Of a DNA stretch of 64,000 nucleotides, positions 1 to 64,000 are shown piece after piece (the stretch's first letter is position 1; the number at the start of each line of letters is the position of its first letter). Under the pieces are notes generated by a model. The model was not told the origin of the DNA, made no database searches, and saw nothing but the letters and a program-made list of their open reading frames with translations. Source of the DNA: Cellulosimicrobium cellulans. Lineage in GTDB: Bacteria; Actinomycetota; Actinomycetes; Actinomycetales; Cellulomonadaceae. Position numbers and translations under genes: made by a program. The stretch spans positions 124,001-188,000 of the forward strand of contig NZ_JAFGYF010000006.1 in the NCBI RefSeq assembly GCF_016921195.1, read 5' to 3'.

Positions 1-366
1 CGTCGCGAGGGTCGCGACCTCGGGGCCGCGGCCCGACGCCAGCCACCGAGGGCCGAGGGCCACGGCGTGCGTGACGACCTGCTCGCGGAGCTCGGCGACG
101 GTGCGCGTCGCGGCGCGCAGCGCGAACCGCTCCTGCGCCCAGGAGGTCGCGGCGCGGGCCGCGACGACGGCGCCGAGCAGCCCGACCCGCGGCCCGAGGT
201 CGGCCAGGTCGGCCGTCCCCTGGATCGCCGGCGCGAGGACCGACGCGAGCACGACCGCCTGGGCGACGACGAGGGCCGCGGTGGCGAACCCCAGCACCGC
301 CGTCAGGACGACGTATCCTCGCGCGGCCCGCGCGTGGCGCAGGAGCCGCGGGTCGAGCGGCTTCAC
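1..366 (-). CDS. cydD: CydD, thiol-reductant ABC exporter subunit (N-terminal part, cut by window edge)
   Basis: Reading leftward from a GTG at 366, the frame stays open to base 1 and gives about 122 residues beginning VKPLDPRLLRHARAARGYVV. A Leu/Val-rich stretch (about residues 18-45) fits the first membrane helix of a type-1 ABC exporter, and the following WAQERFALRAA segment is typical of CydD. CydDC exports cysteine/glutathione-type thiols needed to assemble cytochrome bd. The start overlaps the cydB stop in a GTGA, so the genes are translationally coupled in the order cydA-cydB-cydD. The ATPase half lies outside the window, so a fused CydDC cannot be excluded. Confidence 0.85.
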   Translation of the reverse strand, partial: MKPLDPRLLRHARAARGYVVLTAVLGFATAALVVAQAVVLASVLAPAIQGTADLADLGPRVGLLGAVVAARAATSWAQERFALRAATRTVAELREQVVTHAVALGPRWLASGRGPEVATLAT

Positions 367-1475
367 GAGCCGGTTCCCCCGCCGTCGGTCAGGCCGCGGC
401 CGGTCGAGCCGCCCGAGGACGCCCCGCCGAACGCAGCCTCGCGGACCTTCTTGAGCGACAGGCCGGCGGGCGCGGGGATGTCCTTGGTCGACAGGCGGCG
501 GCGGAACACCCAGTACGTCCACGACTGGTAGGCGATGACGAGCGGCGTGAGGATCACCGCGACCCACGTCATCACGGTGAGCGTGTAGTCGGTCGACGAC
601 GCGTTGTGCACGGTCAGCGAGTTGGCCGGGTCGACGGCGGGCATGACGTCGGGGTACATCGAGCCGAAGATGAGCACGACCGCCGCGACGATCGTCGCGG
701 CCGACGCGGTGAAGGCCCAGCCCTCGGCGCCGCGCCGGTTGGCGACGAGCGCCGCGACGAGACCGCCGGCGGCGAGCACGACGGCGGCCCACGTCCAGGG
801 CACCGAGTACGCGACCTGGGCCCAGACGGCCCAGCCACCGGCGAGCACGAGCGCGGCGACGCCGAAGACCGAGGCGTGCCGGCGCGCGCGGGCGCGGATC
901 TCGCCGTCGGTCTTGAGCGCGACGAACACCGAGCCGTGCAGCAGGAACAGGCTCAGCGTGACGAGGCCGCCCAGGAGCGCGAAGGGTGACAGGAGCGAGA
1001 AGAAGCCGCCGACGAACTGGTGGTCGGCGTCGAGCTGCACGCCGCGCACGAGGTTGGCGAACGCGACGCCCCACAGCACGGCGGGGACCCACGACCCGAC
1101 CTGGATCGCGACGTCGCAGCGCCGTGCCCAGCCCTCGTCGCGGATCTTGCCGCGGTACTCGAACGCCACACCGCGCACGATGAGCGCGACGAGGATGAGC
1201 AGGAGCGGCAGGTAGAAGCCGGAGAAGAGGGTCGCGTACCACTCGGGGAAGGCGGCGAACGTCGCGCCGCCCGCGGTGAGCAGCCACACCTCGTTCCCGT
1301 CCCAGACGGGCCCGATGGAGTTGATGAGGACGCGGCGCTCCTTCTCCCGGTGCTCCTTGTCCCCGCGCGGCAGGATCGACAGCAGCATGCCGACCCCGAA
1401 GTCGAAGCCCTCGAGCACGAGGTAGCCGGTCCACAGGACCGCGATGAGCACGAACCAGACGACGGCGAGATCCAC
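363..1475 (-). CDS. cydB: Cytochrome bd ubiquinol/menaquinol oxidase subunit II
   Basis: A 370-residue, highly hydrophobic membrane protein. It begins MDLAVVWFVLIAVLWTGYLV and has the family pattern LEGFDFGVGML, the conserved EVWLLTAGGATFAAFPEWYA block (about residues 62-81) and the VRGVAFEYR segment, with eight or nine membrane helices. CydB partners CydA in the bd-type terminal oxidase, which reduces oxygen to water at high affinity without pumping protons. It lies 39 bp after cydA and overlaps cydD by 4 bp. Length and motifs are normal; nothing looks damaged. Confidence 0.96.
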   Translation of the reverse strand: MDLAVVWFVLIAVLWTGYLVLEGFDFGVGMLLSILPRGDKEHREKERRVLINSIGPVWDGNEVWLLTAGGATFAAFPEWYATLFSGFYLPLLLILVALIVRGVAFEYRGKIRDEGWARRCDVAIQVGSWVPAVLWGVAFANLVRGVQLDADHQFVGGFFSLLSPFALLGGLVTLSLFLLHGSVFVALKTDGEIRARARRHASVFGVAALVLAGGWAVWAQVAYSVPWTWAAVVLAAGGLVAALVANRRGAEGWAFTASAATIVAAVVLIFGSMYPDVMPAVDPANSLTVHNASSTDYTLTVMTWVAVILTPLVIAYQSWTYWVFRRRLSTKDIPAPAGLSLKKVREAAFGGASSGGSTGRGLTDGGGTGS

Positions 1476-1514
1476 GGCGGTGTCCTCCTGAGATTCTGGA
1501 CGGGTCCGGGCGCG

Positions 1515-3029
1515 TCAGTACGCGAAGGACAGCGGACGGTCGGCGGCCTCGGAGCCCTCGTCCGGCGGCTCCTGGGCCTCCGGGGACTCGTCGCGGACCG
1601 TGAGCGGGACGCCCTCGATCGCGTAGCGCCGCATGAGCGTGAACCAGACCGCGGCCAGCGCCCCGTAGACGAGCGTGAAGACGATCATCGACGTGAGCAC
1701 GACGCCGGGGCTCACCACGGTGGACACGCCCCGCTCGGTGAGCAGCCGGATCTGGTCGATGCCCGTCGGGTTCGGGGCGACGACCCACGGCTGGCGGCCC
1801 ATCTCGGTGAAGATCCAGCCGAAGGAGTTCGCGAGGAACGGCATGGGGATGGCGACGAGGCCGACGCGCGCGAACCACACGTTGTCGGTGACGCGGCCCT
1901 TGCGCGTGAGCCACAGCGCCATGAGGGCGAGGAGCACCGAGCCCGCGGCCATGCCGATCATGAGCCGGAAGGACCAGTAGGTCATGGCGAGGTTCGGCGT
2001 GTACGTGACCGGGTCACCGGCCGCGGTGACGTCGCCGTAGCGCTCGGTCATCTGCTCCTGGACGTCCTCGACGCCGGGCAGGTAGCTCTCCGGCCCGGAG
2101 AAGTGGCCCGTGCCGAGGTACGACGCGAGGCCGGGGATCTCGATGAGGTGCGTGACGTTCTCGCACGAGTTCGACAGGTCGCCGATCGTGAGGATGGAGA
2201 ACGCGGCGCCCTCCTGCCCCTGGCACAGCGCCTCGGCGGAGGACATCTTGCCGGGCTGCTGCTCGTACATGATCTTGCCCTGGATGTCGCCGGAGACGGC
2301 GACCCCGAGCCCGCCGACGAGCATGGCGACGACGCCGAGCGTGACGGCCGGGCGGTAGACGTCGCGCGCGAGCTCGACGGGCTCCGCCTTGCGGGTGCGC
2401 ACGAGCCGGACCATCCACCAGGCGGCGATGCCCGTGACGAACGTCCCCGCCGTGAGGAAGGTCGCCGTGATCTGGTGCGGGAACGCGGCCCAGAGGGTGT
2501 TGTTCGTGAGGACGGCGCCGATGTCGTTCATCTCGGCGCGCCCGGTCTCGGGGTTGTAGACCGCGCCGACCGGGTGCTGCATCCACGAGTTCGCGGCGAG
2601 GATGAAGAACGCGGAGAGGTTGGTCGCGATGGCCACGGCCCAGATGCACGCGAGGTGCACCTTCTTGTTGAGGCGGTCCCACCCGAAGATCCACAGGCCG
2701 AGGAACGTCGACTCGATGAAGAACGCGGCGAGCGCCTCCATGGCGAGCGGGGCGCCGAACACGTCGCCGACGAAGCGCGAGTACTCGCTCCAGTTCATGC
2801 CGAACTGGAACTCCTGCACGATGCCGGTCACGACGCCGAGCGCGAAGTTGATGAGCAGGAGCTTGCCGAAGAACTTGGTCAGGCGCAGCCACCGCTCGTT
2901 GCCGGTGCGCACCCAGGCCGTCTGCATGATCGCGACCAGGGGTGACAGCCCGATCGTCAGCGGGACGAAGATGAAGTGGTAGACGGTCGTGATGGCGAAC
3001 TGCCACCGGGCGAGATCCAGGGCTTCCAC
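1515..3029 (-). CDS. cydA: Cytochrome bd oxidase subunit I
   Basis: A 504-residue membrane protein from a GTG at 3029, giving VEALDLARWQFAITTVYHFI, with GAGGAG about 5 nt upstream. The frame stays open far upstream, but homology begins here. Visible landmarks are the N-terminal His of the heme region (VYHFIFVPLTIG), the GWDRLNKKVH segment next to the quinol site and the invariant GRQPW in TEMGRQPWVV (about residue 430). It carries hemes b558, b595 and d and oxidises menaquinol. It leads the cydABD operon, and a Rex/CRP-like palindrome lies 163 bp upstream. Confidence 0.96.
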   Translation of the reverse strand: MEALDLARWQFAITTVYHFIFVPLTIGLSPLVAIMQTAWVRTGNERWLRLTKFFGKLLLINFALGVVTGIVQEFQFGMNWSEYSRFVGDVFGAPLAMEALAAFFIESTFLGLWIFGWDRLNKKVHLACIWAVAIATNLSAFFILAANSWMQHPVGAVYNPETGRAEMNDIGAVLTNNTLWAAFPHQITATFLTAGTFVTGIAAWWMVRLVRTRKAEPVELARDVYRPAVTLGVVAMLVGGLGVAVSGDIQGKIMYEQQPGKMSSAEALCQGQEGAAFSILTIGDLSNSCENVTHLIEIPGLASYLGTGHFSGPESYLPGVEDVQEQMTERYGDVTAAGDPVTYTPNLAMTYWSFRLMIGMAAGSVLLALMALWLTRKGRVTDNVWFARVGLVAIPMPFLANSFGWIFTEMGRQPWVVAPNPTGIDQIRLLTERGVSTVVSPGVVLTSMIVFTLVYGALAAVWFTLMRRYAIEGVPLTVRDESPEAQEPPDEGSEAADRPLSFAY

Positions 3030-3192
3030 GTGCGCTCCTCGGGGGGCCGACGGGGTCGGCGGGCTTCTGGGGGAGGTGCTGGGCTGACGTCGGTCGCGGT
3101 GGTCCGGGGAGGGCCGTCGCACTTCGGCGCCAGAGCCCAATCTGCCCCATCGGAGGGGCCGGAGATGACGCGAAGTGCTGAAAACAGGCCGC

Positions 3193-3210
3193 TTGTGACT
3201 ATGTTCACAA
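3193..3210 (-). promoter_or_regulatory. Rex- or CRP-family operator upstream of cydABD
   Basis: An 18-bp near-perfect inverted repeat, TTGTGACTATGTTCACAA, lies between cydA and the divergent RNase E gene. It fits the actinobacterial Rex operator (TTGTGAANNNNTTCACAA type), which links cydABCD to the NADH/NAD ratio. It also exactly fits the CRP/GlxR pattern TGTGA-N6-TCACA, which controls cyd genes in mycobacteria and corynebacteria. Sequence alone cannot separate the two. Confidence 0.75.
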
Positions 3211-3295
3211 GCCGTCGGGACCATGGTCCCGGCCGGCCGGGACCCGCGGCCCGGTCGGGGATGCGTGTCGCCGAGGTTCGTTCGCGCCCCTGTGC

Positions 3296-3559
3296 GATAC
3301 TGGGCGGAGCCGGGTGGGCTCCGCATCGCCCTCCCGACGAGCACGAGATCGCGGCACCAGCGGACCGCGGCAGTCGGAGCGCCGACCGGGGCGAAGGGCC
3401 CGGTGGCAGGCGCCCGTGCCGCGCACGCGGACCGCGGCCGTGGCCGACGACTTCCGTCGCCGGACGACGCGCTCCGGTGCGCTCGTCCCGAGCGACGACC
3501 GACCGCCCCGAGGGGCCGCACGGTGCGGGGCGGTCCCTGTGGCAGCAGGAGCACGACGC
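3296..3559 (+). promoter_or_regulatory. Putative rne promoter and about 250-nt structured leader
   Basis: A possible -10 box GATACT sits at 3296-3301; no clear -35 was found. The leader to the GTG at 3560 holds a strong hairpin just before the ribosome site: GACCGCCCC (3501-3509) pairs with GGGGCGGTC (3527-3535) around a 17-nt loop. A long structured 5' UTR is a known feature of autoregulated rne genes in other bacteria; that it works so here is inference. Confidence 0.45.
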
Positions 3560-7059
<3,500 letters not shown>

Positions 7060-7063
<4 letters not shown>

Positions 7064-7671
7064 CCGAGACCGCATCCGGCGGCGTGCCCGTGTACGCCGC
7101 CGGGCTGCGTGCGCACCTGCGCGGGTGGCGCGCGGACGACCTCGCGGCGTACCGGGAATGGCTGCGCCCGGAGCACGAGTGGCACCGGTGGGACGGCCCG
7201 TACTACCCCGTGCCCGACGACGCCGCGTCCGACGCGGCGGTGGCGCGCCTCGCGCGGGCGGCGGCCGCGCAGGCCGCCCGCCCGGACGGCCTGGACGACG
7301 ACGGCCTCCCGCCGCGCCGCGTCGTCGTCGCGGACGAGGAGGACCGGCTCGTCGGGACGTGCTCCTGGTACTGGGAGTCCGCCGAGACGCAGTGGGCGCG
7401 GGTCGGGATCGGGCTGTACGACCCCGCGGTGCGTGGACGCGGGCTGGGCCGCGACGCGCTCGGCGCGTGGATCGGCTACCTGTTCTCGGTGACCGACTGG
7501 GTCCGTCTCGACCTCGCGACCTGGTCCGGGAACGCCGCGATGCTCGGTGCCGGGCGAGCCCTCGGGCTCGTCGAGGAGGGGCGGTTCCGCGACGCCCGCG
7601 TGGTGGACGGCGTGCGGTACGACGCCGTCGTCCTGGGTGTGCTGCGCCGCGAGTGGGCGGCTCGGGCCTGA
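7060..7671 (+). CDS. GNAT-family N-acetyltransferase
   Basis: 203 residues from an ATG overlapping the RNase E stop (ATGA, 7060-7063), so probably cotranslated. The fold is recognisable: an N-terminal LRGWRADDLAAYREWL opening, a central beta strand (GTCSWYWES), the acetyl-CoA loop VRGRGLGRDALGAWIGYLF and the late GLVEEGRFRDA segment seen in RimJ/RimL-like enzymes. These acetylate N-termini, spermidine, antibiotics or other amines; the substrate cannot be read here. The WHRWDGPYYP motif resembles a subfamily annotated only as GNAT. Coupling to rne may be positional only. Confidence 0.85.
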
Positions 7672-7723
7672 CCGGTCCTCCGGCGTCTTCGTCCACGTCA
7701 TCCGCACCTGGCATCATGCCGCC

Positions 7724-9196
7724 ATGGGTTACGACCTCTCGGGCCGCCTCGTCGTCGGCGTCGCCTCGTCCGCACTGTTCGACCTCACCGAGTCCGACCG
7801 CGTGTTCCGCACGCAGGGGGAGGCGGCGTACCGCGACTTCCAGGAGCGCCATCGTGACGACGCGCTGGCCCCGGGGGTCGCGTTCGGGTTCGTGCGCCGG
7901 CTGCTCGCGCTGAACGACCTCGCGCCGTCGGCGGACGACCCGCTCGTCGAGGTCATCGTCATGTCGCGCAACTCGCCCGAGACGGGCCTGCGGGTCATGC
8001 GCTCGATCCGGCACCACGACCTCGACATCACGCGTGCCGTCTTCCGCCAGGGCCGCAGCCCGCACGAGTTCATCCGCCCGCTGCACGTGGACCTGTTCCT
8101 CTCCGCCGACGAGCGGTCCGTGCGCGACGCGGTGGAGCTGGGCCTCCCCGCCGGGTACGTGCTCGACCCGACGTTCGCGGACGAGGCCGGCGACGAGCTG
8201 CGCATCGCGTTCGACTTCGACGGCGTGCTCGCGGACGACTCGTCCGAGCGCCGCTTCCAGGACGGCGGGCTCGCGTCGTTCCGGGAGCACGAGGCGCTCA
8301 ACGCCGACGTGCCGCTCGGGCGCGGCCCGCTGCGCGAGCTGCTCGTCGGCATCCACCGGGTGCAGGTCGTCGAGCGGGAGCGGCACGCGGCCGACCCGTC
8401 GTACCGGCCGCGCGTGCACGTCTCGCTGGTCACCGCGCGCTCGGCCCCGGCGCACGAGCGCGCCGTCGCGACGCTGTCGTCGTGGGGCGTCACCGTCGAC
8501 GACGCGTTCTTCCTCGGCGGCGTGGACAAGGACGGCGTCCTCGAGGTGCTGCGACCGCACATCTTCTTCGACGACCAGCGCGCCGTCGTGGAGGCGACCC
8601 GCCGCGTCGCCCCGTCGGTCCACGTGCCCTACGGCGAGCTCAACCGGGGCGTCCTGCCTGCGGACCCCGCGCTCGACGCCCGGCGCCCGCGTCCGGCCGA
8701 CGCCGTGCCGCCCGCACCCGCACGACGCGAGGCGGCCACCCCGCCGGCACCGGCCGCGCCGGCCGCCGGGCGCGACGTCGAGGAGGAACCGGCGCCGGCG
8801 CGCGTCGACGAGGCCAGCCCTCGGGGGACCGGAACGCGCGAGCTCCCGCTCGTGCGCTCCGTGCCGGGCATCGGCGGTGCGGGCCTCGCCGGCCTCGCCG
8901 GGGCGTCGACGGTCGCGCCGACCGCGGAGCCGGCGGGTGAGGTCGAGCGCCCGGAGCAGACCGCCCCGGCCCCCGACGCTCCGCGGGACGGCTCGGCGGA
9001 GCCGGAGCCGGCGACGAGCGTGGAGCCGCCGGCACGTGCGGCGGACGAGGCGTCCGCGCCCGCCGGGACCACGCTCCTCAGCCGCAGGGACGCCGCACGT
9101 CCGGGCGCACCCGACCGCGTCTCGGTGCTCGGCCCGGCGGGGGAGCCGAAGCCGCTGCCCGTCCGCCCCTCGAACGGCTCGGCCCGGCACCACTGA
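7724..9196 (+). CDS. Cytosolic 5'-nucleotidase (cN-I type) with Pro/Ala-rich C-terminal extension
   Basis: 490 residues. The first ~310 match the 5'-nucleotidase family related to eukaryotic cN-I: MGYDLSGRLVVGVASSALFD at the start, the HAD-like nucleophile motif AFDFDGVLADD (about residues 164-174) and a late FFLGGVDKDGVLEVLRPHIFFDD. It should dephosphorylate nucleoside monophosphates. Residues ~310-490 are a disordered Ala/Pro/Glu tail absent from the core family. A CATCAT box 6 nt before the ATG suggests a leaderless start. It stands before thymidine kinase, so both touch nucleotide salvage. Confidence 0.85.
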   Translation: MGYDLSGRLVVGVASSALFDLTESDRVFRTQGEAAYRDFQERHRDDALAPGVAFGFVRRLLALNDLAPSADDPLVEVIVMSRNSPETGLRVMRSIRHHDLDITRAVFRQGRSPHEFIRPLHVDLFLSADERSVRDAVELGLPAGYVLDPTFADEAGDELRIAFDFDGVLADDSSERRFQDGGLASFREHEALNADVPLGRGPLRELLVGIHRVQVVERERHAADPSYRPRVHVSLVTARSAPAHERAVATLSSWGVTVDDAFFLGGVDKDGVLEVLRPHIFFDDQRAVVEATRRVAPSVHVPYGELNRGVLPADPALDARRPRPADAVPPAPARREAATPPAPAAPAAGRDVEEEPAPARVDEASPRGTGTRELPLVRSVPGIGGAGLAGLAGASTVAPTAEPAGEVERPEQTAPAPDAPRDGSAEPEPATSVEPPARAADEASAPAGTTLLSRRDAARPGAPDRVSVLGPAGEPKPLPVRPSNGSARHH

Positions 9197-9251
9197 CGGG
9201 CGCACCGGTCCCGCGTCGCGCACCGCAGGGGTCCGGTGGTTCACTGCTCGC

Positions 9252-9941
9252 ATGACCGGCGCCGCACGCCACCCGGACCCGTCGCTCCGTGCGCGCGGGC
9301 GCGTCGAGGTGGTGTGCGGCCCGATGTTCGCGGGCAAGACCGAGGAGCTGCTGCGTCGTGTGCGGCGGGCCGAGGTCGCGAGGCGGCGCGTCGAGGTGGT
9401 CGGGCACGTCCTCGACACGCGGCGCGGCGCGGGCACGGTGAGCTCGCACTCCGGTCTGGCGATCCCGTCGCGGACGGCACGCGACGCGGCGGACCTCGCG
9501 CGGCTGGTCCACGACGGCAGCCCGCTCGACCTGGTCGCGGTCGACGAGGCGCACTTCTTCGGGCCGGACCTCGTCGACGTCGTGCAGCGCCTCGCGGACG
9601 ACGGGCTGGTGGTGGTGGTCGCTGGTCTCGACGTGACGTTCGACGCGCGGCCGTTCGAGCCCCTGCCGACGCTCGCGGCGCTCGCGGAGCGGGTCGACAA
9701 GCTCACCGCCGTGTGCGCGGTGTGCGGGCAGGATGCGGCGTTCCACGTGCGGGTGGTCGCGGAGGCGACGGCCGACGACGGGCGGCGGGACCCGCTGCTC
9801 CCGGTCGCCGCGCACGTCGGCGGCGCCGAGAGCTACGAGGCGCGGTGTCGCACCCACCTGCCCGTGGCGCCGTGGCGGGCTCAGCCGGGCGGCGTCCCCG
9901 GGGGGGCCGGCGGGTCCTCGACAAGCGGGACGAACGAGTAG
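9252..9941 (+). CDS. tdk: Thymidine kinase (type II)
   Basis: 229 residues. The P-loop GPMFAGKTEELLRRVRRAE (about residues 24-42), the DEAHFF Walker B-like motif and the thymidine-binding lasso region are clear. The zinc site is represented by CAVCGQ and a later YEARCRTHL. It phosphorylates thymidine to dTMP in pyrimidine salvage. The ATG at 9252 gives a normal family N-terminus. The last ~20 residues (Gly/Ser-rich) run 61 bp into the convergent pcm gene. Confidence 0.93.
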   Translation: MTGAARHPDPSLRARGRVEVVCGPMFAGKTEELLRRVRRAEVARRRVEVVGHVLDTRRGAGTVSSHSGLAIPSRTARDAADLARLVHDGSPLDLVAVDEAHFFGPDLVDVVQRLADDGLVVVVAGLDVTFDARPFEPLPTLAALAERVDKLTAVCAVCGQDAAFHVRVVAEATADDGRRDPLLPVAAHVGGAESYEARCRTHLPVAPWRAQPGGVPGGAGGSSTSGTNE

Positions 9942-10525
9942 GAGCCGTGCTCGCTCACCCGGGTGCCGCCCGGCGCGCCCGGGTCGGCCTCGACGAGCAG
10001 CATCGTGTGCCGGACGGGGACCACCATCCGGCCGCCCGGCGCGAGCTGGTCCACGAGGGCCTGGGGGAGCGCGTCGGCCGCCGCGGAGACGAGGACCCGG
10101 TCGTAGCGCTCGCCCGGGGTGCCCAGGACGCCGCGCCGCGCGGGCTCCAGGCGCGCCCAGGGCGCGCGCGCCGTCGCCAGGTTCGCGGCGCCCCACGCGG
10201 CGAGCTCGGGGTCGCGCTCGAGCCCGAGCACGCTGCCCGACGGCCCGACGAGCACGGCGAGCAGCGCCGTCGTCCACCCGGAACCGGCGCCGACGTCGAG
10301 GACCCGGTGGCCGGGGGCGACGTCGAGCAGCCGCAGCATCGCGGCGACGGTCGACGGCTGCGAGTTCGTCTGGCCGTGCCCGATGGCGAGCGGGCGGTCC
10401 TGACCGGCCCACCGGCGCTGCGCCCGGGGGAGGAACGCGCGACGGTCGACGGCGAGCATCGCGGCGGCGACGGCGTCGTCGTGCCCGCGACGGCGGCTGC
10501 CGTCGGGACGGCGTGCCGGGCGCAT
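9881..10525 (-). CDS. pcm: Protein-L-isoaspartate O-methyltransferase
   Basis: 214 residues from an ATG at 10525 preceded by GGTGGAGGTGG. The family's GHGQTNSQPSTVAAMLRLL substrate loop (about residues 45-63) and the SAM-binding VLDVGAGSGWTTALLA motif I (about 71-86) are present, and GGRMVVPV (about 175) matches the late core strand. The enzyme methylates isoaspartyl residues to start repair of aged proteins; some actinobacterial relatives act on small peptides instead. Its 3' end lies antisense to the last 61 bp of tdk. Confidence 0.88.
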   Translation of the reverse strand: MRPARRPDGSRRRGHDDAVAAAMLAVDRRAFLPRAQRRWAGQDRPLAIGHGQTNSQPSTVAAMLRLLDVAPGHRVLDVGAGSGWTTALLAVLVGPSGSVLGLERDPELAAWGAANLATARAPWARLEPARRGVLGTPGERYDRVLVSAAADALPQALVDQLAPGGRMVVPVRHTMLLVEADPGAPGGTRVSEHGSYSFVPLVEDPPAPPGTPPG

Positions 10526-10721
10526 GCGACCACCTCCACCGCCAGCGTAGGCACGGCCGCGCGCCACCCGCCCTCCGTCGTCGCCGGTCGTCGGCGGTGC
10601 GACGCCCGGGCGACGGCGGGCACGACCGGACCCGTCCCGGTGGCGAGGGCGTGCGGGCGGCGGGATGCTCGACGGGTGCGCGGGCGCGTCGGTGCGCCCG
10701 CCCCGGACGGGGGAGCCCGGC

Positions 10722-10928
10722 ATGAGCGGCACGGTGGCACGGATCACGCACATCAGCGCGCGGTCGGACACGAGCTTCGAGGACGCGGTGAGGATCGGCG
10801 TCGAGCGCGCGGCGAGCACGCTGCGCAACGTCTCGGGCGCGTGGGTCAAGGAGCAGAAGGTCGACATCGTCGACGGGCGCATCACGACCTGGCAGGTCGT
10901 GCTCGAGGTGACGTTCGTGCTCGAGTAG
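10722..10928 (+). CDS. Dodecin family flavin-binding protein
   Basis: A 68-residue protein, MSGTVARITHISARSDTSFE..., with the dodecin signature: Ser-rich first loop, SFEDAVRIGVERA helix, the aromatic Trp in VSGAWVKEQKV and the closing WQVVLEVTFVLE strand. Dodecins form hollow 12-mers that store riboflavin/FMN or coenzyme A. GGGAG sits 7-11 nt before the ATG. It is a single gene, transcribed away from pcm. Confidence 0.92.
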   Translation: MSGTVARITHISARSDTSFEDAVRIGVERAASTLRNVSGAWVKEQKVDIVDGRITTWQVVLEVTFVLE

Positions 10929-11001
10929 GTCCGTCCGACGGCGGGTCGCGGGGGTGGCTCGCTGCGCGCGGAGCACCCGCGCGCGGCGGCCCCCGCGCCA
11001 T

Positions 11002-11030
11002 TTGACCTGCCCGCCCGAGTTCCGTAGTCT
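11002..11030 (+). promoter_or_regulatory. Sigma-A-type promoter of rplU-rpmA
   Basis: TTGACC (11002-11007) and TAGTCT (11025-11030) are separated by exactly 17 bp. Transcription should begin near 11037, leaving a leader of about 120 nt before rplU. This is the cleanest -35/-10 pair seen in the window. Confidence 0.7.
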
Positions 11031-11155
11031 TGAACGTCGGCGCGCCCAGGCGCGCCGGTCCCGTGTGCCCACGGACGACTCGCACTCGCACGCCGCGGCG
11101 TGGTCGGAGTCTCCAAGACGAATTCGCCGTGACGAGCACGCCAAGACTAGGAGAG

Positions 11156-11476
11156 ATGAGCAGCAACGTGGTGTACGCGATCGTCAAGGCCGGTGGCCGT
11201 CAGGAGAAGGTTTCCGTCGGCGACATCGTCGTGGTGGACCGGGTGTCCGCCAAGGTCGGTGAGTCCCTCGAGCTGCCCGCTCTCCTGCTGGTGGACGGGG
11301 AGAAGGTGACCACCGACGCGGCGAAGCTCGCGAAGGTCAAGGTCACCGCCGAGGTCGTGCGGGACGAGAAGGGTCCGAAGATCACGATCCTGCGGTACAA
11401 GAACAAGACCGGTTACCGCCGTCGTCAGGGTCACCGCCAGCAGCTGACCCGCCTCAAGGTCACCGGCATCAAGTGA
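11156..11476 (+). CDS. rplU: 50S ribosomal protein L21
   Basis: 106 residues when started at ATG 11156 ([19 protein letters not shown]). Most L21 proteins begin at the following VYAIVKAGG, so a GTG at 11168 is an alternative; AGGAG is very close (2 nt) to the ATG and far (14 nt) from the GTG, so the start is uncertain. The body, including [14 protein letters not shown]-like [20 protein letters not shown] and the C-terminal RLKVTGIK, is standard. It binds 23S rRNA in the large subunit and is cotranscribed with rpmA. Confidence 0.96.
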
Positions 11477-11562
11477 CCTCGCCCGGCGTGAGGTAGCGGC
11501 CACGGGCCGCCCCGCGCCGACCGGCACCTTCCCTCAGCAACCAGCACGAAAGCAGGTTCGTC

Positions 11563-11820
11563 ATGGCACACAAGAAGGGCGCGAGCTCCTCGCGCAACGG
11601 TCGCGACTCGAACGCCCAGCGCCTCGGCGTCAAGCGCTTCGGCGGTCAGGTCGTCAAGTCGGGCGAGATCATCGTCCGCCAGCGCGGCACGCACTTCCAC
11701 CCCGGTGAGAACGTCGGCCGCGGCAAGGACGACACGCTGTTCGCCCTGGCCGCCGGTGCGGTCCAGTTCGGCACGCGTCGTGGCCGCAAGGTCATCGACA
11801 TCGTCGCCGTCGAGGGCTGA
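11563..11820 (+). CDS. rpmA: 50S ribosomal protein L27
   Basis: 85 residues, [20 protein letters not shown]..., with the family [20 protein letters not shown] block. L27 reaches the peptidyl-transferase centre with its N-terminus. There is no Firmicutes-type cleavable extension before MAHKKG. It follows rplU by 86 bp and is closed by a strong hairpin terminator. Confidence 0.98.
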
Positions 11821-11840
11821 GCGACAGCCACAGGCTTCGA

Positions 11841-11885
11841 GCAGGAGGGGCGCACCGACGCGGTGCGCCCCTCCTGCTGTTTCTC
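11841..11885 (+). terminator. Intrinsic terminator after rpmA
   Basis: A perfect 16-bp stem, GCAGGAGGGGCGCACC (11841-11856) with its complement at 11862-11877, has a 5-nt loop and is followed by TGTTTCTC. It separates the ribosomal pair from obg. Confidence 0.9.
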
Positions 11886-11913
11886 GCACACCCACCTCTG
11901 AGAGGATCGTCCC

Positions 11914-13434
11914 ATGGCCAGCTTCGTCGACCGTGTCGTCCTGCACGTCTCCGGCGGCAACGGCGGGAACGGGTGCGCCTCGGTCCGTCGCGAGAAGTTC
12001 AAGCCCCTCGCCGGCCCCGACGGCGGCAACGGCGGTGACGGCGGCACCGTGAGGCTCGTGGTCGACGCGCAGACCACGACGCTGCTGGAGTACCACCACT
12101 CGCCGCACCGGCACGCGACGTCGGGCACCCAGGGCATGGGCGACGACCGCGACGGCGCGAACGGCGAGGACCTGGTCCTGCGCGTGCCCGACGGCACGGT
12201 CGTCAAGACGACGGACGGCACGGTCCTCGCGGACCTCGTGGGTGAGGGCGCGGAGTACGTCGTCGCCGAGGGCGGCCGCGGCGGCCTCGGCAACGCCGCG
12301 CTCTCGTCGCCGCGGCGCAAGGCCCCGGGCTTCGCGCTGCTGGGCGAGCCGGGCGAGGAGCGGGACGTCGTCCTCGAGCTGAAGACCATCGCCGACGTCG
12401 CGCTCGTCGGGTACCCGAGCGCGGGCAAGTCCTCGCTCGTCGCGGCGATCTCGGCCGCGCGGCCCAAGATCGCCGACTACCCGTTCACGACGCTCGTGCC
12501 GAACCTCGGCGTCGTGCAGGCGGGCTCGGCGCGGTACACCGTCGCGGACGTGCCCGGCCTCATCCCGGGTGCGAGCGAGGGCAAGGGCCTCGGGCTCGAG
12601 TTCCTCCGCCACATCGAGCGCACCGCCGTCATCGTGCACGTCCTCGACTGCGCGACGCTCGAGCCCGGCCGGGACCCGATCAGCGACCTCGACGTCATCG
12701 AGGCGGAGCTCGCCGCCTACGCCCAGGACCTCGACATCGAGGGCGGACGCGTGCCGCTCACCGAGCGCCCGCGCCTCGTCGTCCTCAACAAGATCGACGT
12801 GCCGGAGGCGCGCGAGCTCGCCGACCTCGTCAAGCCCGACCTCGAGGCGCGCGGTCTGCGCGTGTTCGAGATCTCGACGGCCAGCCACGAGGGCCTGCGC
12901 CCGCTGACCTACGCGCTCGCGGAGCTCGTCGAGAAGGCGCGCGCCGAGGCTCCCGCGCCCGAGCCGACGCGCGTCGTGCTGCGGCCCCGTGCCGTCGACG
13001 AGGCGGGGTTCACCGTCACGCGCAAGGGCGGGGCCACGGACCACTGGTTCGAGGTGCGCGGGGCCAAGCCCGAGCGCTGGGTGCGCCAGACCGACTTCGC
13101 GAACGACGAGGCCGTCGGGTACCTCGCGGACCGTCTCGCCCGCCTGGGCGTCGAGGAGAAGCTGTTCGAGGCGGGGGCCGTCGCCGGCGACGAGGTGCGC
13201 ATCGGCAGCGACGTGAACGCCGTCGTCTTCGACTGGGAGCCGACGCTCATGACCGGCTCCGAGCTGCTCGGCGGCCCGCGCGGCTCCGACAACCGCCTCG
13301 AGGAGCGCCTGCGCCCCACGCGCTCGGAGAAGCGGCGGGAGCACCACGAGCGCATGGACGCCAAGGCCGAGGCGCGCCGCGAGCTGTGGACCGAGCGCGA
13401 GGCCGGCACGTGGACGGACCCCGACGCGGACTGA
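11914..13434 (+). CDS. obgE: GTPase Obg (CgtA)
   Basis: 506 residues in three classic parts. The glycine-rich Obg domain (1-160) carries [15 protein letters not shown]-like repeats. The G domain (about 160-340) has [10 protein letters not shown] (P-loop), [16 protein letters not shown] (switch/G3) and LNKIDVPEA (G4). A C-terminal OCT domain (about 355-430, [16 protein letters not shown]) precedes a charged tail. Obg assists 50S assembly and links growth to GTP and ppGpp levels. The rplU-rpmA-obg-proB order is widely conserved. A GAGGAT box 6 nt before the ATG suggests its own leaderless start. Confidence 0.96.
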
Positions 13435-13451
13435 CTGCGCGGATCGTCGGT

Positions 13452-13482
13452 GGGGCCCGGTTCCTGTCAGGGACCAGGCCCC
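13452..13482 (+). terminator. Imperfect hairpin between obg and proB
   Basis: GGGGCC/GGCCCC, GGT/ACC and CCTG/CAGG pair in register, with single mismatches, around a one-nucleotide centre. No U-tract follows. It may be a weak terminator or an mRNA 3' stabiliser. Confidence 0.45.
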
Positions 13483-13563
13483 GCCGTGCCCGCCGACGGG
13501 CAGGGGCGTCCTGGTCCGTGAAATCCTGCGCGCCCGGGACGGGCGGGCGGCGATGATGGACGC

Positions 13564-14700
13564 GTGAACGCGCTGTCCTCCCGCTCCGAGATCGCCTCTG
13601 CCCGCCGCGTGGTGGTGAAGATCGGCTCGTCCTCGCTCACGGGCCCGGACGGGCACCTCGACCTCGCCGCCCTGCGCGCGCTCGTGGACGTCCTCGCGGC
13701 GCGACGCGCGGCGGGCGGACAGGTCGTGCTCGTCACGTCCGGTGCGATCGCCGCGGGGATCGGGCCCCTGGGGCTCGCGAGCCGGCCGCGCGACCTCGCG
13801 ACGGCGCAGGCGACCGCCTCGGTCGGGCAGGGCATGCTCGTCGCCCGCTACACGGAGGCGTTCGCGGGGCACGGGCTGCGCGTCGGGCAGGTGCTGCTCA
13901 CCGCGGAGGACACCGTGCGCCGCGGGCACTACCGCAACGCCCAGCGCTCGCTCGAGCGCCTGCTCGACCTCGGCGTCGTGCCGATCGTCAACGAGAACGA
14001 CGCCGTCGCGACCGACGAGATCCGGTTCGGCGACAACGACCGCCTCGCCGCGCTCGTCTCCCACCTCGTGCGCGCCGACGCGATGGTGCTGCTCACCGAC
14101 GTCGACGGCCTGTACGACGGCCCGCCGTCGCGCCCGGGCACGCGCCGGATCGCCGAGGTGCGCTCGGCGGCCGACATCGAGGGGGTCGAGGTCACGGGCC
14201 GGGGGAGCGCGGTCGGGACGGGCGGCATGCTCACCAAGCTCGAGTCCGTCTCCATCGCGACCGGGACGGGCATCCCGGTCGTGCTGACCCAGGCGCAGAA
14301 CGCCGCGGCCGCGCTCGCGGGCGAGGCCGTCGGGACCTGGTTCGCGGCGACCGGCAAGCGGACGACGCGCCGGCGGCTCTGGCTCGCGCACGCCGCGCGC
14401 ACGCGCGGCCGGCTCGTCCTCGACGAGGGCGCGGTGAAGGCCGTGCAGGGCGGGCGCGCCTCGCTGCTGCCCGCCGGGGTCACGGCGGTCGAGGGGGAGT
14501 TCGACGCCGGGGACCCGGTCGAGCTCGTGACGTCGGACGGGCGCGTGGTCGCCCGCGGGCTGGTCGCGTTCGAGTCCCGCGACATCCCCGACCTCCTCGG
14601 CCGGTCCACCACCGAGCTGCGGGCGGAGCTGGGCGAGGGCTACGACCGCGAGGTCGTGCACCGCGACGACCTCGTCCTGGTCCGCAAGCGGGTCCGCTGA
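13564..14700 (+). CDS. proB: Glutamate 5-kinase
   Basis: 378 residues from a GTG. The amino-acid kinase domain (1-265) shows RRVVVKIGSSSLTGPDG, the VTSGAIAAGIGPLGL loop, IVNENDAVATDEIRFGDND and GTGGMLTKLESVSIAT. A C-terminal PUA domain (about 285-378) includes GVTAVEGEFDAGDPVELV. It phosphorylates glutamate in the first step of proline synthesis and is normally feedback-inhibited by proline. proA follows after 53 bp. Confidence 0.96.
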   Translation: MNALSSRSEIASARRVVVKIGSSSLTGPDGHLDLAALRALVDVLAARRAAGGQVVLVTSGAIAAGIGPLGLASRPRDLATAQATASVGQGMLVARYTEAFAGHGLRVGQVLLTAEDTVRRGHYRNAQRSLERLLDLGVVPIVNENDAVATDEIRFGDNDRLAALVSHLVRADAMVLLTDVDGLYDGPPSRPGTRRIAEVRSAADIEGVEVTGRGSAVGTGGMLTKLESVSIATGTGIPVVLTQAQNAAAALAGEAVGTWFAATGKRTTRRRLWLAHAARTRGRLVLDEGAVKAVQGGRASLLPAGVTAVEGEFDAGDPVELVTSDGRVVARGLVAFESRDIPDLLGRSTTELRAELGEGYDREVVHRDDLVLVRKRVR

Positions 14701-14741
14701 CCGGCCGCCGGACGGCGCCCCCGGCGCGGGGTCGTCCGACG

Positions 14742-14747
14742 TAGGCT
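14742..14747 (+). promoter_or_regulatory. -10 box for leaderless proA transcript
   Basis: TAGGCT ends 6 nt before the proA ATG, so transcription would begin at or next to the start codon. No Shine-Dalgarno sequence is seen. The layout matches other genes here. Confidence 0.5.
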
Positions 14748-14753
14748 CGCTCC

Positions 14754-16100
14754 ATGACCACCACCGAGGACGCGCCCGTCGTCGCGGGCGCCACCGAGCC
14801 CCAGCCCGCCGGTCCGGCCGCAGCCGGCACGGGTACCGACGTCGCGACCGCCGTCGAGGACGTCGCGCGCCGTGCCAAGGTCGCCTCGCGCACGCTGGCG
14901 ACCGCCACGCGTGCGACCAAGGACGCCGCCCTCCGCGCGCTCGCCGACGCGCTCGTCGCGGCGACGGACGAGATCGTGGCCGCGAACGCCGTCGACCTCG
15001 AGCGCGAGCGCGCGAACGGCATGAGCGAGGGGCTGCTCGACCGGCTCGCGCTCGACGGCCCGCGCATCTCCGCGATCGCCGCCGCGCTGCGCGACCTCGC
15101 GGGGCTGCCGGACCCGGTGGGGGAGGTCGTGCGCGGCTCGACGCTGCCGAACGGGCTGCGCCTGCGCCAGCTGCGCGTGCCCATGGGCGTCGTCGGCATG
15201 ATCTACGAGGCGCGGCCCAACGTCACGGTCGACGCCGCGGGGCTCGCGCTGAAGAGCGGCAACGCCGTGATCCTGCGCGGCGGGTCCGCGGCGGCGAGCT
15301 CGAACGAGGTGATCGTGGGCGTGCTCGCGCGCGCGCTCGAGGCGCAGGGCCTGCCCGGCGACCTCGTGCAGTCGATCGACCGGTACGGGCGGCCGGGCGC
15401 CGTCGCGCTCATGCACGCGCGCGGGCTCGTGGACGTGCTGGTGCCGCGCGGAGGGGCCGACCTCATCCGCACCGTGGTCCGCGAGTCGACCGTCCCCGTC
15501 ATCGAGACGGGGGTCGGCAACGTCCACGTGTACGTCGACGCGAGCGCGGACCGGGCCATGGCGCTCGAGATCCTGCTCAACGCCAAGACGCAGCGCGTGG
15601 GCGTGTGCAACGCCGCGGAGACGCTCCTGGTCCACGCGGACGCCGCACCGGACTTCCTGCCCGCCGCCCTCGCCGCGCTCACCGCGGCCGGCGTCGTGGT
15701 GCACGGCGACGACCGCACGGCCGACCTCGCGCCCGAGGGCACGGAGGTGCTCGCGGCCACCGACGAGGACTGGGCGACCGAGTACCTCGCGCCCGAGATC
15801 GCGGTGCGCGTCGTCGACGACCTCGACGCCGCGATCGAGCACGTGCGCACATGGACGTCCGGGCACACCGAGGCGATCGTCACGCGCGACCTCGCCTCCT
15901 CGGAGCGGTTCGTCGCGGAGCTCGACTCGGCCGCGATCATGGTCAACGCCTCGACGCGGTTCACGGACGGCGGCCAGTTCGGCCTCGGCGCGGAGATCGG
16001 CATCTCGACGCAGAAGCTCCACGCGCGCGGCCCCATGGGTCTCGCGGAGCTCACGACGACGAAGTGGGTCGTGCACGGCGACGGTCACGTCCGTCCGTGA
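14754..16100 (+). CDS. proA: Glutamate-5-semialdehyde dehydrogenase (gamma-glutamyl phosphate reductase)
   Basis: 448 residues. After a ~35-residue Ala/Pro-rich lead, the family regions follow: [20 protein letters not shown] (about 146-165), [24 protein letters not shown] and the catalytic cysteine in [17 protein letters not shown] (about 280-296). The late [19 protein letters not shown] block is also intact. It makes glutamate semialdehyde with NADPH for proline. The GC-rich hairpin just after it probably ends the transcript. Confidence 0.96.
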
Positions 16101-16112
16101 CCCGCGGTTCGT

Positions 16113-16135
16113 CGGCACGTACCTGGTACGTGCCG
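16113..16135 (+). terminator. Hairpin after proA
   Basis: CGGCACGTAC (16113-16122) and GTACGTGCCG (16126-16135) are perfect 10-bp arms around a CTG loop, 13 bp after the proA stop. There is no T-run; it fits the short-stem terminators common in actinobacteria. Confidence 0.65.
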
Positions 16136-16291
16136 GACCAGGCCGCCGGGTGGTCGTGAGAGACTGGTCGGCGACCGGAGCCCGTCCGGTCCGCCGTCGG
16201 GCCGGTCCCGGCGGGCGTTCCGATCCACCGCACCACCCCGGACCGCGGCACGACGCCGACGATCCCGGGGACGACCTTCGAGGAGGACGTC

Positions 16292-16447
16292 GTGATCTCA
16301 GCCGTCGTGCTGGCCGCCGAGGAAGGCGCCGAGGCCGCGTCGCACCTGCCCATCCCGCCGCTCGCCTACGGGCTGCTGGGGTTCGGCGGGCTCGTGGCCC
16401 TGCTGCTCGTGACCTACGCGTTCCGCAGCGTCGGCACGCGGCACTGA
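16292..16447 (+). CDS. Small single-pass membrane protein between proA and nadD
   Basis: A 51-residue protein from a GTG with a strong AGGAGG 5 nt upstream. It starts MISAVVLAAEEGAEAASHLP and has one membrane helix (about residues 24-42: AYGLLGFGGLVALLLVTYAF), ending FRSVGTRH. I recall similar short proteins at this position in other Micrococcales, so it looks like a real, conserved gene. Function is unknown. It lies 43 bp before nadD. Confidence 0.8.
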   Translation: MISAVVLAAEEGAEAASHLPIPPLAYGLLGFGGLVALLLVTYAFRSVGTRH

Positions 16448-16490
16448 CCGGTAGCGAACGACGGAAGCGCCCGCGACCGATGACGCGCCG

Positions 16491-17096
16491 ATGAGCCCGC
16501 GCCGTCCCCGCCTGGGGGTGATGGGTGGCACGTTCGACCCCATCCACCACGGCCACCTCGTCGCGGCGAGCGAGGCCGCGGCGCGGTTCGACCTCGACGA
16601 GGTCGTGTTCGTCCCCACGGGCAAGCCGTCGTTCAAGCAGCACCAGAACGTCAGCCCGGCCGAGCACCGGTACCTCATGACGGTCATCGCGACCGCCTCG
16701 AACCCGCGGTTCACGGTGAGCCGGGTCGACGTCGACCGGCCGGGACTGACCTTCACCGTCGACACGCTGCGCGACCTGCGGGCCGCACGTCCGGACGCGG
16801 AGCTGTTCTTCATCACGGGTGCGGACGCGATCGAGCAGATCCTGACCTGGAAGGATGCCGACGAGCTGTGGAAGATGGCACACTTCGTGGCTGTCTCCCG
16901 CCCGGGTCACCGCCTGAGCGTCGAGGGTCTGCCTCCGGGCGTGGTCACCACGCTCGAGGTCCCGGCCCTCGCCATCTCGTCGACGGACTGCCGTCGGCGT
17001 GCGGAGGCGGGCCAGCCGGTGTGGTACCTGGTTCCGGACGGCGTGGTCCAGTACATCGCCAAGCACGGTTTGTATCGAGGTCAGCACGATGAGTGA
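16491..17096 (+). CDS. nadD: Nicotinate-nucleotide adenylyltransferase
   Basis: 201 residues. The nucleotidyl-transferase signature [19 protein letters not shown] (residues 12-30), the [20 protein letters not shown] region and the C-terminal ISSTDCRRR motif (related to ISSTxIR) are present. It converts nicotinate mononucleotide to deamido-NAD. An ATG at 16491 gives a normal start. The 3' end overlaps the next gene by 8 bp, and the neighbourhood nadD-x-rsfS-phosphatase is conserved in actinobacteria. Confidence 0.95.
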
Positions 17097-18186
17097 CAAC
17101 GGCAACATGCAGCCCGTCCGCCCTCTCACGCGGCGCGAGATACGCGAGCGCGAGCAGGCGGCCGCGGCCGAGCGGTCCGCGCAGCCCGGCACGCCTCCGG
17201 CCGCCCCGGCGCCGGGCGCCGGCGGGTGGCAGCAACCCGCCCCGTCGCGCCCGGCCGCGCCGGCGACCCCGCCCCCGTCGCGTCGCGCCCTGCGAGAGAC
17301 GACGGGCCCGACCGACTACCCGTCGCAGCCCTCCGTCGTCCGCCCGCCGGCCGCCTCCGGCGGCATGCGCGGCCTCGACGAGACCGGCCGCCTCACCCCG
17401 GTGCAGGAGACCGCGGAGCGCGTCGCGATCCGCCCGCCGACCCCGACCCCCGTCGTGCCGACGCGCACGAGCGCTCGCCCCCCGGCGGGCGCTCCGCGGC
17501 CTGTCGCGCCGGGCGCCACCGGTCCCGTCCGGCCCCCGACGCCGTCCGCCCCCGTGGGCGGGTTCGGCTCCGCGCCGGTGGGCCGGGTCGGAGCGCCCGA
17601 GGCACCGCCCGCCCAGCCGCAACGGCTGTCGGCCTTCTCGGCTCCGGCGGCAGCACCTGCCGCGCCTCCCGCCACGCCGGCTCCCGCACCGGCCTCCTCG
17701 CCGTGGGGCGCGACCTCGGCGTCGGCGCCCGAGCGTACGCCGGCTGCCCCACGACCCGCGGCTCCGGCCGCGCCCGCCGAGGCTCCGGGGGCCGCGCTCC
17801 CGTGGTCGGCGATCACGTCCGGGTCGGCGCCCGAGCCGGCCAGCGCGGGCCGCGAGCCCGCCTCTCCCTTCGGCGGGGTGCGCGAGGCGTCGGCCGCGGC
17901 CCCCGCCGCCGCGAGCGGCCCGTCCGACGACCTCTTCCCGCGCGTGCGCGCCCGCGCCGACGAGCTCGACGACGAGGCGGACGACGACCTCGACGACGAG
18001 CCGCGCGGCCCGTCGTACATGTGGCTGCACTACCTCATCCTCGTCGCCGTCGCGTTCGTCCTCGGCCTGCTCGTGTGGACGCTCGTGTCCCGCGACGACC
18101 CCGGTGTCGCCACCGAGGACACGAGCGCGTCGGCGACCGCCGTGTCGACGTGGGACGACCCCGGCACCCTCGACACCGGCCGCTGA
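17089..18186 (+). CDS. Pro/Ala-rich protein with one C-terminal membrane helix
   Basis: 365 residues from an ATG overlapping nadD. A basic/charged N-terminus ([19 protein letters not shown]) leads into ~270 residues of Pro/Ala/Ser low complexity, an acidic stretch ([15 protein letters not shown], about 290-304), one membrane helix (about 314-336, [20 protein letters not shown]) and a short outer tail. The RREIRERE opening recurs in unnamed actinobacterial proteins at this locus. It is probably a tail-anchored-like protein with a long disordered cytoplasmic arm. No enzymatic motif was seen and the function is unknown. Confidence 0.8.
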
Positions 18187-18211
18187 GCGGCCGCACCACG
18201 AACGGAGACAC

Positions 18212-18649
18212 GTGACTGCCACCGAACGAGCCGTAGAGCTCGCCGTCATCGCGGCGCGGGCGGCGTCCGACCGCAAGGCCGAGGAGATCATCGCGCTCGA
18301 CGTGAGCGAGCAGCTCGTCCTCACGGACGTGTTCCTCATCGCGTCCGGGTCGAGCGAACGCCAGGTCTCGGCGATCGTCGACGCGGTCGAGGAGGCGATG
18401 TACAAGGCGGGGTCCAAGCCGATCCGCCGCGAGGGCAAGCAGGAGGCGCGCTGGGTCCTGCTCGACTTCGGCGATGTCGTCGTGCACGTGCAGCACGCCG
18501 AGGATCGCGTCTACTACGCGCTCGAGCGGCTCTGGAAGGACTGCCCCGTCGTCGAGCTCCCCGAGGACGCCCGGGGCGGCGACGGCACCGCCGACGACAC
18601 GGCCCGCGGCGACGGTGCCATCCGGCTCTCGGGGGAGCCCCTGGCGTGA
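18212..18649 (+). CDS. rsfS: Ribosomal silencing factor RsfS
   Basis: 145 residues from a GTG with GGAGAC upstream. The DUF143/RsfS core is clear: DRKAEEIIALDVSEQLVLTD, FLIASGSSERQVSAIVDAV, GWVLLDFGD-like RWVLLDFGDVVVHVQHAEDR and YYALERLWKDCP. It binds L14 and blocks subunit joining when nutrients are short. A ~25-residue Asp/Gly-rich tail extends beyond the core. The stop overlaps the next start by 4 bp. Confidence 0.95.
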   Translation: MTATERAVELAVIAARAASDRKAEEIIALDVSEQLVLTDVFLIASGSSERQVSAIVDAVEEAMYKAGSKPIRREGKQEARWVLLDFGDVVVHVQHAEDRVYYALERLWKDCPVVELPEDARGGDGTADDTARGDGAIRLSGEPLA

Positions 18650-19326
18650 GCGCCGGAACGCTCGTCCTCCTGCGCCACGGCCGGACGGCGTACAACGCCG
18701 CGATGCGCCTGCAGGGCCAGGTCGACATCCCGCTCGACGGCGTCGGGCAGTGGCAGGCCGAGCACGGCGCCAAGGCGCTCGCGAGCGCGCACCGCGCGAC
18801 GCGCGTCGTCGCGTCCGACCTCGTGCGCGCCGCGGACACCGCGCGCGCGTACGCGGGCGCGATCGGCGCGGACGTCCTGCTCGACCCGCGGCTGCGCGAG
18901 CGCGGGTTCGGGGAGTGGGAGGGCCTGACGGGCACGGAGATCGCCGAGCGCTGGCCCGAGGAGTACGCGGCGTGGCGTCGGGGCGAGGAGCCCACGCGCG
19001 CAGGCGCCGAGACCAAGGCCGCCGTGGCCGCACGCCTCGTCGAGGCCGTCACCGAGCACGTCGAGTCCCTCGAGAAGGACGACACCCTCGTCGTCGTCTC
19101 TCACGGCGCCGCGATCACGCTCGCCGTCACCGCGCTGCTCGGGCTGGACCCGGAGGGCTGGCGCGGGATCTCCGGGCTGCACAACGTCCACTGGTCCCAC
19201 CTGCACCGCTCCGCGCCCGCCGCGACGCCCGCGTGGCGCCTCGTGGCGCACAACGTGGGTGCCGGGTTCCCGCTCGACGAGTGGAACGCGGGACCGGATT
19301 GGAATCTGGAGCCGGTTTCTGCGTAG
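18646..19326 (+). CDS. Histidine phosphatase family protein (phosphoglycerate-mutase-like)
   Basis: 226 residues from a GTG overlapping rsfS (GTGA). The catalytic LLRHGRTAYN (residues 8-17), RERGFGEWEGLTG and VVSHGAAITLAV (second catalytic His) motifs are intact. Substrate is not readable; relatives at this locus are annotated only as phosphoglycerate-mutase-like or histidine phosphatases. It probably ends the nadD operon, and tRNA-Ala follows 79 bp later. Confidence 0.9.
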   Translation: MSAGTLVLLRHGRTAYNAAMRLQGQVDIPLDGVGQWQAEHGAKALASAHRATRVVASDLVRAADTARAYAGAIGADVLLDPRLRERGFGEWEGLTGTEIAERWPEEYAAWRRGEEPTRAGAETKAAVAARLVEAVTEHVESLEKDDTLVVVSHGAAITLAVTALLGLDPEGWRGISGLHNVHWSHLHRSAPAATPAWRLVAHNVGAGFPLDEWNAGPDWNLEPVSA

Positions 19327-19405
19327 ACTAGCGACGCTCCGCAGGACGGGAAACCGGCCGGGGGAGTGTTCATCCACTGTTTGACCAGGGTCTTCGCAGA
19401 TCCAC

Positions 19406-19478
19406 GGGGCTGTGGCGCAGCTGGTAGCGCACCTGCATGGCATGCAGGGGGTCAGGGGTTCGAGTCCCCTCAGCTCCA
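19406..19478 (+). tRNA. tRNA-Ala (anticodon GGC)
   Basis: A full cloverleaf can be drawn: acceptor GGGGCTG with CAGCTCC (one G-U pair), D arm GCGCAGCTGGTAGCGC, anticodon stem CCTGC/GCAGG with loop ATGGCAT (anticodon GGC), and T arm AGGGGTTCGAGTCCCCT. The discriminator is A. The following CCG means the terminal CCA is not encoded and must be added by the CCA-adding enzyme. Confidence 0.97.
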
Positions 19479-19486
19479 CCGGATTG

Positions 19487-19522
19487 AAGCGGGGCGTCGT
19501 TCATCGGCGCCCCGCTTTCGTC
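19487..19522 (+). terminator. Intrinsic terminator after tRNA-Ala
   Basis: AAGCGGGGCG (19487-19496) pairs with CGCCCCGCTT (from 19508) around an 11-nt loop and leads into TTCGTCGTCTTC, a partly T-rich tail. Confidence 0.8.
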
Positions 19523-19677
19523 GTCTTCACGCTCGCCTCGGAGGCGAGGGGCCCGGCTCGGTAGGGTCAGCCGTCCGGCTCGCGGCCGACACCGCGGAGC
19601 GGGGCGCTCCGAGCACCACGACGATCCGACGAGGACGGCCTTGTCCGGCTCTGCCGCACCCCGGGCTCGTCGACGTC

Positions 19678-19869
19678 GTGCTGCGGCTGGTCGCGGACGG
19701 CGTCCAGGTGGTCGTGCTCCGCCACGAACGCTCCTGGGTGTCGCGACCGACGGCCGCGGTACCGTCCGACGTCTTCGTCGTCGAGCGCAGCGGCTACGTG
19801 GGCCTGACCCGGGACGGGTCGGACGTGGAAAGGCTGGGCAGGAGGCTGTTCTCCGACCTCGTGCCGTGA
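19678..19869 (+). CDS. Possible small hypothetical protein
   Basis: An open frame of 63 residues from a GTG (VLRLVADGVQVVVLRHERSW... to RRLFSDLVP). Alternating hydrophobic strands and acidic/basic residues look protein-like and codon third positions are GC-rich, but the frame is open upstream without a good start and no family is recognised. It lies between the tRNA terminator and the convergent LAS peptidase gene. It may be a fragment or chance. Confidence 0.3.
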   Translation: MLRLVADGVQVVVLRHERSWVSRPTAAVPSDVFVVERSGYVGLTRDGSDVERLGRRLFSDLVP

Positions 19870-19883
19870 CGGGCGATGGCGAC

Positions 19884-20864
19884 CTACGACGTGCTGACGT
19901 GCACGTGGTCGAAGTGGTTGGCGGTCGCACCGCCGCGGTCCTCCATGCCGGACCACGCGCTCGCGGGGTCTCCGGCCATCCAGATCTTCTGCTGGTAGAT
20001 GAGGTAGGTGATCCCCAGCGCCCCGGCGTTGGCCTGGAGGTAGCGGGCGATCTCCCAGCCCGTCTCGCCCGTGATCATGATGTCCACGGCGCGGCCGGTG
20101 CCGTGGTCGCCGCTGTCGCCCGGCCGGATCCCGCCGTAGGACGTCACCTGCGGGAAGATCGCGCACACCGCGCGGTACACCGCGCGGGCGTTGGGCTGGA
20201 GCGACGACTCGATCCCGGAGCTCACCGCGCACGCGGCGTCGGAGATCCCGCTCGCGCTCGACCCGCCGCCGCTCGCGGCCGTCGCCGTCGGTGCCTCGGG
20301 CTGGGAGTCCGCGAGAAAGCTCGACTTGATCCAGGCCGCCGCGCCGTCCCAGACGACCTGGCTCCACTCGCCCTCGGTGGCGCCCGTGACGTCGACGGCC
20401 GTGGCGAACCCGGCGGTCGCGACGCGGGCGGCGTCGGCCGACGGCCCGGTGCGGACGTTGACGGCGTCGGTGGTCCAGAGCTGGCCGGTGACGACAGGGA
20501 GGACGGGGGCCGGCGGGGCGACCTCGGCGGCGGGGACCACGGTGATCTTCGCCGCGGTCTCCACGAGCGGGGACTCCTGGGTCGCCGCCGGGGGAGCGGC
20601 GCGCTCGGCGGAGCGGCTGGCGGCGCCCGTGCCGCGCTCCAGGGCCGACCCGGACTCGGGCTCGACGCTCAGCGGTGCGAGGTCGGGGTTCCCCTCGGCG
20701 GGCTGGGGACCCGCGCCGACCACGCCTGCGCCGAGCAGCCCGACGAGTGCGAGCGCCGGGAGCTTGAGGGCGCGCGCCGGGAGCGTCGGGAACGACGGCA
20801 GGGCGGGGAGCCGGAGGGAGCGCACGGGCGCTGCGGGGGCTGCGCTGTGGCGGCCTCGGGACAT
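19884..20864 (-). CDS. Secreted or membrane-anchored SH3b plus LAS-type (M15/D,D-like) peptidase domain protein
   Basis: 326 residues from an ATG at 20864 (CGGAG 8 nt upstream). A basic N-terminus and a hydrophobic helix (about 32-50, LPALALVGLLGAGVVGAG) fit a signal or anchor. An SH3b-like segment (about 125-185) contains LWTTDAVNVRTGPS. The C-terminal domain has the LAS zinc signature: HGTGRAVD (H-x6-D, about 254) and DHVH near the end. LAS enzymes cleave cell-wall peptides, so a peptidoglycan hydrolase is likely. A repeat ATAACA-N5-GTTACA lies just upstream. Confidence 0.8.
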   Translation of the reverse strand: MSRGRHSAAPAAPVRSLRLPALPSFPTLPARALKLPALALVGLLGAGVVGAGPQPAEGNPDLAPLSVEPESGSALERGTGAASRSAERAAPPAATQESPLVETAAKITVVPAAEVAPPAPVLPVVTGQLWTTDAVNVRTGPSADAARVATAGFATAVDVTGATEGEWSQVVWDGAAAWIKSSFLADSQPEAPTATAASGGGSSASGISDAACAVSSGIESSLQPNARAVYRAVCAIFPQVTSYGGIRPGDSGDHGTGRAVDIMITGETGWEIARYLQANAGALGITYLIYQQKIWMAGDPASAWSGMEDRGGATANHFDHVHVSTS

Positions 20865-20901
20865 GGTGCGCTCCGGTTCGTCGAGGGCAGGACCGCGCCA
20901 G

Positions 20902-20922
20902 TGTAACCAAACTGTTATCTGG
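20902..20922 (-). promoter_or_regulatory. MtrA-box-like direct repeat upstream of the LAS peptidase
   Basis: On the minus strand the sequence reads ATAACAGTTTGGTTACA: two ATAACA/GTTACA hexamers at an 11-bp period, about 40 bp before the start codon. Similar spaced repeats are bound by MtrA, which controls cell-wall hydrolase genes in actinobacteria. The assignment is tentative. Confidence 0.35.
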
Positions 20923-20967
20923 GAAGTCCAGTCGGACATTCCAGGCGGCGGTCGGGACTACTCATGA

Positions 20968-21882
<915 letters not shown>

Positions 21883-21912
21883 CCCGGTCGCCCACGGCCT
21901 CCCGCGAGGCAC

Positions 21913-21958
21913 GCACGACGAGGGGCGCCGTCCGTCCGGACGGCGCCCCTCGTCGTGC
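21913..21958. terminator. Bidirectional hairpin terminator between convergent genes
   Basis: An 18-bp perfect stem (21913-21930 with 21941-21958), extended by three more pairs to a 4-nt GTCC loop. It sits between two convergent genes and has no T-run on either side, so it probably ends transcription both ways. Confidence 0.85.
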
Positions 21959-21972
21959 GCGCGGAGCCCCGA

Positions 21973-22422
21973 TCAGCCGCAGTCGTCGCAGACGCCCGTC
22001 GCGGGCAGCACCGTGAAGCACGTGGGGCACACAGCCGGCGGCTTCTCGGGCTCCGAGGCGCGCGGCGTCGTCGTGCGCCGGGGGGTGCGGGGCGCGGTCG
22101 CGGCCTTCGCCGCGGTCCGGCGCGCGGGTGCCGGCGCTGCGGGCGCCGCGCCCGGCACGTCGAAGCCGCGCTTGCGCAGCAGGTCCGCGACGCCCACGGG
22201 GCTGTTGCGGAACTCCTCGGCCGTCGCGACGCGGCCGGTCGCGTACCGGTGTGCGACGCCGAGGATCGCCTGGGCGTCGTACGCGCGGTCCTCGTGGAGC
22301 AAGGGAGCTCCGGGGCTCGCGGTGAACCCGTAGACCCCGAGGAAGGCGTCCCGGCCGCGGTCGTCCCAGTCCGCGATCGCCTGGAGGATGTGCTGCCGGG
22401 TCACTGCCGAGAAGGTCGCCAC
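21973..22422 (-). CDS. ScoMcrA-like head domain protein with C-terminal zinc ribbon
   Basis: 149 residues. Residues 1-85 (HILQAIADWDDRGRDAFLGV, LLHEDRAYDAQAILGVAHRY, ATAEEFRNS, LLRKRGFDV) look like the N-terminal head domain found on the HNH endonuclease ScoMcrA and on small stand-alone actinobacterial proteins. A basic Ala/Pro/Thr linker leads to a CPTC...CDDC zinc ribbon at the C-terminus. No HNH nuclease domain is present, so this is a binding module rather than a complete restriction enzyme. Family assignment is from memory of the motif. Confidence 0.65.
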   Translation of the reverse strand: MATFSAVTRQHILQAIADWDDRGRDAFLGVYGFTASPGAPLLHEDRAYDAQAILGVAHRYATGRVATAEEFRNSPVGVADLLRKRGFDVPGAAPAAPAPARRTAAKAATAPRTPRRTTTPRASEPEKPPAVCPTCFTVLPATGVCDDCG

Positions 22423-22501
22423 GGGACGAGCCTAGACCGCCCCGTGGGGCGGCCCGGACGACCGGTGCGTGACCTCCGACACCAGCGTCCGGGCGCGGCC
22501 G

Positions 22502-23434
22502 TCACGGGACGGTGTGGCCCGCGGCGCGGAACAGCTCGTACCACTCGGCGCGCGTGAGCGGCACGTCCGAGCCGAGGGCCGCGCCCGACACGCGCTCCGG
22601 GCTCGTCGTGCCGAGCACGACCTGCATCCGCGCCGGGTGGCGCGTGATCCACGCGGTCGCGATCGCGATCGGGGGCACGCCGTAGCGCGCGGCGAGCCGG
22701 TCGATCACGGCGTTGAGTTCGGGGTACTTCTCCGAGCCCAGGAAGACGCCGGTGAAGAACCCCGCCTGGAACGGCGACCACGCCTGGACCGTGATGTCGT
22801 GCAGGCGGCAGTAGTCGACGATCCCGCTGTCGCGGCTGATCGACTGGTCCAGGCCCTGCATGTTCGCCGCGACCCCCTGCGCGACGATCGGCGCGTGCGT
22901 GATGGAGAGCTGGAGCTGGTTCGCCACGATCGGCTGGTCGACGTACCGGCGCAACAGCTCGATCTGCCCCGGCGTGTGGTTCGAGACCCCGAACGCGCGC
23001 ACCTTGCCCGCGGCGTGCAGGTCGGCGAACGCGCGCGCGACCTCCTCGGGCTCGACGAGGGCGTCGGGCCGGTGCAGCAGGAGGATGTCGAGGTAGTCCG
23101 TGCGCAGCGCGTCGAGCGAGCCCTCGACCGACGCGACGAGGTGGTCGTAGGAGAAGTCGAAGTACGGCCCCTCGGGCACGATCCCGGCCTTGGACTGGAT
23201 GACCCACTCCCCACGCTCGGCGGGGGAGAGGTCGAGGGCCTCGGCGAACCGGCGCTCGCAGCCGTGCAGGTCGGTGCCGTAGACGTCGGCGTGGTCGAGG
23301 AACGTGATGCCGGCGTCGCGCGCCGTGCGTACGAGCGCGCGGACCTCGTCGTCGGTCTTGTCCTGGATGCGCATGAGGCCGAGCACGACGTTCGGGACGA
23401 CGAGGTCGGTGCCGGGCAGGGTGAAGGTCTTCAC
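22502..23434 (-). CDS. Aldo/keto reductase (YdhF-like)
   Basis: 310 residues. The AKR fold is evident from TLPGTDLVVPNVVLGLMRI, FLDHADVYG (catalytic Asp/Tyr), WVIQSKAGIV (Lys), LLLHRPD (His), GVSNHTPGQIELL and the C-terminal VVLGTTSPERV. YdhF-like enzymes reduce carbonyls with NADPH; physiological roles are unclear. It follows another AKR gene on the same strand with a 40-bp gap, so the two probably form one transcript under the divergent LysR. Confidence 0.9.
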   Translation of the reverse strand: MKTFTLPGTDLVVPNVVLGLMRIQDKTDDEVRALVRTARDAGITFLDHADVYGTDLHGCERRFAEALDLSPAERGEWVIQSKAGIVPEGPYFDFSYDHLVASVEGSLDALRTDYLDILLLHRPDALVEPEEVARAFADLHAAGKVRAFGVSNHTPGQIELLRRYVDQPIVANQLQLSITHAPIVAQGVAANMQGLDQSISRDSGIVDYCRLHDITVQAWSPFQAGFFTGVFLGSEKYPELNAVIDRLAARYGVPPIAIATAWITRHPARMQVVLGTTSPERVSGAALGSDVPLTRAEWYELFRAAGHTVP

Positions 23435-23474
23435 GGGTGGAGCTCCTTCGCGGGGTGGGTCGTCGACGGGGGCG

Positions 23475-24335
23475 TCACGCGGCGGAGAGCCGCGCGACCT
23501 CCTCCGGGGACAGGGTCAGGTCGGCCGCGGCCGCCGAGTCGAGGATCGACGCGGGTCGCGAGGCGCCGGGGATGGGGATCACGACGGGCGCGAGCGCGAG
23601 CTCCCACGCGAGCGTGACCTGGTAGGCGCTCACGCCGTGGGCGTCGGCGACGTCCTGGAAGACGGCGTGGCGTGCGCCGAGCTCCGCGGCGTTGGCGATC
23701 CCGCCGAGCGGGCTCCACGGCAGGAACGCGACGCCCAGCGCCGCGCAGTGCTCGAGCTCGCCCTGGCTCGAGCGGAAGCGCGGCGAGAACTGGTTCTGGA
23801 CGGACGCGAGGCGGCCGCCGAGGAGCTCGTGCGCGAGGTCGATCTGGTCGACGTCCGCGTTCGAGATCCCGGCCTGCTGGATCACGCCCTCGTCGAGCAG
23901 CTCGACGAGCGCGCCGACCGAGTCGGCGTAGGGGACCTCGGGGTCGGGGCGGTGGAACTGGTACAGCCCGATGGCGTCGACGCCGAGCCGACGTGCGGAC
24001 TCCTTCGCGGCCTGCTTGAGGTAGGCCGGGTCGCCGTTGCGGGTCCAGGTACCGTCGCCCGGGCGCAGGTGGCCGCCCTTGGTCGCGACGAGGACGTCGG
24101 ACGCGTCGCCGCCGTAGGAGCGCAGCGCGCGGGCGATGAGCTCCTCGTTGTGGCCGACCTCGTCGGCGTGCAGGTGGTAGGCGTCGGCCGTGTCGATCAG
24201 CGTGACGCCGGCGTCGAGCGCGGCGTGGATCGTCGCGACGGACCGGGCCTCGTCCGGACGGCCCTCGATCGACATCGGCATGCCGCCGAGGCCGATCGCG
24301 GAGACCGTCCGGGATCCGAGAGTGCGCTGCTGCAT
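23475..24335 (-). CDS. Aldo/keto reductase
   Basis: 286 residues from ATG 24335 (GGGAGAC upstream). Motifs: TVSAIGLGGMPMSIEG, LIDTADAYHLHADEVGHNEE (catalytic Asp/Tyr), VATKGGH (Lys), YQFHRPDPEVP (His), AGISNADVDQIDLA and PIPGASRPASILDSA (cofactor phosphate). This pattern matches pyridoxal-reductase/YajO-like AKRs. It is first in a two-gene AKR operon diverging from the LysR gene. Confidence 0.9.
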   Translation of the reverse strand: MQQRTLGSRTVSAIGLGGMPMSIEGRPDEARSVATIHAALDAGVTLIDTADAYHLHADEVGHNEELIARALRSYGGDASDVLVATKGGHLRPGDGTWTRNGDPAYLKQAAKESARRLGVDAIGLYQFHRPDPEVPYADSVGALVELLDEGVIQQAGISNADVDQIDLAHELLGGRLASVQNQFSPRFRSSQGELEHCAALGVAFLPWSPLGGIANAAELGARHAVFQDVADAHGVSAYQVTLAWELALAPVVIPIPGASRPASILDSAAAADLTLSPEEVARLSAA

Positions 24336-24447
24336 GAGGTCTCCCTCGCGGGTCGGAGGACAGAAAGGGTCGTCGCCGGCCAGGACTACGGCGTGCGGGC
24401 CGTCACGGCCGGACGTCCCGAGCGTAGGAACCGTTAACCTAGAAGTC

Positions 24448-24463
24448 CAACGACTAGCAGTTG
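24448..24463. promoter_or_regulatory. Inverted repeat in LysR/AKR intergenic region
   Basis: CAAC (24448-24451) and GTTG (24460-24463) flank GACTAGCA, an interrupted dyad of the kind LysR-type regulators use. It lies 26 bp before the LysR start and between the divergent promoters. Confidence 0.4.
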
Positions 24464-24488
24464 TCACATACAGAAGAGTGAGTCATCA

Positions 24489-25442
24489 ATGGATCTGCGG
24501 CAGATGGAGTACCTCGTCGCGCTCGCGGACGAGCGCCAGTTCACCCGCGCGGCACAGCTCGTCGGCGTCTCCCAGTCGGGCCTGTCCGCCGCGGTCCGCA
24601 GCCTCGAGGAGGAGCTCGGCGCGAGCCTGTTCACGCGCACGACGCGCCGCGTCGAGCCCACCGAGGCGGGCCTGGCGCTGCTGCCGCACGCACGCTCCAT
24701 GCTCGCGCAGGCGGCCGCCGGTCGCGACGCGGTGGTCCGCGCGACCCGCGCGCTGTCCGGCTCTTTGCGCGTCGGCTCGGAGCAGTGCCTCGGCGTCCTC
24801 GACGTCACCACGCTGCTCGAGCGCTTCCACCGCCGCTACCCGCAGGTCGAGATCCAGTTCGCGCAGGCCGGCTCGCACGATCTCCTCGCGCGTGTGCGCG
24901 AGGGCGAGCTGGACGTCGCGTTCGTCGCGACCACCGAGCACCTGGGGTCGCTGTCGCAGACGGTGCTGGGCAGCGAGCCGCTCGTGCTCGTGTGCGCCCC
25001 GGAGCACCCGCTCGCCGCGCGCGGGCGGGTGGACTGGTCGGACCTGTCCGGCCAGGAGTTCGTCGACTTCGACCCGTCGTGGGGCGCGCGTCCCGTCAAC
25101 GACGCGACGTGCGCGGCGCACGGCGTCCACCGGCGCGTGCGGTGCTCGGTCAACGACGTGCACACGCTCCTCGAGCTCGTCGACCGGGGCCTCGGGATCG
25201 CGCTCGTCCCGCGTCACGTCGCGGCGAAGCCTCAGGCGGAGCGCCTCGTCACGCTCGCGCTGCCCGAGGCCGGCGCGCCCAGCTGGGTCGTCTCCGTCGT
25301 GACCGGACGCTGGGACAGCGGGGCCTCCGCGGCGCCCCAGCTCCTCGAGCTTCTCGCCGACGCGCCCGCGTGCCGGGGCGTCGAGGTCGCGCGACCCGAC
25401 GGCGAGCGGTCGGGCGTCGAGGTCGTGGCGGAGGTGCGGTGA
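24489..25442 (+). CDS. LysR-family transcriptional regulator
   Basis: 317 residues. The N-terminal winged helix (MDLRQMEYLVALADERQFTR, then AAQLVGVSQSGLSAAVRSLE) is typical, followed by the linker helix and a periplasmic-binding-like effector domain (about 90-295). It reads divergently from two aldo/keto reductase genes, the usual layout for a LysR and its target. Its stop overlaps the MFS start (GTGA), so it probably also drives that exporter's expression. Confidence 0.93.
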   Translation: MDLRQMEYLVALADERQFTRAAQLVGVSQSGLSAAVRSLEEELGASLFTRTTRRVEPTEAGLALLPHARSMLAQAAAGRDAVVRATRALSGSLRVGSEQCLGVLDVTTLLERFHRRYPQVEIQFAQAGSHDLLARVREGELDVAFVATTEHLGSLSQTVLGSEPLVLVCAPEHPLAARGRVDWSDLSGQEFVDFDPSWGARPVNDATCAAHGVHRRVRCSVNDVHTLLELVDRGLGIALVPRHVAAKPQAERLVTLALPEAGAPSWVVSVVTGRWDSGASAAPQLLELLADAPACRGVEVARPDGERSGVEVVAEVR

Positions 25443-26758
25443 CCGCCCCCGCGGGCACCGACGCGCCGCTCTTCCCGCTCCGCAGCGTCGTCCTCGGCGC
25501 GTTCGTCCCGACGCTCTTCCTGGAGATCGGCGTCGGGGCGATGCTCCCGGTCGTCGCCGTGACCGCGACCGGGCGCGGCGCGAGCCTCACCGTCGCGGGG
25601 CTCGTCGCCGCGCTCGTCCCGATCGGCAAGATCCTGTTCGACCTCCCGGCCGGGGCGCTCGCGCAACGGATCGGCGACCGGGCGGCCATGCTGCTCGCGG
25701 GTGGCGTCGCCGTCGCCGCGTTCGCGACGATCGCGCTGAGCCCGAGCCTCGGCGGACTGGCGGCGGGCGTCCTCGCCCTGGGGGCGTCGACCGCCGTCTT
25801 CAACCTCGCCCGGCAGGCCTACCTCACCGAGATCACCCCGCCGCTGCGGCGGGCCCGAGTCCTCTCCACGCTCGCGGGCGTGCACCGCATCGGGCTGTTC
25901 CTCGGCCCGTTCGCGGGGGCCGCCGTCATCGCCGCGACGGACGTCCGGGGCGCCTACTGGCTCGGCGCCGCGGCCGCGCTGGTCGCGGTGGCGGTGCTCG
26001 CCGTCGTGCGCCCGGAGCCGACGGCGCTGGACGAGCCCGGCCGCGTGCGGTCGCGTCGCGGCGGTCCCGCGGGGGGACCGCGGGCGACCATCGCCGGGGT
26101 GGCCCGCGACCACCGGCGCCTCTTCGCGACGCTCGGCGTCGCGATCCTGCTCGTGAGCGCCGTGCGCGGCGCGCGCCAGACCGTCATCCCGCTCTGGGGC
26201 GAGCACCTCGGGCTGGACGCGGAGGTGACGTCGCTCGTGTTCGGCGTCTCCGGCGCGCTCGACATGCTGCTGTTCTACCCGGCGGGCAAGGTCATGGACC
26301 GGTTCGGGCGGCTGTGGGTCGCGGTACCGTCGATGCTCACCATGGCCGCCGGGCTCGCGCTCCTGCCCTTCGCCCACACGGTGGGAGCGGTGACCGTCGT
26401 CGCGGCGCTGCTCGGGGTCGGCAACGGGATGGGGTCGGGCATCGTCATGACGCTGGGAGCCGACGTCGCACCCCCGGCCGTGCGCCCGACCTTCCTCAGC
26501 GTGTGGCGGCTGTTCCAGGACACAGGCGACGCGCTGGGCCCCCTCGTGCTCTCGGCGGGCGCCGCGCTGGGGTCGCTCGCGGCGGGCGTCTGGGCGACGT
26601 CGCTCCTCGGTGCGGGGTCCGCCGCAGCGCTCGCACGGTGGGTGCCGCGCTACTCGCCGCTCGCGAACCTCGTGCGGCCGCGTGCCGGGCACAAGGCCGT
26701 GCGCGTTCCGCCCGACGCGTCCGAGCGTGGCGACGGGAAGCGGCCCCGTCGTTCGTGA
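25439..26758 (+). CDS. MFS transporter
   Basis: 439 residues from a GTG overlapping the LysR stop. Twelve hydrophobic helices can be drawn; MFS loop motifs LAQRIGDRAAMLLAGG (2-3 loop) and VMDRFGRLWVAVPSM (8-9 loop) are clear. It resembles drug:proton antiporters. A central cytoplasmic loop (about 200-220) is Arg/Gly-rich. Translational coupling to LysR suggests export of a compound the regulator senses. Confidence 0.88.
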   Translation: MTAPAGTDAPLFPLRSVVLGAFVPTLFLEIGVGAMLPVVAVTATGRGASLTVAGLVAALVPIGKILFDLPAGALAQRIGDRAAMLLAGGVAVAAFATIALSPSLGGLAAGVLALGASTAVFNLARQAYLTEITPPLRRARVLSTLAGVHRIGLFLGPFAGAAVIAATDVRGAYWLGAAAALVAVAVLAVVRPEPTALDEPGRVRSRRGGPAGGPRATIAGVARDHRRLFATLGVAILLVSAVRGARQTVIPLWGEHLGLDAEVTSLVFGVSGALDMLLFYPAGKVMDRFGRLWVAVPSMLTMAAGLALLPFAHTVGAVTVVAALLGVGNGMGSGIVMTLGADVAPPAVRPTFLSVWRLFQDTGDALGPLVLSAGAALGSLAAGVWATSLLGAGSAAALARWVPRYSPLANLVRPRAGHKAVRVPPDASERGDGKRPRRS

Positions 26759-26777
26759 CGCACGTCACGCGCGCCGA

Positions 26778-26804
26778 TGTCACGCGCGCGTGCCGGCCCG
26801 CGTC
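26778..26804 (+). promoter_or_regulatory. ECF41-type sigma promoter
   Basis: TGTCACG (26778-26784), a 16-bp gap and CGTC (26801-26804) match the promoter I recall for ECF41 sigma factors (TGTCACA, about 16 bp, CGTC). It lies 61 bp before a gene coupled to an ECF41-like sigma factor, implying autoregulation. Confidence 0.65.
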
Positions 26805-26865
26805 TGGATGGTCGACCGATCGCTCGACCGGCGCGTGCCGCGCCGGCTGACGGAAGGGGGCCCTC

Positions 26866-27459
26866 GTGGCCCGCATCTCGCTCGACCCGCCCCGGACCCT
26901 GCTCAACCGCACGCTCGCCACGCTCTCGCGGCGGCGCTACGGCGCCGTGCTCCAGCCGCTCGCGGCGGCCGGGCACAACCCGCGCGTCGCGACCGCCTAC
27001 TGCCTCCTCGAGGCGGGCGTCGCGCGCTGGCGGACTCTCGACCCGACGCTCGCGGCGCTCGCCGTCATGGCGACGGCGGTACGGATCGGCTGCTCCTGGT
27101 GCGTCGACTTCGGCTACTGGGAGTCCGAGCACGGCGCCGTCGACCCCCGCAAGCTGCACGACGTGCCCGGGTGGCGCGACAGCGACGCCTACACCGCAGG
27201 TGAGCGGCGCGTGCTCGAGTACGCCGAGGCTGCCACGGCCACACCGCCCACCGTGAGCGACGAGCTCGCCGCGGCGCTGGTCGACGACCTGGGAGAGGCC
27301 GCGTTCGTGGAGCTCACCGCCCTCGTCGCGCTCGAGAACCTGCGCAGCCGGGTCAACGCGGCCCTCGGCCTGTCCAGCCAGGGCTTCAGCGACCGGTGCG
27401 AGGTCCCGCTCGCCGGCGGGCTGCGCGCGGCGGGGACGGCGGGCAGGCTGGCGGAGTGA
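26866..27459 (+). CDS. Carboxymuconolactone-decarboxylase/AhpD-like family protein
   Basis: 197 residues from a GTG with GGAAGGGGG upstream. The family CxxC motif is present in IGCSWCVDFGYWE (about residues 76-84), with surrounding helices as in AhpD-like alkylhydroperoxidases. Such proteins are the usual partners of ECF41 sigma factors (the carboxymuconolactone decarboxylase/oxidoreductase/epimerase set). It overlaps the sigma gene by 4 bp. A peroxidase or redox-signal role is inferred, not shown. Confidence 0.88.
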   Translation: MARISLDPPRTLLNRTLATLSRRRYGAVLQPLAAAGHNPRVATAYCLLEAGVARWRTLDPTLAALAVMATAVRIGCSWCVDFGYWESEHGAVDPRKLHDVPGWRDSDAYTAGERRVLEYAEAATATPPTVSDELAAALVDDLGEAAFVELTALVALENLRSRVNAALGLSSQGFSDRCEVPLAGGLRAAGTAGRLAE

Positions 27460-28346
27460 GCGACGACACCACCCCGCCGTCCGAGGCGACCCTCGAGCCG
27501 TTCGCGACGCACCGTCGCCTGCTCTTCACGGTCGCGTACGAGATGACGGGCTCCGCCGCGGACGCCGAGGACGTGGTCCAGGAGGCCTGGCTGCGCTGGT
27601 CGTCGGCGGACCGGTCCGGCGTCCTGGACCCGCGCGCCTACCTCGTGCGCGTCACGACCCGGCTCGCGCTCGACCGGTTGCGCGCGCTGCGCGGGCGCCG
27701 CGAGACGTACGTGGGGCAGTGGCTCCCGGACCCGCTCCTCACGACGCCGGACGCCGCGCTGCAGGTCGAGCGCGCGGAGGACGTGTCGATGGCGCTGCTC
27801 GTCGTGCTGGAGACGCTGAGCCCGCTCGAGCGCGCCGTGTTCGTGCTGCGCGAGGTGTTCGACGCCCCCTACGAGGAGATCGCCGAAGCGCTCGACCGCG
27901 CTCCCGACGCGGTGCGCCAGACGGCGCACCGCGCGCGCGAGCACGTGCGCGCGCGGCGACCGCGGTTCACCCCGCCCGACGACGCGCAGCGCGCCGCGGT
28001 CGAGCGATTCATGGCCGCTTGCGCCACGGGCGACACCGCCGCGCTCGTCGAGATCCTCGCGCCGGACGTCGTCGTGGTGAGCGACGGCGGCGGCAAGGCG
28101 CGTGCGGCCCTGCGGCCCGTCGCGGGCGCGGACAAGGTGGCGCGCATGCTCGTGGGGCTCTCGGCGAAGCCCGAGACGACGGCGATGGCCTTCGAGCCCG
28201 CGCTCGTGAACGGCGCGCTGGGCGGCGTGTGGACCGTCGGCGGGGCGCCCGCCATGGCCGCGACCGTCGAGTACGACGGCGAGCGCGTCGCGCGCGTCCT
28301 GCTCTTCCGGAACCCGGAGCGGCTGGCCGGGCTCAGACGAGCGTGA
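27456..28346 (+). CDS. ECF41-type RNA polymerase sigma factor with C-terminal SnoaL-like domain
   Basis: 296 residues from a GTG. Region 2 (FTVAYEMTGSAADAEDVVQEA) and region 4 (LSPLERAVFVLREVFDAPYE...VRQTAHRAREHVR) are followed by a SnoaL/NTF2-like domain (about 175-296). All three marks of the ECF41 group are visible: WLPDP between sigma regions (about 88), DGGGK (about 210) and NPERL near the end. The fused domain replaces a separate anti-sigma factor. The coupled upstream gene and matching promoter support the call. Confidence 0.92.
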   Translation: MSDDTTPPSEATLEPFATHRRLLFTVAYEMTGSAADAEDVVQEAWLRWSSADRSGVLDPRAYLVRVTTRLALDRLRALRGRRETYVGQWLPDPLLTTPDAALQVERAEDVSMALLVVLETLSPLERAVFVLREVFDAPYEEIAEALDRAPDAVRQTAHRAREHVRARRPRFTPPDDAQRAAVERFMAACATGDTAALVEILAPDVVVVSDGGGKARAALRPVAGADKVARMLVGLSAKPETTAMAFEPALVNGALGGVWTVGGAPAMAATVEYDGERVARVLLFRNPERLAGLRRA

Positions 28347-28551
28347 GGATGCCGAGCACCCCGACCGCCACGGCCAGGAGCAGGGAGACGGCGATGAGCG
28401 CGACGTGCACCGTGAGGAAGCGCGTGGCGCGCCCGTCGGCGTCGCGCGCGCGAGGGTCCTTGGCGACGCGCTGGAGGAAGCGCGGCCAGATGAGCAGGTT
28501 CCACGTGGCCGTGACGAGCAGGACGACGGACCAGGCGACGGGGAGTTCCAC
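28333..28551 (-). CDS. SCO4848-family small membrane protein
   Basis: 72 residues from a GTG at 28551. Two membrane helices (about 4-21 and 48-70) flank a charged loop; WNLLIWPRFLQRVAKDPRA and the C-terminal helix resemble the SCO4848 family of unknown function. The 3' end overlaps the convergent sigma gene by 14 bp. Confidence 0.75.
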   Translation of the reverse strand: MELPVAWSVVLLVTATWNLLIWPRFLQRVAKDPRARDADGRATRFLTVHVALIAVSLLLAVAVGVLGILTLV

Positions 28552-28636
28552 GCCCCGAGCATGACACCGGCTCGCGACGCCCTCGGACGGGGGAGGGGCG
28601 CACCGGATGTGGGATCGACCACATCGACGTCGGTAG

Positions 28637-28655
28637 GAAGGTGAGGCTAGCCTTG
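28637..28655. promoter_or_regulatory. Iron box (DmdR/IdeR/DtxR-type operator)
   Basis: AGGTGAGGCTAGCCT is a symmetric match to the iron-box core AGGTTAGGCTAACCT (13 of 15). It lies 67 bp before the siderophore-interacting protein gene, so that gene should be repressed when iron is plentiful. Confidence 0.75.
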
Positions 28656-28721
28656 CCTGGGTTCCGCGCTCGCGGGGCCGTCGTCCGCCCGGCTCGCCGG
28701 GCCGCACCCCGAGGAGCACCG

Positions 28722-29552
28722 GTGGCCACCTTCAAGACGGTCAAGCCCGCCGACGCCCACGTCGTCACGCTGAGCGTCGTCGGGAGCAAGCGGGTGAGCC
28801 CCAACGTCGTGCGGGTGACGCTCGGCGGGGACGACATGGAGCTCTTCACGCCGATGGGCTTCGACCAGTGGTTCCGGCTCTTCCTGGCCCGCGACGACCA
28901 GGACTCCCTCCGCCTGCCGACGCGCACGTCGGGCATGTGGTACGTCCAGTACCTCGCCACGCCCAAGGCGCGCCGGCCCTGGGTGCGCAACTACACGGTG
29001 CGTGCGGCCCGGCCCGACCTGCGCGAGCTCGACGTCGACTTCGTCGTCCACGGCGACGCCGGGCCCGCGTCGTCGTTCGCACTGTCCGCGCAGCCGGGTG
29101 ACCGGGTCGGCGTGCTCGACCAGGGCGTCGGCTACAACCCGCGGGTCCCGCACGACTGGACGCTCGTCGTCGCCGACGAGACCGGGCTACCGGCCGTCGC
29201 GGGCATCTGCGAGTCCCTGCCCGACGACGCGCGCGGCCTCGCGATCGTCGAGATCCCCGAGGCGGCGGACGCGCAGGAGTTCCGCGTGCCGGCGGGTGTC
29301 GAGCTCCGCTGGGTCGTGCGCGAGGGCGCAGCGCCCGCGGGCACCGACCCGCACGAGCTCCTGCCCGGCACGCTGGCGCTCGAGGCCGTGCGGTCGGCCG
29401 ACCTGCCGTCCGCGCCGGTCTACGCGTACGCGGTGGGGGAGTCGGCGCTCGCGACGGGCGTGCGTCGCCACCTCGTCAACGACCGCGGCGTGCCCAAGGC
29501 GCACGTCGACTTCGTCGGGTACTGGCGGCACGGGCACGCGGCGTCCGCCTGA
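28722..29552 (+). CDS. Siderophore-interacting protein (flavin-dependent ferric reductase family)
   Basis: 276 residues from a GTG with GAGGAG 5-10 nt upstream; the frame is open further upstream but would run through the iron box. The FAD-binding barrel shows RKYTVR-like RNYTVRAARPDLRELDVDFV with VHGDAGPASSFA, and the SIP C-terminal region includes YAYAVGESALATGVRRHL and FVGYWRHGHA. These proteins release iron from ferric siderophores in the cytoplasm. No siderophore transporter or synthase lies nearby. Confidence 0.93.
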   Translation: MATFKTVKPADAHVVTLSVVGSKRVSPNVVRVTLGGDDMELFTPMGFDQWFRLFLARDDQDSLRLPTRTSGMWYVQYLATPKARRPWVRNYTVRAARPDLRELDVDFVVHGDAGPASSFALSAQPGDRVGVLDQGVGYNPRVPHDWTLVVADETGLPAVAGICESLPDDARGLAIVEIPEAADAQEFRVPAGVELRWVVREGAAPAGTDPHELLPGTLALEAVRSADLPSAPVYAYAVGESALATGVRRHLVNDRGVPKAHVDFVGYWRHGHAASA

Positions 29553-29556
29553 TCCG

Positions 29557-30666
29557 TCAGACCTTGCGGAGCTGGCGGAACATCGGGCAGTCGAACGGGT
29601 CGCGTGCGGAGAGCCCGACGCGGTTGAGGTACCGCACGACGATGCCGTAGGACTGCACGAGGCTCGTCTCCGTGTAGGGCAGGCCGAGGTTCGCGCAGTG
29701 CTCGCGCACGATCTCGCGCGCCCGCGCGAGATGAGGGCGCGGCATGCTCGGGAACAGGTGGTGCTCGATCTGGAAGTTGAGCCCGCCCATGAGGGTGTTC
29801 ATCCACCAGCCGCCGCGGATGTTGCGCGACGTCAGGACCTGCTTCGAGAGGAAGTCGATCCTCGTGTTCTCGGGGATGATCGCCATGCCCTTGTGGTTCG
29901 GCGCGAACGACGCCCCCATGTAGACGCCGAAGACGGCGAGCTGGACGCCGAGGAAGGCGGCCGCCATGCCGAGCGGCAGGAACCAGAAGACGGCGCCGAC
30001 GTAGAGCGACAGGCGCAGGGTGAGGATCACGAGCTCGACGACCCGGGTGCGGAGGTTGCCGCGCGCCCGGCCGCCCGCGAGGAGCGAGCGGTACGCCTGG
30101 ACGTGCAGGTTCAGGCCCTCCAGCGTGAGCAGCGGGAAGAACAGCCATCCCTGGTAGCGGTTGATCACGGAGCGGAGGCCCTTCGCGGCGGCCGCGTCGT
30201 CGTCGAGGAAGACGACGACGTCGGGGGCGATGTCCGGGTCCTTGCCGCGCTGGTTCGGGTTGGCGTGGTGGCGGGTGTGCTTGTTCATCCACCACGAGTG
30301 GCTGATCCCCACCACGCCGTTGGCGAGGATGCGCCCCAGGCGGTCGTTCGCCGGGCCGGAGGCGAAGACCTGCCGGTGGGACGCCTCGTGCGCGACGAAC
30401 GCGAACTGGGTGAAGATCAGGCCGAGCGCGCCGGCGACGAGGAGCTGGAACCACGAGTCGCCGAGCAGCACGAACCCGGCGACGGCACCGCCGAGCGCGA
30501 GGGCGAGCACCGCGAGGGTCCACAGGTAGTAGCCGTGGGTACGGTGGAGCAGGCCGGCGTCGCGCACGGTGCGCGACAGCGCGCTGTACGTGCTCGTGAC
30601 GGCGCCCGGCTCGTCGGTGCGGGGGCGGGTGGCCCGGAAGCCCGGGCGCACTGCGGCAGAGGTCAT
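29557..30666 (-). CDS. Acyl-CoA (fatty acid) desaturase
   Basis: 369 residues from ATG 30666. All three di-iron histidine boxes are present: HEASHRQ (about 95), HTRHHANPN (about 131) and IEHHLFPSM (about 307). Hydrophobic helices lie between them, as in DesA3-type membrane desaturases. The enzyme introduces a double bond into long-chain acyl-CoA with an oxygenase partner. It converges on the siderophore gene with a 4-bp gap, and a perfect palindrome lies 76 bp upstream of its start. Confidence 0.93.
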   Translation of the reverse strand: MTSAAVRPGFRATRPRTDEPGAVTSTYSALSRTVRDAGLLHRTHGYYLWTLAVLALALGGAVAGFVLLGDSWFQLLVAGALGLIFTQFAFVAHEASHRQVFASGPANDRLGRILANGVVGISHSWWMNKHTRHHANPNQRGKDPDIAPDVVVFLDDDAAAAKGLRSVINRYQGWLFFPLLTLEGLNLHVQAYRSLLAGGRARGNLRTRVVELVILTLRLSLYVGAVFWFLPLGMAAAFLGVQLAVFGVYMGASFAPNHKGMAIIPENTRIDFLSKQVLTSRNIRGGWWMNTLMGGLNFQIEHHLFPSMPRPHLARAREIVREHCANLGLPYTETSLVQSYGIVVRYLNRVGLSARDPFDCPMFRQLRKV

Positions 30667-30741
30667 GTGTCCTCGCAGGCTGTCGGTGTCGACTTCCCAG
30701 CCGCGGAGGTGAGCGGACGCTCGTGGTGCAGATGGCCCCAC

Positions 30742-30757
30742 CCTACGGGACCGTAGG
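30742..30757. promoter_or_regulatory. Palindromic operator upstream of the desaturase
   Basis: CCTACGG-GA-CCGTAGG is a perfect 7-bp inverted repeat, the geometry favoured by TetR-family repressors of lipid genes. No TetR gene is adjacent. Confidence 0.5.
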
Positions 30758-30825
30758 TTGCTCGCACGCGCACGGCAGGTGAAGGACTCGCGAAGGAGCG
30801 TCGCGGGCGTCGCCGCCCCGGGTCG

Positions 30826-31779
30826 TCAGGCGGCGAAGCGGAACGTCTGGCGGTACTCCGTCGGCGTGATGCCGACCGCGCGCCGGAAGTGGTGGCGCAG
30901 GAGCGCCGCGGACCCGAACCCGCAGCGCCGCGCGACCTCCTCCAGGTCCAGCGTCGACTCCTCGAGCAAGGACTGCGCGTGCGTGACGCGCTGCGACGTG
31001 AGCCACGCGAGCGGCGTCGTGCCCGTCTGGGCGACGAACGAGCGCGCGAACGTGCGCTCCGACGTGTGCGCGCGGCGCGCCAGGTCCCGCACCGTGAGCG
31101 GCTCGTCGAGGTGCTCGGTCATCCACTCCAGCAGCTCGGCGAACGAGTCCTCCTCGCACTCCGGGACCGGGCGCTCGATGAACTGGCGCTGCCCGCCCTC
31201 GCGCTGGGGCGGCACGACCATGCGCCGCGCGATCGTGTTCGCGACCTTGGCCCCGAGCTCGCGCCGCACGAGGTGCAGGCACGCGTCGATGCCCGCCGCC
31301 GTCCCGGCGCTCGTGACGAGGTTCCCGTCGTCGACGAACAGCACGTCCGGGTCGATGTCAAGGCTCGGGTACCGGCGGCGCAGCTCGTCGGCGTGCATCC
31401 AGTGGGTCGTGACCCGACGCCCCTCGATCACGCCGGCCGCGGCGAGGAGGAAGACCCCCGAGCACACGCTGAGCAGCAGCGCGCCGCGAGCGGACGCGCG
31501 CCGGACGGCGTCCAGCACCTCGGGCGGGTAGTGGGAGCCGATGCGGATCGCCGGGACGACGAGGAGGTCGACGTCGTCCGTGGCGTCGAGCCCGTGCTCG
31601 GGGACCACCTGGGCGCCGACCGACGTGCGCACGGGCCGCCCGGCGACCGGCCCGCACACGCGGAAGTCGAACGCCGGGACGCCGTCGTCGCTGCGGTCGA
31701 GGCCGAAGACCTCGCACACGACGCCGAACTCGAACGGGGCCAGGCCGTCGCACACGACGGCCGCGACGGAGCGCACCAT
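30826..31779 (-). CDS. GlxA-type AraC-family transcriptional regulator with DJ-1/PfpI domain
   Basis: 317 residues from ATG 31779 (a GTG at 31788 is an alternative). The N-terminal DJ-1-like domain carries VAAVVCDGLAPFEFGVVCEV and the nucleophile-elbow LLLSVCSGVFLLAAAGVIEG. The C-terminal AraC helix pair includes LARRAHTSERTFARSF and the late signature GFGSAALLRHHFRRAVGITP. Members respond to small ligands through the N-terminal domain. No obvious target is adjacent; it faces away from the next gene. Confidence 0.9.
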   Translation of the reverse strand: MVRSVAAVVCDGLAPFEFGVVCEVFGLDRSDDGVPAFDFRVCGPVAGRPVRTSVGAQVVPEHGLDATDDVDLLVVPAIRIGSHYPPEVLDAVRRASARGALLLSVCSGVFLLAAAGVIEGRRVTTHWMHADELRRRYPSLDIDPDVLFVDDGNLVTSAGTAAGIDACLHLVRRELGAKVANTIARRMVVPPQREGGQRQFIERPVPECEEDSFAELLEWMTEHLDEPLTVRDLARRAHTSERTFARSFVAQTGTTPLAWLTSQRVTHAQSLLEESTLDLEEVARRCGFGSAALLRHHFRRAVGITPTEYRQTFRFAA

Positions 31780-31869
31780 GCACGGCACGCTACGCGCGTG
31801 GCGGGATCTTGTCGAGAGGTGTCAGTCCTGCCACTCGTCGGCCCGTCCGTGCGACGACAGGGTGGAGGC

Positions 31870-32268
31870 ATGGACATCTTCTGGGGTGTGGTGGTTCTTC
31901 TCCTCGTCGTCGGCCCGACCGTCGCGGCGCTCGCGGTGCGGCGCGAGGACCCTGCGCGGCCGTGGTTCCCCGCGGGGTCCGACGGCGCATGGCCGGGCGG
32001 TGGCGCATGGGACGACCGGTCGGTGCACGGCGACCGCTGGGACCGCGACGCGCAGCGCCTCGATGCCGACCTGCGGGCCGCGGCCGACCGCGCGGACGCG
32101 CAGCCCGAGCCGGTCCACCCGCACGAGGTCGCGGCCGAGCTCGTGGTGCGGCGTGTCGTCCCGAACCCCGCTGTGCGGGACGGCGTCCGCCGGTTCCCGC
32201 CGGCTCCCGCGACGCCCGTCGAGCCGGCACCGTCGCGCGCGGGGCGGCGCGTGCGGCTCCCGCGCTGA
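31870..32268 (+). CDS. Small hypothetical membrane-anchored protein
   Basis: 132 residues. One N-terminal helix (about 3-21, IFWGVVVLLLVVGPTVAAL) is followed by a Trp/Gly-rich loop (FPAGSDGAWPGGGAWDD) and a charged, probably cytoplasmic region. CAGGGT 6 nt before the ATG fits a leaderless start. No family recognised. A strong bidirectional hairpin follows. Confidence 0.65.
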   Translation: MDIFWGVVVLLLVVGPTVAALAVRREDPARPWFPAGSDGAWPGGGAWDDRSVHGDRWDRDAQRLDADLRAAADRADAQPEPVHPHEVAAELVVRRVVPNPAVRDGVRRFPPAPATPVEPAPSRAGRRVRLPR

Positions 32269-32292
32269 CCGCAGCGGGAGTCCGGGATGCGC

Positions 32293-32325
32293 GACGGCCC
32301 GGACCTCGTGGAGGTCCGGGCCGTC
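32293..32325. terminator. Bidirectional terminator between the small membrane protein and mqo
   Basis: GACGGCCCGGACCTC and its exact complement form a 15-bp stem with a GTG loop between convergent genes. Confidence 0.85.
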
Positions 32326-32353
32326 GTCGGGGGGGAGGGGCGTCAGATCGTGG

Positions 32354-33874
32354 TCAGGCGCGCGAGCCGACGGCGTCGACGTCCGCGCCGCCCGTGAGCT
32401 GGTCGAGGCCCTCGAGCTCCTCCGCCTCCCACGGTGCCTGGCCGAGGCTCGGGATCATCGTCGCGAGCTCGGGGCGCCACTTGGTGAAGCGGGCGGGGAA
32501 GCAGCGCTCGAGCAGGTCGATCATCGCGGGGACCGCGGTCGACGCGCCCGGGGAGGCGCCGAGCAGGCCCGCGATGGAGCCGTCGCCCGCGGCGATGACC
32601 TCGGTGCCGAACTCGAGGACGCCCTTGCCGTCCTTGTCCTTCTTGATCACCTGGACGCGCTGGCCCGCGGTGATGGTCTCCCAGTCCTTGGGGTGCGCGG
32701 TGGGCATGAAGCCCTGGAGCGCCGTGAACTTGGTCTCCGGGCTCGCGAGGAGCTGGCCGACCAGGTACTGGGTGAGGTCCAGGTTCTTCAGGCCCGCGCC
32801 CACCATCGAGCCCAGGTTGTGCAGGCGCAGCGACGTGAAAAGCCCGAGGTACTTGCCCTTCTTGAGGTACTTGGGGCTGAACCCGGCGTACGGGCCGAAC
32901 ATCAGGTACGTCTTGCCCTCGACGACGCGCGTGTCCAGGTGCGGCACCGACATCGGCGGGGAGCCGACGTCGGCCTTGCCGTAGACCTTGGCCTGGTGCT
33001 GGGCGACGAGCTCCGGGTTGTCCGTGCGGAGGAACTCACCGCTGATGGGGAAGCCGCCGTAGCCCTTGGCCTCGGGGATGCCCGCGGCCTGGAGCAGCGG
33101 CAGCGCGCCGCCGCCGGCACCCACGAACACGAACCGGGCCTCGACCGTCGAGCGGCGCTTCGGGGCGTTCCACGAGCGGTCCTTGACCGTCAGACGCCAG
33201 CGGCCGTCCTTCGTCTTCTTGAGGTTCTTCACCTCGTGCTCGAGGTAGAGCTGCGTGCCGTTCGCGACGAGGTAGTCGACGAGCTGCTGCGTGAGGGCGC
33301 CGAAGTCGACGTCCGTGCCGCTCGTCGCGCGCGTCGCCGCGACCGGCTCGTCACCGTCGCGCTCCGCGACGAGGAGCGGCGCCCACTCGGCGATCACGGC
33401 GGGGTCGTCGCTGAACTCGAGCTCGCTGAACAGCGGGTGCCGGCGCAGCGTCTCGAACCGGCGGCGCAGGTAGTCGACGTTCTCCGCGCCCCGCACGAAC
33501 GTCATGTGCGGCGTCCGGGAGATGAAGCTCGCGGGCTGCGGGAGGGCGCCCGTCGTGAGCAGGTGGTGCCAGAACTCGCGCGACACCTCGAACTGCTCGT
33601 TGATCTTCACCGCCTTGGTGATGTCGATCGAGCCGTCCGGCTTCTCCGGCGTGTAGTTCAGCTCGCACAGGGCGGCATGACCCGTCCCGGCGTTGTTCCA
33701 CGGGTTCGACGACTCCTGCGCCACGGCGTCCAGACGCTCGTAGATGCGCACGGTCCAGGAGGGCTCCAGGACCTTGAGGAGAGCTCCCAGCGTGGCACTC
33801 ATGATGCCACCGCCGATGAGGGCTACGTCGATCTGGTCTGCGCTGCTTGCGGGGTTGCTCGCTCGACTCGACAC
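32354..33874 (-). CDS. mqo: Malate:quinone oxidoreductase
   Basis: 506 residues from a GTG at 33874. The FAD-binding VALIGGGIMSATLGALLKVL (about 17-36), NNAGTGHAALCELNYTP, the FVGAGGGALPLLQAAGIPE stretch and GASPGASTAVPAMIDLLERC near the end are family hallmarks. This membrane-associated enzyme oxidises malate to oxaloacetate and passes electrons to menaquinone, replacing NAD-dependent malate dehydrogenase. It may feed the cytochrome bd oxidase in this window. TAGAAT ends 6 nt before the GTG. Confidence 0.96.
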   Translation of the reverse strand: MSSRASNPASSADQIDVALIGGGIMSATLGALLKVLEPSWTVRIYERLDAVAQESSNPWNNAGTGHAALCELNYTPEKPDGSIDITKAVKINEQFEVSREFWHHLLTTGALPQPASFISRTPHMTFVRGAENVDYLRRRFETLRRHPLFSELEFSDDPAVIAEWAPLLVAERDGDEPVAATRATSGTDVDFGALTQQLVDYLVANGTQLYLEHEVKNLKKTKDGRWRLTVKDRSWNAPKRRSTVEARFVFVGAGGGALPLLQAAGIPEAKGYGGFPISGEFLRTDNPELVAQHQAKVYGKADVGSPPMSVPHLDTRVVEGKTYLMFGPYAGFSPKYLKKGKYLGLFTSLRLHNLGSMVGAGLKNLDLTQYLVGQLLASPETKFTALQGFMPTAHPKDWETITAGQRVQVIKKDKDGKGVLEFGTEVIAAGDGSIAGLLGASPGASTAVPAMIDLLERCFPARFTKWRPELATMIPSLGQAPWEAEELEGLDQLTGGADVDAVGSRA

Positions 33875-33880
33875 GCCTCG

Positions 33881-33886
33881 ATTCTA
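33881..33886 (-). promoter_or_regulatory. -10 box for leaderless mqo transcript
   Basis: On the minus strand TAGAAT is followed by CGAGGC and then the GTG start. Transcription would start at the first base of the codon. Confidence 0.5.
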
Positions 33887-34001
33887 CGCTTGTGAAAGAG
33901 TGCACTAACTGTGCGGTGCGTCACGGGCGTGCGTCACACTTTCCCGGGACGAACGTCCCGAGCGGCTCAGGGGGCCTCCCCTTCGGGGCGGCCCTCTCCT
34001 C

Positions 34002-34063
34002 GCCGAGGTAGAGCCGTGGTCGCGCGAGCTAGAGCCGTGGTCACGCGAGGTAGAACCGTGGTT
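34002..34063 (+). repeat. 21-bp tandem repeat, locus A (3 units)
   Basis: Three units of a 21-bp repeat, core CGAGGTAGAGCCGTGGTC, lie at 34002-34021 (20 nt), 34022-34042 and 34043-34063. The middle unit has GAGCTAG. A conserved tail, CTTGGGTTCGACGGCGTGTG, follows to about 34098 and recurs at locus C. The array sits in a gene-free gap beside mqo; the neighbouring gene's stop lies in another CCGAGGTAG on the opposite strand (34103-34111). Confidence 0.85.
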
Positions 34064-34102
34064 CTTGGGTTCGACGGCGTGTGGTCGGGTTGGGTGGGCC
34101 TC

Positions 34103-34936
34103 CTACCTCGGCGGCGCGTAAGGGGAGGGCCACGGGCCGATCTCGGGGAGGGGGACGGTCTCGCCGGCGGCGTGGGCCACGGGGTCGACGTCCGGGGTGC
34201 GGCCCGCGAGCCAGGCGGCGACGTCGGTGAGGCGGCCCCGGACGACGACGGTCTCCCGCGCGTCGAGCCTGGGGTGGTCTCCCGCTGGGCCACCGGCACG
34301 TGGAGCAGCCCCGCGCTCGGCCGCGGCACGTAGGCCGGTCGGTCCGACGACGAACGCCGTGGGCTCGCCGGCGAGCTCGACCACGACGTCGTCGCCGAGG
34401 CGCACCCCGAGGAAGTCGAGCAGGTGGAGCCCGACCGTGCGCGGCCAGGTGTCGAGGCCGAGCCCGGCGTCGAGGTCGACGGCGTGGATGCGCACCTCGC
34501 GCCACCAGGCGACGAGCGCGTCGGCGACGGTCCCGTCGCGGTAGGTCACGGGAGCGTCCCACCCGGGCGACCCCGGCCCCGGCCACGCGGCGTCGAGACG
34601 CTCGGCCAGAGCATCGAGCGCCTCGACGTGCTCCGCGACGGTTCGGCGTGCGCCCGCCTGGATGCCGGCCTCGCGGCCGGCCGCTCCGCCGTCGTACACC
34701 TCGACGAGCTCGCCGTGGGCGGCGCGCTCCGCCTGGCGGGCCATCGCCTCGCCGATCGCCGTGACGTGCGCGAGCACGTGACTGCGCGACCAGCCGGGCA
34801 GGGCGGACGGGCCGGCGAGGCCGGCGTCGTCGAGCTGCCGTGTCGCGGTGGTGACGGCGTCGAGCGCGGTGCGCGCGTCGCGGCGGGTCTCCTCGACGTC
34901 GGGCAGGGCGAGCGGGCTGGTTCCGGTCAGGGCCAC
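34103..34936 (-). CDS. Mycothiol-dependent maleylpyruvate isomerase family protein
   Basis: 277 residues from a GTG at 34936 with AGGAG 5 nt upstream. The MDMPI N-terminal metal site is visible: GWSRSHVLAHVTAIGEAMAR (His ligand), a central VAWWREVRIHAVDLDAGLG (Glu and His ligands) and a C-terminal MDMPI domain. Mycothiol is the actinobacterial thiol. The true substrate of this family member is unknown. It overlaps the PNPOx gene by 10 bp, and its stop codon lies within a CCGAGGTAG repeat-like sequence. Confidence 0.88.
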   Translation of the reverse strand: MALTGTSPLALPDVEETRRDARTALDAVTTATRQLDDAGLAGPSALPGWSRSHVLAHVTAIGEAMARQAERAAHGELVEVYDGGAAGREAGIQAGARRTVAEHVEALDALAERLDAAWPGPGSPGWDAPVTYRDGTVADALVAWWREVRIHAVDLDAGLGLDTWPRTVGLHLLDFLGVRLGDDVVVELAGEPTAFVVGPTGLRAAAERGAAPRAGGPAGDHPRLDARETVVVRGRLTDVAAWLAGRTPDVDPVAHAAGETVPLPEIGPWPSPYAPPR

Positions 34937-35604
34937 AGGAGCTCCTTCGTCCAGTCGGTCGGTGCGTCGGACGACGCGGTGTAGCACAGGCGGACCTGGC
35001 CGTCCGGCGTGGAGGCCCAGAACTCGACGCTCGTCGGCTCGAGCGCGTACGCGGTCCAGGCGTCGAGGACGAGGTCGGGCTCGGTGCGGACCCGGGCGAG
35101 CGCGGCGTCCCACGCCGTCCGGTAGGCGGCCCGCGACGCGAGCGGAGCGCTCTGCGGTCCGGCGAGCGCGGTGGCGCGGGAGAAGTCGGAGCGGGCGAGG
35201 AAGTCCGCGGCGGACGCCTCGGGTCCCAGCGGGACGACCGGCCCGCGCACCCGGACCTGGCGGCCGTGCTCGCGCCAGAAGAACGTCAGCGCGGCGTTCG
35301 GGTTCTGCGCGAGCGCCACGCCCTTCGGCGAGTCGGCACGCGTCGCGAAGAGCCAGCCGTCGCCGTCGACGTCCTTGAGGATCAGCGTCCGGGCGTCGAC
35401 CCGGCCGCCCGCGTCGGCGGTCGAGAGGGTCGCGGCGTGCGGCGCGGGCAGACCCGCGTCGATCGCGTCCTCGAGCCAGCGGACGAAGAGTGCGCTCGGC
35501 TCGTCCGGCGCCGCGTCGACGTCGAGGCCGGGCAGGTCGGCGCCGAACACCGGCAGCGCGCGCAGGCGCTCGCGCAGGGACGGGCGGTCGGGGGTGTCGG
35601 TCAT
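34927..35604 (-). CDS. Pyridoxamine 5'-phosphate oxidase family flavoprotein
   Basis: 225 residues. Segments RVDARTLILKDVDGDGWLFA, FATRADSPKG, ALTFFWREHGRQVRVRGPV and the C-terminal FWASTPDGQVRL match the FMN-binding PNPOx/PhzG family. It may oxidise pyridoxamine phosphate, but its operon with a TetR and an MDMPI enzyme suggests a secondary oxidase, so pdxH is not claimed. It overlaps the TetR gene by ATGA. Confidence 0.85.
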   Translation of the reverse strand: MTDTPDRPSLRERLRALPVFGADLPGLDVDAAPDEPSALFVRWLEDAIDAGLPAPHAATLSTADAGGRVDARTLILKDVDGDGWLFATRADSPKGVALAQNPNAALTFFWREHGRQVRVRGPVVPLGPEASAADFLARSDFSRATALAGPQSAPLASRAAYRTAWDAALARVRTEPDLVLDAWTAYALEPTSVEFWASTPDGQVRLCYTASSDAPTDWTKELLWP

Positions 35605-36176
35605 GCGTCCTCCGGCGGGTCGGCGGGGTGCGGATCGAGGAGCGCGACGAATCCCCGCGCCGCAGCGGTCATCGCGTCCGGGTCGTCGAGGGCGCGCGCG
35701 AGGACGTACCCGCCCTGCACGATCGCGACGGCGGCGAGCGCGCGGTCGCGGGCGGCGTCGTCGGGCAGCCCGTCCTCGGTGAGGACGGCGGTGACCAGGT
35801 CGACGAGCCCGCGGAAGTAGGAGCGGACCTCGGCCGCGAGGGCGACGTCGTCCATGACGGCCTGGTCGCTCACGAGCCGGCCGATCTTGCAGCCGGCGAG
35901 CGCGGGCCGCGGCCGCTCGAGATAGCGGACGAGTCGCTCGACGGCGGACCCGTCGGCGACGAGGTCGCGGTGCGCCGCGTCGAGGCCCGCGGTCGTCGTG
36001 GCGTGCACGGCCGCCGCGGCGAGGTCGTGCTTGGTGGGGAAGTGGTGGTACAGGCTGCCCTGACCGACGCCGCTCGCGGCCAGGACCTGACGCGGGCTCG
36101 TCGCGCCCACGCCCTGGGCCCAGAACAGGTCCTGCGCGGCCGCGACGAGCCGCTCGCGGGCGTGGGTCGTCGTCAC
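35601..36176 (-). CDS. TetR-family transcriptional regulator
   Basis: 191 residues from a GTG at 36176. The helix-turn-helix is typical (ERLVAAAQDLFWAQGVGATS, then GVGQGSLYHHFPTKHDLAAA). A C-terminal ligand domain contains a conserved-looking AGCKIGRLVSDQA. It lies between the MFS pump (divergent) and the PNPOx/MDMPI genes (same strand), with a 24-bp palindrome 6 bp before its own start, so it should repress itself and the pump. Confidence 0.92.
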   Translation of the reverse strand: MTTTHARERLVAAAQDLFWAQGVGATSPRQVLAASGVGQGSLYHHFPTKHDLAAAAVHATTTAGLDAAHRDLVADGSAVERLVRYLERPRPALAGCKIGRLVSDQAVMDDVALAAEVRSYFRGLVDLVTAVLTEDGLPDDAARDRALAAVAIVQGGYVLARALDDPDAMTAAARGFVALLDPHPADPPEDA

Positions 36177-36182
36177 GCGAGG

Positions 36183-36206
36183 ACCATACCTACCTCTAGG
36201 TATGGT
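36183..36206. promoter_or_regulatory. TetR operator
   Basis: ACCATACCTA-CCTC-TAGGTATGGT is a perfect 10-bp inverted repeat with a 4-bp gap, directly between divergent tetR and MFS genes. This is the classic self-regulated efflux layout. Confidence 0.8.
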
Positions 36207-36297
36207 GTCGAGCCGTCGCTCTGCGGACCACCACGCGTCACGGCTCGCCGTCCCGTCCGGTCGGGACGGCATGAGGGTGGAGTCGTACGGTGGGTCG

Positions 36298-37710
36298 GTG
36301 ACGGTGCAGCAGCGGGTGCTGGTGGTCGCGGTCCTCGCGTCGTTCGTGTCGTTCCTGGACGGCTCGGTGGTCAACGTCGCGCTGCCCGCGATCTCCGCCG
36401 AGCTGACGACCGGACCGGTCACGGGCCTCGCCCTGCAGCAGTGGGTCGTCGACGCCTACATGATCACGCTCGGCGCGCTCATCCTCCTGGCGGGCTCGTT
36501 GTCCGACGTGCACGGCCGGCGCCGCGTCATGGCGATCGGCCTCGTGGGCTTCGCGGTGACGTCGGTCGCGTGCGCGCTCGCGCCGGACGGGTTGTTCCTC
36601 GTCGTCGCGCGCGGGCTCCAGGGCGTCGCGGGCGCCCTGCTCGTGCCGAGCTCGCTCGCCATGATCATCTCGACGTTCGACGGCGAACGGCAGTCGCGGG
36701 CGATCGGCTCCTGGACGGCGTGGACCAGCACCGCGTCGCTCGTCGGGCCGCTGCTCGGCGGCGTCCTCATCGACACCATCTCGTGGCGCTGGGTGTTCTG
36801 GATCAACGTGCTGCCTGTCGCGGTGACGCTGTGGCTGCTGCGCGGCGTGCCCCGGTCCGCCGCGGAGGAGCCGGGCGCCGTGGGCGGCCCGGGCGGGCGA
36901 CGGCGCATCGACGCCGCCGGGGCGACGCTCGCCGCCGTCGGGCTCGCCGGGACGGTGTTCGCGCTCATTGAGCAGGGCCGGTTCGGGTGGGCGAGCCCGG
37001 TCGTGTGGGGACCGTGCGTCGTCGGCGTCGCGTGCCTGATCGTGTTCGTGTGGTGGGAGCGGCGCGCGCCCGACCCCATGCTCCCGCCGCGGCTCTTCCG
37101 CGTGCGCAACTTCGCGTGGGGCAACCTCGCGACGGCCGCCATCTACGGCGCGCTCTACTTCGGCGGGTTCGTCGTCACGCTGTTCCTCCAGCAGGTGGGT
37201 GGGTACAGCGCGACCGCCGCCGGGCTCGCGCAGCTCCCCGTCACGCTCGTGCTCCTCGCGCTGTCCACGCGGTTCGGGGCGCTCGCGGGCCGCTACGGCC
37301 CGCGCCTGTTCATGACCCTCGGGCCGATCGTCGGCGGCGCGGGCTACCTGCTCCTGCTCACGACGACCGACGACGCCGTCTACGTCACCCAGGTCCTCCC
37401 GGGCCTCGTGCTCTTCGGCCTCGGCCTCGCGATGACGGTCGCGCCGCTGACGTCGGCGATCCTCGGCTCGATCCCCGCGGCCGACGCCGGCATCGGGTCC
37501 GCGGTGAACAACGCCGTGTCGCGCGTCGCGGGTCTCGTCGTCATCGCGTTCGCCGGCGTGATCGTCGGCGGCGTGCTCGACCTCGACGGCTTCCACCGCT
37601 CGCTCGTCGTCACCGCCGCGCTGCTCGTCCTCGGCGGCGTGCTGAGCTGGGTGGGCATCCGCAACGAGAACGTGCGCGCGACCGCGGACGCCGTCTCCGG
37701 GGACCGCTGA
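36298..37710 (+). CDS. MFS drug exporter (DHA2-type)
   Basis: 470 residues from GTG 36298, giving VTVQQRVLVVAVLASFVSFL; homologues begin here, and TACGGT ends 6 nt upstream. An ATG at 36271 would add 9 residues. About 14 helices; DHA2 motifs LDGSVVNVALPAI, GSLSDVHGRRRVMAIGL and the motif-C-like ASLVGPLLGGVLIDTISWRW are visible. It is divergently paired with a TetR repressor across a perfect operator. The exported compound is unknown. Confidence 0.9.
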   Translation: MTVQQRVLVVAVLASFVSFLDGSVVNVALPAISAELTTGPVTGLALQQWVVDAYMITLGALILLAGSLSDVHGRRRVMAIGLVGFAVTSVACALAPDGLFLVVARGLQGVAGALLVPSSLAMIISTFDGERQSRAIGSWTAWTSTASLVGPLLGGVLIDTISWRWVFWINVLPVAVTLWLLRGVPRSAAEEPGAVGGPGGRRRIDAAGATLAAVGLAGTVFALIEQGRFGWASPVVWGPCVVGVACLIVFVWWERRAPDPMLPPRLFRVRNFAWGNLATAAIYGALYFGGFVVTLFLQQVGGYSATAAGLAQLPVTLVLLALSTRFGALAGRYGPRLFMTLGPIVGGAGYLLLLTTTDDAVYVTQVLPGLVLFGLGLAMTVAPLTSAILGSIPAADAGIGSAVNNAVSRVAGLVVIAFAGVIVGGVLDLDGFHRSLVVTAALLVLGGVLSWVGIRNENVRATADAVSGDR

Positions 37711-37724
37711 ACGGCCTGCGCCGC

Positions 37725-38903
37725 CTATCGCACCGTCTGGAGGTCGTGCGTGGACCTGTTGAGGCGGCGCGCGCCGTCGGGCGCGCCGGGCGGGAACGCG
37801 ACGACGATGTCCTCGATCCGCACGCCGAAGCGGCCCGGCAGGTAGACGCCCGGCTCGACGGAGAAGCACATGCCGGGCTCGATCGGGCGGTCCTCGCCCT
37901 CGACCATGTACGGGGGCTCGTGGGTCGTGGTGCCGATCCCGTGCCCGGTGCGGTGCACGAAGTACTCGCCGTAGCCCGCGTCGGCGATGACGGCGCGCGC
38001 GGCGCGGTCGACGTCCTGGCACGTCGAACCCGGGCGGACGGCGTCGACCCCGGCCTGCTGGGCGCGACGCACGACGTCGTAGACCTCGCGCTGCTGCGCC
38101 GCGAGGGTGTCGTCCGTGCCGCCCTCGACGAGCACCGTCCGGGAGGTGTCCGACCCGTACCCGTCGCGCAGCCCGCCGAAGTCGAGCACGACGAGGTCGC
38201 CCGGCTCGATGACCCGGTCGCCCGCGTCGTGGTGCGGGTCGGCGCCGTTCGGGCCCGCGCACACGAGCGTGAAGTCGACCTGCTCGTGCCCGTGCTCGCG
38301 CAGGAACCGGTCGAGGTCGGCGGCGACGTCCCGCTCGCGCCGGCCCGCGAACGCGACCTCGAGGATCTGGGCGAACGCGGCGTCGGCGGCGGTGCCCGCC
38401 GCGGCGAGGCGCTCGACCTCCTGCGCGTCCTTGACGGCGCGCAGGGTCGGGACGGCGTCGGTGAACGCGGTGAACCGTGCGTCCGGGAGCGCCCGCTGGA
38501 GCCCGAGCACGTGCAGCGCCCACGTGGAGTCCGAGACGGCGTAGGTGCCCGTCCCGTCGAGGAGCCGTGCGGCGGCGTCGTGCTCGTCCTCGCCGTCGCG
38601 CCAGGTCACGACGTCGAGCCCGTCCGCCCCCGGGACGGAGACCAGGTCGCCGCGCTCGAGCAGCGGCACGACGACGGACGCGCGGCCTGCCGCGCCCGGC
38701 CCGCCCGCGGGGATCGCGAGCAGCGTGAGGCGCTCGGTGTCCGGCGGTGCGTAGCCGGTGAAGTACGCGAGGTCAGGGCCGGGCGAGACGAGGAGCCCCG
38801 CGAGGCCGGCCTCTCGGGCGTGCGCCGCGGCGCGCTCGCGACGGGCGGCGTAGACCTCGGGGCCGAACGCGGCCCCCGGGCGTGCGGCGTCGGTGCTGGA
38901 CAT
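37725..38903 (-). CDS. M24-family (Xaa-Pro) aminopeptidase
   Basis: 392 residues from ATG 38903. The C-terminal pita-bread domain has all five metal ligands: Asp in LVVLDFGG and YGSDTSRT, His in HRTGHGIG, Glu in CFSVEPGVY and RIEDIVV. The N-terminal creatinase-like domain (1-150) fits Xaa-Pro peptidases. It removes N-terminal residues before proline. A GGTGCCA-GCG-TGGCACC palindrome (38904-38920) touches the start. Confidence 0.92.
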   Translation of the reverse strand: MSSTDAARPGAAFGPEVYAARRERAAAHAREAGLAGLLVSPGPDLAYFTGYAPPDTERLTLLAIPAGGPGAAGRASVVVPLLERGDLVSVPGADGLDVVTWRDGEDEHDAAARLLDGTGTYAVSDSTWALHVLGLQRALPDARFTAFTDAVPTLRAVKDAQEVERLAAAGTAADAAFAQILEVAFAGRRERDVAADLDRFLREHGHEQVDFTLVCAGPNGADPHHDAGDRVIEPGDLVVLDFGGLRDGYGSDTSRTVLVEGGTDDTLAAQQREVYDVVRRAQQAGVDAVRPGSTCQDVDRAARAVIADAGYGEYFVHRTGHGIGTTTHEPPYMVEGEDRPIEPGMCFSVEPGVYLPGRFGVRIEDIVVAFPPGAPDGARRLNRSTHDLQTVR

Positions 38904-38920
38904 GGTGCCAGCGTGGCACC
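38904..38920. promoter_or_regulatory. Palindrome at the M24 peptidase start
   Basis: GGTGCCA and TGGCACC are perfect 7-bp arms around GCG, immediately before the start codon. It could be an operator or a leader hairpin covering the ribosome site. Confidence 0.4.
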
Positions 38921-38925
38921 GCTCA

Positions 38926-38946
38926 CCCGCCAGATCGACCCGAACG
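38926..38946. repeat. Inverted repeat flanking the cupin gene, left copy
   Basis: CGCCAGATCGACCCGAACG recurs in inverted orientation at 39465-39485, where 20 of 21 positions match. The pair brackets the cupin gene. Confidence 0.7.
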
Positions 38947-39023
38947 TTCCGACGTCGGCCCTCCGACGGTCGATCGCGGACGGGCGGGTCGACCTCGCGA
39001 CGGGGAGTGGCAGGCTGGGCCGC

Positions 39024-39404
39024 ATGAGCGACGCACGCAATCTCCTCGCCGCGCTCGACGCGTTCGACGGGCACTGGCAACCGCACCGCGTGACGAGCCT
39101 CAACGACGAGGACGTCAAGGTGGTCAAGGTGCTCGGCGAGTTCGTCTGGCACACCCACCCCGAGACCGACGAGCTGTTCCTCGTGCTCGCGGGCGAGCTG
39201 ACGATCGACCTGCGCGAGGACGGCGCCGAGCGCGCGGTCGTGCTGGGGCCGCACGACCTGTACGTGGTGCCGCGCGGCGTCGAGCACCGCCCGCGGGCCG
39301 CGGTCGAGACGTCCGCGGTGCTCGTCGAGCGCCGGGGGACGGTGAACACGGGCGACGCGGGCGGCGACCTCACGTCGCCGCTGCGCGAGCTGCCGAGCGA
39401 CTGA
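39024..39404 (+). CDS. Cupin-domain protein
   Basis: 126 residues. The two cupin motifs are present: WHTHPETDELFLVLAGEL (metal His/Glu) and LYVVPRGVEHRPRA (late His). The whole protein is one small jelly-roll barrel. Single cupins of this size may bind small ligands or act as isomerases; no function can be assigned. CAGGCT 7 nt before the ATG fits a leaderless start. Confidence 0.88.
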   Translation: MSDARNLLAALDAFDGHWQPHRVTSLNDEDVKVVKVLGEFVWHTHPETDELFLVLAGELTIDLREDGAERAVVLGPHDLYVVPRGVEHRPRAAVETSAVLVERRGTVNTGDAGGDLTSPLRELPSD

Positions 39405-39420
39405 CCGCTGCTGCCAGGAC

Positions 39421-39474
39421 GACCCGAGCGCCCGAGACCGGCCCTCGGTGCGGCGATCAGGGGACGCTCGGGTC
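39421..39474. terminator. Hairpin between convergent cupin and reductase genes
   Basis: GACCCGAGCG (39421-39430) pairs perfectly with CGCTCGGGTC (39465-39474). The loop holds a second stem (CCGAG...CTCGG). It probably serves both convergent genes. Confidence 0.6.
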
Positions 39475-39485
39475 GATCTGGCGGG
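39465..39485. repeat. Inverted repeat flanking the cupin gene, right copy
   Basis: Reverse complement of the 38926-38946 element with one difference in 21. It overlaps the right arm of the hairpin between the cupin and reductase genes. Confidence 0.7.
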
Positions 39486-39487
39486 AC

Positions 39488-40423
39488 TCAGACCCGGACG
39501 ACGACCTTCCCCCGCACGTGCCCCGACTGGCTCGCGCGATGCGCGTCGGCGGCGTCGGCGAGGTCGAACACCTCCGCGACCTCCGGACGCAGCAGGCCCT
39601 CGTCACCGAGGCGCGCGAGCTCAGCCAGGTCCGCGGTGTCGGGGCGCACCCACACGTAGTGCCCGCCGAGCTCGTCGCGCGCCCGGGCGTCCGTGATCGA
39701 GGCGACCGTGCCGCCGTCGCGCAGCACCTGCGGCACCGAGTCGAGCGCGTCGCCGCCCACGTAGTCGAGGACGACGTCGACGCCCTCGGGCGCGAGCGCC
39801 CGGACCCGGTCCGCGAGCCCGTCGCCGTAGGTCACCGGCTCCGCGCCGAGCGAGCGCAGGAAGTCGTGGTTGCGCTCGGACGCCGTGCCGATCACGCGCG
39901 CGCCGAGCGCCCGCGCGATCTGGACGGCGAAGGAGCCGACGCCGCCGGCCGCGGCGTGCACGAGGACCGTCTGTCCCTCGGCGACCCCCGCGCGCCGGAT
40001 CGTCTGGTAGGCGGTGAGGCCGGCGAGCGGCACGGCGGCCGCCTCCTCGAACGACCACGCCGCGGGCTTGCGCGCGAGCGTGCGGACCGGCGCCGCGACG
40101 AGCTCCGCGAACGTGCCGCCCGACAGCTCGCCGCCGACGACGTCCTTGCGCACGTACCCGTACACCTCGTCGCCCACCTGGAGCTCGGGGGTGTCCAGGC
40201 CGACGCGCTCGACGACGCCCGCGACGTCCCAGCCGGGGACGACGGGGAAGACGACGTCCATGATCTGGTCGAGGTACCCCTCGCGGACCTTCCAGTCCAC
40301 CGGGTTGACGCTCGCGGCACGCACGCGCACGAGCACGGAGTCGGGCCCGACCTTGGGGGTCGGGAGGTCGGTCGTCTCGAGGACGTCGGGGCCGCCGTAG
40401 CGGGAGTAGGTGATGGCTCGCAT
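39488..40423 (-). CDS. Zinc-independent quinone oxidoreductase-like MDR protein (NADP-dependent)
   Basis: 311 residues. The MDR fold is clear: MRAITYSRYGGPDVLETTDL, VNPVDWKVREG, PGWDVAGVVERVG, PLAGLTAYQTI and the nucleotide site VLVHAAAGGVGSFAVQIARA (about 150-169). Zinc ligands of alcohol dehydrogenases are absent, so it is a quinone/enone reductase type. It follows the VOC gene on the same strand after 44 bp. Confidence 0.92.
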   Translation of the reverse strand: MRAITYSRYGGPDVLETTDLPTPKVGPDSVLVRVRAASVNPVDWKVREGYLDQIMDVVFPVVPGWDVAGVVERVGLDTPELQVGDEVYGYVRKDVVGGELSGGTFAELVAAPVRTLARKPAAWSFEEAAAVPLAGLTAYQTIRRAGVAEGQTVLVHAAAGGVGSFAVQIARALGARVIGTASERNHDFLRSLGAEPVTYGDGLADRVRALAPEGVDVVLDYVGGDALDSVPQVLRDGGTVASITDARARDELGGHYVWVRPDTADLAELARLGDEGLLRPEVAEVFDLADAADAHRASQSGHVRGKVVVRV

Positions 40424-40467
40424 ACCGGCGGCAACCCCGGCGACGCCCGACCGATTCCCGCGGTGCG

Positions 40468-40875
40468 TCAGCCCTCGAACGCCGTCGGGTCCATGAAGAG
40501 GACCTCCCACTGGTGGCCGTCGAGGTCGGCGAAGCTCCGCGAGTACATGAAGCCGCCCTCCTCCTGCGGGTCCTTGACCGCGGTGGCGCCCGCGGCGAAC
40601 GCCGCGTCGGCGAGGCGGTCGACCTCCTGGCGCGTCTCGACGCTCAGCGCGTTGATGACCTCGGTCGTCGCGGTCGCGTCCGCGACCGCCTTGTTGGTGA
40701 ACTGCTTCGCGAACTCCTCCGTGAGGAGCATGACGTAGATCGTGTCGCTGATGACGATCGAGGACGCGTTCTCGTCCGTGAACTGCTCGTTCACCGTGTA
40801 CCCGAGCGCGGTGTAGAACGCCTTGGCGGCGTCGAGGTCCTTGACGGGCAGGTTGACGAAGATCTGCGTGCTCAT
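40468..40875 (-). CDS. VOC-family (glyoxalase/bleomycin-resistance) protein
   Basis: 135 residues, MSTQIFVNLPVKDLDAAKAF... with the paired beta-alpha-beta modules, FYTALGY and a late FADLDGHQWEVLFMDP (metal Glu). The predicted first metal ligand is not obvious, so it may not be a dioxygenase or isomerase. Probably cotranscribed with the MDR reductase behind it. Confidence 0.88.
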   Translation of the reverse strand: MSTQIFVNLPVKDLDAAKAFYTALGYTVNEQFTDENASSIVISDTIYVMLLTEEFAKQFTNKAVADATATTEVINALSVETRQEVDRLADAAFAAGATAVKDPQEEGGFMYSRSFADLDGHQWEVLFMDPTAFEG

Positions 40876-41064
40876 GCTGGTCCTCCGGTGTCGCGGGCGC
40901 CGGGCCCGAGGTGGGGTGTCGCGGGGGTAGACGTGCCGGCGCCGGAGAACTCATCGGCGAGGCGTGCCCGAAGGTCTGTCGCTCTGCCCCGGGGAGCGGT
41001 AGCGTCCGACGCAGGGCTCCGCGCACAGTTCTTCGAAGGACAGGTCGGCGGGGTGCCGGCCGGG

Positions 41065-41082
41065 GGACGCGACGTGGCGTCC
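41065..41082. promoter_or_regulatory. Palindrome upstream of the alpha/beta hydrolase
   Basis: GGACGC-GACGTG-GCGTCC: 6-bp perfect arms with a partly symmetric centre, 41 bp before the hydrolase ATG in an intergenic region of 248 bp. A possible operator; no regulator is adjacent. Confidence 0.35.
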
Positions 41083-41123
41083 TCGCTCTCCGTGAGCGCC
41101 ACCGAGCCCGAGAGGAACCGGCC

Positions 41124-41993
41124 ATGACCGACACCGACCGCACCAAGACCCCCGGCGAGGCGCCCGTCGGGGAGCCTCCCGGCCCCCGCCCCGACACCGT
41201 CGTGCTCGTGCACGGGCTCTGGATGACCCCCCGGAGCTGGGAGGGCTGGGTCGCGCACTTCGAGCAGAAAGGACTCACCGTCCTGACCCCCGGCTACCCC
41301 GGCTTCGAGATCGAGGTGGAGGGACTCCGGGAGAACCCGGAGCTCATCGCGAACCTCACCGTCCCCGAGACGGTCGACCACCTCGCGTCCATGATCGGGG
41401 CGCTCGACGCACCGCCCATCATCATGGGCCACTCGTTCGGGGGCACCCTCACCCAGCTCCTGCTCGCACGGGGACTCGGTGCCGCGGGCGTCGTCGTGGA
41501 CTCGGCGCCCACCGAGGGCGTCCGCGTCAACCCGGTCTCCCAGGCGCGCTCGCTGTTCCCGGCGCTGCGCAACCCCGCGAACCGTCGGCGCGCCGTCGGC
41601 TTCACGCCCGAGGAGTTCCACTACGCGTTCACGAACACGCTCACCGAGGAGGAGTCGCGCGCGGTGTGGGAGCGGTACGCGATCCCCGCGCCCGGCCACT
41701 GGGTGTGGGAGTACGGGCTCATCGCCAACTTCAAGCCCGGCCACCAGGACACGTGGGTCGACTACTCCGCGGACCGGGCGCCCCTGCTCTTCATCGCGGG
41801 GGAGAAGGACCACATCATGCCGCCGTCGGTGAACCGCTCGAACGCCAAGCACTGGGAGAGCTCGCCCGCGCTCACCGAGTACTACGAGTTCGCCGGCCGC
41901 GACCACTGGACGTGCGCGGCCCCGGGGTGGGAGGCCGTCGCGGACCACGCGCTCGACTGGGCGCTCACGCACGCGAGGTCGCCGCGTCCCTGA
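41124..41993 (+). CDS. Alpha/beta hydrolase
   Basis: 289 residues. VVLVHGLWMTPRSWEGW (oxyanion region, about 26-42), the nucleophile elbow IIMGHSFGGTL (Ser), a late acid (LFIAGEKDHIMPP) and the catalytic His in YYEFAGRDHWTCAAPGWE complete the triad. Substrate unknown. An Asp/Thr-rich start (MTDTDRTKTPGEAPVGEPPG) precedes the domain. GAGAGGAACC lies before the ATG. Confidence 0.9.
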   Translation: MTDTDRTKTPGEAPVGEPPGPRPDTVVLVHGLWMTPRSWEGWVAHFEQKGLTVLTPGYPGFEIEVEGLRENPELIANLTVPETVDHLASMIGALDAPPIIMGHSFGGTLTQLLLARGLGAAGVVVDSAPTEGVRVNPVSQARSLFPALRNPANRRRAVGFTPEEFHYAFTNTLTEEESRAVWERYAIPAPGHWVWEYGLIANFKPGHQDTWVDYSADRAPLLFIAGEKDHIMPPSVNRSNAKHWESSPALTEYYEFAGRDHWTCAAPGWEAVADHALDWALTHARSPRP

Positions 41994-42012
41994 CGGCTCG
42001 GGGCCCGCGGCG

Positions 42013-43230
42013 TCAGACGAGCACGTCGCCGTCGCGGGCCACGACCCGGCCGCCGGCCACGACGAGCGCGCGCCGCGGGGCGCGCACGACGGCGTCGGGC
42101 ACGTTCTCGGCGTCGACGAGCACGACGTCCGCGGGCGCGCCCACGACGAGGTCGTGCACGTCGCGGCCGACGAAGCGCGCGGCGTCGGACGACGCGATGC
42201 GCGCCGCGGTGACGAGCTCCTCGTCGTGGCGGAACCGGGAGAGGCGGGCGAGCTGGGTCGTGAGCGCGAGAAGGTCGCCGGTCCCGTAGGGCGACCACAG
42301 GTCGCGGATCCCGTCCGTGCCGAGCCCGACGGCGACGCCCGCCGCGCGCAGCGCGTGCACGGGGAGGGGTGCGGCGCCGATCGGTGCGACGGTCGTCATG
42401 GTGATGCCCGCCTCGCCCATGGCGGCGACGAGGTCCGCCTGGCGCGAAGACGGGACGTCGCCGACCGCGAAGCCGTGCGCCACGTTGACCTTCCCCTGGA
42501 GGCCCGCGCGCAGGGTGCGGTCGATCATGAGCTCGACCTGGAACGCGCCGAGGTCCCCGCCGTCGTGGAGGTGCACGTCGATCCCGACGCCGCGCCGCTC
42601 GGCGATCGCGAACAGCCCGTCGAGCTGGCCGACGGGGTCACGGTCGATCGACGCCGGGTCGAGCCCGCCGACGTGCTCCGCACCCGCGGCGGCGGCCGCG
42701 TCGAGCAGGTCGAGCACGCCGGGCCGGCGCAGCACGCCGTCCTGCGGGAACGCGACGATCTCGGCGTGCACGGCGCCGCCGAGCGCGGCGAGCGCCTCGC
42801 GCACGACCTCGATGCCGCGCAGTCCCAGGCCGAGGTCGACGTCCACGTGGGTGCGGATCGCCGTCGTGCCGTGGCGGACGAACTCGCGCAGCACGGCGAG
42901 CGTGACGTCGACGCCGGGGATGCCGAGCTCGTCGCGGTGCGCGCGCTCGTGCGCGATGCGTCCCTGCGTCGTCGCCTCGCCGCCGTAGCTCACCCAGGGC
43001 CGGCCCCACCAGCTCTTGTCGACGTGCGCGTGGGCGTTGACGAGGCCCGGGAGCGCGAGCAGGCCGCGGCCGTCCACGACCCCCGGACCCGACGGCGCGG
43101 GCGCGGCAGCGTCGTGCGGCGTCACCGCGACGATGCGCCCGTCGGCGACGTGCAGGTCGACGCGCTCGCCGCCCCACGGGCGCACTTCGCGCAGGACCGT
43201 GACGGTCTCGGGGGCGTTCGGGCTGGTCAT
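42013..43230 (-). CDS. CodA-like amidohydrolase
   Basis: 405 residues. GLVNAHAHVDKSWWG (HxH metal site), THVDVDLGLGL, HLHDGGDLG, NVAHGFAVGDV and LGTDGIRDLWSPYGTGD match cytosine deaminase-like enzymes (the last is the CodA-type Asp region). It hydrolyses or deaminates a cyclic amide or amine; cytosine is only one possibility. The start overlaps the lipoprotein stop by 4 bp, so the two work from one mRNA. Confidence 0.88.
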   Translation of the reverse strand: MTSPNAPETVTVLREVRPWGGERVDLHVADGRIVAVTPHDAAAPAPSGPGVVDGRGLLALPGLVNAHAHVDKSWWGRPWVSYGGEATTQGRIAHERAHRDELGIPGVDVTLAVLREFVRHGTTAIRTHVDVDLGLGLRGIEVVREALAALGGAVHAEIVAFPQDGVLRRPGVLDLLDAAAAAGAEHVGGLDPASIDRDPVGQLDGLFAIAERRGVGIDVHLHDGGDLGAFQVELMIDRTLRAGLQGKVNVAHGFAVGDVPSSRQADLVAAMGEAGITMTTVAPIGAAPLPVHALRAAGVAVGLGTDGIRDLWSPYGTGDLLALTTQLARLSRFRHDEELVTAARIASSDAARFVGRDVHDLVVGAPADVVLVDAENVPDAVVRAPRRALVVAGGRVVARDGDVLV

Positions 43231-44486
43231 GCGGCGGGTCCTTCCGGGAGCGGGACGACGACCTGGGGCCGTCCGGGGATCTGGATCTCGTACGTGGCGA
43301 GGGTGCTGAGGTCGACGACGGTCGCGCCGTCCCACGCCTCGGCCTGCGTGTACCCGCCGGCGAGCACGGCGTTCAGGCTTCCGGTCGCGGGGTCGGTCCA
43401 CGTGGTCGCGGTCTCGTGCCGGCGCGTGAGCGGCGCGACCTGCTCGGCCCTGGTCGCGGGGTCGAGCACCGCCACGTTCGGTCCGCCCGCGGCGTTGCCG
43501 AACGGGCCGTTGCCCACGACCACGATGCGGCCGTCGGGAGCGCGCGCGACGCCGTGCTGGTGGCTGTCCGCCGTGGAGGGCACGCTCGTCGTCGTGCCGG
43601 TGGCCGGGTCGAGGCGGACCAGCACCCGGCCCTGGTAAGGGAGCAGGAGCGTGCCGTCGTCGTCGAGGACGGCGTAGTGCGGCTTCTCGAACGACGCGAG
43701 CCCGCCCTCGGTGCCGAACGGCGCGACCTCGATGCGCCGCGCCTCGAACGTCGTGGTGTCGACGACGTGCACGGAGAACTCGTCGTGGTCGACGGTGTAG
43801 ACCTCGCTGCCGTCGGCCGCGACGAGCACGTCGAAAGGGCGTAGGCCGACAGGGGTGCTCGCGAGCACCTCGCGCGACGCGACGTCGAGGGTCTCGAGCG
43901 TCGACGAGTCGCCGCGGTGCACCGCCACGTAGACGCGCGTCCCGTCGGGCGACACGGCGATGCCCATTCCGCCGCGGCGGTGCTCGCCGTACCCGACCCG
44001 GGACGGCGCGTCCCGGTAGGGGACGAGGTCGACGCGCTCGCGCGTCGCGAGGTCGACGACCGCGACCCCCTGCGCCGTCGAGACGTACGCGCGAATCGTC
44101 GGGGCGTGCACGGCGACGCCCCACGGCGCTTCCCCGACCTCGATGCGGTCGACGACGGCGCTGCCCTCGCGGATCGTCGGGTCGACGACGGCGAGCCCGT
44201 CGGACTCGGCCTCGGTGGCCAGCAGGTAGCGCGCAGGCACCTCGGCCGGTTCCTCGGGGGTCGTCGGCTCGGTGGTCGGGGCCGACGCGGGCTCCGTGGG
44301 CGAGGGCCGCACGACGTCCGGGGTCGCCGGGGGAGCCGACGAGGTGGCGTCGCTCGCGATGCCGTGCGAGCAGGCGGCGAGACCCGCGACGACGACCGTG
44401 GTCGCCCACGCCGCGACGGCGCCCCGGGGGAGGCGCATGCGACGGCTCGTCGGTGCGGCGCCACCGGGACGGGGGACGGGAGCCAT
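43227..44486 (-). CDS. Lipoprotein with YncE-like beta-propeller
   Basis: 419 residues from ATG 44486 (an ATG at 44438 would give a more usual signal peptide). A lipobox, VAGLAACSHG, ends the signal sequence, followed by a Pro/Thr-rich spacer and six or seven propeller blades (repeated GVAVHAPT, IAVSPDGTRVYVAVHR, VARAPDGRIVVVGN). Propellers of this kind often bind metals or partners at the cell surface. It is coupled to the amidohydrolase and preceded by TGGTATACCA. Confidence 0.85.
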   Translation of the reverse strand: MAPVPRPGGAAPTSRRMRLPRGAVAAWATTVVVAGLAACSHGIASDATSSAPPATPDVVRPSPTEPASAPTTEPTTPEEPAEVPARYLLATEAESDGLAVVDPTIREGSAVVDRIEVGEAPWGVAVHAPTIRAYVSTAQGVAVVDLATRERVDLVPYRDAPSRVGYGEHRRGGMGIAVSPDGTRVYVAVHRGDSSTLETLDVASREVLASTPVGLRPFDVLVAADGSEVYTVDHDEFSVHVVDTTTFEARRIEVAPFGTEGGLASFEKPHYAVLDDDGTLLLPYQGRVLVRLDPATGTTTSVPSTADSHQHGVARAPDGRIVVVGNGPFGNAAGGPNVAVLDPATRAEQVAPLTRRHETATTWTDPATGSLNAVLAGGYTQAEAWDGATVVDLSTLATYEIQIPGRPQVVVPLPEGPAA

Positions 44487-44493
44487 GGCGAAA

Positions 44494-44503
44494 TGGTATA
44501 CCA
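44494..44503. promoter_or_regulatory. TGGTATACCA palindrome at the lipoprotein-amidohydrolase operon
   Basis: A perfect 10-bp palindrome 8 bp before the ATG. It resembles GntR-type half-site geometry and its GGTATACC core could also serve as a -10 box. The 250 bp between here and ligD shows no convincing gene. Confidence 0.45.
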
Positions 44504-44752
44504 ATGCTCCCGGGCGTCGGCCTGCGGGGTGGGCGCCTCTGCGGGCCGGGGCTCCAGCACGACGACCGCCGTGTCGGGGTGCGCCTCGGGGTCGAGCCAC
44601 CACGCCGACTCGGGCGCGGCCAGCCGTTCATCGCGAGCGTGACGAGGTTCGGACCGTCCTCGAAGTCATGGTCACCGTCCAGCGTCGGAGGGGAGCCGAG
44701 GAACCTCGACGCAGCAAACGGTCCCGCGGGCCGGGCCGACGTCAACGGCCCG

Positions 44753-47338
44753 TCAGTGGTCGAGGGTCGCGGGCTCCTCGCGCACGACGTCGGCCGGCGA
44801 CTTGTCCCGCCGCCACCCCTTCCACACGGGGTGCCGCAGCTTGCCGAACGGGATGTCGTCGCCCTCGCCCTCGCCGGGCCCCGTCCACTCGGCGTAGACG
44901 ACCTCGGCGACCCGCCGCGGCGACACCCACCGCGCGTCGCGCGCGTCCTCGCGGGGCACGCCCGTCGCGGGCGCCGTGGTGCGCTCGATCCGGCCGAGCT
45001 CGGCGACGAGGTCGCGCCGCTCCGCGTCGGTGAAGCCCGACCCGACGCGGCCCACGTAGACCAGCCGGTCGCCGTCGGGCACCGCGAGCAGGAGCGACCC
45101 GACGAGGTGCGTCCGCTCGCCGTGCCCCGGCCGCCACCCCACGACGACGACCTCCTGGGACTGCGCGTGCTTGAGCTTGAGCCACAGCGCCGAGCGGCGG
45201 CCCGACGAGTAGGTGCCGTCGCGCCGCTTGGCGACGACGCCCTCCAGCCCGAGCCGCCTGGACGTCTCCATCGCCGCGTCGAGGTCGCCGTCGAACGCGG
45301 GCGGCACGTGGACCGGCGCGCGGGCGTCGCCGAGCACGTCCTCGAGCACCGCGCGGCGCTCGTCGTACGGGCGCTTGGCGAGCGACCGGCCGGCGGTCTC
45401 CAGGAGGTCGAACACCATGAGGTCGACCGTGACGCGACGGCGCGCCGCGGCGACGTCGCCCGGCTTGGCGATGTTCGCGCGCTGCTGCAGGCGCCGGAAG
45501 CTCGGCCGCCCCCGCGCGTCGAGCGCGACGATCTCGCCGTCCAGCACGACCGGCAGCGCCTCGGCCGGGACCTGCTCGGCCAGCGCCTGGAGCTCCGGGT
45601 ACGTCACCGTCATGTCCTTGCCCGAGCGGCTCACGAGCCGCACCTGGCCCTGCGACACGTGCGCGAGCGCGCGGAACCCGTCCCACTTCATCTCGAACGC
45701 CCACGCGTCGTCGTCGTGCAGGTCGCCCGCCGATGCAGGCGAGGCGAGCATCGGCCGCCAGTCCGTCCGCGCGGGGGGCGGCTCGTCGTGCTCGTAGCGC
45801 TGCTCGTGGTCGGGTGGGGTGGCGGCCGGGGCGCTCGCGAGCGACCCACCCGCCTTCTTCGTCTCACCACGCGGCGCCATGAGGTGGATGAGCCAGTTGT
45901 CCTCGTCGCGGCCGTCGCGGCCGCCCGTGTGGATGAGCGCGAGGCGGCGCGTGCCGTGCCGCTCGCCGTGGAGCGTGACGATGACCTCCTCGCCGTCGCG
46001 CCACTTCTCGAGCTCGTACGTGCCGGCGTCCCAGATGGTCACCTCGCCCGCGCCGTACTCGCCCTTCGGGATCGTGCCCTCGAACGACCCGTACGCGAGC
46101 GGGTGGTCCTCGGTCTGGACGGCGAGGTGGTTCTTCTTGGGGTCGGTCGGCTCGCCGCGGGGCAGCGCCCAGCTCACGAGGACGCCGTCGTGCTCGAGCC
46201 GGAAGTCCCAGTGCAGGCGCCGGGCGTGGTGCTCCTGGATGACGAAGCTGTTGCCCGCGCTCGGCGGCGGGGCCTCGTCCGGGACGGGCTCGGGCGTGCG
46301 CTGCGCGTCGCGCATGGAGCGGTAGCGGTGCAGGCGGTCGGGCCGGTCGTCGCCCGCGCCGCCGTCCGTGGTGTCGCTGCCCGACGTCGCGCCGCCCTTG
46401 CGGTCGAACGTCGCCATGCGCTCGGGCGTGGGCTCGAGCGCGGAGAGGTGGCCCAGCGTGAGCGCGGCGAGCGGGTCGCCGATCGTCCGCACACGCTCGA
46501 CGACCTCGTCGGCGTCGAGGTGGCGCAGGTCCGGGTCGTCGAGCTCCTCCCACGTGCGCGGCGCGGCGACGGTCGGGTGCTCGCGCCCACGCAGGGAGTA
46601 CGGCGCGATCGTCGTCTTGTTGCCGTTGTTCTGGCTCCAGTCGACGAGCACCTTGCCGCCGCGCAGTGACTTCTTCATGTCGCTCACGACGAGGTCGGGA
46701 TGCTCGGCCTCGAGGTAGCGCGCGAGCTCGTGCGCGACGGCGGAGACGGCCGTGGCGTCCTGCTTGCCGTCGAGCGCGGCGTACAGGTGGATGCCCTTGG
46801 ACCCGCTCGTCACGGGCAGCGGGTCGAGACCCATGCCCTGGAGGATCTGCCGCGCCTGCCGCGCGACCTCCGCGCACTCGGCGAGCCCGGCCCCGGGCCC
46901 GGGGTCGAGGTCGAGGACGAGCCGGTCCGGGTTGAGGTGGACGCCGGTGCGGCCGAACTGCCACTGCGGCACGTGCAGCTCGAGCGACGCCGTCTGGCCG
47001 AGCCACGTGAGGGTCGCCAGGTCGTTGACGAGCACGTAGTCGTTCGCGCTGCTCTTGTGCTGGATGCGGCGCGTGCGCACCCACGACGGCACGCCCTGGC
47101 CGGCGTTCTTCTGGAAGAACACCTGCCCGTCGACGCCGTCCGGCCAGCGTTTGCGCGTCGCGGCCCGGTTGGCGCAGTGGGGGAGCATGACGTCGGCGAC
47201 CGCCGCGAGGTACGCGAGCACGTCCGCCTTCGTCGTGCCGGTGGCGGGGTAGAGGACCTTGTCGAGGTTCGTGAGCCGCAGGCGGTGGCCACCGACGTTC
47301 ACCGTCTCGCCCGCGCCGCGGCTCGATGTCGTGGCCAT
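44753..47338 (-). CDS. ligD: Multifunctional NHEJ DNA ligase LigD (POL-PE-LIG)
   Basis: 861 residues from ATG 47338. Order is polymerase/primase (about 10-290; catalytic DLDPGPGAG), phosphoesterase (about 350-490; HHARRLHWDFRLEHDG) and ATP-dependent ligase (about 530-861; adenylated Lys in FEMKWDGFRAL, LDGEIVALD). The order follows mycobacterial LigD. With Ku it joins double-strand breaks, filling gaps and resecting 3' ends. ku lies 5 kb away. The final PVWKGWRRDKSPADVV is a typical ligase tail. Confidence 0.95.
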   Translation of the reverse strand: MATTSSRGAGETVNVGGHRLRLTNLDKVLYPATGTTKADVLAYLAAVADVMLPHCANRAATRKRWPDGVDGQVFFQKNAGQGVPSWVRTRRIQHKSSANDYVLVNDLATLTWLGQTASLELHVPQWQFGRTGVHLNPDRLVLDLDPGPGAGLAECAEVARQARQILQGMGLDPLPVTSGSKGIHLYAALDGKQDATAVSAVAHELARYLEAEHPDLVVSDMKKSLRGGKVLVDWSQNNGNKTTIAPYSLRGREHPTVAAPRTWEELDDPDLRHLDADEVVERVRTIGDPLAALTLGHLSALEPTPERMATFDRKGGATSGSDTTDGGAGDDRPDRLHRYRSMRDAQRTPEPVPDEAPPPSAGNSFVIQEHHARRLHWDFRLEHDGVLVSWALPRGEPTDPKKNHLAVQTEDHPLAYGSFEGTIPKGEYGAGEVTIWDAGTYELEKWRDGEEVIVTLHGERHGTRRLALIHTGGRDGRDEDNWLIHLMAPRGETKKAGGSLASAPAATPPDHEQRYEHDEPPPARTDWRPMLASPASAGDLHDDDAWAFEMKWDGFRALAHVSQGQVRLVSRSGKDMTVTYPELQALAEQVPAEALPVVLDGEIVALDARGRPSFRRLQQRANIAKPGDVAAARRRVTVDLMVFDLLETAGRSLAKRPYDERRAVLEDVLGDARAPVHVPPAFDGDLDAAMETSRRLGLEGVVAKRRDGTYSSGRRSALWLKLKHAQSQEVVVVGWRPGHGERTHLVGSLLLAVPDGDRLVYVGRVGSGFTDAERRDLVAELGRIERTTAPATGVPREDARDARWVSPRRVAEVVYAEWTGPGEGEGDDIPFGKLRHPVWKGWRRDKSPADVVREEPATLDH

Positions 47339-47518
47339 GGGCCCATCGTGGCGTGCACGGGGCGCCGCCGCCCGCGGGACGGGAGCGGACGAGGGACCGA
47401 GGGCCCTGTCCGCGGGCCGTCGCGGGAACTTCCCGGCGTCCCCGACCGTGCACACTGGGGGAGGCGGTCCGACCATCCAGGGAGACCGCCGGGACGAGGC
47501 CGCACCGAGAGGACCACC

Positions 47519-48292
47519 GTGACGCACCTGACGACCGACGACGTGCCGCTCCCTGCGGAGCTCGGTCCCCGCGTCCGCGAGTTCCGTCGCCTGATGATGA
47601 ACTACAAGTTCGGCATCGACGAGGTGATGACCAAGATCACGGTCCTGCGCGACGAGTTCCGGCACATGCACGAGGACAACCCCATCGAGCATCTGGGCTC
47701 GCGCCTGAAGTCGTTCGACTCGATCGTCGCCAAGGCGCGGCGCAAGGGGATCCCCCTCACCCCGGAGGGCGTGCGGGACAACATGTTCGACGTCGCGGGC
47801 GTGCGCGTGACGTGCGCGTTCGTCTCCGACATCTACCGCGTGCGGGACCTGCTCGTCGGGCAGCGCGACCTCACGGTGCTCGAGGAGCGCGACTACATCG
47901 CCCGCCCCAAGGGCAACGGGTACAAGAGCCTGCACCTCATCGTCCAGGTGCCGGTGTTCCTGTCGGACCGCGTCGAGGACGTCGTGGTCGAGATCCAGCT
48001 CCGCACGATCGCCATGGACTTCTGGGCGAGCCTCGAGCACAAGATCTACTACAAGTACCAGCGGGACGTGCCGCAGCACCTCACCGACGCTCTCAAGCTC
48101 GCGGCCGACGTCGCCGCGACCCTCGACACGACGATGGAGCGGATCCACGACGAGGTCCGCGGCCTCGACGGCGTGCCCGAGCCGGTCGAGAACACCGACG
48201 AGCTCGCCACGCCGCGCGAGGTGATGGAGAGCTTCATGCGGACGGCGCAGGTCGCCGACGAGGCGTTCCACGAACGCCGCCACGACGGCTGA
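47519..48292 (+). CDS. Small alarmone synthetase (RelQ/YjbM-like GTP pyrophosphokinase)
   Basis: 257 residues from a GTG with GAGAGG upstream. RelA/SpoT synthetase motifs are clear: RLKSFDSIVAKARRKG, DVAGVRVTCAFVSDIYRV, YIARPKGNGYKSLHLIVQVP and VEIQLRTIAMDFWASLEHKI. There is no HD hydrolase, TGS or ACT domain, so it only makes (p)ppGpp or pGpp. It diverges from ligD; no link to repair is known. Confidence 0.93.
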   Translation: MTHLTTDDVPLPAELGPRVREFRRLMMNYKFGIDEVMTKITVLRDEFRHMHEDNPIEHLGSRLKSFDSIVAKARRKGIPLTPEGVRDNMFDVAGVRVTCAFVSDIYRVRDLLVGQRDLTVLEERDYIARPKGNGYKSLHLIVQVPVFLSDRVEDVVVEIQLRTIAMDFWASLEHKIYYKYQRDVPQHLTDALKLAADVAATLDTTMERIHDEVRGLDGVPEPVENTDELATPREVMESFMRTAQVADEAFHERRHDG

Positions 48293-48337
48293 CGCCGACC
48301 ACCCGTGGGCGTGCGGCGTCCGCCGTCGCCGGAGGGC

Positions 48338-49144
48338 TCAGGTCCAGCGGAACCAGCGCGCCGCGCCGACGGCTCCGACGACGACCGCGCCGCCGAGCGC
48401 GAGGAGGTGGACCGCCTCCACGGGCTGCCCCGCCCACGCGTCGCCGAGCGCCTGCACGGCGGCGCCGAACGGCAGCAGCTCCCCGACGCGTGCGATCGGC
48501 TCGGGAAGGTTGGACACCGTGCCGAACATGCCGCCGGTCGCTCCGAACGCGAAGAACGCGACGAGGCCGAGCGCGAGCGCGGCGTTCGGGGTCGGCGCGA
48601 CGGCGGCCACGAGCATCCCCACCGCGTACATCGCCGCCGACGCCAGGGCGAGCACACCGAGCGCGACCCCCGGGGACGCGGGGAGCCGCGCGTCGAACGC
48701 TTGGATCGCGACGACGAGCGCGAGCGCGACGCCCCCCGCGGTCTGGAGGACGCTCACCACGACCTGCGCGACGAGCACCATCGCGGGCGACGCGGGCGTG
48801 ACGGACAGGCGCTTGAGGACCCCGGACCGCCGGTAGTAGGCGAGGAAGCTCGGCATGTTGATGACGCCGATGATGCCGACGACGATCGCGAGCACGACCG
48901 GGATCACGAAGACGTCGAACGCCGTCCGGCCCGCCGAGCCCGGGACGACCACCGTCGTGGCGTCGCTGACGCCGTACATGACGAGGATCAGCACCGGCAT
49001 GCCGAAGGGCATGACGAGCCCGGCGGTGTCGCGCGCGACCATGCGTGCCTCGGCCCCGACCAGGGCGGCCCACGCGCGCGGCCCGGGCCGGGCCGAGGCG
49101 CTCCGCCCGGACGGCGTCGTGACGGCGGGGACGGTGGTGGTCAT
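48338..49144 (-). CDS. ABC-2 type transporter permease
   Basis: 268 residues, six membrane helices, with the conserved ABC-2 segment SGVLKRLSVTPASPAMVLVA (about 112-131) and NLPEPIARVGELLPFGAAVQAL near the end. It partners the ATPase encoded upstream (overlap of 4 bp). Such DrrAB-like exporters remove drugs or lipids. The pair diverges from a two-component system, a common antibiotic-response arrangement. Confidence 0.9.
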   Translation of the reverse strand: MTTTVPAVTTPSGRSASARPGPRAWAALVGAEARMVARDTAGLVMPFGMPVLILVMYGVSDATTVVVPGSAGRTAFDVFVIPVVLAIVVGIIGVINMPSFLAYYRRSGVLKRLSVTPASPAMVLVAQVVVSVLQTAGGVALALVVAIQAFDARLPASPGVALGVLALASAAMYAVGMLVAAVAPTPNAALALGLVAFFAFGATGGMFGTVSNLPEPIARVGELLPFGAAVQALGDAWAGQPVEAVHLLALGGAVVVGAVGAARWFRWT

Positions 49145-50112
49145 GCGGCCTCCTCGGTCGGGGCGGTCGTCGCCCGGGGATCGCCCGGCGGGTCGTCGGT
49201 CAGCGAGCGTCCCGTCAGCGCGAGGAACGCGTCGTCGAGCGTCGCGCGCTCGAGCCGGGTCTCCGTCGCGACGACGCCGGCCCGCACGAGCGCGGTGCTC
49301 ACCTCCTGGAGCAGGTCGCCCCGACCGGTCACCACGACCTGCTCGCCGCGGACGGTCACGTCGTCCACGCCGGGGACGCGGTCCAGGAGCGCGGGCGGCA
49401 GCGGCTGCGCGACGCGGAAGCGCACGCGCTGGTCGAGCCCGGCCCCCGCGACCAGCCCGGCCGGGGTGTCGTGCGCGACGACGCGACCGCTCTCGAGGAG
49501 CGTCACGCGGTCGCACAGCCGCTCGACCTCCTCCATGAGGTGCGAGACGAGGAGCACGGTCGTGCCTCCGTCGCGCAGAGCGTCGACGACGCCCCACACC
49601 TGGCGGCGCGCCTGCGGGTCGAGCCCGGTGGTGAGCTCGTCGAGGATCACGACGCGCGGGTCCCCGACGAGCGCGAGGACGATCGCGACCCGCTGCTGCT
49701 GACCCCCCGAGAGCCGCTCGTAGCGCACGGCGCGCTGCTCCTCGAGCCCCAGCGTCGCGATCAGCTCGTCGGGGTCGCGGCCCGCGCCGTAGAACGTGCG
49801 GTAGAGGTGCGCGAGCTCGCGCACCGTCAGCGCGCCGTGCAGGAACCCGGACTGGAGCTGCACCGCCAGCACCTGGCGCACCGCGGCACGGTCGGTGAAC
49901 GGGTCGAGGCCGAGCACGCGCACGGATCCGTGGTCGGGGCGGCGCACCCCGGCGATCATCTCGACGGTGGTCGTCTTCCCCGCACCGTTCGGACCGAGGA
50001 TGCCCAGGACCTCGCCCTCGACGGCGGAGAGGCTGACGTCGTCCACCGCCGTCGTCGTCCCGCCCTTGCGGCGGTAGCGCTTCGTGAGGTTCCGTGCGTC
50101 GACGGCGTCCAT
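49141..50112 (-). CDS. ABC transporter ATP-binding protein (DrrA/CcmA-like)
   Basis: 323 residues from ATG 50112 with AGGAGG 6 nt upstream. Walker A GPNGAGKTTTVEM (about 44), ABC signature LSGGQQQRVAI (about 139) and Walker B VVILDELTTGLDP are intact; the E-to-L change after the Asp (LDELTT) keeps the catalytic Glu. A ~100-residue C-terminal domain follows, as in DrrA. It powers the adjacent permease. Confidence 0.92.
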   Translation of the reverse strand: MDAVDARNLTKRYRRKGGTTTAVDDVSLSAVEGEVLGILGPNGAGKTTTVEMIAGVRRPDHGSVRVLGLDPFTDRAAVRQVLAVQLQSGFLHGALTVRELAHLYRTFYGAGRDPDELIATLGLEEQRAVRYERLSGGQQQRVAIVLALVGDPRVVILDELTTGLDPQARRQVWGVVDALRDGGTTVLLVSHLMEEVERLCDRVTLLESGRVVAHDTPAGLVAGAGLDQRVRFRVAQPLPPALLDRVPGVDDVTVRGEQVVVTGRGDLLQEVSTALVRAGVVATETRLERATLDDAFLALTGRSLTDDPPGDPRATTAPTEEAA

Positions 50113-50271
50113 GTCGTCCTCCTGCTCGTCCGGAGTGTGGCCGCAGCCCGTCGGGAACGTCCCGGCCGGGTGCTCCTTCGACGCTAGGAACCCGGGGGAC
50201 CGGCCGCGCGTGCCGGTCGTCACCGACTCCGCGCATGACTTCCGGCACGTCCCGCCCGGCGGGCGGGTCCG

Positions 50272-50277
50272 TAGGGT
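50272..50277 (+). promoter_or_regulatory. -10 box for leaderless histidine kinase transcript
   Basis: TAGGGT ends 6 nt before the kinase ATG (GGAGGG lies between). Confidence 0.5.
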
Positions 50278-50283
50278 GGAGGG

Positions 50284-51486
50284 ATGCGACGGACCGACCC
50301 GGAGGTGTGGGCGGGCATCGCGATGCTCGTCGTCATCCTCGGCATCGGGGTGCTCGTCCCGATCGCCGCACCCGATGCCCTGACGCTCCCCGTCGTGGCC
50401 TGGCTCGCGGTGTTCGCGGCGTTCGTCCTGGTCACCGTCGGGATCGTCCTCGGCTCGGGGTTCGCGACGCCCCGCGCGCACACGCTGCTCGGCGCACAGG
50501 TGGTGCTCGTCGCGACGCTCGTGCTCACGGCCCCCGGCGCGGGCTGGCTCCCGATCCTCCTCGTCGTCGTCGCGGCGCTGAGCGTGTACGTCGTCCCCGT
50601 GCCTGTCGTGGCCGTCGTCGTCGCCGTGAACGTCGTCGTCGTGGGGGTCGCCTCCGGCCTGCGCGGCTCCGTCACCGACGCCCTGCTCACCGCGACGATC
50701 TACCTGCTGCTGCAGGTCGCGAGCGTCGGCTCGACCCTCGCGCTCCAGCGCGAGCGGCGCATGCGCGAGCAGCTCGCCGTCGCGCACGTGGAGCTGCGCG
50801 CCGCGGCCGTGCTGCGGGACGAGTCGACGCGCTCCGAGGAACGCCTGCGGATCGCGCGCGAGCTGCACGACGTGCTCGGCCACCAGCTCACCGTGCTCGC
50901 GCTCGAGCTCGAGACGGCGCGCCACCAGGACGGGGAGCGGGCCCGCGAGCACGTCGTGCGGGCCAAGGACGTCGCCCGCGAGCTGCTCGGCGACGTGCGT
51001 GCCACCGTCGGCGAGCTCCGGCGGCACGCGCCGAGCCTGGAGGAGTCGCTCGGCTCGCTCGTCGAGCGCGTGAGCGTGCCGCGTGTGCGGCTGACCGTCG
51101 AGGACGACGTCACGGTCGACGAGGAGCAGACGGTCGTGCTCGTGCGCGTGGTCCAGGAGGCGCTGACCAACGCGATCCGGCACGCCGAGGCGACCGTGCT
51201 CGACGTCACCGTCACCGCCGAGGAGGGCCGGGTGCGGCTCGTCGCCCAGGACGACGGGCGGGGCGCCGCCCGCGTGGAGCCGGGCAACGGGCTGCGCGGG
51301 ATCGAGGAGCGGGTCCGGGCCGCCGGCGGGACCGTCCGCCTCGACGGCCGGAGCGGGTTCCGGGTCGAGGTCGAGCTCGCCCCCGAGCGCCGTGCCACCC
51401 TCGCCGAGCACCGCCGTGTCGGGGGAGACGCCCGAGCGCTCCCGCGCGGCACCACCCCGGTAGGGCGGACGGTGGCGGACGCATGA
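50284..51486 (+). CDS. Sensor histidine kinase (NarL/DesK type)
   Basis: 400 residues. Five or six N-terminal membrane helices (1-150) are followed by the HisKA_3 helix with phospho-His in ARELHDVLGHQLTVLALELE (about 192-211) and a HATPase_c region (VVQEALTNAIRHAEAT; DDGRGAARVEPGNGLRGIEE). It senses a membrane-linked signal and phosphorylates the next gene's product, to which it is coupled by ATGA. Confidence 0.94.
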   Translation: MRRTDPEVWAGIAMLVVILGIGVLVPIAAPDALTLPVVAWLAVFAAFVLVTVGIVLGSGFATPRAHTLLGAQVVLVATLVLTAPGAGWLPILLVVVAALSVYVVPVPVVAVVVAVNVVVVGVASGLRGSVTDALLTATIYLLLQVASVGSTLALQRERRMREQLAVAHVELRAAAVLRDESTRSEERLRIARELHDVLGHQLTVLALELETARHQDGERAREHVVRAKDVARELLGDVRATVGELRRHAPSLEESLGSLVERVSVPRVRLTVEDDVTVDEEQTVVLVRVVQEALTNAIRHAEATVLDVTVTAEEGRVRLVAQDDGRGAARVEPGNGLRGIEERVRAAGGTVRLDGRSGFRVEVELAPERRATLAEHRRVGGDARALPRGTTPVGRTVADA

Positions 51487-52151
51487 GCGACGCCGCCGTG
51501 CGCGTCCTGCTCGTCGACGACCAGACCCTCGTGCGGCAGGGGATCCGCAGCCTCCTCGAGCTCGCGCCCGACGTCGAGGTCGTCGCCGAGGCCGAGGACG
51601 GCATGGCGGCGCTCGCCGCCGTGCGTGAGCACGAGCCCGACGTCGTCCTCCTCGACCTGCGCATGCCGCGCCACGACGGGATCTGGGCGCTCGAGGCGCT
51701 GCGCGAGGCCGGCGACGAGGTCCCCGTGCTCGTGCTCACGACGTTCGACGACGACGCGCTCGTCCTTCGGGCGCTGCGTGCCGGGGCCCGCGGCTACCTC
51801 CTCAAGGACGTGACGCTCGAGCAGCTCACGGGCGCCGTCCGCACGCTCGCCTCCGGTGGAACGCTCGTGCAGCCCTCGATCACCGACCGCCTCCTCCGCG
51901 CGGTGCGGGCCGGGACCGTCCCCGCCGACGACCTGGACGACGGCGCCGGCCCGGTGCAGGAGCTGACCGACCGCGAGCTCGAGGTGCTCCGCCTCGTCGC
52001 GGCCGGATTCTCCAACCGCGAGATCGCGCACGCGCTCTTCCTGGCCGAGGGGACCGTGAAGAACCACGTGTCGACCGTGCTGCTCAAGCTGGGGACGCGC
52101 GACCGCACGCGCGCCGTCCTGCGCGCGCTGCACGTCGGCCTGCTCGGCTGA
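51483..52151 (+). CDS. LuxR/NarL-family response regulator
   Basis: 222 residues. Receiver domain with the acidic pair (LLVDDQ), the phospho-acceptor in VVLLDLRMPRHDGIWALEAL and the conserved Lys (YLLKDV). A C-terminal LuxR helix-turn-helix reads LTDRELEVLRLVAAGFSNRE and AEGTVKNHVSTVLLKLG. Probably controls the divergent ABC exporter. Confidence 0.95.
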   Translation: MSDAAVRVLLVDDQTLVRQGIRSLLELAPDVEVVAEAEDGMAALAAVREHEPDVVLLDLRMPRHDGIWALEALREAGDEVPVLVLTTFDDDALVLRALRAGARGYLLKDVTLEQLTGAVRTLASGGTLVQPSITDRLLRAVRAGTVPADDLDDGAGPVQELTDRELEVLRLVAAGFSNREIAHALFLAEGTVKNHVSTVLLKLGTRDRTRAVLRALHVGLLG

Positions 52152-52157
52152 CGCCCG

Positions 52158-52460
52158 TCAGAGCAGGGTCTCGACGCCGATCGTCACCCGGTCGCCGACG
52201 TCGACTCCCTCGGCGCGGCGGACCGCGGCCTTGATGGGCACGACGAACGTCTTGCGCTGCGCGTCGGGGAACACCGACGTCGACCAGCGCTGCGCCCCGA
52301 GCGTCACCTCGACCTTGACGGAGCCGAACCCTGCGGGCGGGAGCGGCAGCTCCGCGATCTCGTCGCTCACGTCCTCCGGCAGCGCGGCGAACACCCAGCT
52401 GTCGGTGCGCGCCTCCCACCGCCACAGCTCTGCCTCGAACTCGAACCTCGTCCCCGCCAC
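52158..52460 (-). CDS. DUF1905-domain protein
   Basis: 100 residues from a GTG at 52460. The family pattern is visible: FEFEAELWRWEARTDSWVFA, GFGSVKVEVTLGAQRW and FPDAQRKTFVVPIKAAVRR. DUF1905 forms a small beta barrel of unknown function. It converges with the response regulator and diverges from ku. Confidence 0.85.
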   Translation of the reverse strand: MAGTRFEFEAELWRWEARTDSWVFAALPEDVSDEIAELPLPPAGFGSVKVEVTLGAQRWSTSVFPDAQRKTFVVPIKAAVRRAEGVDVGDRVTIGVETLL

Positions 52461-52583
52461 CCGACCATGGTGCCGCGGGCCACCCACACGCGCGGCGTCG
52501 TCGGGCCGCCCGCGAGCGTCGCCCGCACGCGACCAGCGCCGCCACCCCTCGCGGACGGGCGCGCGGGGCGCCACCATGGACGG

Positions 52584-53594
52584 ATGAGGGCCATCTGGAA
52601 GGGCGCCATCACGTTCGGTCTCGTCAACGTGCCCGTCAAGGTGTACTCCGCGACGGAGGACCACGACGTGCCGCTGCACCAGGTCCACGACAAGGACGGC
52701 GGACGCATCCGCTACCGGCGCGTGTGCGAGATCGACGGCGAGGTCGTGCCCTACGAGCACATCGACAAGGCGTACGACGACGGCGAGCGCACCGTCGTGC
52801 TCACGAGCGAGGACTTCGCGGCGCTCCCCGCCGAGCGCAGCCGGGAGATCGAGGTCGTCGAGTTCGTGCCGAGCGAGCAGATCGACCCGCTGCTGCTCGA
52901 CCGCAGCTACTACCTGGAGCCCGACTCCAAGTCCAACAAGGCGTACGTGCTCATGCGGCGCACGCTCGAGGAGACCGACCGCACCGCGATCGTGAAGTTC
53001 GCGCTCCGCCAGCGCACGCGGCTCGCCGCGATGCGCGTGCGCGACGACGTGCTCGTCCTCCAGACGCTGCTCTGGGCCGACGAGGTGCGCGAGGCCGCGT
53101 TCCCCTCGCTCGACGACGAGGCGAAGGTGACCGACAAGGAGCTCGCCATGTCGGCGCAGCTCGTCGCGAGCTTCGAGGCCGACTTCACGCCCGAGGAGTA
53201 CGAGGACGACTACCAGGCGCAGCTCCGCCAGCTCATCGAGGCCAAGCTCGAGCAGGGCGACGCGCTCGACACCGCCGAGACGTTCGGCGAGCAGCCCGAG
53301 GAGGGCGAGGGCGCCGAGGTCATCGACCTCATGGAGGCCCTGCGCAAGTCCGTCGCGTCGTCGAAGAGCAGCCGCGCGAGCGGGTCGGGGTCGTCCGGCG
53401 GGTCGACGGCGAAGGGCGGCTCGGGCCGTAAGGCCGCGTCGTCGTCGGGCAAGAGCTCCTCGGGCTCTCGGGCGAAGAGCACGGGGAGCAAGGACGAGGG
53501 CTCCAAGCCTGCCGCGAAGAAGGGCTCGAGCCGCTCGTCGTCCTCGAAGGAGAAGTCGACGGCCAAGACGACGCGCAAGAAGGCGTCCGCGTAG
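52584..53594 (+). CDS. ku: Non-homologous end joining protein Ku
   Basis: 336 residues. The Ku core (1-255) begins MRAIWKGAITFGLVNVPVKV and shows RRVCEIDGEVVPYEHIDKAY, the ring-forming beta strands and EADFTPEEYEDDYQAQLRQL. Residues 270-336 are a Ser/Lys-rich tail that likely extends DNA contact. Homodimeric Ku encircles broken ends and recruits LigD. CACCAT ends 6 nt before the ATG. Confidence 0.96.
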   Translation: MRAIWKGAITFGLVNVPVKVYSATEDHDVPLHQVHDKDGGRIRYRRVCEIDGEVVPYEHIDKAYDDGERTVVLTSEDFAALPAERSREIEVVEFVPSEQIDPLLLDRSYYLEPDSKSNKAYVLMRRTLEETDRTAIVKFALRQRTRLAAMRVRDDVLVLQTLLWADEVREAAFPSLDDEAKVTDKELAMSAQLVASFEADFTPEEYEDDYQAQLRQLIEAKLEQGDALDTAETFGEQPEEGEGAEVIDLMEALRKSVASSKSSRASGSGSSGGSTAKGGSGRKAASSSGKSSSGSRAKSTGSKDEGSKPAAKKGSSRSSSSKEKSTAKTTRKKASA

Positions 53595-53710
53595 GGATCC
53601 CCGACACGGCCGGGGCTGCGGAGTGCGATGAGTTCGGGGCTCGGCACGCGTCGGAACGGGGAGGACGGTCGCCCGGCCGCCTGCGTGACCTGTGACGAAC
53701 GGAGACGACG

Positions 53711-54163
53711 ATGCGCGCGATCGTGCCGAGCCTGTGGTTCGACGGCAACCTCGAGGAGGCCATCACCTTCTACGCGAGCGTCTTCCCCGACGCGAAGGTC
53801 GGCGACGTGTTCCGCCAGCCCGACGGCACGGCCGTGTCGGCCGACTTCGAGCTCGCCGGGCACCGGTTCGCGGCCATCAACGGCGGCCCGCAGTTCCCGT
53901 TCACCGAGGCGGTGTCGTTCGTCGTCGAGTGCGAGTCGCAGGACGAGGTCGACGAGTACTGGGCCGCGCTCACCGACGGCGGCCAGGAGTCGCGGTGCGG
54001 CTGGCTCAAGGACCGGTTCGGGCTGTCGTGGCAGGTGGTCCCCGTCGAGTTCCTGGCGATGCTGCAGGACCCGGACGCCGCCCGCGTCCAGCGCGTCGTC
54101 GACGTGATGATGACGCAGACCAGGCTCGACCTCGGTCCGCTGCGGGCGGCGTACGCGGGCTGA
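53711..54163 (+). CDS. VOC-family (PhnB/3-demethylubiquinone methyltransferase-like) protein
   Basis: 150 residues. IVPSLWFDGNLEEAITFYAS, FELAGHRFAAINGGPQFPFT, DEYWAALTDGG and CGWLKDRFGLSWQVVP are hallmarks of the PhnB-like VOC branch. GGAGACGACG precedes the ATG. Members lack catalytic metal in many cases and function is unknown. Confidence 0.9.
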   Translation: MRAIVPSLWFDGNLEEAITFYASVFPDAKVGDVFRQPDGTAVSADFELAGHRFAAINGGPQFPFTEAVSFVVECESQDEVDEYWAALTDGGQESRCGWLKDRFGLSWQVVPVEFLAMLQDPDAARVQRVVDVMMTQTRLDLGPLRAAYAG

Positions 54164-54297
54164 CTTCCCCGACCTTCCTTCCCGCGGCCCACAGGTGGTT
54201 CGTCGGGGATGTCCAGACGGCCCCCAGGTCTGGTTGAATGCGTCGACATCTCCGCCGACGGCCCGCGCCGTCCTCTCGTGAAGGACCACGACACCGA

Positions 54298-56034
54298 GTG
54301 AAGAAGCTCCTTGCCGGCACCGTGGGGACGGTGCTGGCCCTCGGCGGGCTGGGCGTCGCCACCGCGACCCCCGCAGCCGCCGCCACCCCCTCCGTGCAGC
54401 CGTCCTGCAACTCCCTCTACGTCAGCCTCGAGGAGTACCCCGAGGGAACCTCCGTCACCGTCACCCTCGACGGGGAGACCGCCGAGAGCACGACGTTCGA
54501 CACCTCCTACTCCTTCTGGCGCGACCTCGACTTCTCGGTGCCGCACGACTGGAGCGTCGACGTCGACGCCCCGGAAGGTACGGACGGCGACTACTCCGAC
54601 AGCGGAACCACGACCCCGTGCGACACCGACCCGAACACGTGGGCCGATGCCTGGGCCTCGTGCGGCGAGCTCTCGGCCAACGTGAGCGCCTACCCGGAGG
54701 GCTCGCGGATCGTCGCGACCGTCGACGGCGCCGTGGTCGGTGACGAGACCTTCACCGGCTCCTTCTGGACCAGCTGGCCCCTGGACTGGCGGACCGCGCA
54801 CGACTGGTCGATCACGCTCGACGCGCCGGATGACGCGCTCGATCGGAGCTGGTCCGGGACGACGGAGCCGTGCCGGTTCGACCCGAGCCTGCGCGTCGAC
54901 GTCGGTGCCTACTGCGAGTCCCTGTGGGTGAACGTCGCGGGATACCCGGCGGGGACGGCCGTCGCCGTCCGGCTCGACGGGGAGACGCTCGCAGACGGTT
55001 CGATCGACGAGACCGGGTACTTCTCGGGTGACTGGACCATCGACGGGACCCACGCCCAGGAGTGGGTCGTCGAGCTCGACGCCGAGGACGACGCGCTGGA
55101 CCGCGCCGAGTCGGGGCTGACCGAGCCCTGCTGGGTCGAGCCGACGCTCGTGGAGCCGGTCATGCCCGTGGTGCCGACGGACTGCGGCGCGACGCCGGAC
55201 GACGTCGTGCTGCCGGACGACACGGCCGAGGTCACGTACGAACGGACCGCCGAGGGCATCGTCGCCACGGCCGCGCCGGGCTACCGGTTCGACAGCCTCG
55301 CGCTCGACCAGTGGAGCTTCTACAGCGAGAACCAGGTGCTGCTCCACTGGATGTCGGCCCTCCGCCCGCAGTGCGCGCTCGGGGTCGTCTCGGTCGTGCC
55401 GACGTGCGACGCCGGGGTGCCGTACGTCGACATCTCGGTGACGCCGCCGGCGGGCGCGACCGACGACAACTCGACCTTCTACATCGAGTGGGAGGGGCCC
55501 GGCGGAGGCTATGAGGTGGTGTACGGCGACGCCGGGTTCGGGCACCCGTGGACGACACGACACCCGTGGCCGGGCTTCATCATCCACGACGACGGGACCG
55601 TCTCGCCGACGTACGACCCCTCGTGGCGGTTGGACGACGTCGACCTCCGGCTCTCGGCGACCGTCGCGGCGGACGGCGGTGCCTACACGGTGTTCCACAC
55701 GTCGACGGTCGAGGACGCGCCGACGGCCGACCCCTGCGCCGACGACCCCGGGCCGCGCTTCTCCGTCGACGTGAGCCAGCGCTGGCTCACGGGCAAGCTC
55801 TACCTCGCGGTGCGCGTGCTCAACGAGGGCGACAGCACCGCCGACGTGAGCGTCGTGACGCCGTTCGGCCGCAAGCACTTCCCGCGCGTCGAGGCGGGCT
55901 CGAGCGCGTACCAGGCGTTCGCCGTGCGGACGACGCAGCCGGTCGAGGGCCAGGTGGACGTCTCCTTCACCGCCGACGTCGGTGGCGTGCCGGTGACGCG
56001 CGAGCGTGCCGTCCCGTTCTGGCTCGGCGGGTAG
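54298..56034 (+). CDS. Secreted protein with three Cys-paired Ig-like repeats
   Basis: 578 residues from a GTG. A signal peptide (VKKLLAGTVGTVLALGGLGV...ATPAAAA, cleavage near residue 28) leads to three ~75-85-residue repeats beginning PSCNSLYVSL, ASCGELSANV and AYCESLWVNV and ending in TPC/EPC, so each probably forms one beta sandwich closed by a disulfide. A fourth Cys region follows (about 295-375), then a C-terminal strand-rich domain. No LPXTG, dockerin or catalytic motif is seen. An exported, perhaps adhesive, wall-associated protein of unknown role. Confidence 0.8.
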   Translation: MKKLLAGTVGTVLALGGLGVATATPAAAATPSVQPSCNSLYVSLEEYPEGTSVTVTLDGETAESTTFDTSYSFWRDLDFSVPHDWSVDVDAPEGTDGDYSDSGTTTPCDTDPNTWADAWASCGELSANVSAYPEGSRIVATVDGAVVGDETFTGSFWTSWPLDWRTAHDWSITLDAPDDALDRSWSGTTEPCRFDPSLRVDVGAYCESLWVNVAGYPAGTAVAVRLDGETLADGSIDETGYFSGDWTIDGTHAQEWVVELDAEDDALDRAESGLTEPCWVEPTLVEPVMPVVPTDCGATPDDVVLPDDTAEVTYERTAEGIVATAAPGYRFDSLALDQWSFYSENQVLLHWMSALRPQCALGVVSVVPTCDAGVPYVDISVTPPAGATDDNSTFYIEWEGPGGGYEVVYGDAGFGHPWTTRHPWPGFIIHDDGTVSPTYDPSWRLDDVDLRLSATVAADGGAYTVFHTSTVEDAPTADPCADDPGPRFSVDVSQRWLTGKLYLAVRVLNEGDSTADVSVVTPFGRKHFPRVEAGSSAYQAFAVRTTQPVEGQVDVSFTADVGGVPVTRERAVPFWLGG

Positions 56035-56057
56035 CCACGAGCCGCACCCCAGGACCC

Positions 56058-56097
56058 GGGGCCCGGTGGTGCGTCGACAGACGTGCCACCGGGCCCC
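56058..56097. terminator. Bidirectional hairpin after the secreted protein
   Basis: GGGGCCCGGTGG (56058-56069) and its exact complement (56086-56097) extend inward by wobble pairs to a GACA loop. It lies between convergent genes. Confidence 0.8.
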
Positions 56098-56120
56098 CGG
56101 CGTTCCAGGACGGTGCCGGG

Positions 56121-56750
56121 TCAGGCTGTCGACGCGCGGCGCAGCGCGACGAGCTCGTCGACGAGCCGGAGGAGGTCGTCGACGTCGTCGCCGGGTCGGG
56201 GCCCGCGGAAGGTGAGCGCCTCCTCCGGGGCGCCGTCGCCGTCGTCGGTCCCGGTCGTTCCGCCGCTGACGCGGCCGAGCACGTCGCTGCTGAGCGCGGC
56301 GTGCGCGTAGAGACCGTCGCTGAGCAGGACGATCGCGCGCGCGACGACGGGGTCGCCGACCTCGTCGAGGACGGCACGGGTCCAGGCGTCGTGCGCGCCG
56401 TCGAGCGCGGCGCGGGCGCGCGGGTACGAGCCCTGGGCGAGCCGGGACACGGCGAGGTAGACGAGCTCGAACTCCGTGTCGACGAGCGTCGAGGTGCGGA
56501 TCAGGTAGTCGACGGCGCCGGCGGGTGCGGCGCGCATCGCCGCGACGTCGGCGGCGGTGAGCTCGCGCAGGTGCTCGGTGAGGCCGTCGGCGAGCGCGTC
56601 CTTGGAGCCGAAGTGGTAGAGCAGCCCGCCCTTGGACACCCCGGCGCGCTCGGCGACGGCCTCGAGCGTGGCGGCGCGCTCGCCCTGCTCGACGAGCAGG
56701 GACGCGAACGCGCGCAGGACCTTGGCGCGGGCGGCGGGGGGCGGCGGCAT
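56121..56750 (-). CDS. TetR-family transcriptional regulator
   Basis: 209 residues. Helix-turn-helix: KVLRAFASLLVEQGERAATL and ERAGVSKGGLLYHFGSKDAL. The C-terminal domain (about 60-190) is the ligand part. It diverges from an MFS exporter, with a palindrome ACCGTC-TG-GACGGT 75 bp before the exporter start. It likely represses the pump. Confidence 0.92.
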   Translation of the reverse strand: MPPPPAARAKVLRAFASLLVEQGERAATLEAVAERAGVSKGGLLYHFGSKDALADGLTEHLRELTAADVAAMRAAPAGAVDYLIRTSTLVDTEFELVYLAVSRLAQGSYPRARAALDGAHDAWTRAVLDEVGDPVVARAIVLLSDGLYAHAALSSDVLGRVSGGTTGTDDGDGAPEEALTFRGPRPGDDVDDLLRLVDELVALRRASTA

Positions 56751-56894
56751 GGTTCCGAGGGTAGTGGGAGGGCGTGCTGTGGCTGGCCGTCCGACCGGGG
56801 GTGGTGCCGCAGGCGACGGCCGACAGGGGAGAGGCGGCGGTGCGCAGCGTCACATCGTGCTCGGGATGACGGCGAGGCTCGAGATCGTTACTGT

Positions 56895-56908
56895 ACCGTC
56901 TGGACGGT
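56895..56908. promoter_or_regulatory. TetR operator upstream of MFS exporter
   Basis: ACCGTC-TG-GACGGT is a perfect inverted repeat in the tetR/MFS intergenic region, within a TACCGTCTGGACGGTT context that overlaps the expected promoter. Confidence 0.7.
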
Positions 56909-56969
56909 TGGAAGTTCGACGCCACCGCGTCGCCCCGACCGCCCGCAGAACGTGGAAGGACCTCTCGCC

Positions 56970-58532
56970 GTGACGACCCCCGTGACGACGACCCCGACGG
57001 CCACCCCGGCCGCCCAGCACGCGCCCGCGACGCGCGGGCCCGCGCGCGGCGCCGCCGGCCGCTGGTTCGCGCTCGCCGTGCTGATGCTCCCGGTGCTGCT
57101 CGTGTCGATCGACAACACCGTGCTGAGCTTCGCGCTGCCCCAGATCTCCGAGTCGCTGCGCCCCAGCGGGACGCAGCTCCTGTGGATCATCGACATCTAC
57201 CCGCTCGTGCTCGCCGGCCTGCTCGTGCCGATGGGGTCGTTCGCCGACCGCGTCGGACGCCGTCGGCTGCTCCTCGTCGGTGCCGTCGGGTTCGCCGCCG
57301 TGTCGGTCGTCGCCGCCTACGCGCCCACCGCCGGCGCGCTCGTCGCGTCCCGCGCCGCGCTCGGCTTCTTCGGCGCGATGCTCATGCCGTCGACGCTCTC
57401 GCTCCTGCGCAACGTCTTCGTCGACCGCGAGGAGCGTCGGCTCGCCATCGCCATCTGGGCGGCCGGGTTCGCCGCCGGGTCGGCCCTCGGGCCCATCGTC
57501 GGAGGGTTCCTGCTCGAGCACTTCTGGTGGGGCTCGGTGTTCCTCCTCGCCGTCCCCGTGCTCGTGCTGCTGCTCGCGCTCGCGCCGTTCTTCGTGCCCG
57601 AGTCGCGCGACCCCGCACCGGGGCGCGTCGACGTGCTGTCGATCGTGCTCGTCATGGCGACCATGACGCCCGTCGTCTACGGCATCAAGATGCTCGCCAA
57701 GTCCGGGGTGAGCACCCTCGCGGTGGGGAGCGTCGTCGTCGGGCTGGTCGCCGGGGCGCTGTTCGTGCGCCGCCAGCTCCGCCGGCCCGACCCGATGATC
57801 GACGTGCGGCTCTTCACCCACGGCGCGTTCAGCGGCGCCGTGCTCGTCAACCTGCTGTCCGTGTTCTCGCTCGTCGGGTTCCTGTTCTTCGTGTCGCAGG
57901 ACGTGCAGCTCGTGCTCGGGCTCACGCCGATGCAGGCGGGCGTCGCGCTCCTGCCCGGCCTGCTCGTCATGATCGTGGCGGGACTCGGCGTCGTGCGGGT
58001 CGTGCGCCGCGTGCGCCCGGCGCACGTCGTCGCCGTCGCGCTGCTCTTCTCCGCGACGGGGTACGCGGTCGTCGCCGCGGGCGCGGGGCAGAGCACGCTC
58101 GCCCTGCTCATGGTGGCGTTCGTCGTGCTGTCGCTCGGCGTCGGCGCGGCCGAGACCGTGTCGAACGACCTCATCGTGTCGTCCGTCCCCGCCGCCAAGG
58201 CGGGCGCGGCGTCCGCGATCTCCGAGACCGCCTACGAGGTGGGGGCCGTGCTCGGCACGGCCGTCCTCGGGAGCATCCTCACGGCGTCGTACCACGCGAA
58301 CGTCGTCGTGCCGGCGGGCGTCCCCGCGGCCGACGCCGTCGCAGCGGCCGAGACGCTCGGGGGCGCGACCCAGGTCGCGTCCACCCTGCCCGCGGCGCAG
58401 GCGCAGGCGCTGCTCGACTCCGCGCACGCCGCGTTCGGCAGCGGCGTGGGCACCACGTCGCTCATCGGCGTGGTGCTCATGCTCGTCGCCGCGGGTGTGG
58501 CGCTCGTCACGCTCCGGAACGCGAAGGCCTGA
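56970..58532 (+). CDS. MFS drug exporter (DHA2-type)
   Basis: 520 residues from a GTG. About 14 helices; SIDNTVLSFALPQISESLRP, MGSFADRVGRRRLLLVGAV and the ALGPIVGGFLLEHFWWGSVF motif C are typical of QacA/Smv-like exporters. A Thr/Ala-rich N-terminal tail precedes helix 1. Regulation by the divergent TetR is expected. Confidence 0.92.
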   Translation: MTTPVTTTPTATPAAQHAPATRGPARGAAGRWFALAVLMLPVLLVSIDNTVLSFALPQISESLRPSGTQLLWIIDIYPLVLAGLLVPMGSFADRVGRRRLLLVGAVGFAAVSVVAAYAPTAGALVASRAALGFFGAMLMPSTLSLLRNVFVDREERRLAIAIWAAGFAAGSALGPIVGGFLLEHFWWGSVFLLAVPVLVLLLALAPFFVPESRDPAPGRVDVLSIVLVMATMTPVVYGIKMLAKSGVSTLAVGSVVVGLVAGALFVRRQLRRPDPMIDVRLFTHGAFSGAVLVNLLSVFSLVGFLFFVSQDVQLVLGLTPMQAGVALLPGLLVMIVAGLGVVRVVRRVRPAHVVAVALLFSATGYAVVAAGAGQSTLALLMVAFVVLSLGVGAAETVSNDLIVSSVPAAKAGAASAISETAYEVGAVLGTAVLGSILTASYHANVVVPAGVPAADAVAAAETLGGATQVASTLPAAQAQALLDSAHAAFGSGVGTTSLIGVVLMLVAAGVALVTLRNAKA

Positions 58533-58545
58533 CGGAGAGGCGTCC

Positions 58546-58580
58546 CGCGCACCCCGCCGCACCGGGCGGCGGGGCGCGCG
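58546..58580 (+). terminator. Hairpin after MFS exporter
   Basis: CGCGC-A-CCCCGCCGC pairs with GCGGCGGGG-C-GCGCG around a 5-nt loop; one A-C mismatch. It ends the MFS transcript before the phosphoesterase gene. Confidence 0.75.
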
Positions 58581-58628
58581 GCCCTCGCGGTTGGCGGCGC
58601 GAGCCGTGATCCGGGAGGCTGGGCGGTG

Positions 58629-60488
58629 ATGAGCCGTCCGCACCGCACCCCGCCCCGCTGGGTCCGCTGGACCCTCGCCGTCCTGCTCGCGCTCGTGCCG
58701 TGCGTCGTGTGGGGGGTGACGACCGCGACCGCCGAGCGCAGCCTCGGCCCCCACGAGGCGCTCTACGAGGTCACGACGAACGGCCTCGTCACCGTCGACC
58801 TCGGCCCGCTCGGGACGATCCAGATCGACTCCCCGCTGCCGCTCGGCCTCGGCGCCGACGTCACCGTGGAGGAGATCCCCGCCGACCTCACCGCTGTCGG
58901 GCAGGCGGACACGCTCGAGGGCCTCGCGCAGGACCTCGAGGACTACCTGCGCTTCTTCGGCGGCCCGCAGGAGACGATCGGCTCCGTGGCGCGGGCCCTC
59001 GTCGTCGACGCGCTGCGCCGGACGGGGTTCGCGATCCTCGTCGTCGCGGCGGTCGGCGCCGGGCTCTACCTCCTGCTCGGTCCGCCGCGGCGCCGCGAGC
59101 TCACCGAGCGCGTCGCGCCGCGGACGTACGAGATCACCGCGGGCGTCGTCCTCGTGTCCCTCGTCGGTGCGTCGCTCGTCGCGAGCGACCCCGGGACGAC
59201 GACCGGCTCGTCCCAGCGCGCGTCCGCCGTCTTCGACGGGACCCCGCTCGAGGGTGCGCGCATCACGGGGCGGCTCGCGGGCGTCGTCGACACCTACGGC
59301 GCGATGCTCATCGACCTCTACCGCGAGAACGAGGACTTCTACGCGCGGGCGAACGCCAACCTCGTCGCGGCGTGGGACCGGCGCGACCGCATCCAGCGCC
59401 TGACCGCGCCGCTGCCCGCGGCCACCGCGACGTCCGACGACGAGTCCTCGCCCGACGACGCGACGTCGCCTGACGGACCCGGCTCCTCCGAGGGCGGGGA
59501 CGGTGCGGCCGACGCCCCGCCGTCGGGCACCGGTGACGAGGACGCGGGCGCGGACGTCTCCGGCGCCGAGCGGTCGGCCGACGCCGAGGCGGCGGAGGAG
59601 CCCGCCCCCGAGCCCGCGGCCGAGGAGGACCTCGTCACGCTCCTGGTCGTGAGCGACCTGCACTGCAACACGGGGATGACGCCGCTCGTCCGGACCGCGG
59701 CCGAGCGCTCCGGGGCGTCGATCGTGCTCAACGCCGGGGACACGACGATGAACGGCACGGCGGTCGAGTCGTTCTGCGTCGACTCGTTCGCGTCCGCGGT
59801 CCCGAAGGGCGCGACGATGGTCGTCGCCGACGGCAACCACGACAGCGTCGAGACCTCGGCGCAGGAGCGTGCCAACGGCCAGACCGTGCTGGACGGGAAG
59901 GTCGTCGAGGTCGAGGGGATCCGCATCCTCGGCGACCGTGACCCGCTCGAGACGCGCCTCGGGCTGGGCAGCCAGCCGCCGCGGGAGGAGACCCCCGAGG
60001 AGTACGCGGCCCGGCTCACCGAGGTCGCGTGCGCCGAGCAGGAGGACGGCGACGGGATCGACCTCCTCCTCATCCACACGCCCCGCATGGGGAACGAGGC
60101 GCTCGACTCCGGCTGCGTCCCGAACCAGATCTCGGGGCACATGCACACCCGGTCCGGGCCGGAGCGGACGGGCGGCGGCGTCCGGTACGTGAGCGGCAGC
60201 ACCGCGGGGGCGGTCAAGGACCAGCTCCGCATCGGTCCGCTCAAGGGCACGGCCGAGATGACGGTGCTGCGCTTCGACCCCGAGCGGCGCCGCATCGTCG
60301 ACTGGCAGCTCGTGCAGATCGGGACCGACGAGTCGGCGAAGGTCTGGCCGCGCATCGCCTGGCCCACGCCGTCGGGCGTGCCGGTGGTCGAGGAGCCGGC
60401 GGGTGACGACGGCGGCGACGAGGGCGTCGAGGGCGGCGACGTCCCCGCGGGCGAGCCGACCGACGACGCGCCCGCCACCGAGGGCTGA
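58629..60488 (+). CDS. Membrane-anchored calcineurin-like metallophosphoesterase
   Basis: 619 residues (a GTG one codon earlier is also possible). An N-terminal membrane domain has helices at about 14-32, 137-154 and 173-190, then a ~80-residue acidic/Ser/Gly linker, then the metallophosphoesterase: SDLHCN (about 341), NAGDTTMNG, DGNHDS (about 401), LLIHTPRM and SGHMHT (about 503). All metal ligands are present. Acidic tail at the C-terminus. Substrate unknown; it is likely a surface or periplasm-facing enzyme. Confidence 0.88.
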   Translation: MSRPHRTPPRWVRWTLAVLLALVPCVVWGVTTATAERSLGPHEALYEVTTNGLVTVDLGPLGTIQIDSPLPLGLGADVTVEEIPADLTAVGQADTLEGLAQDLEDYLRFFGGPQETIGSVARALVVDALRRTGFAILVVAAVGAGLYLLLGPPRRRELTERVAPRTYEITAGVVLVSLVGASLVASDPGTTTGSSQRASAVFDGTPLEGARITGRLAGVVDTYGAMLIDLYRENEDFYARANANLVAAWDRRDRIQRLTAPLPAATATSDDESSPDDATSPDGPGSSEGGDGAADAPPSGTGDEDAGADVSGAERSADAEAAEEPAPEPAAEEDLVTLLVVSDLHCNTGMTPLVRTAAERSGASIVLNAGDTTMNGTAVESFCVDSFASAVPKGATMVVADGNHDSVETSAQERANGQTVLDGKVVEVEGIRILGDRDPLETRLGLGSQPPREETPEEYAARLTEVACAEQEDGDGIDLLLIHTPRMGNEALDSGCVPNQISGHMHTRSGPERTGGGVRYVSGSTAGAVKDQLRIGPLKGTAEMTVLRFDPERRRIVDWQLVQIGTDESAKVWPRIAWPTPSGVPVVEEPAGDDGGDEGVEGGDVPAGEPTDDAPATEG

Positions 60489-60542
60489 GCGCGTGCGCGT
60501 CGGTCCTCGCCGCGCGCTGTCGGACACGGCAGGATGTGCCGT

Positions 60543-61247
60543 ATGAGCAGGTCCACGCGCTGGATCGTCGTGTCGGTGGTCCTCGCGCTCGTCGTGGTGC
60601 TCCTCGCGCCGTTCGTGTACTCGGAGGTGCGGGAGGGCCGGACGCCGCCGCCGCTGGGCCTGCAGTCGCCGGGGGAGGAGACGGCGTCCGCAGCGCCCGC
60701 CGCGCCGGGGCCGTTCGACGTCGACGGCGAGTGGGTCGTCGGTCCGGGGTCCGAGGCGGGCTTCCGCGCCGACGTCCTGGACGTCCCGGCCGACGAGGCC
60801 GTGCTCCTGGGCGTGACCTCGGACGTCACCGGGACGTTCCGCGTGCGGGCGGGGTCGCTGCAGACCGCGACCGTGACGGCCGAGGCGACGACGCTCCGGA
60901 CGGGATCCTCCGTGGCGGACCGCCAGCTCCAGCAGGCCCTGGAGACGGACCTCTACCCGACCACGCTCTTCTCGCTCACCTCGCCGCTCGACGTGAGCGA
61001 GCTGGCGACCACGACGGCACCGGTGAGCCTCGAGGCGTCGGGCGCGCTGACGATCCGCGACGAGACCCAGGCCGTGACGGTCGCGCTGGAGGCGCAGCGG
61101 TCCGGCGACGGGGTGCTCGCGACCGGCGCGATCGGCGTCCGCTTCTCCGACTTCGGCATCGCCGTGCCGCCCGGTGCGCCGGTCCAGGTGCGCGACGAGG
61201 GCACGGTCGAGGTGCGGCTCCAGCTCGTCCGACCCGCGAGCCCCTGA
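60543..61247 (+). CDS. YceI-family protein, membrane-anchored
   Basis: 234 residues. One N-terminal helix (about 6-27, TRWIVVSVVLALVVVLLAPF) acts as anchor. A Pro/Ala spacer is followed by the YceI barrel (about 60-234: WVVGPGSEAGFRADVL, DVTGTFRVRAGSLQTATVTA, DLYPTTLFSL). YceI barrels bind polyisoprenoids or similar lipids. CAGGAT 7 nt before the ATG suggests a leaderless start. It follows the phosphoesterase by 54 bp. Confidence 0.85.
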   Translation: MSRSTRWIVVSVVLALVVVLLAPFVYSEVREGRTPPPLGLQSPGEETASAAPAAPGPFDVDGEWVVGPGSEAGFRADVLDVPADEAVLLGVTSDVTGTFRVRAGSLQTATVTAEATTLRTGSSVADRQLQQALETDLYPTTLFSLTSPLDVSELATTTAPVSLEASGALTIRDETQAVTVALEAQRSGDGVLATGAIGVRFSDFGIAVPPGAPVQVRDEGTVEVRLQLVRPASP

Positions 61248-61270
61248 GGGTAGCGCCAGGCCCCGTGACC

Positions 61271-61276
61271 TAGGGT
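61271..61276 (+). promoter_or_regulatory. -10 box for leaderless dtxR-family transcript
   Basis: TAGGGT ends 6 nt before the GTG start codon; no ribosome site is seen. Confidence 0.5.
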
Positions 61277-61297
61277 GGTCGGGTGGACCACCCGACC
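61277..61297. promoter_or_regulatory. 21-bp palindrome covering the DtxR-family start codon
   Basis: GGTCGGGTGG-A-CCACCCGACC: perfect 10-bp arms around one base, spanning the predicted start of transcription and translation. This is a natural site for autoregulation. Confidence 0.6.
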
Positions 61298-62014
61298 GAC
61301 CTGACGCCCGTCGCCCAGGACTACCTCAAGGTCGTCTGGGCTGCCCAGGAGTGGGCGGACGAGAAGGTGACGACCAAGCTCCTCGCCGAGCGCATCGGCG
61401 TCGGTGCCTCCACGGTCTCGGAGACCGTGCGCCGCCTCAGCGCCCAGGGTCTCCTCGAGCACGCGCCCTACGGGGCGATCACGCTCACCGAGCGCGGGCG
61501 CAGCCTCGCGCTCGCCATGGTGCGACGCCACCGGCTCCTCGAGACCTACCTCGTGTCCGAGCTCGGGTACGGATGGGACGAGGTGCACGACGAGGCCGAG
61601 GTGCTCGAGCACGCCGTCTCCGACCTGCTCATGGAGCGGATCGACGCGCGGCTCGGACACCCGACGCGCGACCCGCACGGGGACCCGATCCCGGGCGCCG
61701 ACGGGACCGTCGTCCGCCCGCCCGCGGTGCCGCTCGCGGACCTGGTCGTGGGGGACCGGGGGACCGTGGCGCGGATCTCCGACGCCGACCCGGACGTCCT
61801 GCGCTACCTCGCCGAGATCGGGGTCGGCCTGGACACCGGGGTGGAGGTGCGCGAGCGGCGCGAGTACGCCGGCATCCTCTCGGTCGTGTGGTCGCCGCCG
61901 CGCGGTGCCGCGGCCGGCGGGGGTGAGCCGGCGCGCCCGACGCCCCCTGCACAGCTCGGGCTACGTGCCGCGGACCACGTGTGGGTCGTGCGCGCGGAGC
62001 CCGTCTCCGCCTAG
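61283..62014 (+). CDS. DtxR/MntR-family metal-dependent transcriptional regulator
   Basis: 243 residues from a GTG. N-terminal winged helix (YLKVVWAAQEWADEKVTTKL, RIGVGASTVSETVRRLSAQG), dimerisation/metal domain (HRLLETYLVSELGYGWDEVH; HAVSDLLMERIDARLGHPTR) and C-terminal FeoA-like SH3 (LVVGDRGTVARISDADPDVL). It senses Fe or Mn. Whether it binds the iron box at 28637 is unknown; the palindrome at its own start differs from that box. Confidence 0.93.
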   Translation: MDHPTDLTPVAQDYLKVVWAAQEWADEKVTTKLLAERIGVGASTVSETVRRLSAQGLLEHAPYGAITLTERGRSLALAMVRRHRLLETYLVSELGYGWDEVHDEAEVLEHAVSDLLMERIDARLGHPTRDPHGDPIPGADGTVVRPPAVPLADLVVGDRGTVARISDADPDVLRYLAEIGVGLDTGVEVRERREYAGILSVVWSPPRGAAAGGGEPARPTPPAQLGLRAADHVWVVRAEPVSA

Positions 62015-62136
62015 ACTGGCCGCCTGCCCCTGTTCTCGTCGCCGACGTCGCCGACAGCCCTCGAATCGATTCGACCCCTTCCGGTCCGAGGGCTCCACCA
62101 CCGCACTGCCCACGACGCCCGACGCCTGAGGACACG

Positions 62137-63411
62137 ATGACCGACAGCACCGCCACGCCCGCGCCCCCGGCGGACGCAGCCCCTGCGAGCGACGGACGCC
62201 CCCGCGGGGCCGGTCCCGCGCTCCTCGCGCTCGCGATGGGCGGCTTCACGATCGGCACGACCGAGTTCGCGACCATGGGGCTGCTGTCCGACATCGCGAC
62301 GGACCTCGACGTCTCCATCCCCACGGCGGGCCACGCCATCACGGCCTACGCCGTGGGCGTCGTCGTCGGGGCACCGCTGCTCACCGTCGTGGCCGCACGC
62401 CTGCCGCGCAAGACCCTCCTCCTCGCCCTCATGGCGTTCTACACGCTCGGGAACCTGTTCTCCGCGACCGCCGGGAGCATCGAGACGCTCGTCGCCGGGC
62501 GATTCCTCGCGGGGCTGCCGCACGGCGCGTTCTTCGGCGTCGGGGCCGCGGTCGGCGCGGCGGTCGCCGGCCCTGGGCGCCGGGGCCGCGCCGTCGCGAC
62601 GATGATGGCGGGGCTCACCATCGCGAACGTCGTCGGCGTCCCGCTCTCGACCTTCGCCGGGCAGCAGCTCGGCTGGCGCGCCGCGTTCGTCGTGGTGGGC
62701 GCGCTCGGGCTCGTCACGCTCGCCGCCCTGTGGCGGCTCGTCCCGGCCGGGGCCGGCAACGAGGACTCGAGCGTCCGCCGCGAGCTCGGCGCGCTGCGCA
62801 ACGGGCCGCTGTGGCTCGGGTTCGTCGGAGCGGCCGTCGGGTTCGGCGGGATGTTCGCCGTCTACTCCTACGTCGAGCCGACGATCACGCGGGTCACCGG
62901 CCTCGCGTCCGCCGCGGTGCCGCTCGTGCTCGCGATCTTCGGCGTCGGCATGACCGTCGGGACGATCCTCGGCGGGCGACTCGCCGACCGCTCCGTCATG
63001 CGCACCGTCTACCTCGGGTTCGTCTCCACGGGCGCGACGCTCGCGCTGTTCGCCCTGACGGGCCACCACCCCGTGCCCGCCGTGCTGTCGCTCTTCCTGC
63101 TCGGGGTGACCTCCCAGGTCCTCGGGCTCGCGCTCCAGACGCGCCTCATGGACCTGTCGCCCGCCGCGCCCTCGCTCGGCGCGGCGCTGTGCCATTCCGC
63201 GCTCAACGTCGGCAACGCGAACGGAGCGTTCCTCGGCGGCCTCGTCATCGCCGCCGGCTGGGGCTACCTCGCCCCGGCCTGGACCGGCGTCGTCCTCACC
63301 GCCGCCGGCCTCGCGATCATCCTCCTCGTCGGCCGCCGCCCCGTCGGCGTCGTCGCCACGGTGCCCGACGACGCCCGCTCACCTGCCGACGCCCCCGCCC
63401 TGCCGAGGTAG
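62137..63411 (+). CDS. MFS transporter (AraJ/YdhP-like DHA1)
   Basis: 424 residues. ALAMGGFTIGTTEFATMGLL, LPRKTLLLALMAFYTLGNLF and LAGLPHGAFFGVGAAVGAAV are typical of sugar-efflux-like DHA1 members. Twelve helices. The protein ends ALPR followed by a TAG that belongs to the first unit of the 21-bp repeat array, so the repeat provides the stop codon. No regulator is adjacent apart from DtxR upstream. Confidence 0.9.
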   Translation: MTDSTATPAPPADAAPASDGRPRGAGPALLALAMGGFTIGTTEFATMGLLSDIATDLDVSIPTAGHAITAYAVGVVVGAPLLTVVAARLPRKTLLLALMAFYTLGNLFSATAGSIETLVAGRFLAGLPHGAFFGVGAAVGAAVAGPGRRGRAVATMMAGLTIANVVGVPLSTFAGQQLGWRAAFVVVGALGLVTLAALWRLVPAGAGNEDSSVRRELGALRNGPLWLGFVGAAVGFGGMFAVYSYVEPTITRVTGLASAAVPLVLAIFGVGMTVGTILGGRLADRSVMRTVYLGFVSTGATLALFALTGHHPVPAVLSLFLLGVTSQVLGLALQTRLMDLSPAAPSLGAALCHSALNVGNANGAFLGGLVIAAGWGYLAPAWTGVVLTAAGLAIILLVGRRPVGVVATVPDDARSPADAPALPR

Positions 63412-63505
63412 AACCCTGGTCGGCCGGGGTAGAACCCTGGTCACGAGAGAGAGGACCCTGGTCACGCGAGAGAGAACCCGGGTCGGCGGAGGTCGAACCG
63501 TGGTC
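63402..63505 (+). repeat. 21-bp tandem repeat, locus B (5 units)
   Basis: Five units: 63402-63421 (20 nt), 63422-63442, 63443-63463, 63464-63484 and 63485-63505. Cores vary around GAGGTAGAACCCTGGTC; unit 3 reads GAGAGAGGACCCTGGTC. The first unit contains the MFS stop codon. Orientation is opposite to locus C about 300 bp away. Confidence 0.85.
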
Positions 63506-63681
63506 ATGCCCGCCGGCGGTCCGGGCGCCTGCAGTGGCCGGTCGCCCGAAGGCCCGCCTGCTACCAAGGAGCGTGCCACGACCGCCCGCGACACGACCAT
63601 GCGGCCCGCACGAGGCGTGGAGGAGCCGACACCGCCGGCAGTCGCCCGGGTGAGTGGAGACCGCGGTGAGACGACGCCGGG

Positions 63682-63774
63682 CGGGGTGGGTGGTGGTGCC
63701 GCGTCGTGGCGGGCCTGGCGGGAGCCGCGAGGAACGAGCGGCGGATGGTAGACGCGGCACCACCACCCACCCCG
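63682..63774. repeat. 24-bp perfect inverted repeat between repeat arrays B and C
   Basis: Arms at 63682-63705 and 63751-63774 are exact reverse complements (starting CGGGGTGGGTGG and ending CCGCGTC) around a 45-nt loop. The RNA would fold as a long hairpin from either strand. It lies between two inverted repeat arrays; 63506-63681 shows no gene I trust. Confidence 0.9.
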
Positions 63775-63804
63775 ACCACCCAGGGCAACCACACGCCGTC
63801 GAGC

Positions 63805-63867
63805 ACAAGAACCACGGCTCTACCTCGCGCAACCACGGCTCTACCTCGCGGGACCACGGTTCTCCCT
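63805..63867 (-). repeat. 21-bp tandem repeat, locus C (3 units, minus strand)
   Basis: Read on the minus strand, three units carry GAGGGAGAACCGTGGTC, GAGGTAGAGCCGTGGTT and GAGGTAGAGCCGTGGTT at 21-bp spacing, then CTTGTGCTCGACGGCGTGTG to about 63786. That tail matches locus A at 18 of 20 positions. Bases 63868-64000 hold a TAGGTT box (63926) and GAGGAGCGTCCCC at the edge, probably leading to a gene beyond the window. Confidence 0.85.
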
Positions 63868-64000
63868 CGACTGACGAGTGGCGTGGCTTCGGGGTGCTCC
63901 CAGCCGGGACCCAGCGACGCGCGGTAGGTTGTGCCGTGCGCGCACCGCCGTGCGCGCCGTCACGTCCGGCGCGAGCCGGTGACCCACGAGGAGCGTCCCC

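Follow-up and report, generated by a model that had tools for sequence, protein, structure and literature searches.

The segment from 63402 to 63870 of the window (the whole 64,000-nt stretch of Cellulosimicrobium cellulans DNA that was analysed) carries a structured hairpin of 99 bp together with two facing arrays of a 21-bp repeat, and both parts recur in many copies within the genus. The stems of the hairpin vary by compensating changes while its loops are conserved, most copies lie downstream of stop codons, and related species differ in which sites are occupied. As the best explanation we propose that the stretch is a composite gene-end element of REP/BIME-like character, built on a gene-3'-end hairpin whose conserved loops would be read by a factor. 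We hold this reading with slightly less than even confidence, and regard the gene-end hairpin account as the most economical one.

The gene upstream of the element encodes an MFS transporter (61981..63411, + strand; open reading frame, gene caller and Pfam MFS_1 with E 2.1e-39), the start of which is uncertain: 61981 for the longest open reading frame and 62137 according to the codon-usage caller. Its TAG stop codon at 63409-63411, read directly, lies within the first 21-bp unit of array B. The initial annotation describes this region as a gene-free 0.5 kb, but since the TAG in unit 1 is the MFS stop codon the stretch is not wholly gene-free. Array B (63402..63505, + strand) is sense to the MFS gene and has the core CGAGGTAGARCCNTGGT, as indicated by TRF (74% matches), pattern matches and the genome-wide family. 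The five units assigned to it were recovered by TRF, but units three and four exceed two mismatches in the core pattern match. Array C (63810..63869, - strand; TRF with 89% matches, and pattern matches) consists of about three units. The facing orientation of five forward and three reverse units, at 63402-63505 and 63810-63869, was confirmed by TRF. Array C is antisense to both neighbouring genes, the next gene being on the + strand.

The hairpin occupies 63679..63777 (+ strand) and was delineated by inverted-repeat search, folding, genome matches, covariation and model hits in other genera and families. The perfect 24-bp inverted repeat with a 45-nt loop that had been annotated is present at 63682-63705 / 63751-63774 and is stem P1 of this hairpin. 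It is situated between arrays B and C as described, but not midway, at 33 bp from array C. Overall the inverted repeat extends over 27 nt at 96%, with arms 63679-63705 and 63751-63777 and 45 nt between them. On the + strand, P1 is followed by a conserved strand (63706-63724), the small stem P2 (63725-63728 / 63738-63741) enclosing a conserved apical loop (63729-63737), and a second conserved strand leading from P2 back to P1 (63742-63750). The core of the proposed element is thus a conserved hairpin in which a stem of site-specific sequence leads into a conserved internal loop of asymmetric shape, and a second, short stem closes a conserved 9-nt loop. A 33-bp spacer common to other composites, as judged from copy comparison and the consensus, connects the hairpin to array C (63778..63810). 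On the other side a flank of ca. 42 bp (63637..63678) resembles the consensus GGC.GTCGCCCGG...GACCagGG.GAGaCGac derived from an alignment of 33 copies, although the flank is missing in some of them.

The 276-kb contig has six inverted repeats that are perfect over 20 bp or more and have a loop of up to 60 nt, against none in the mirror-repeat control. Folding of 63402-63870, which had been recommended as a check, gave a z of -7.2 for the + strand as RNA; the z of the 99-bp hairpin was -8.9 on the + strand and -7.8 on the - strand. Elsewhere in the window three units of the same 21-bp family form array A (33999..34062, + strand; TRF and pattern matches), next to spacer-like sequence (34063..34095) recognized by eye against the spacer consensus. 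The covariance model gave no hit for a hairpin beside array A, and its next hit in the window had an E of 1. A plasmid or phage origin of the stretch was dropped as a search with 63402-63870 produced no match in plasmid and phage collections.

The core of the 21-bp unit was matched nine times in the window (up to 2 mismatches), compared to a mean of 0.05 in 100 shuffles. With up to 1 mismatch, the genome (4.58 Mb, 23 contigs) contains 421 unit matches and a single match for the reversed pattern, and sixteen relatives of the genus have 1 to 403 each. One genome of another genus gave 21 matches; the remaining genomes of that search gave at most 3. The initial annotation held that a lack of other copies in the genome and its relatives would count against the element; such copies were found for both the 21-bp core and the hairpin. 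A tandem-dimer pattern (up to 3 mismatches) matched only the window's own genome among 394 class genomes, a sample in which this genome was the sole Cellulosimicrobium. The centre of the facing arrays, used as exact pattern, was found at 12 named loci, all from Cellulosimicrobium. The units follow head to tail every 21 bp and leave no room for spacers, which speaks against a CRISPR array.

The anatomy of the arrays was counted in six syntenic genome blocks of 188-280 kb using gene calls from a simple codon-usage caller; rows for arrays, like those for hairpins, include orthologous repeats. Of 57 arrays, 38 have a facing partner at most 800 bp away. Convergent gaps contained arrays in 19 of 254 cases and tandem gaps in 17 of 848, and none was seen in the 251 divergent gaps; these counts are not independent because the blocks are syntenic. 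The TAG stop codon of a gene lies inside the end unit in 16 of the 41 arrays with a same-direction upstream gene, a number that says little for convergent gaps since either orientation counts as same-direction there; 16 further arrays have an opposite-direction gene upstream. The 17 tandem gaps show no sense preference (10 with both orientations, 6 with antisense alone and 1 with sense alone), and the idea of arrays as sense-oriented gene tails was rejected. Close facing pairs meet at the dyad TGGTCATGACCA in 7 of 20 pairs not chosen by that pattern. The arms of facing arrays match somewhat better than shuffled ones (1.63 vs 1.93 mismatches, p = 0.011, 32 pairs, 13 of which came from the 12 loci picked by exact pattern). 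This matching is weak and not that of a strictly kept stem, and therefore no required inter-array stem is claimed.

Possibly the arrays are neutral minisatellites that grew by slippage beside terminators and have no function of their own, a proposal to which we give a minority weight. In its favor, adjacent units are more alike than random ones (1.65 vs 2.44 mismatches, 402 neighbours), degenerate units are common, and tandem gaps lack a sense preference. Unit numbers also differ between genomes G011 and G016, which have 99.3% mean protein identity (9 vs 4, 5 vs 2 and 2/4 vs 1/2 at three sites); it is this difference that bears on the recombination hotspot listed in the initial annotation. However, slippage alone cannot place one core at hundreds of positions, and the avoidance of divergent gaps and the facing partner of 38 out of 57 arrays are not expected from it.

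The 99-bp hairpin sequence has 96 matches in its own genome, and the 17 genus genomes carry between 14 and 109 each, in many cases with 100% identity across species. Relative to the inner end of an array the hairpin keeps a set distance: of 35 examined copies, 27 are followed by a 21-bp unit no more than 140 bp away, 3' on the modelled strand. The distance is exactly 33 bp in 14 of these, 27-36 bp in 25, and 49 and 76 bp in the other two. Eight copies are without a unit on the 3' side, three of them because the locus ends early. In the aligned composites consensus sequence covers the spacer and ca. 42-50 bp on the other side, which is absent from some copies. The stem mostly measures 28-31 bp in the scanned rows. 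Composite copies of Cellulosimicrobium have one stem in common, whereas the stems of divergent copies are unrelated.

Stem pairing was evaluated in two alignments. In A1 (19 distinct copies), which was not aligned to a model but from which the structure was drawn, 99.3% of the cells are paired and 16 of 23 pairs show double changes. Its covariation of 0.448 compares to 0.110 for shuffled and at most 0.111 for slid controls, and all five measures exceeded those of all 500 shuffles and all slid controls. In A2 (38 matches from several genera), which was aligned to the model so that pair counts lean to the structure, 99.4% of the cells are paired and double changes occur in 22 of 23 pairs. The covariation is 0.767 (shuffled 0.164, slid at most 0.137), with 239 two-sided and only 6 one-sided cells. 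The loops of A2 are conserved: GAGGNACGA occurs in 36, GGGYCTGGCGGGAG in 34 and CGGATGG in 30 of the 38 sequences. Compensated changes are also visible at individual genes. Between the ilvD hairpins of two genera (the second hit of L171 and L184) two P1 pairs differ and both are compensated, and the nrdE hairpins of G026, G469 and G038 have similar flanks and stems that differ by paired changes, as judged by eye. A stretch with covarying stems and steady loops across related bacteria points to a candidate conserved gene-end structure that had gone unrecognised.

The same numbers would fit a mutational by-product, in which template switching between the arms keeps them complementary, stems need no selection, and loops alone or nothing at all matter. 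The large excess of two-sided over one-sided changes and a nearly perfect stem over ca. 30 bp are what such copying would leave behind. We consider it unlikely since loop sequences are kept from genus to genus and can still be recognised in other families, which argues that something reads the element, and since uncompensated intermediates exist: the copies of G011 and G016 at site 2 have at least one stem mismatch each (by eye). G-U wobbles make up just 8 of 780 cells in the A2 stems. In 108 ordinary 3' hairpins from three blocks they amount to 3.4%, in a search that itself favours wobbles over mismatches. The rarity of wobbles argues for DNA pairing, use of both strands or arm-to-arm copying. 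It fits DNA-level pairing or arm copying at least as well as selection on RNA, and this is the main weakness of a pure RNA reading. The suggestion of a structured RNA in the initial annotation is borne out in part, as to compensating stems and conserved loops, but the form may be RNA or DNA.

Outside the genus the model derived from A1 found hits in 52 of 200 family genomes, belonging to 11 of 25 genera. It counted 41 hairpin copies in one family genome and 27 in another; up to 23 candidates per genome were scored in the family survey, making its per-genome numbers lower bounds. The A2-derived model had hits in 10 of 394 class genomes, namely the window's own and nine outside the family (9 of 393 others), with rough E-values, so that some weak matches beyond the family, at an E near 0.001, may be due to chance. 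Some of the outside-family copies have other apical loops, and the long strand of the internal loop is recognisable by eye in most. A search of 63300-64000 against Rfam gave no match to the hairpin and one sub-threshold hit (E 0.93) on the gene end and array, and the whole window yielded only a tRNA at the gathering score. An Rfam family as identity of the hairpin was therefore rejected.

Placement relative to genes was scanned in 87 rows found by loop pattern, which misses loop variants; the rows include orthologous repeats, and 11 have a predicted gene overlapping the hairpin. Just 5 of the 87 rows have a hairpin flanked by divergent genes. Most copies are downstream of at least one stop codon, and most hairpins are therefore probably transcribed as 3' UTR or intercistronic RNA, as far as gene positions can tell. 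Among 36 stand-alone rows that have a gene end on their 3' side, the stop-to-stem distance is 8-46 nt in 32. Of 28 stand-alone rows in tandem gaps, 22 have the modelled strand antisense to the gene upstream and 6 have it sense (a count that includes gene-overlapping rows and rests on rows that are not independent), compared to 6 and 11 of the 17 tandem-gap rows with an array nearby. Transcripts are favoured by the position relative to stop codons and by the preferred strand of stand-alone copies, and mobile DNA by the absence of such a preference in composites. The window copy is less typical. It lies ca. 270 bp 3' of the MFS stop with its modelled strand sense to the MFS gene and the next gene, opposite to the stand-alone habit, and the array C tied to it is antisense to the neighbours.

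Strict pairing, the abundance of units and hairpins, and the dyad centre of close facing pairs would also suit a DNA-level landmark, either a cruciform or a protein site for supercoiling or chromosome organisation. We regard such a role as quite improbable, as transcripts are indicated by the close spacing to stop codons and by the way in which stand-alone copies favour one strand.

Genes carrying the hairpin include nrdE, infB, ilvC, ilvD, typA and genes for an acyl-CoA dehydrogenase and a solute-binding protein. At the 3' end of nrdE the hairpin is present in 8 of 30 loci examined (of 57 matches), from different genera and in one orientation in 8/8. The NrdF start follows in seven of these and the eighth locus ends early; Pfam confirmed the small subunit (NrdF) for one locus that lacks the hairpin. 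In the remaining loci nrdE is followed by a short gap, by unrelated sequence or by an ordinary hairpin (by eye). The hairpin adjoins ilvD in two genera, with ilvD recognized by Pfam in L184 and from a nearly identical protein end in the other genus. In the A2 flanks examined, no U-tract like that of an intrinsic terminator was noticed next to the stem.

Orthologous sites show that occupancy changes between species. At the window's site arrays are present in 9 of 17 genus loci, and four of the six blocks have the hairpin there while two lack it; G006 has composite-like flanks without hairpin (by eye). A second comparison concerned the 3' site of a GH65 gene in 15 loci, from which the partial G003, the distant G001 and paralogues were left out, with array and core positions assigned by script and the remainder by eye. 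Seven species have the composite there. Another hairpin family is found in G009, G002 and G010, a stand-alone copy of the composite's hairpin on the other strand in G014, and an ordinary hairpin in G013 (by eye). G012 has the composite minus the hairpin core, G015 an array with a broken hairpin, and G007 no clear hairpin. Downstream of a gene that resembles ilvC in its protein end, nothing but the outer palindrome is left in G008, and at site 2 this genome has an ordinary hairpin in place of the conserved one (by eye). At one more site G000 has an array pair that is absent in G008, with two ordinary hairpins recognisable by eye in both. The hairpin is patchy even within the genus, and composites and unit numbers vary by species at the same site.

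This turnover could reflect a selfish REP- or MITE-like palindrome that is non-autonomous and mobilised in trans by an enzyme that reads hairpin ssDNA, with gene-end placement being tolerated insertion. Such a palindrome would account for the many copies per genome that are identical across species, the presence or absence and swaps of hairpin type at the GH65 site, the few stem wobbles on either strand, the patchiness after nrdE and the lack of a set strand in composites. Y1/RAYT transposases (PF01797), however, were found in 0 of 17 genus genomes, in a search whose control detected PF01797 in 5 of 14 named genomes, and a RAYT-driven REP was rejected on the absence of this transposase family. 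With edges inspected by eye, no clear target duplication or clean insertion was found. The unrelated stems of divergent copies differ from the terminal repeats of a single enzyme, though composites do have a common stem, and the hairpin persists by nrdE and ilvD across genera with paired changes. We consider this explanation rather unlikely. As to the initial proposal of a non-autonomous mobile element, the dozens of near-identical dispersed copies and the presence or absence at orthologous sites agree with it, but neither a target-duplicating insertion nor a Y1/RAYT enzyme was found.

Under the gene-end reading that we prefer, the hairpin would act as a strong 3'-end structure in transcription termination or in protection or processing of mRNA ends, and a specific factor, probably a protein, would read the conserved loops. 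In Cellulosimicrobium the hairpin appears to have been joined through the ca. 33-bp spacer to a 21-bp array, usually facing a second array, and an array touching a gene end often supplies the TAG stop codon of that gene. The composite may then have multiplied genome-wide in a REP/BIME manner. Some genes would have kept the hairpin for long, others would have lost or swapped it, and in Cellulosimicrobium it would have been amplified with the array. Several observations count against this reading. A hairpin acting as full terminator between nrdE and nrdF would be harmful, presence within the genus is patchy, no U-tract was noticed, and the arrays have no sense preference. In addition, wobbles are rare in the stems, the arms of facing arrays match weakly, and the hairpin strand is not set relative to genes where an array is nearby.

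A bolder version, possible but doubtful in our estimation, takes the hairpin as a conserved structured RNA of a class not described before, situated at the 3' ends of genes and within operons of Actinomycetes (for example nrdEF, infB, ilvC, ilvD). Its stem of ca. 30 bp and free sequence would serve as a ruler and its loops would be read by a dedicated factor, while the array would have turned it in Cellulosimicrobium into a self-multiplying cassette that hands genes a stop codon and a 3' structure. If the gene-end reading is right, a bacterial class would gain a hairpin family conserved in structure and loops, with many copies per genome and a covariance model ready, and a gene-end structure and a tandem repeat would travel together. 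It would also link REP-like spread without RAYT to the question whether such repeats serve as gene ends.

A search of open-access literature, covering titles, abstract openings and passages and including exact strings, gave no earlier description of these sequences. The element is similar to REP, BIME and REPIN sequences in being a high-copy intergenic palindrome of tandem and convergent gaps near gene 3' ends, in forming composites and in possible RNA roles, as described in PMC3733652, PMC2817692 and PMC3116915. It differs from them by a stem of ca. 30 bp that is not the same in divergent copies, by long, asymmetric and conserved loops, by the linked 21-bp tandem array and by the lack of the Y1/RAYT family in the genus. 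A REP unit is a palindrome of 20-40 bp whose hairpin foot carries an unpaired tag, GTAG or CGTC, whereas the present hairpin has 99 bp and no unpaired tag at a foot. GTAG occurs at the inner loop-stem edge of the hairpin and inside the 21-bp unit, which alone is not palindromic. According to PMC3733652, REPs with GTAG and CGTC tags belong to other phyla, and the word Actinobacteria does not occur in its text; it does mention untagged REP-like sequences for M. tuberculosis, and CGTC REPs that likewise have no dedicated transposase. The REP/BIME-like module of the initial annotation therefore holds for the many copies at gene 3' ends, but not for a Y1/RAYT enzyme or a tag at the foot. MITEs and other DNA transposons have conserved terminal inverted repeats and target duplications; here stems differ among divergent copies and are common to the composites, with no clear target duplication at edges inspected by eye.

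Other known systems show partial likeness. Intergenic stem-loops at gene 3' ends, described in parts of PMC1590033, and bidirectional terminators are likewise stable, lie tens of bases from stop codons and prefer convergent gaps. In the present element, in contrast, loop sequences are common across genera while stems differ, and no U-tract was noticed. The TAACTGA direct repeats of Beggiatoaceae are also genome-wide, short and intergenic, with a suspected regulatory role according to PMC4679880; their unit and lineage are different, and no hairpin partner is named for them in the text consulted.

The MIRU minisatellites of mycobacteria are similar in having tandem units of variable number between genes, as stated in PMC3635867. 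The Cellulosimicrobium element differs in its 21-bp unit, facing arrays and hairpin link, and does not occur in Mycobacterium. MIRU units are co-directional with neighbouring genes, and some overlap a stop codon, a feature also seen in the present arrays. The arrays studied here are not consistently co-directional, as seen in the 17 tandem gaps, and the element shows likeness to MIRU, not membership. Since unit numbers differ between close genomes, the arrays may be suitable as typing markers for Cellulosimicrobium. Along the G008 chromosome an apparent polarity of the arrays was seen among 100 of the 136 matches.

Seven contigs of the assembly that holds the window (G000; contigs C2, C3, C4, C5, C7, C8 and C11) start inside or close to arrays of the 21-bp tandem unit, as seen in their first ~450 bases. 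Long arrays of this unit therefore probably broke the assembly, and the copy numbers obtained for this genome may be underestimated. The unit itself differs between species: by eye, the loci L042, L153 and L154 show a variant, carried by some species, in which CGAGGTAGTACC... replaces CGAGGTAGARCC..., so that copies of the unit in one species may be evolving in concert.

In the related genome G004, the gap between the MFS and VKOR genes (locus L098) contains a called gene of ~0.9 kb that lies between the two arrays. Inspected by eye, its sequence looks like that of a candidate IS30-type transposase.

The slot at gene ends that is used by the 99-bp hairpin is shared in kind by a different dispersed hairpin family, CGAGCAGGTGGTYCTGGCGCG...CCACCTGCTCG, which was recognized by eye 3′ of the GH65 gene at loci L271-L273. 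Sequence resembling this second family also adjoins some composites of hairpin and 21-bp array, as seen by eye in the flanks of L141, L146 and L149. In G275, a genome from another family, hairpins of the same kind as the 99-bp one occur in pairs spaced 139 to 214 bp apart (L214, L222 and L230).

Two other repeats were noted in the window. At 21912-21960 lies a second inverted repeat, whose arms of at least 20 bp match perfectly across a short loop; it gave no match to the hairpin model when the window was searched with that model. At 6950-7002 the hexamer CACGAG is repeated almost perfectly in about nine copies.
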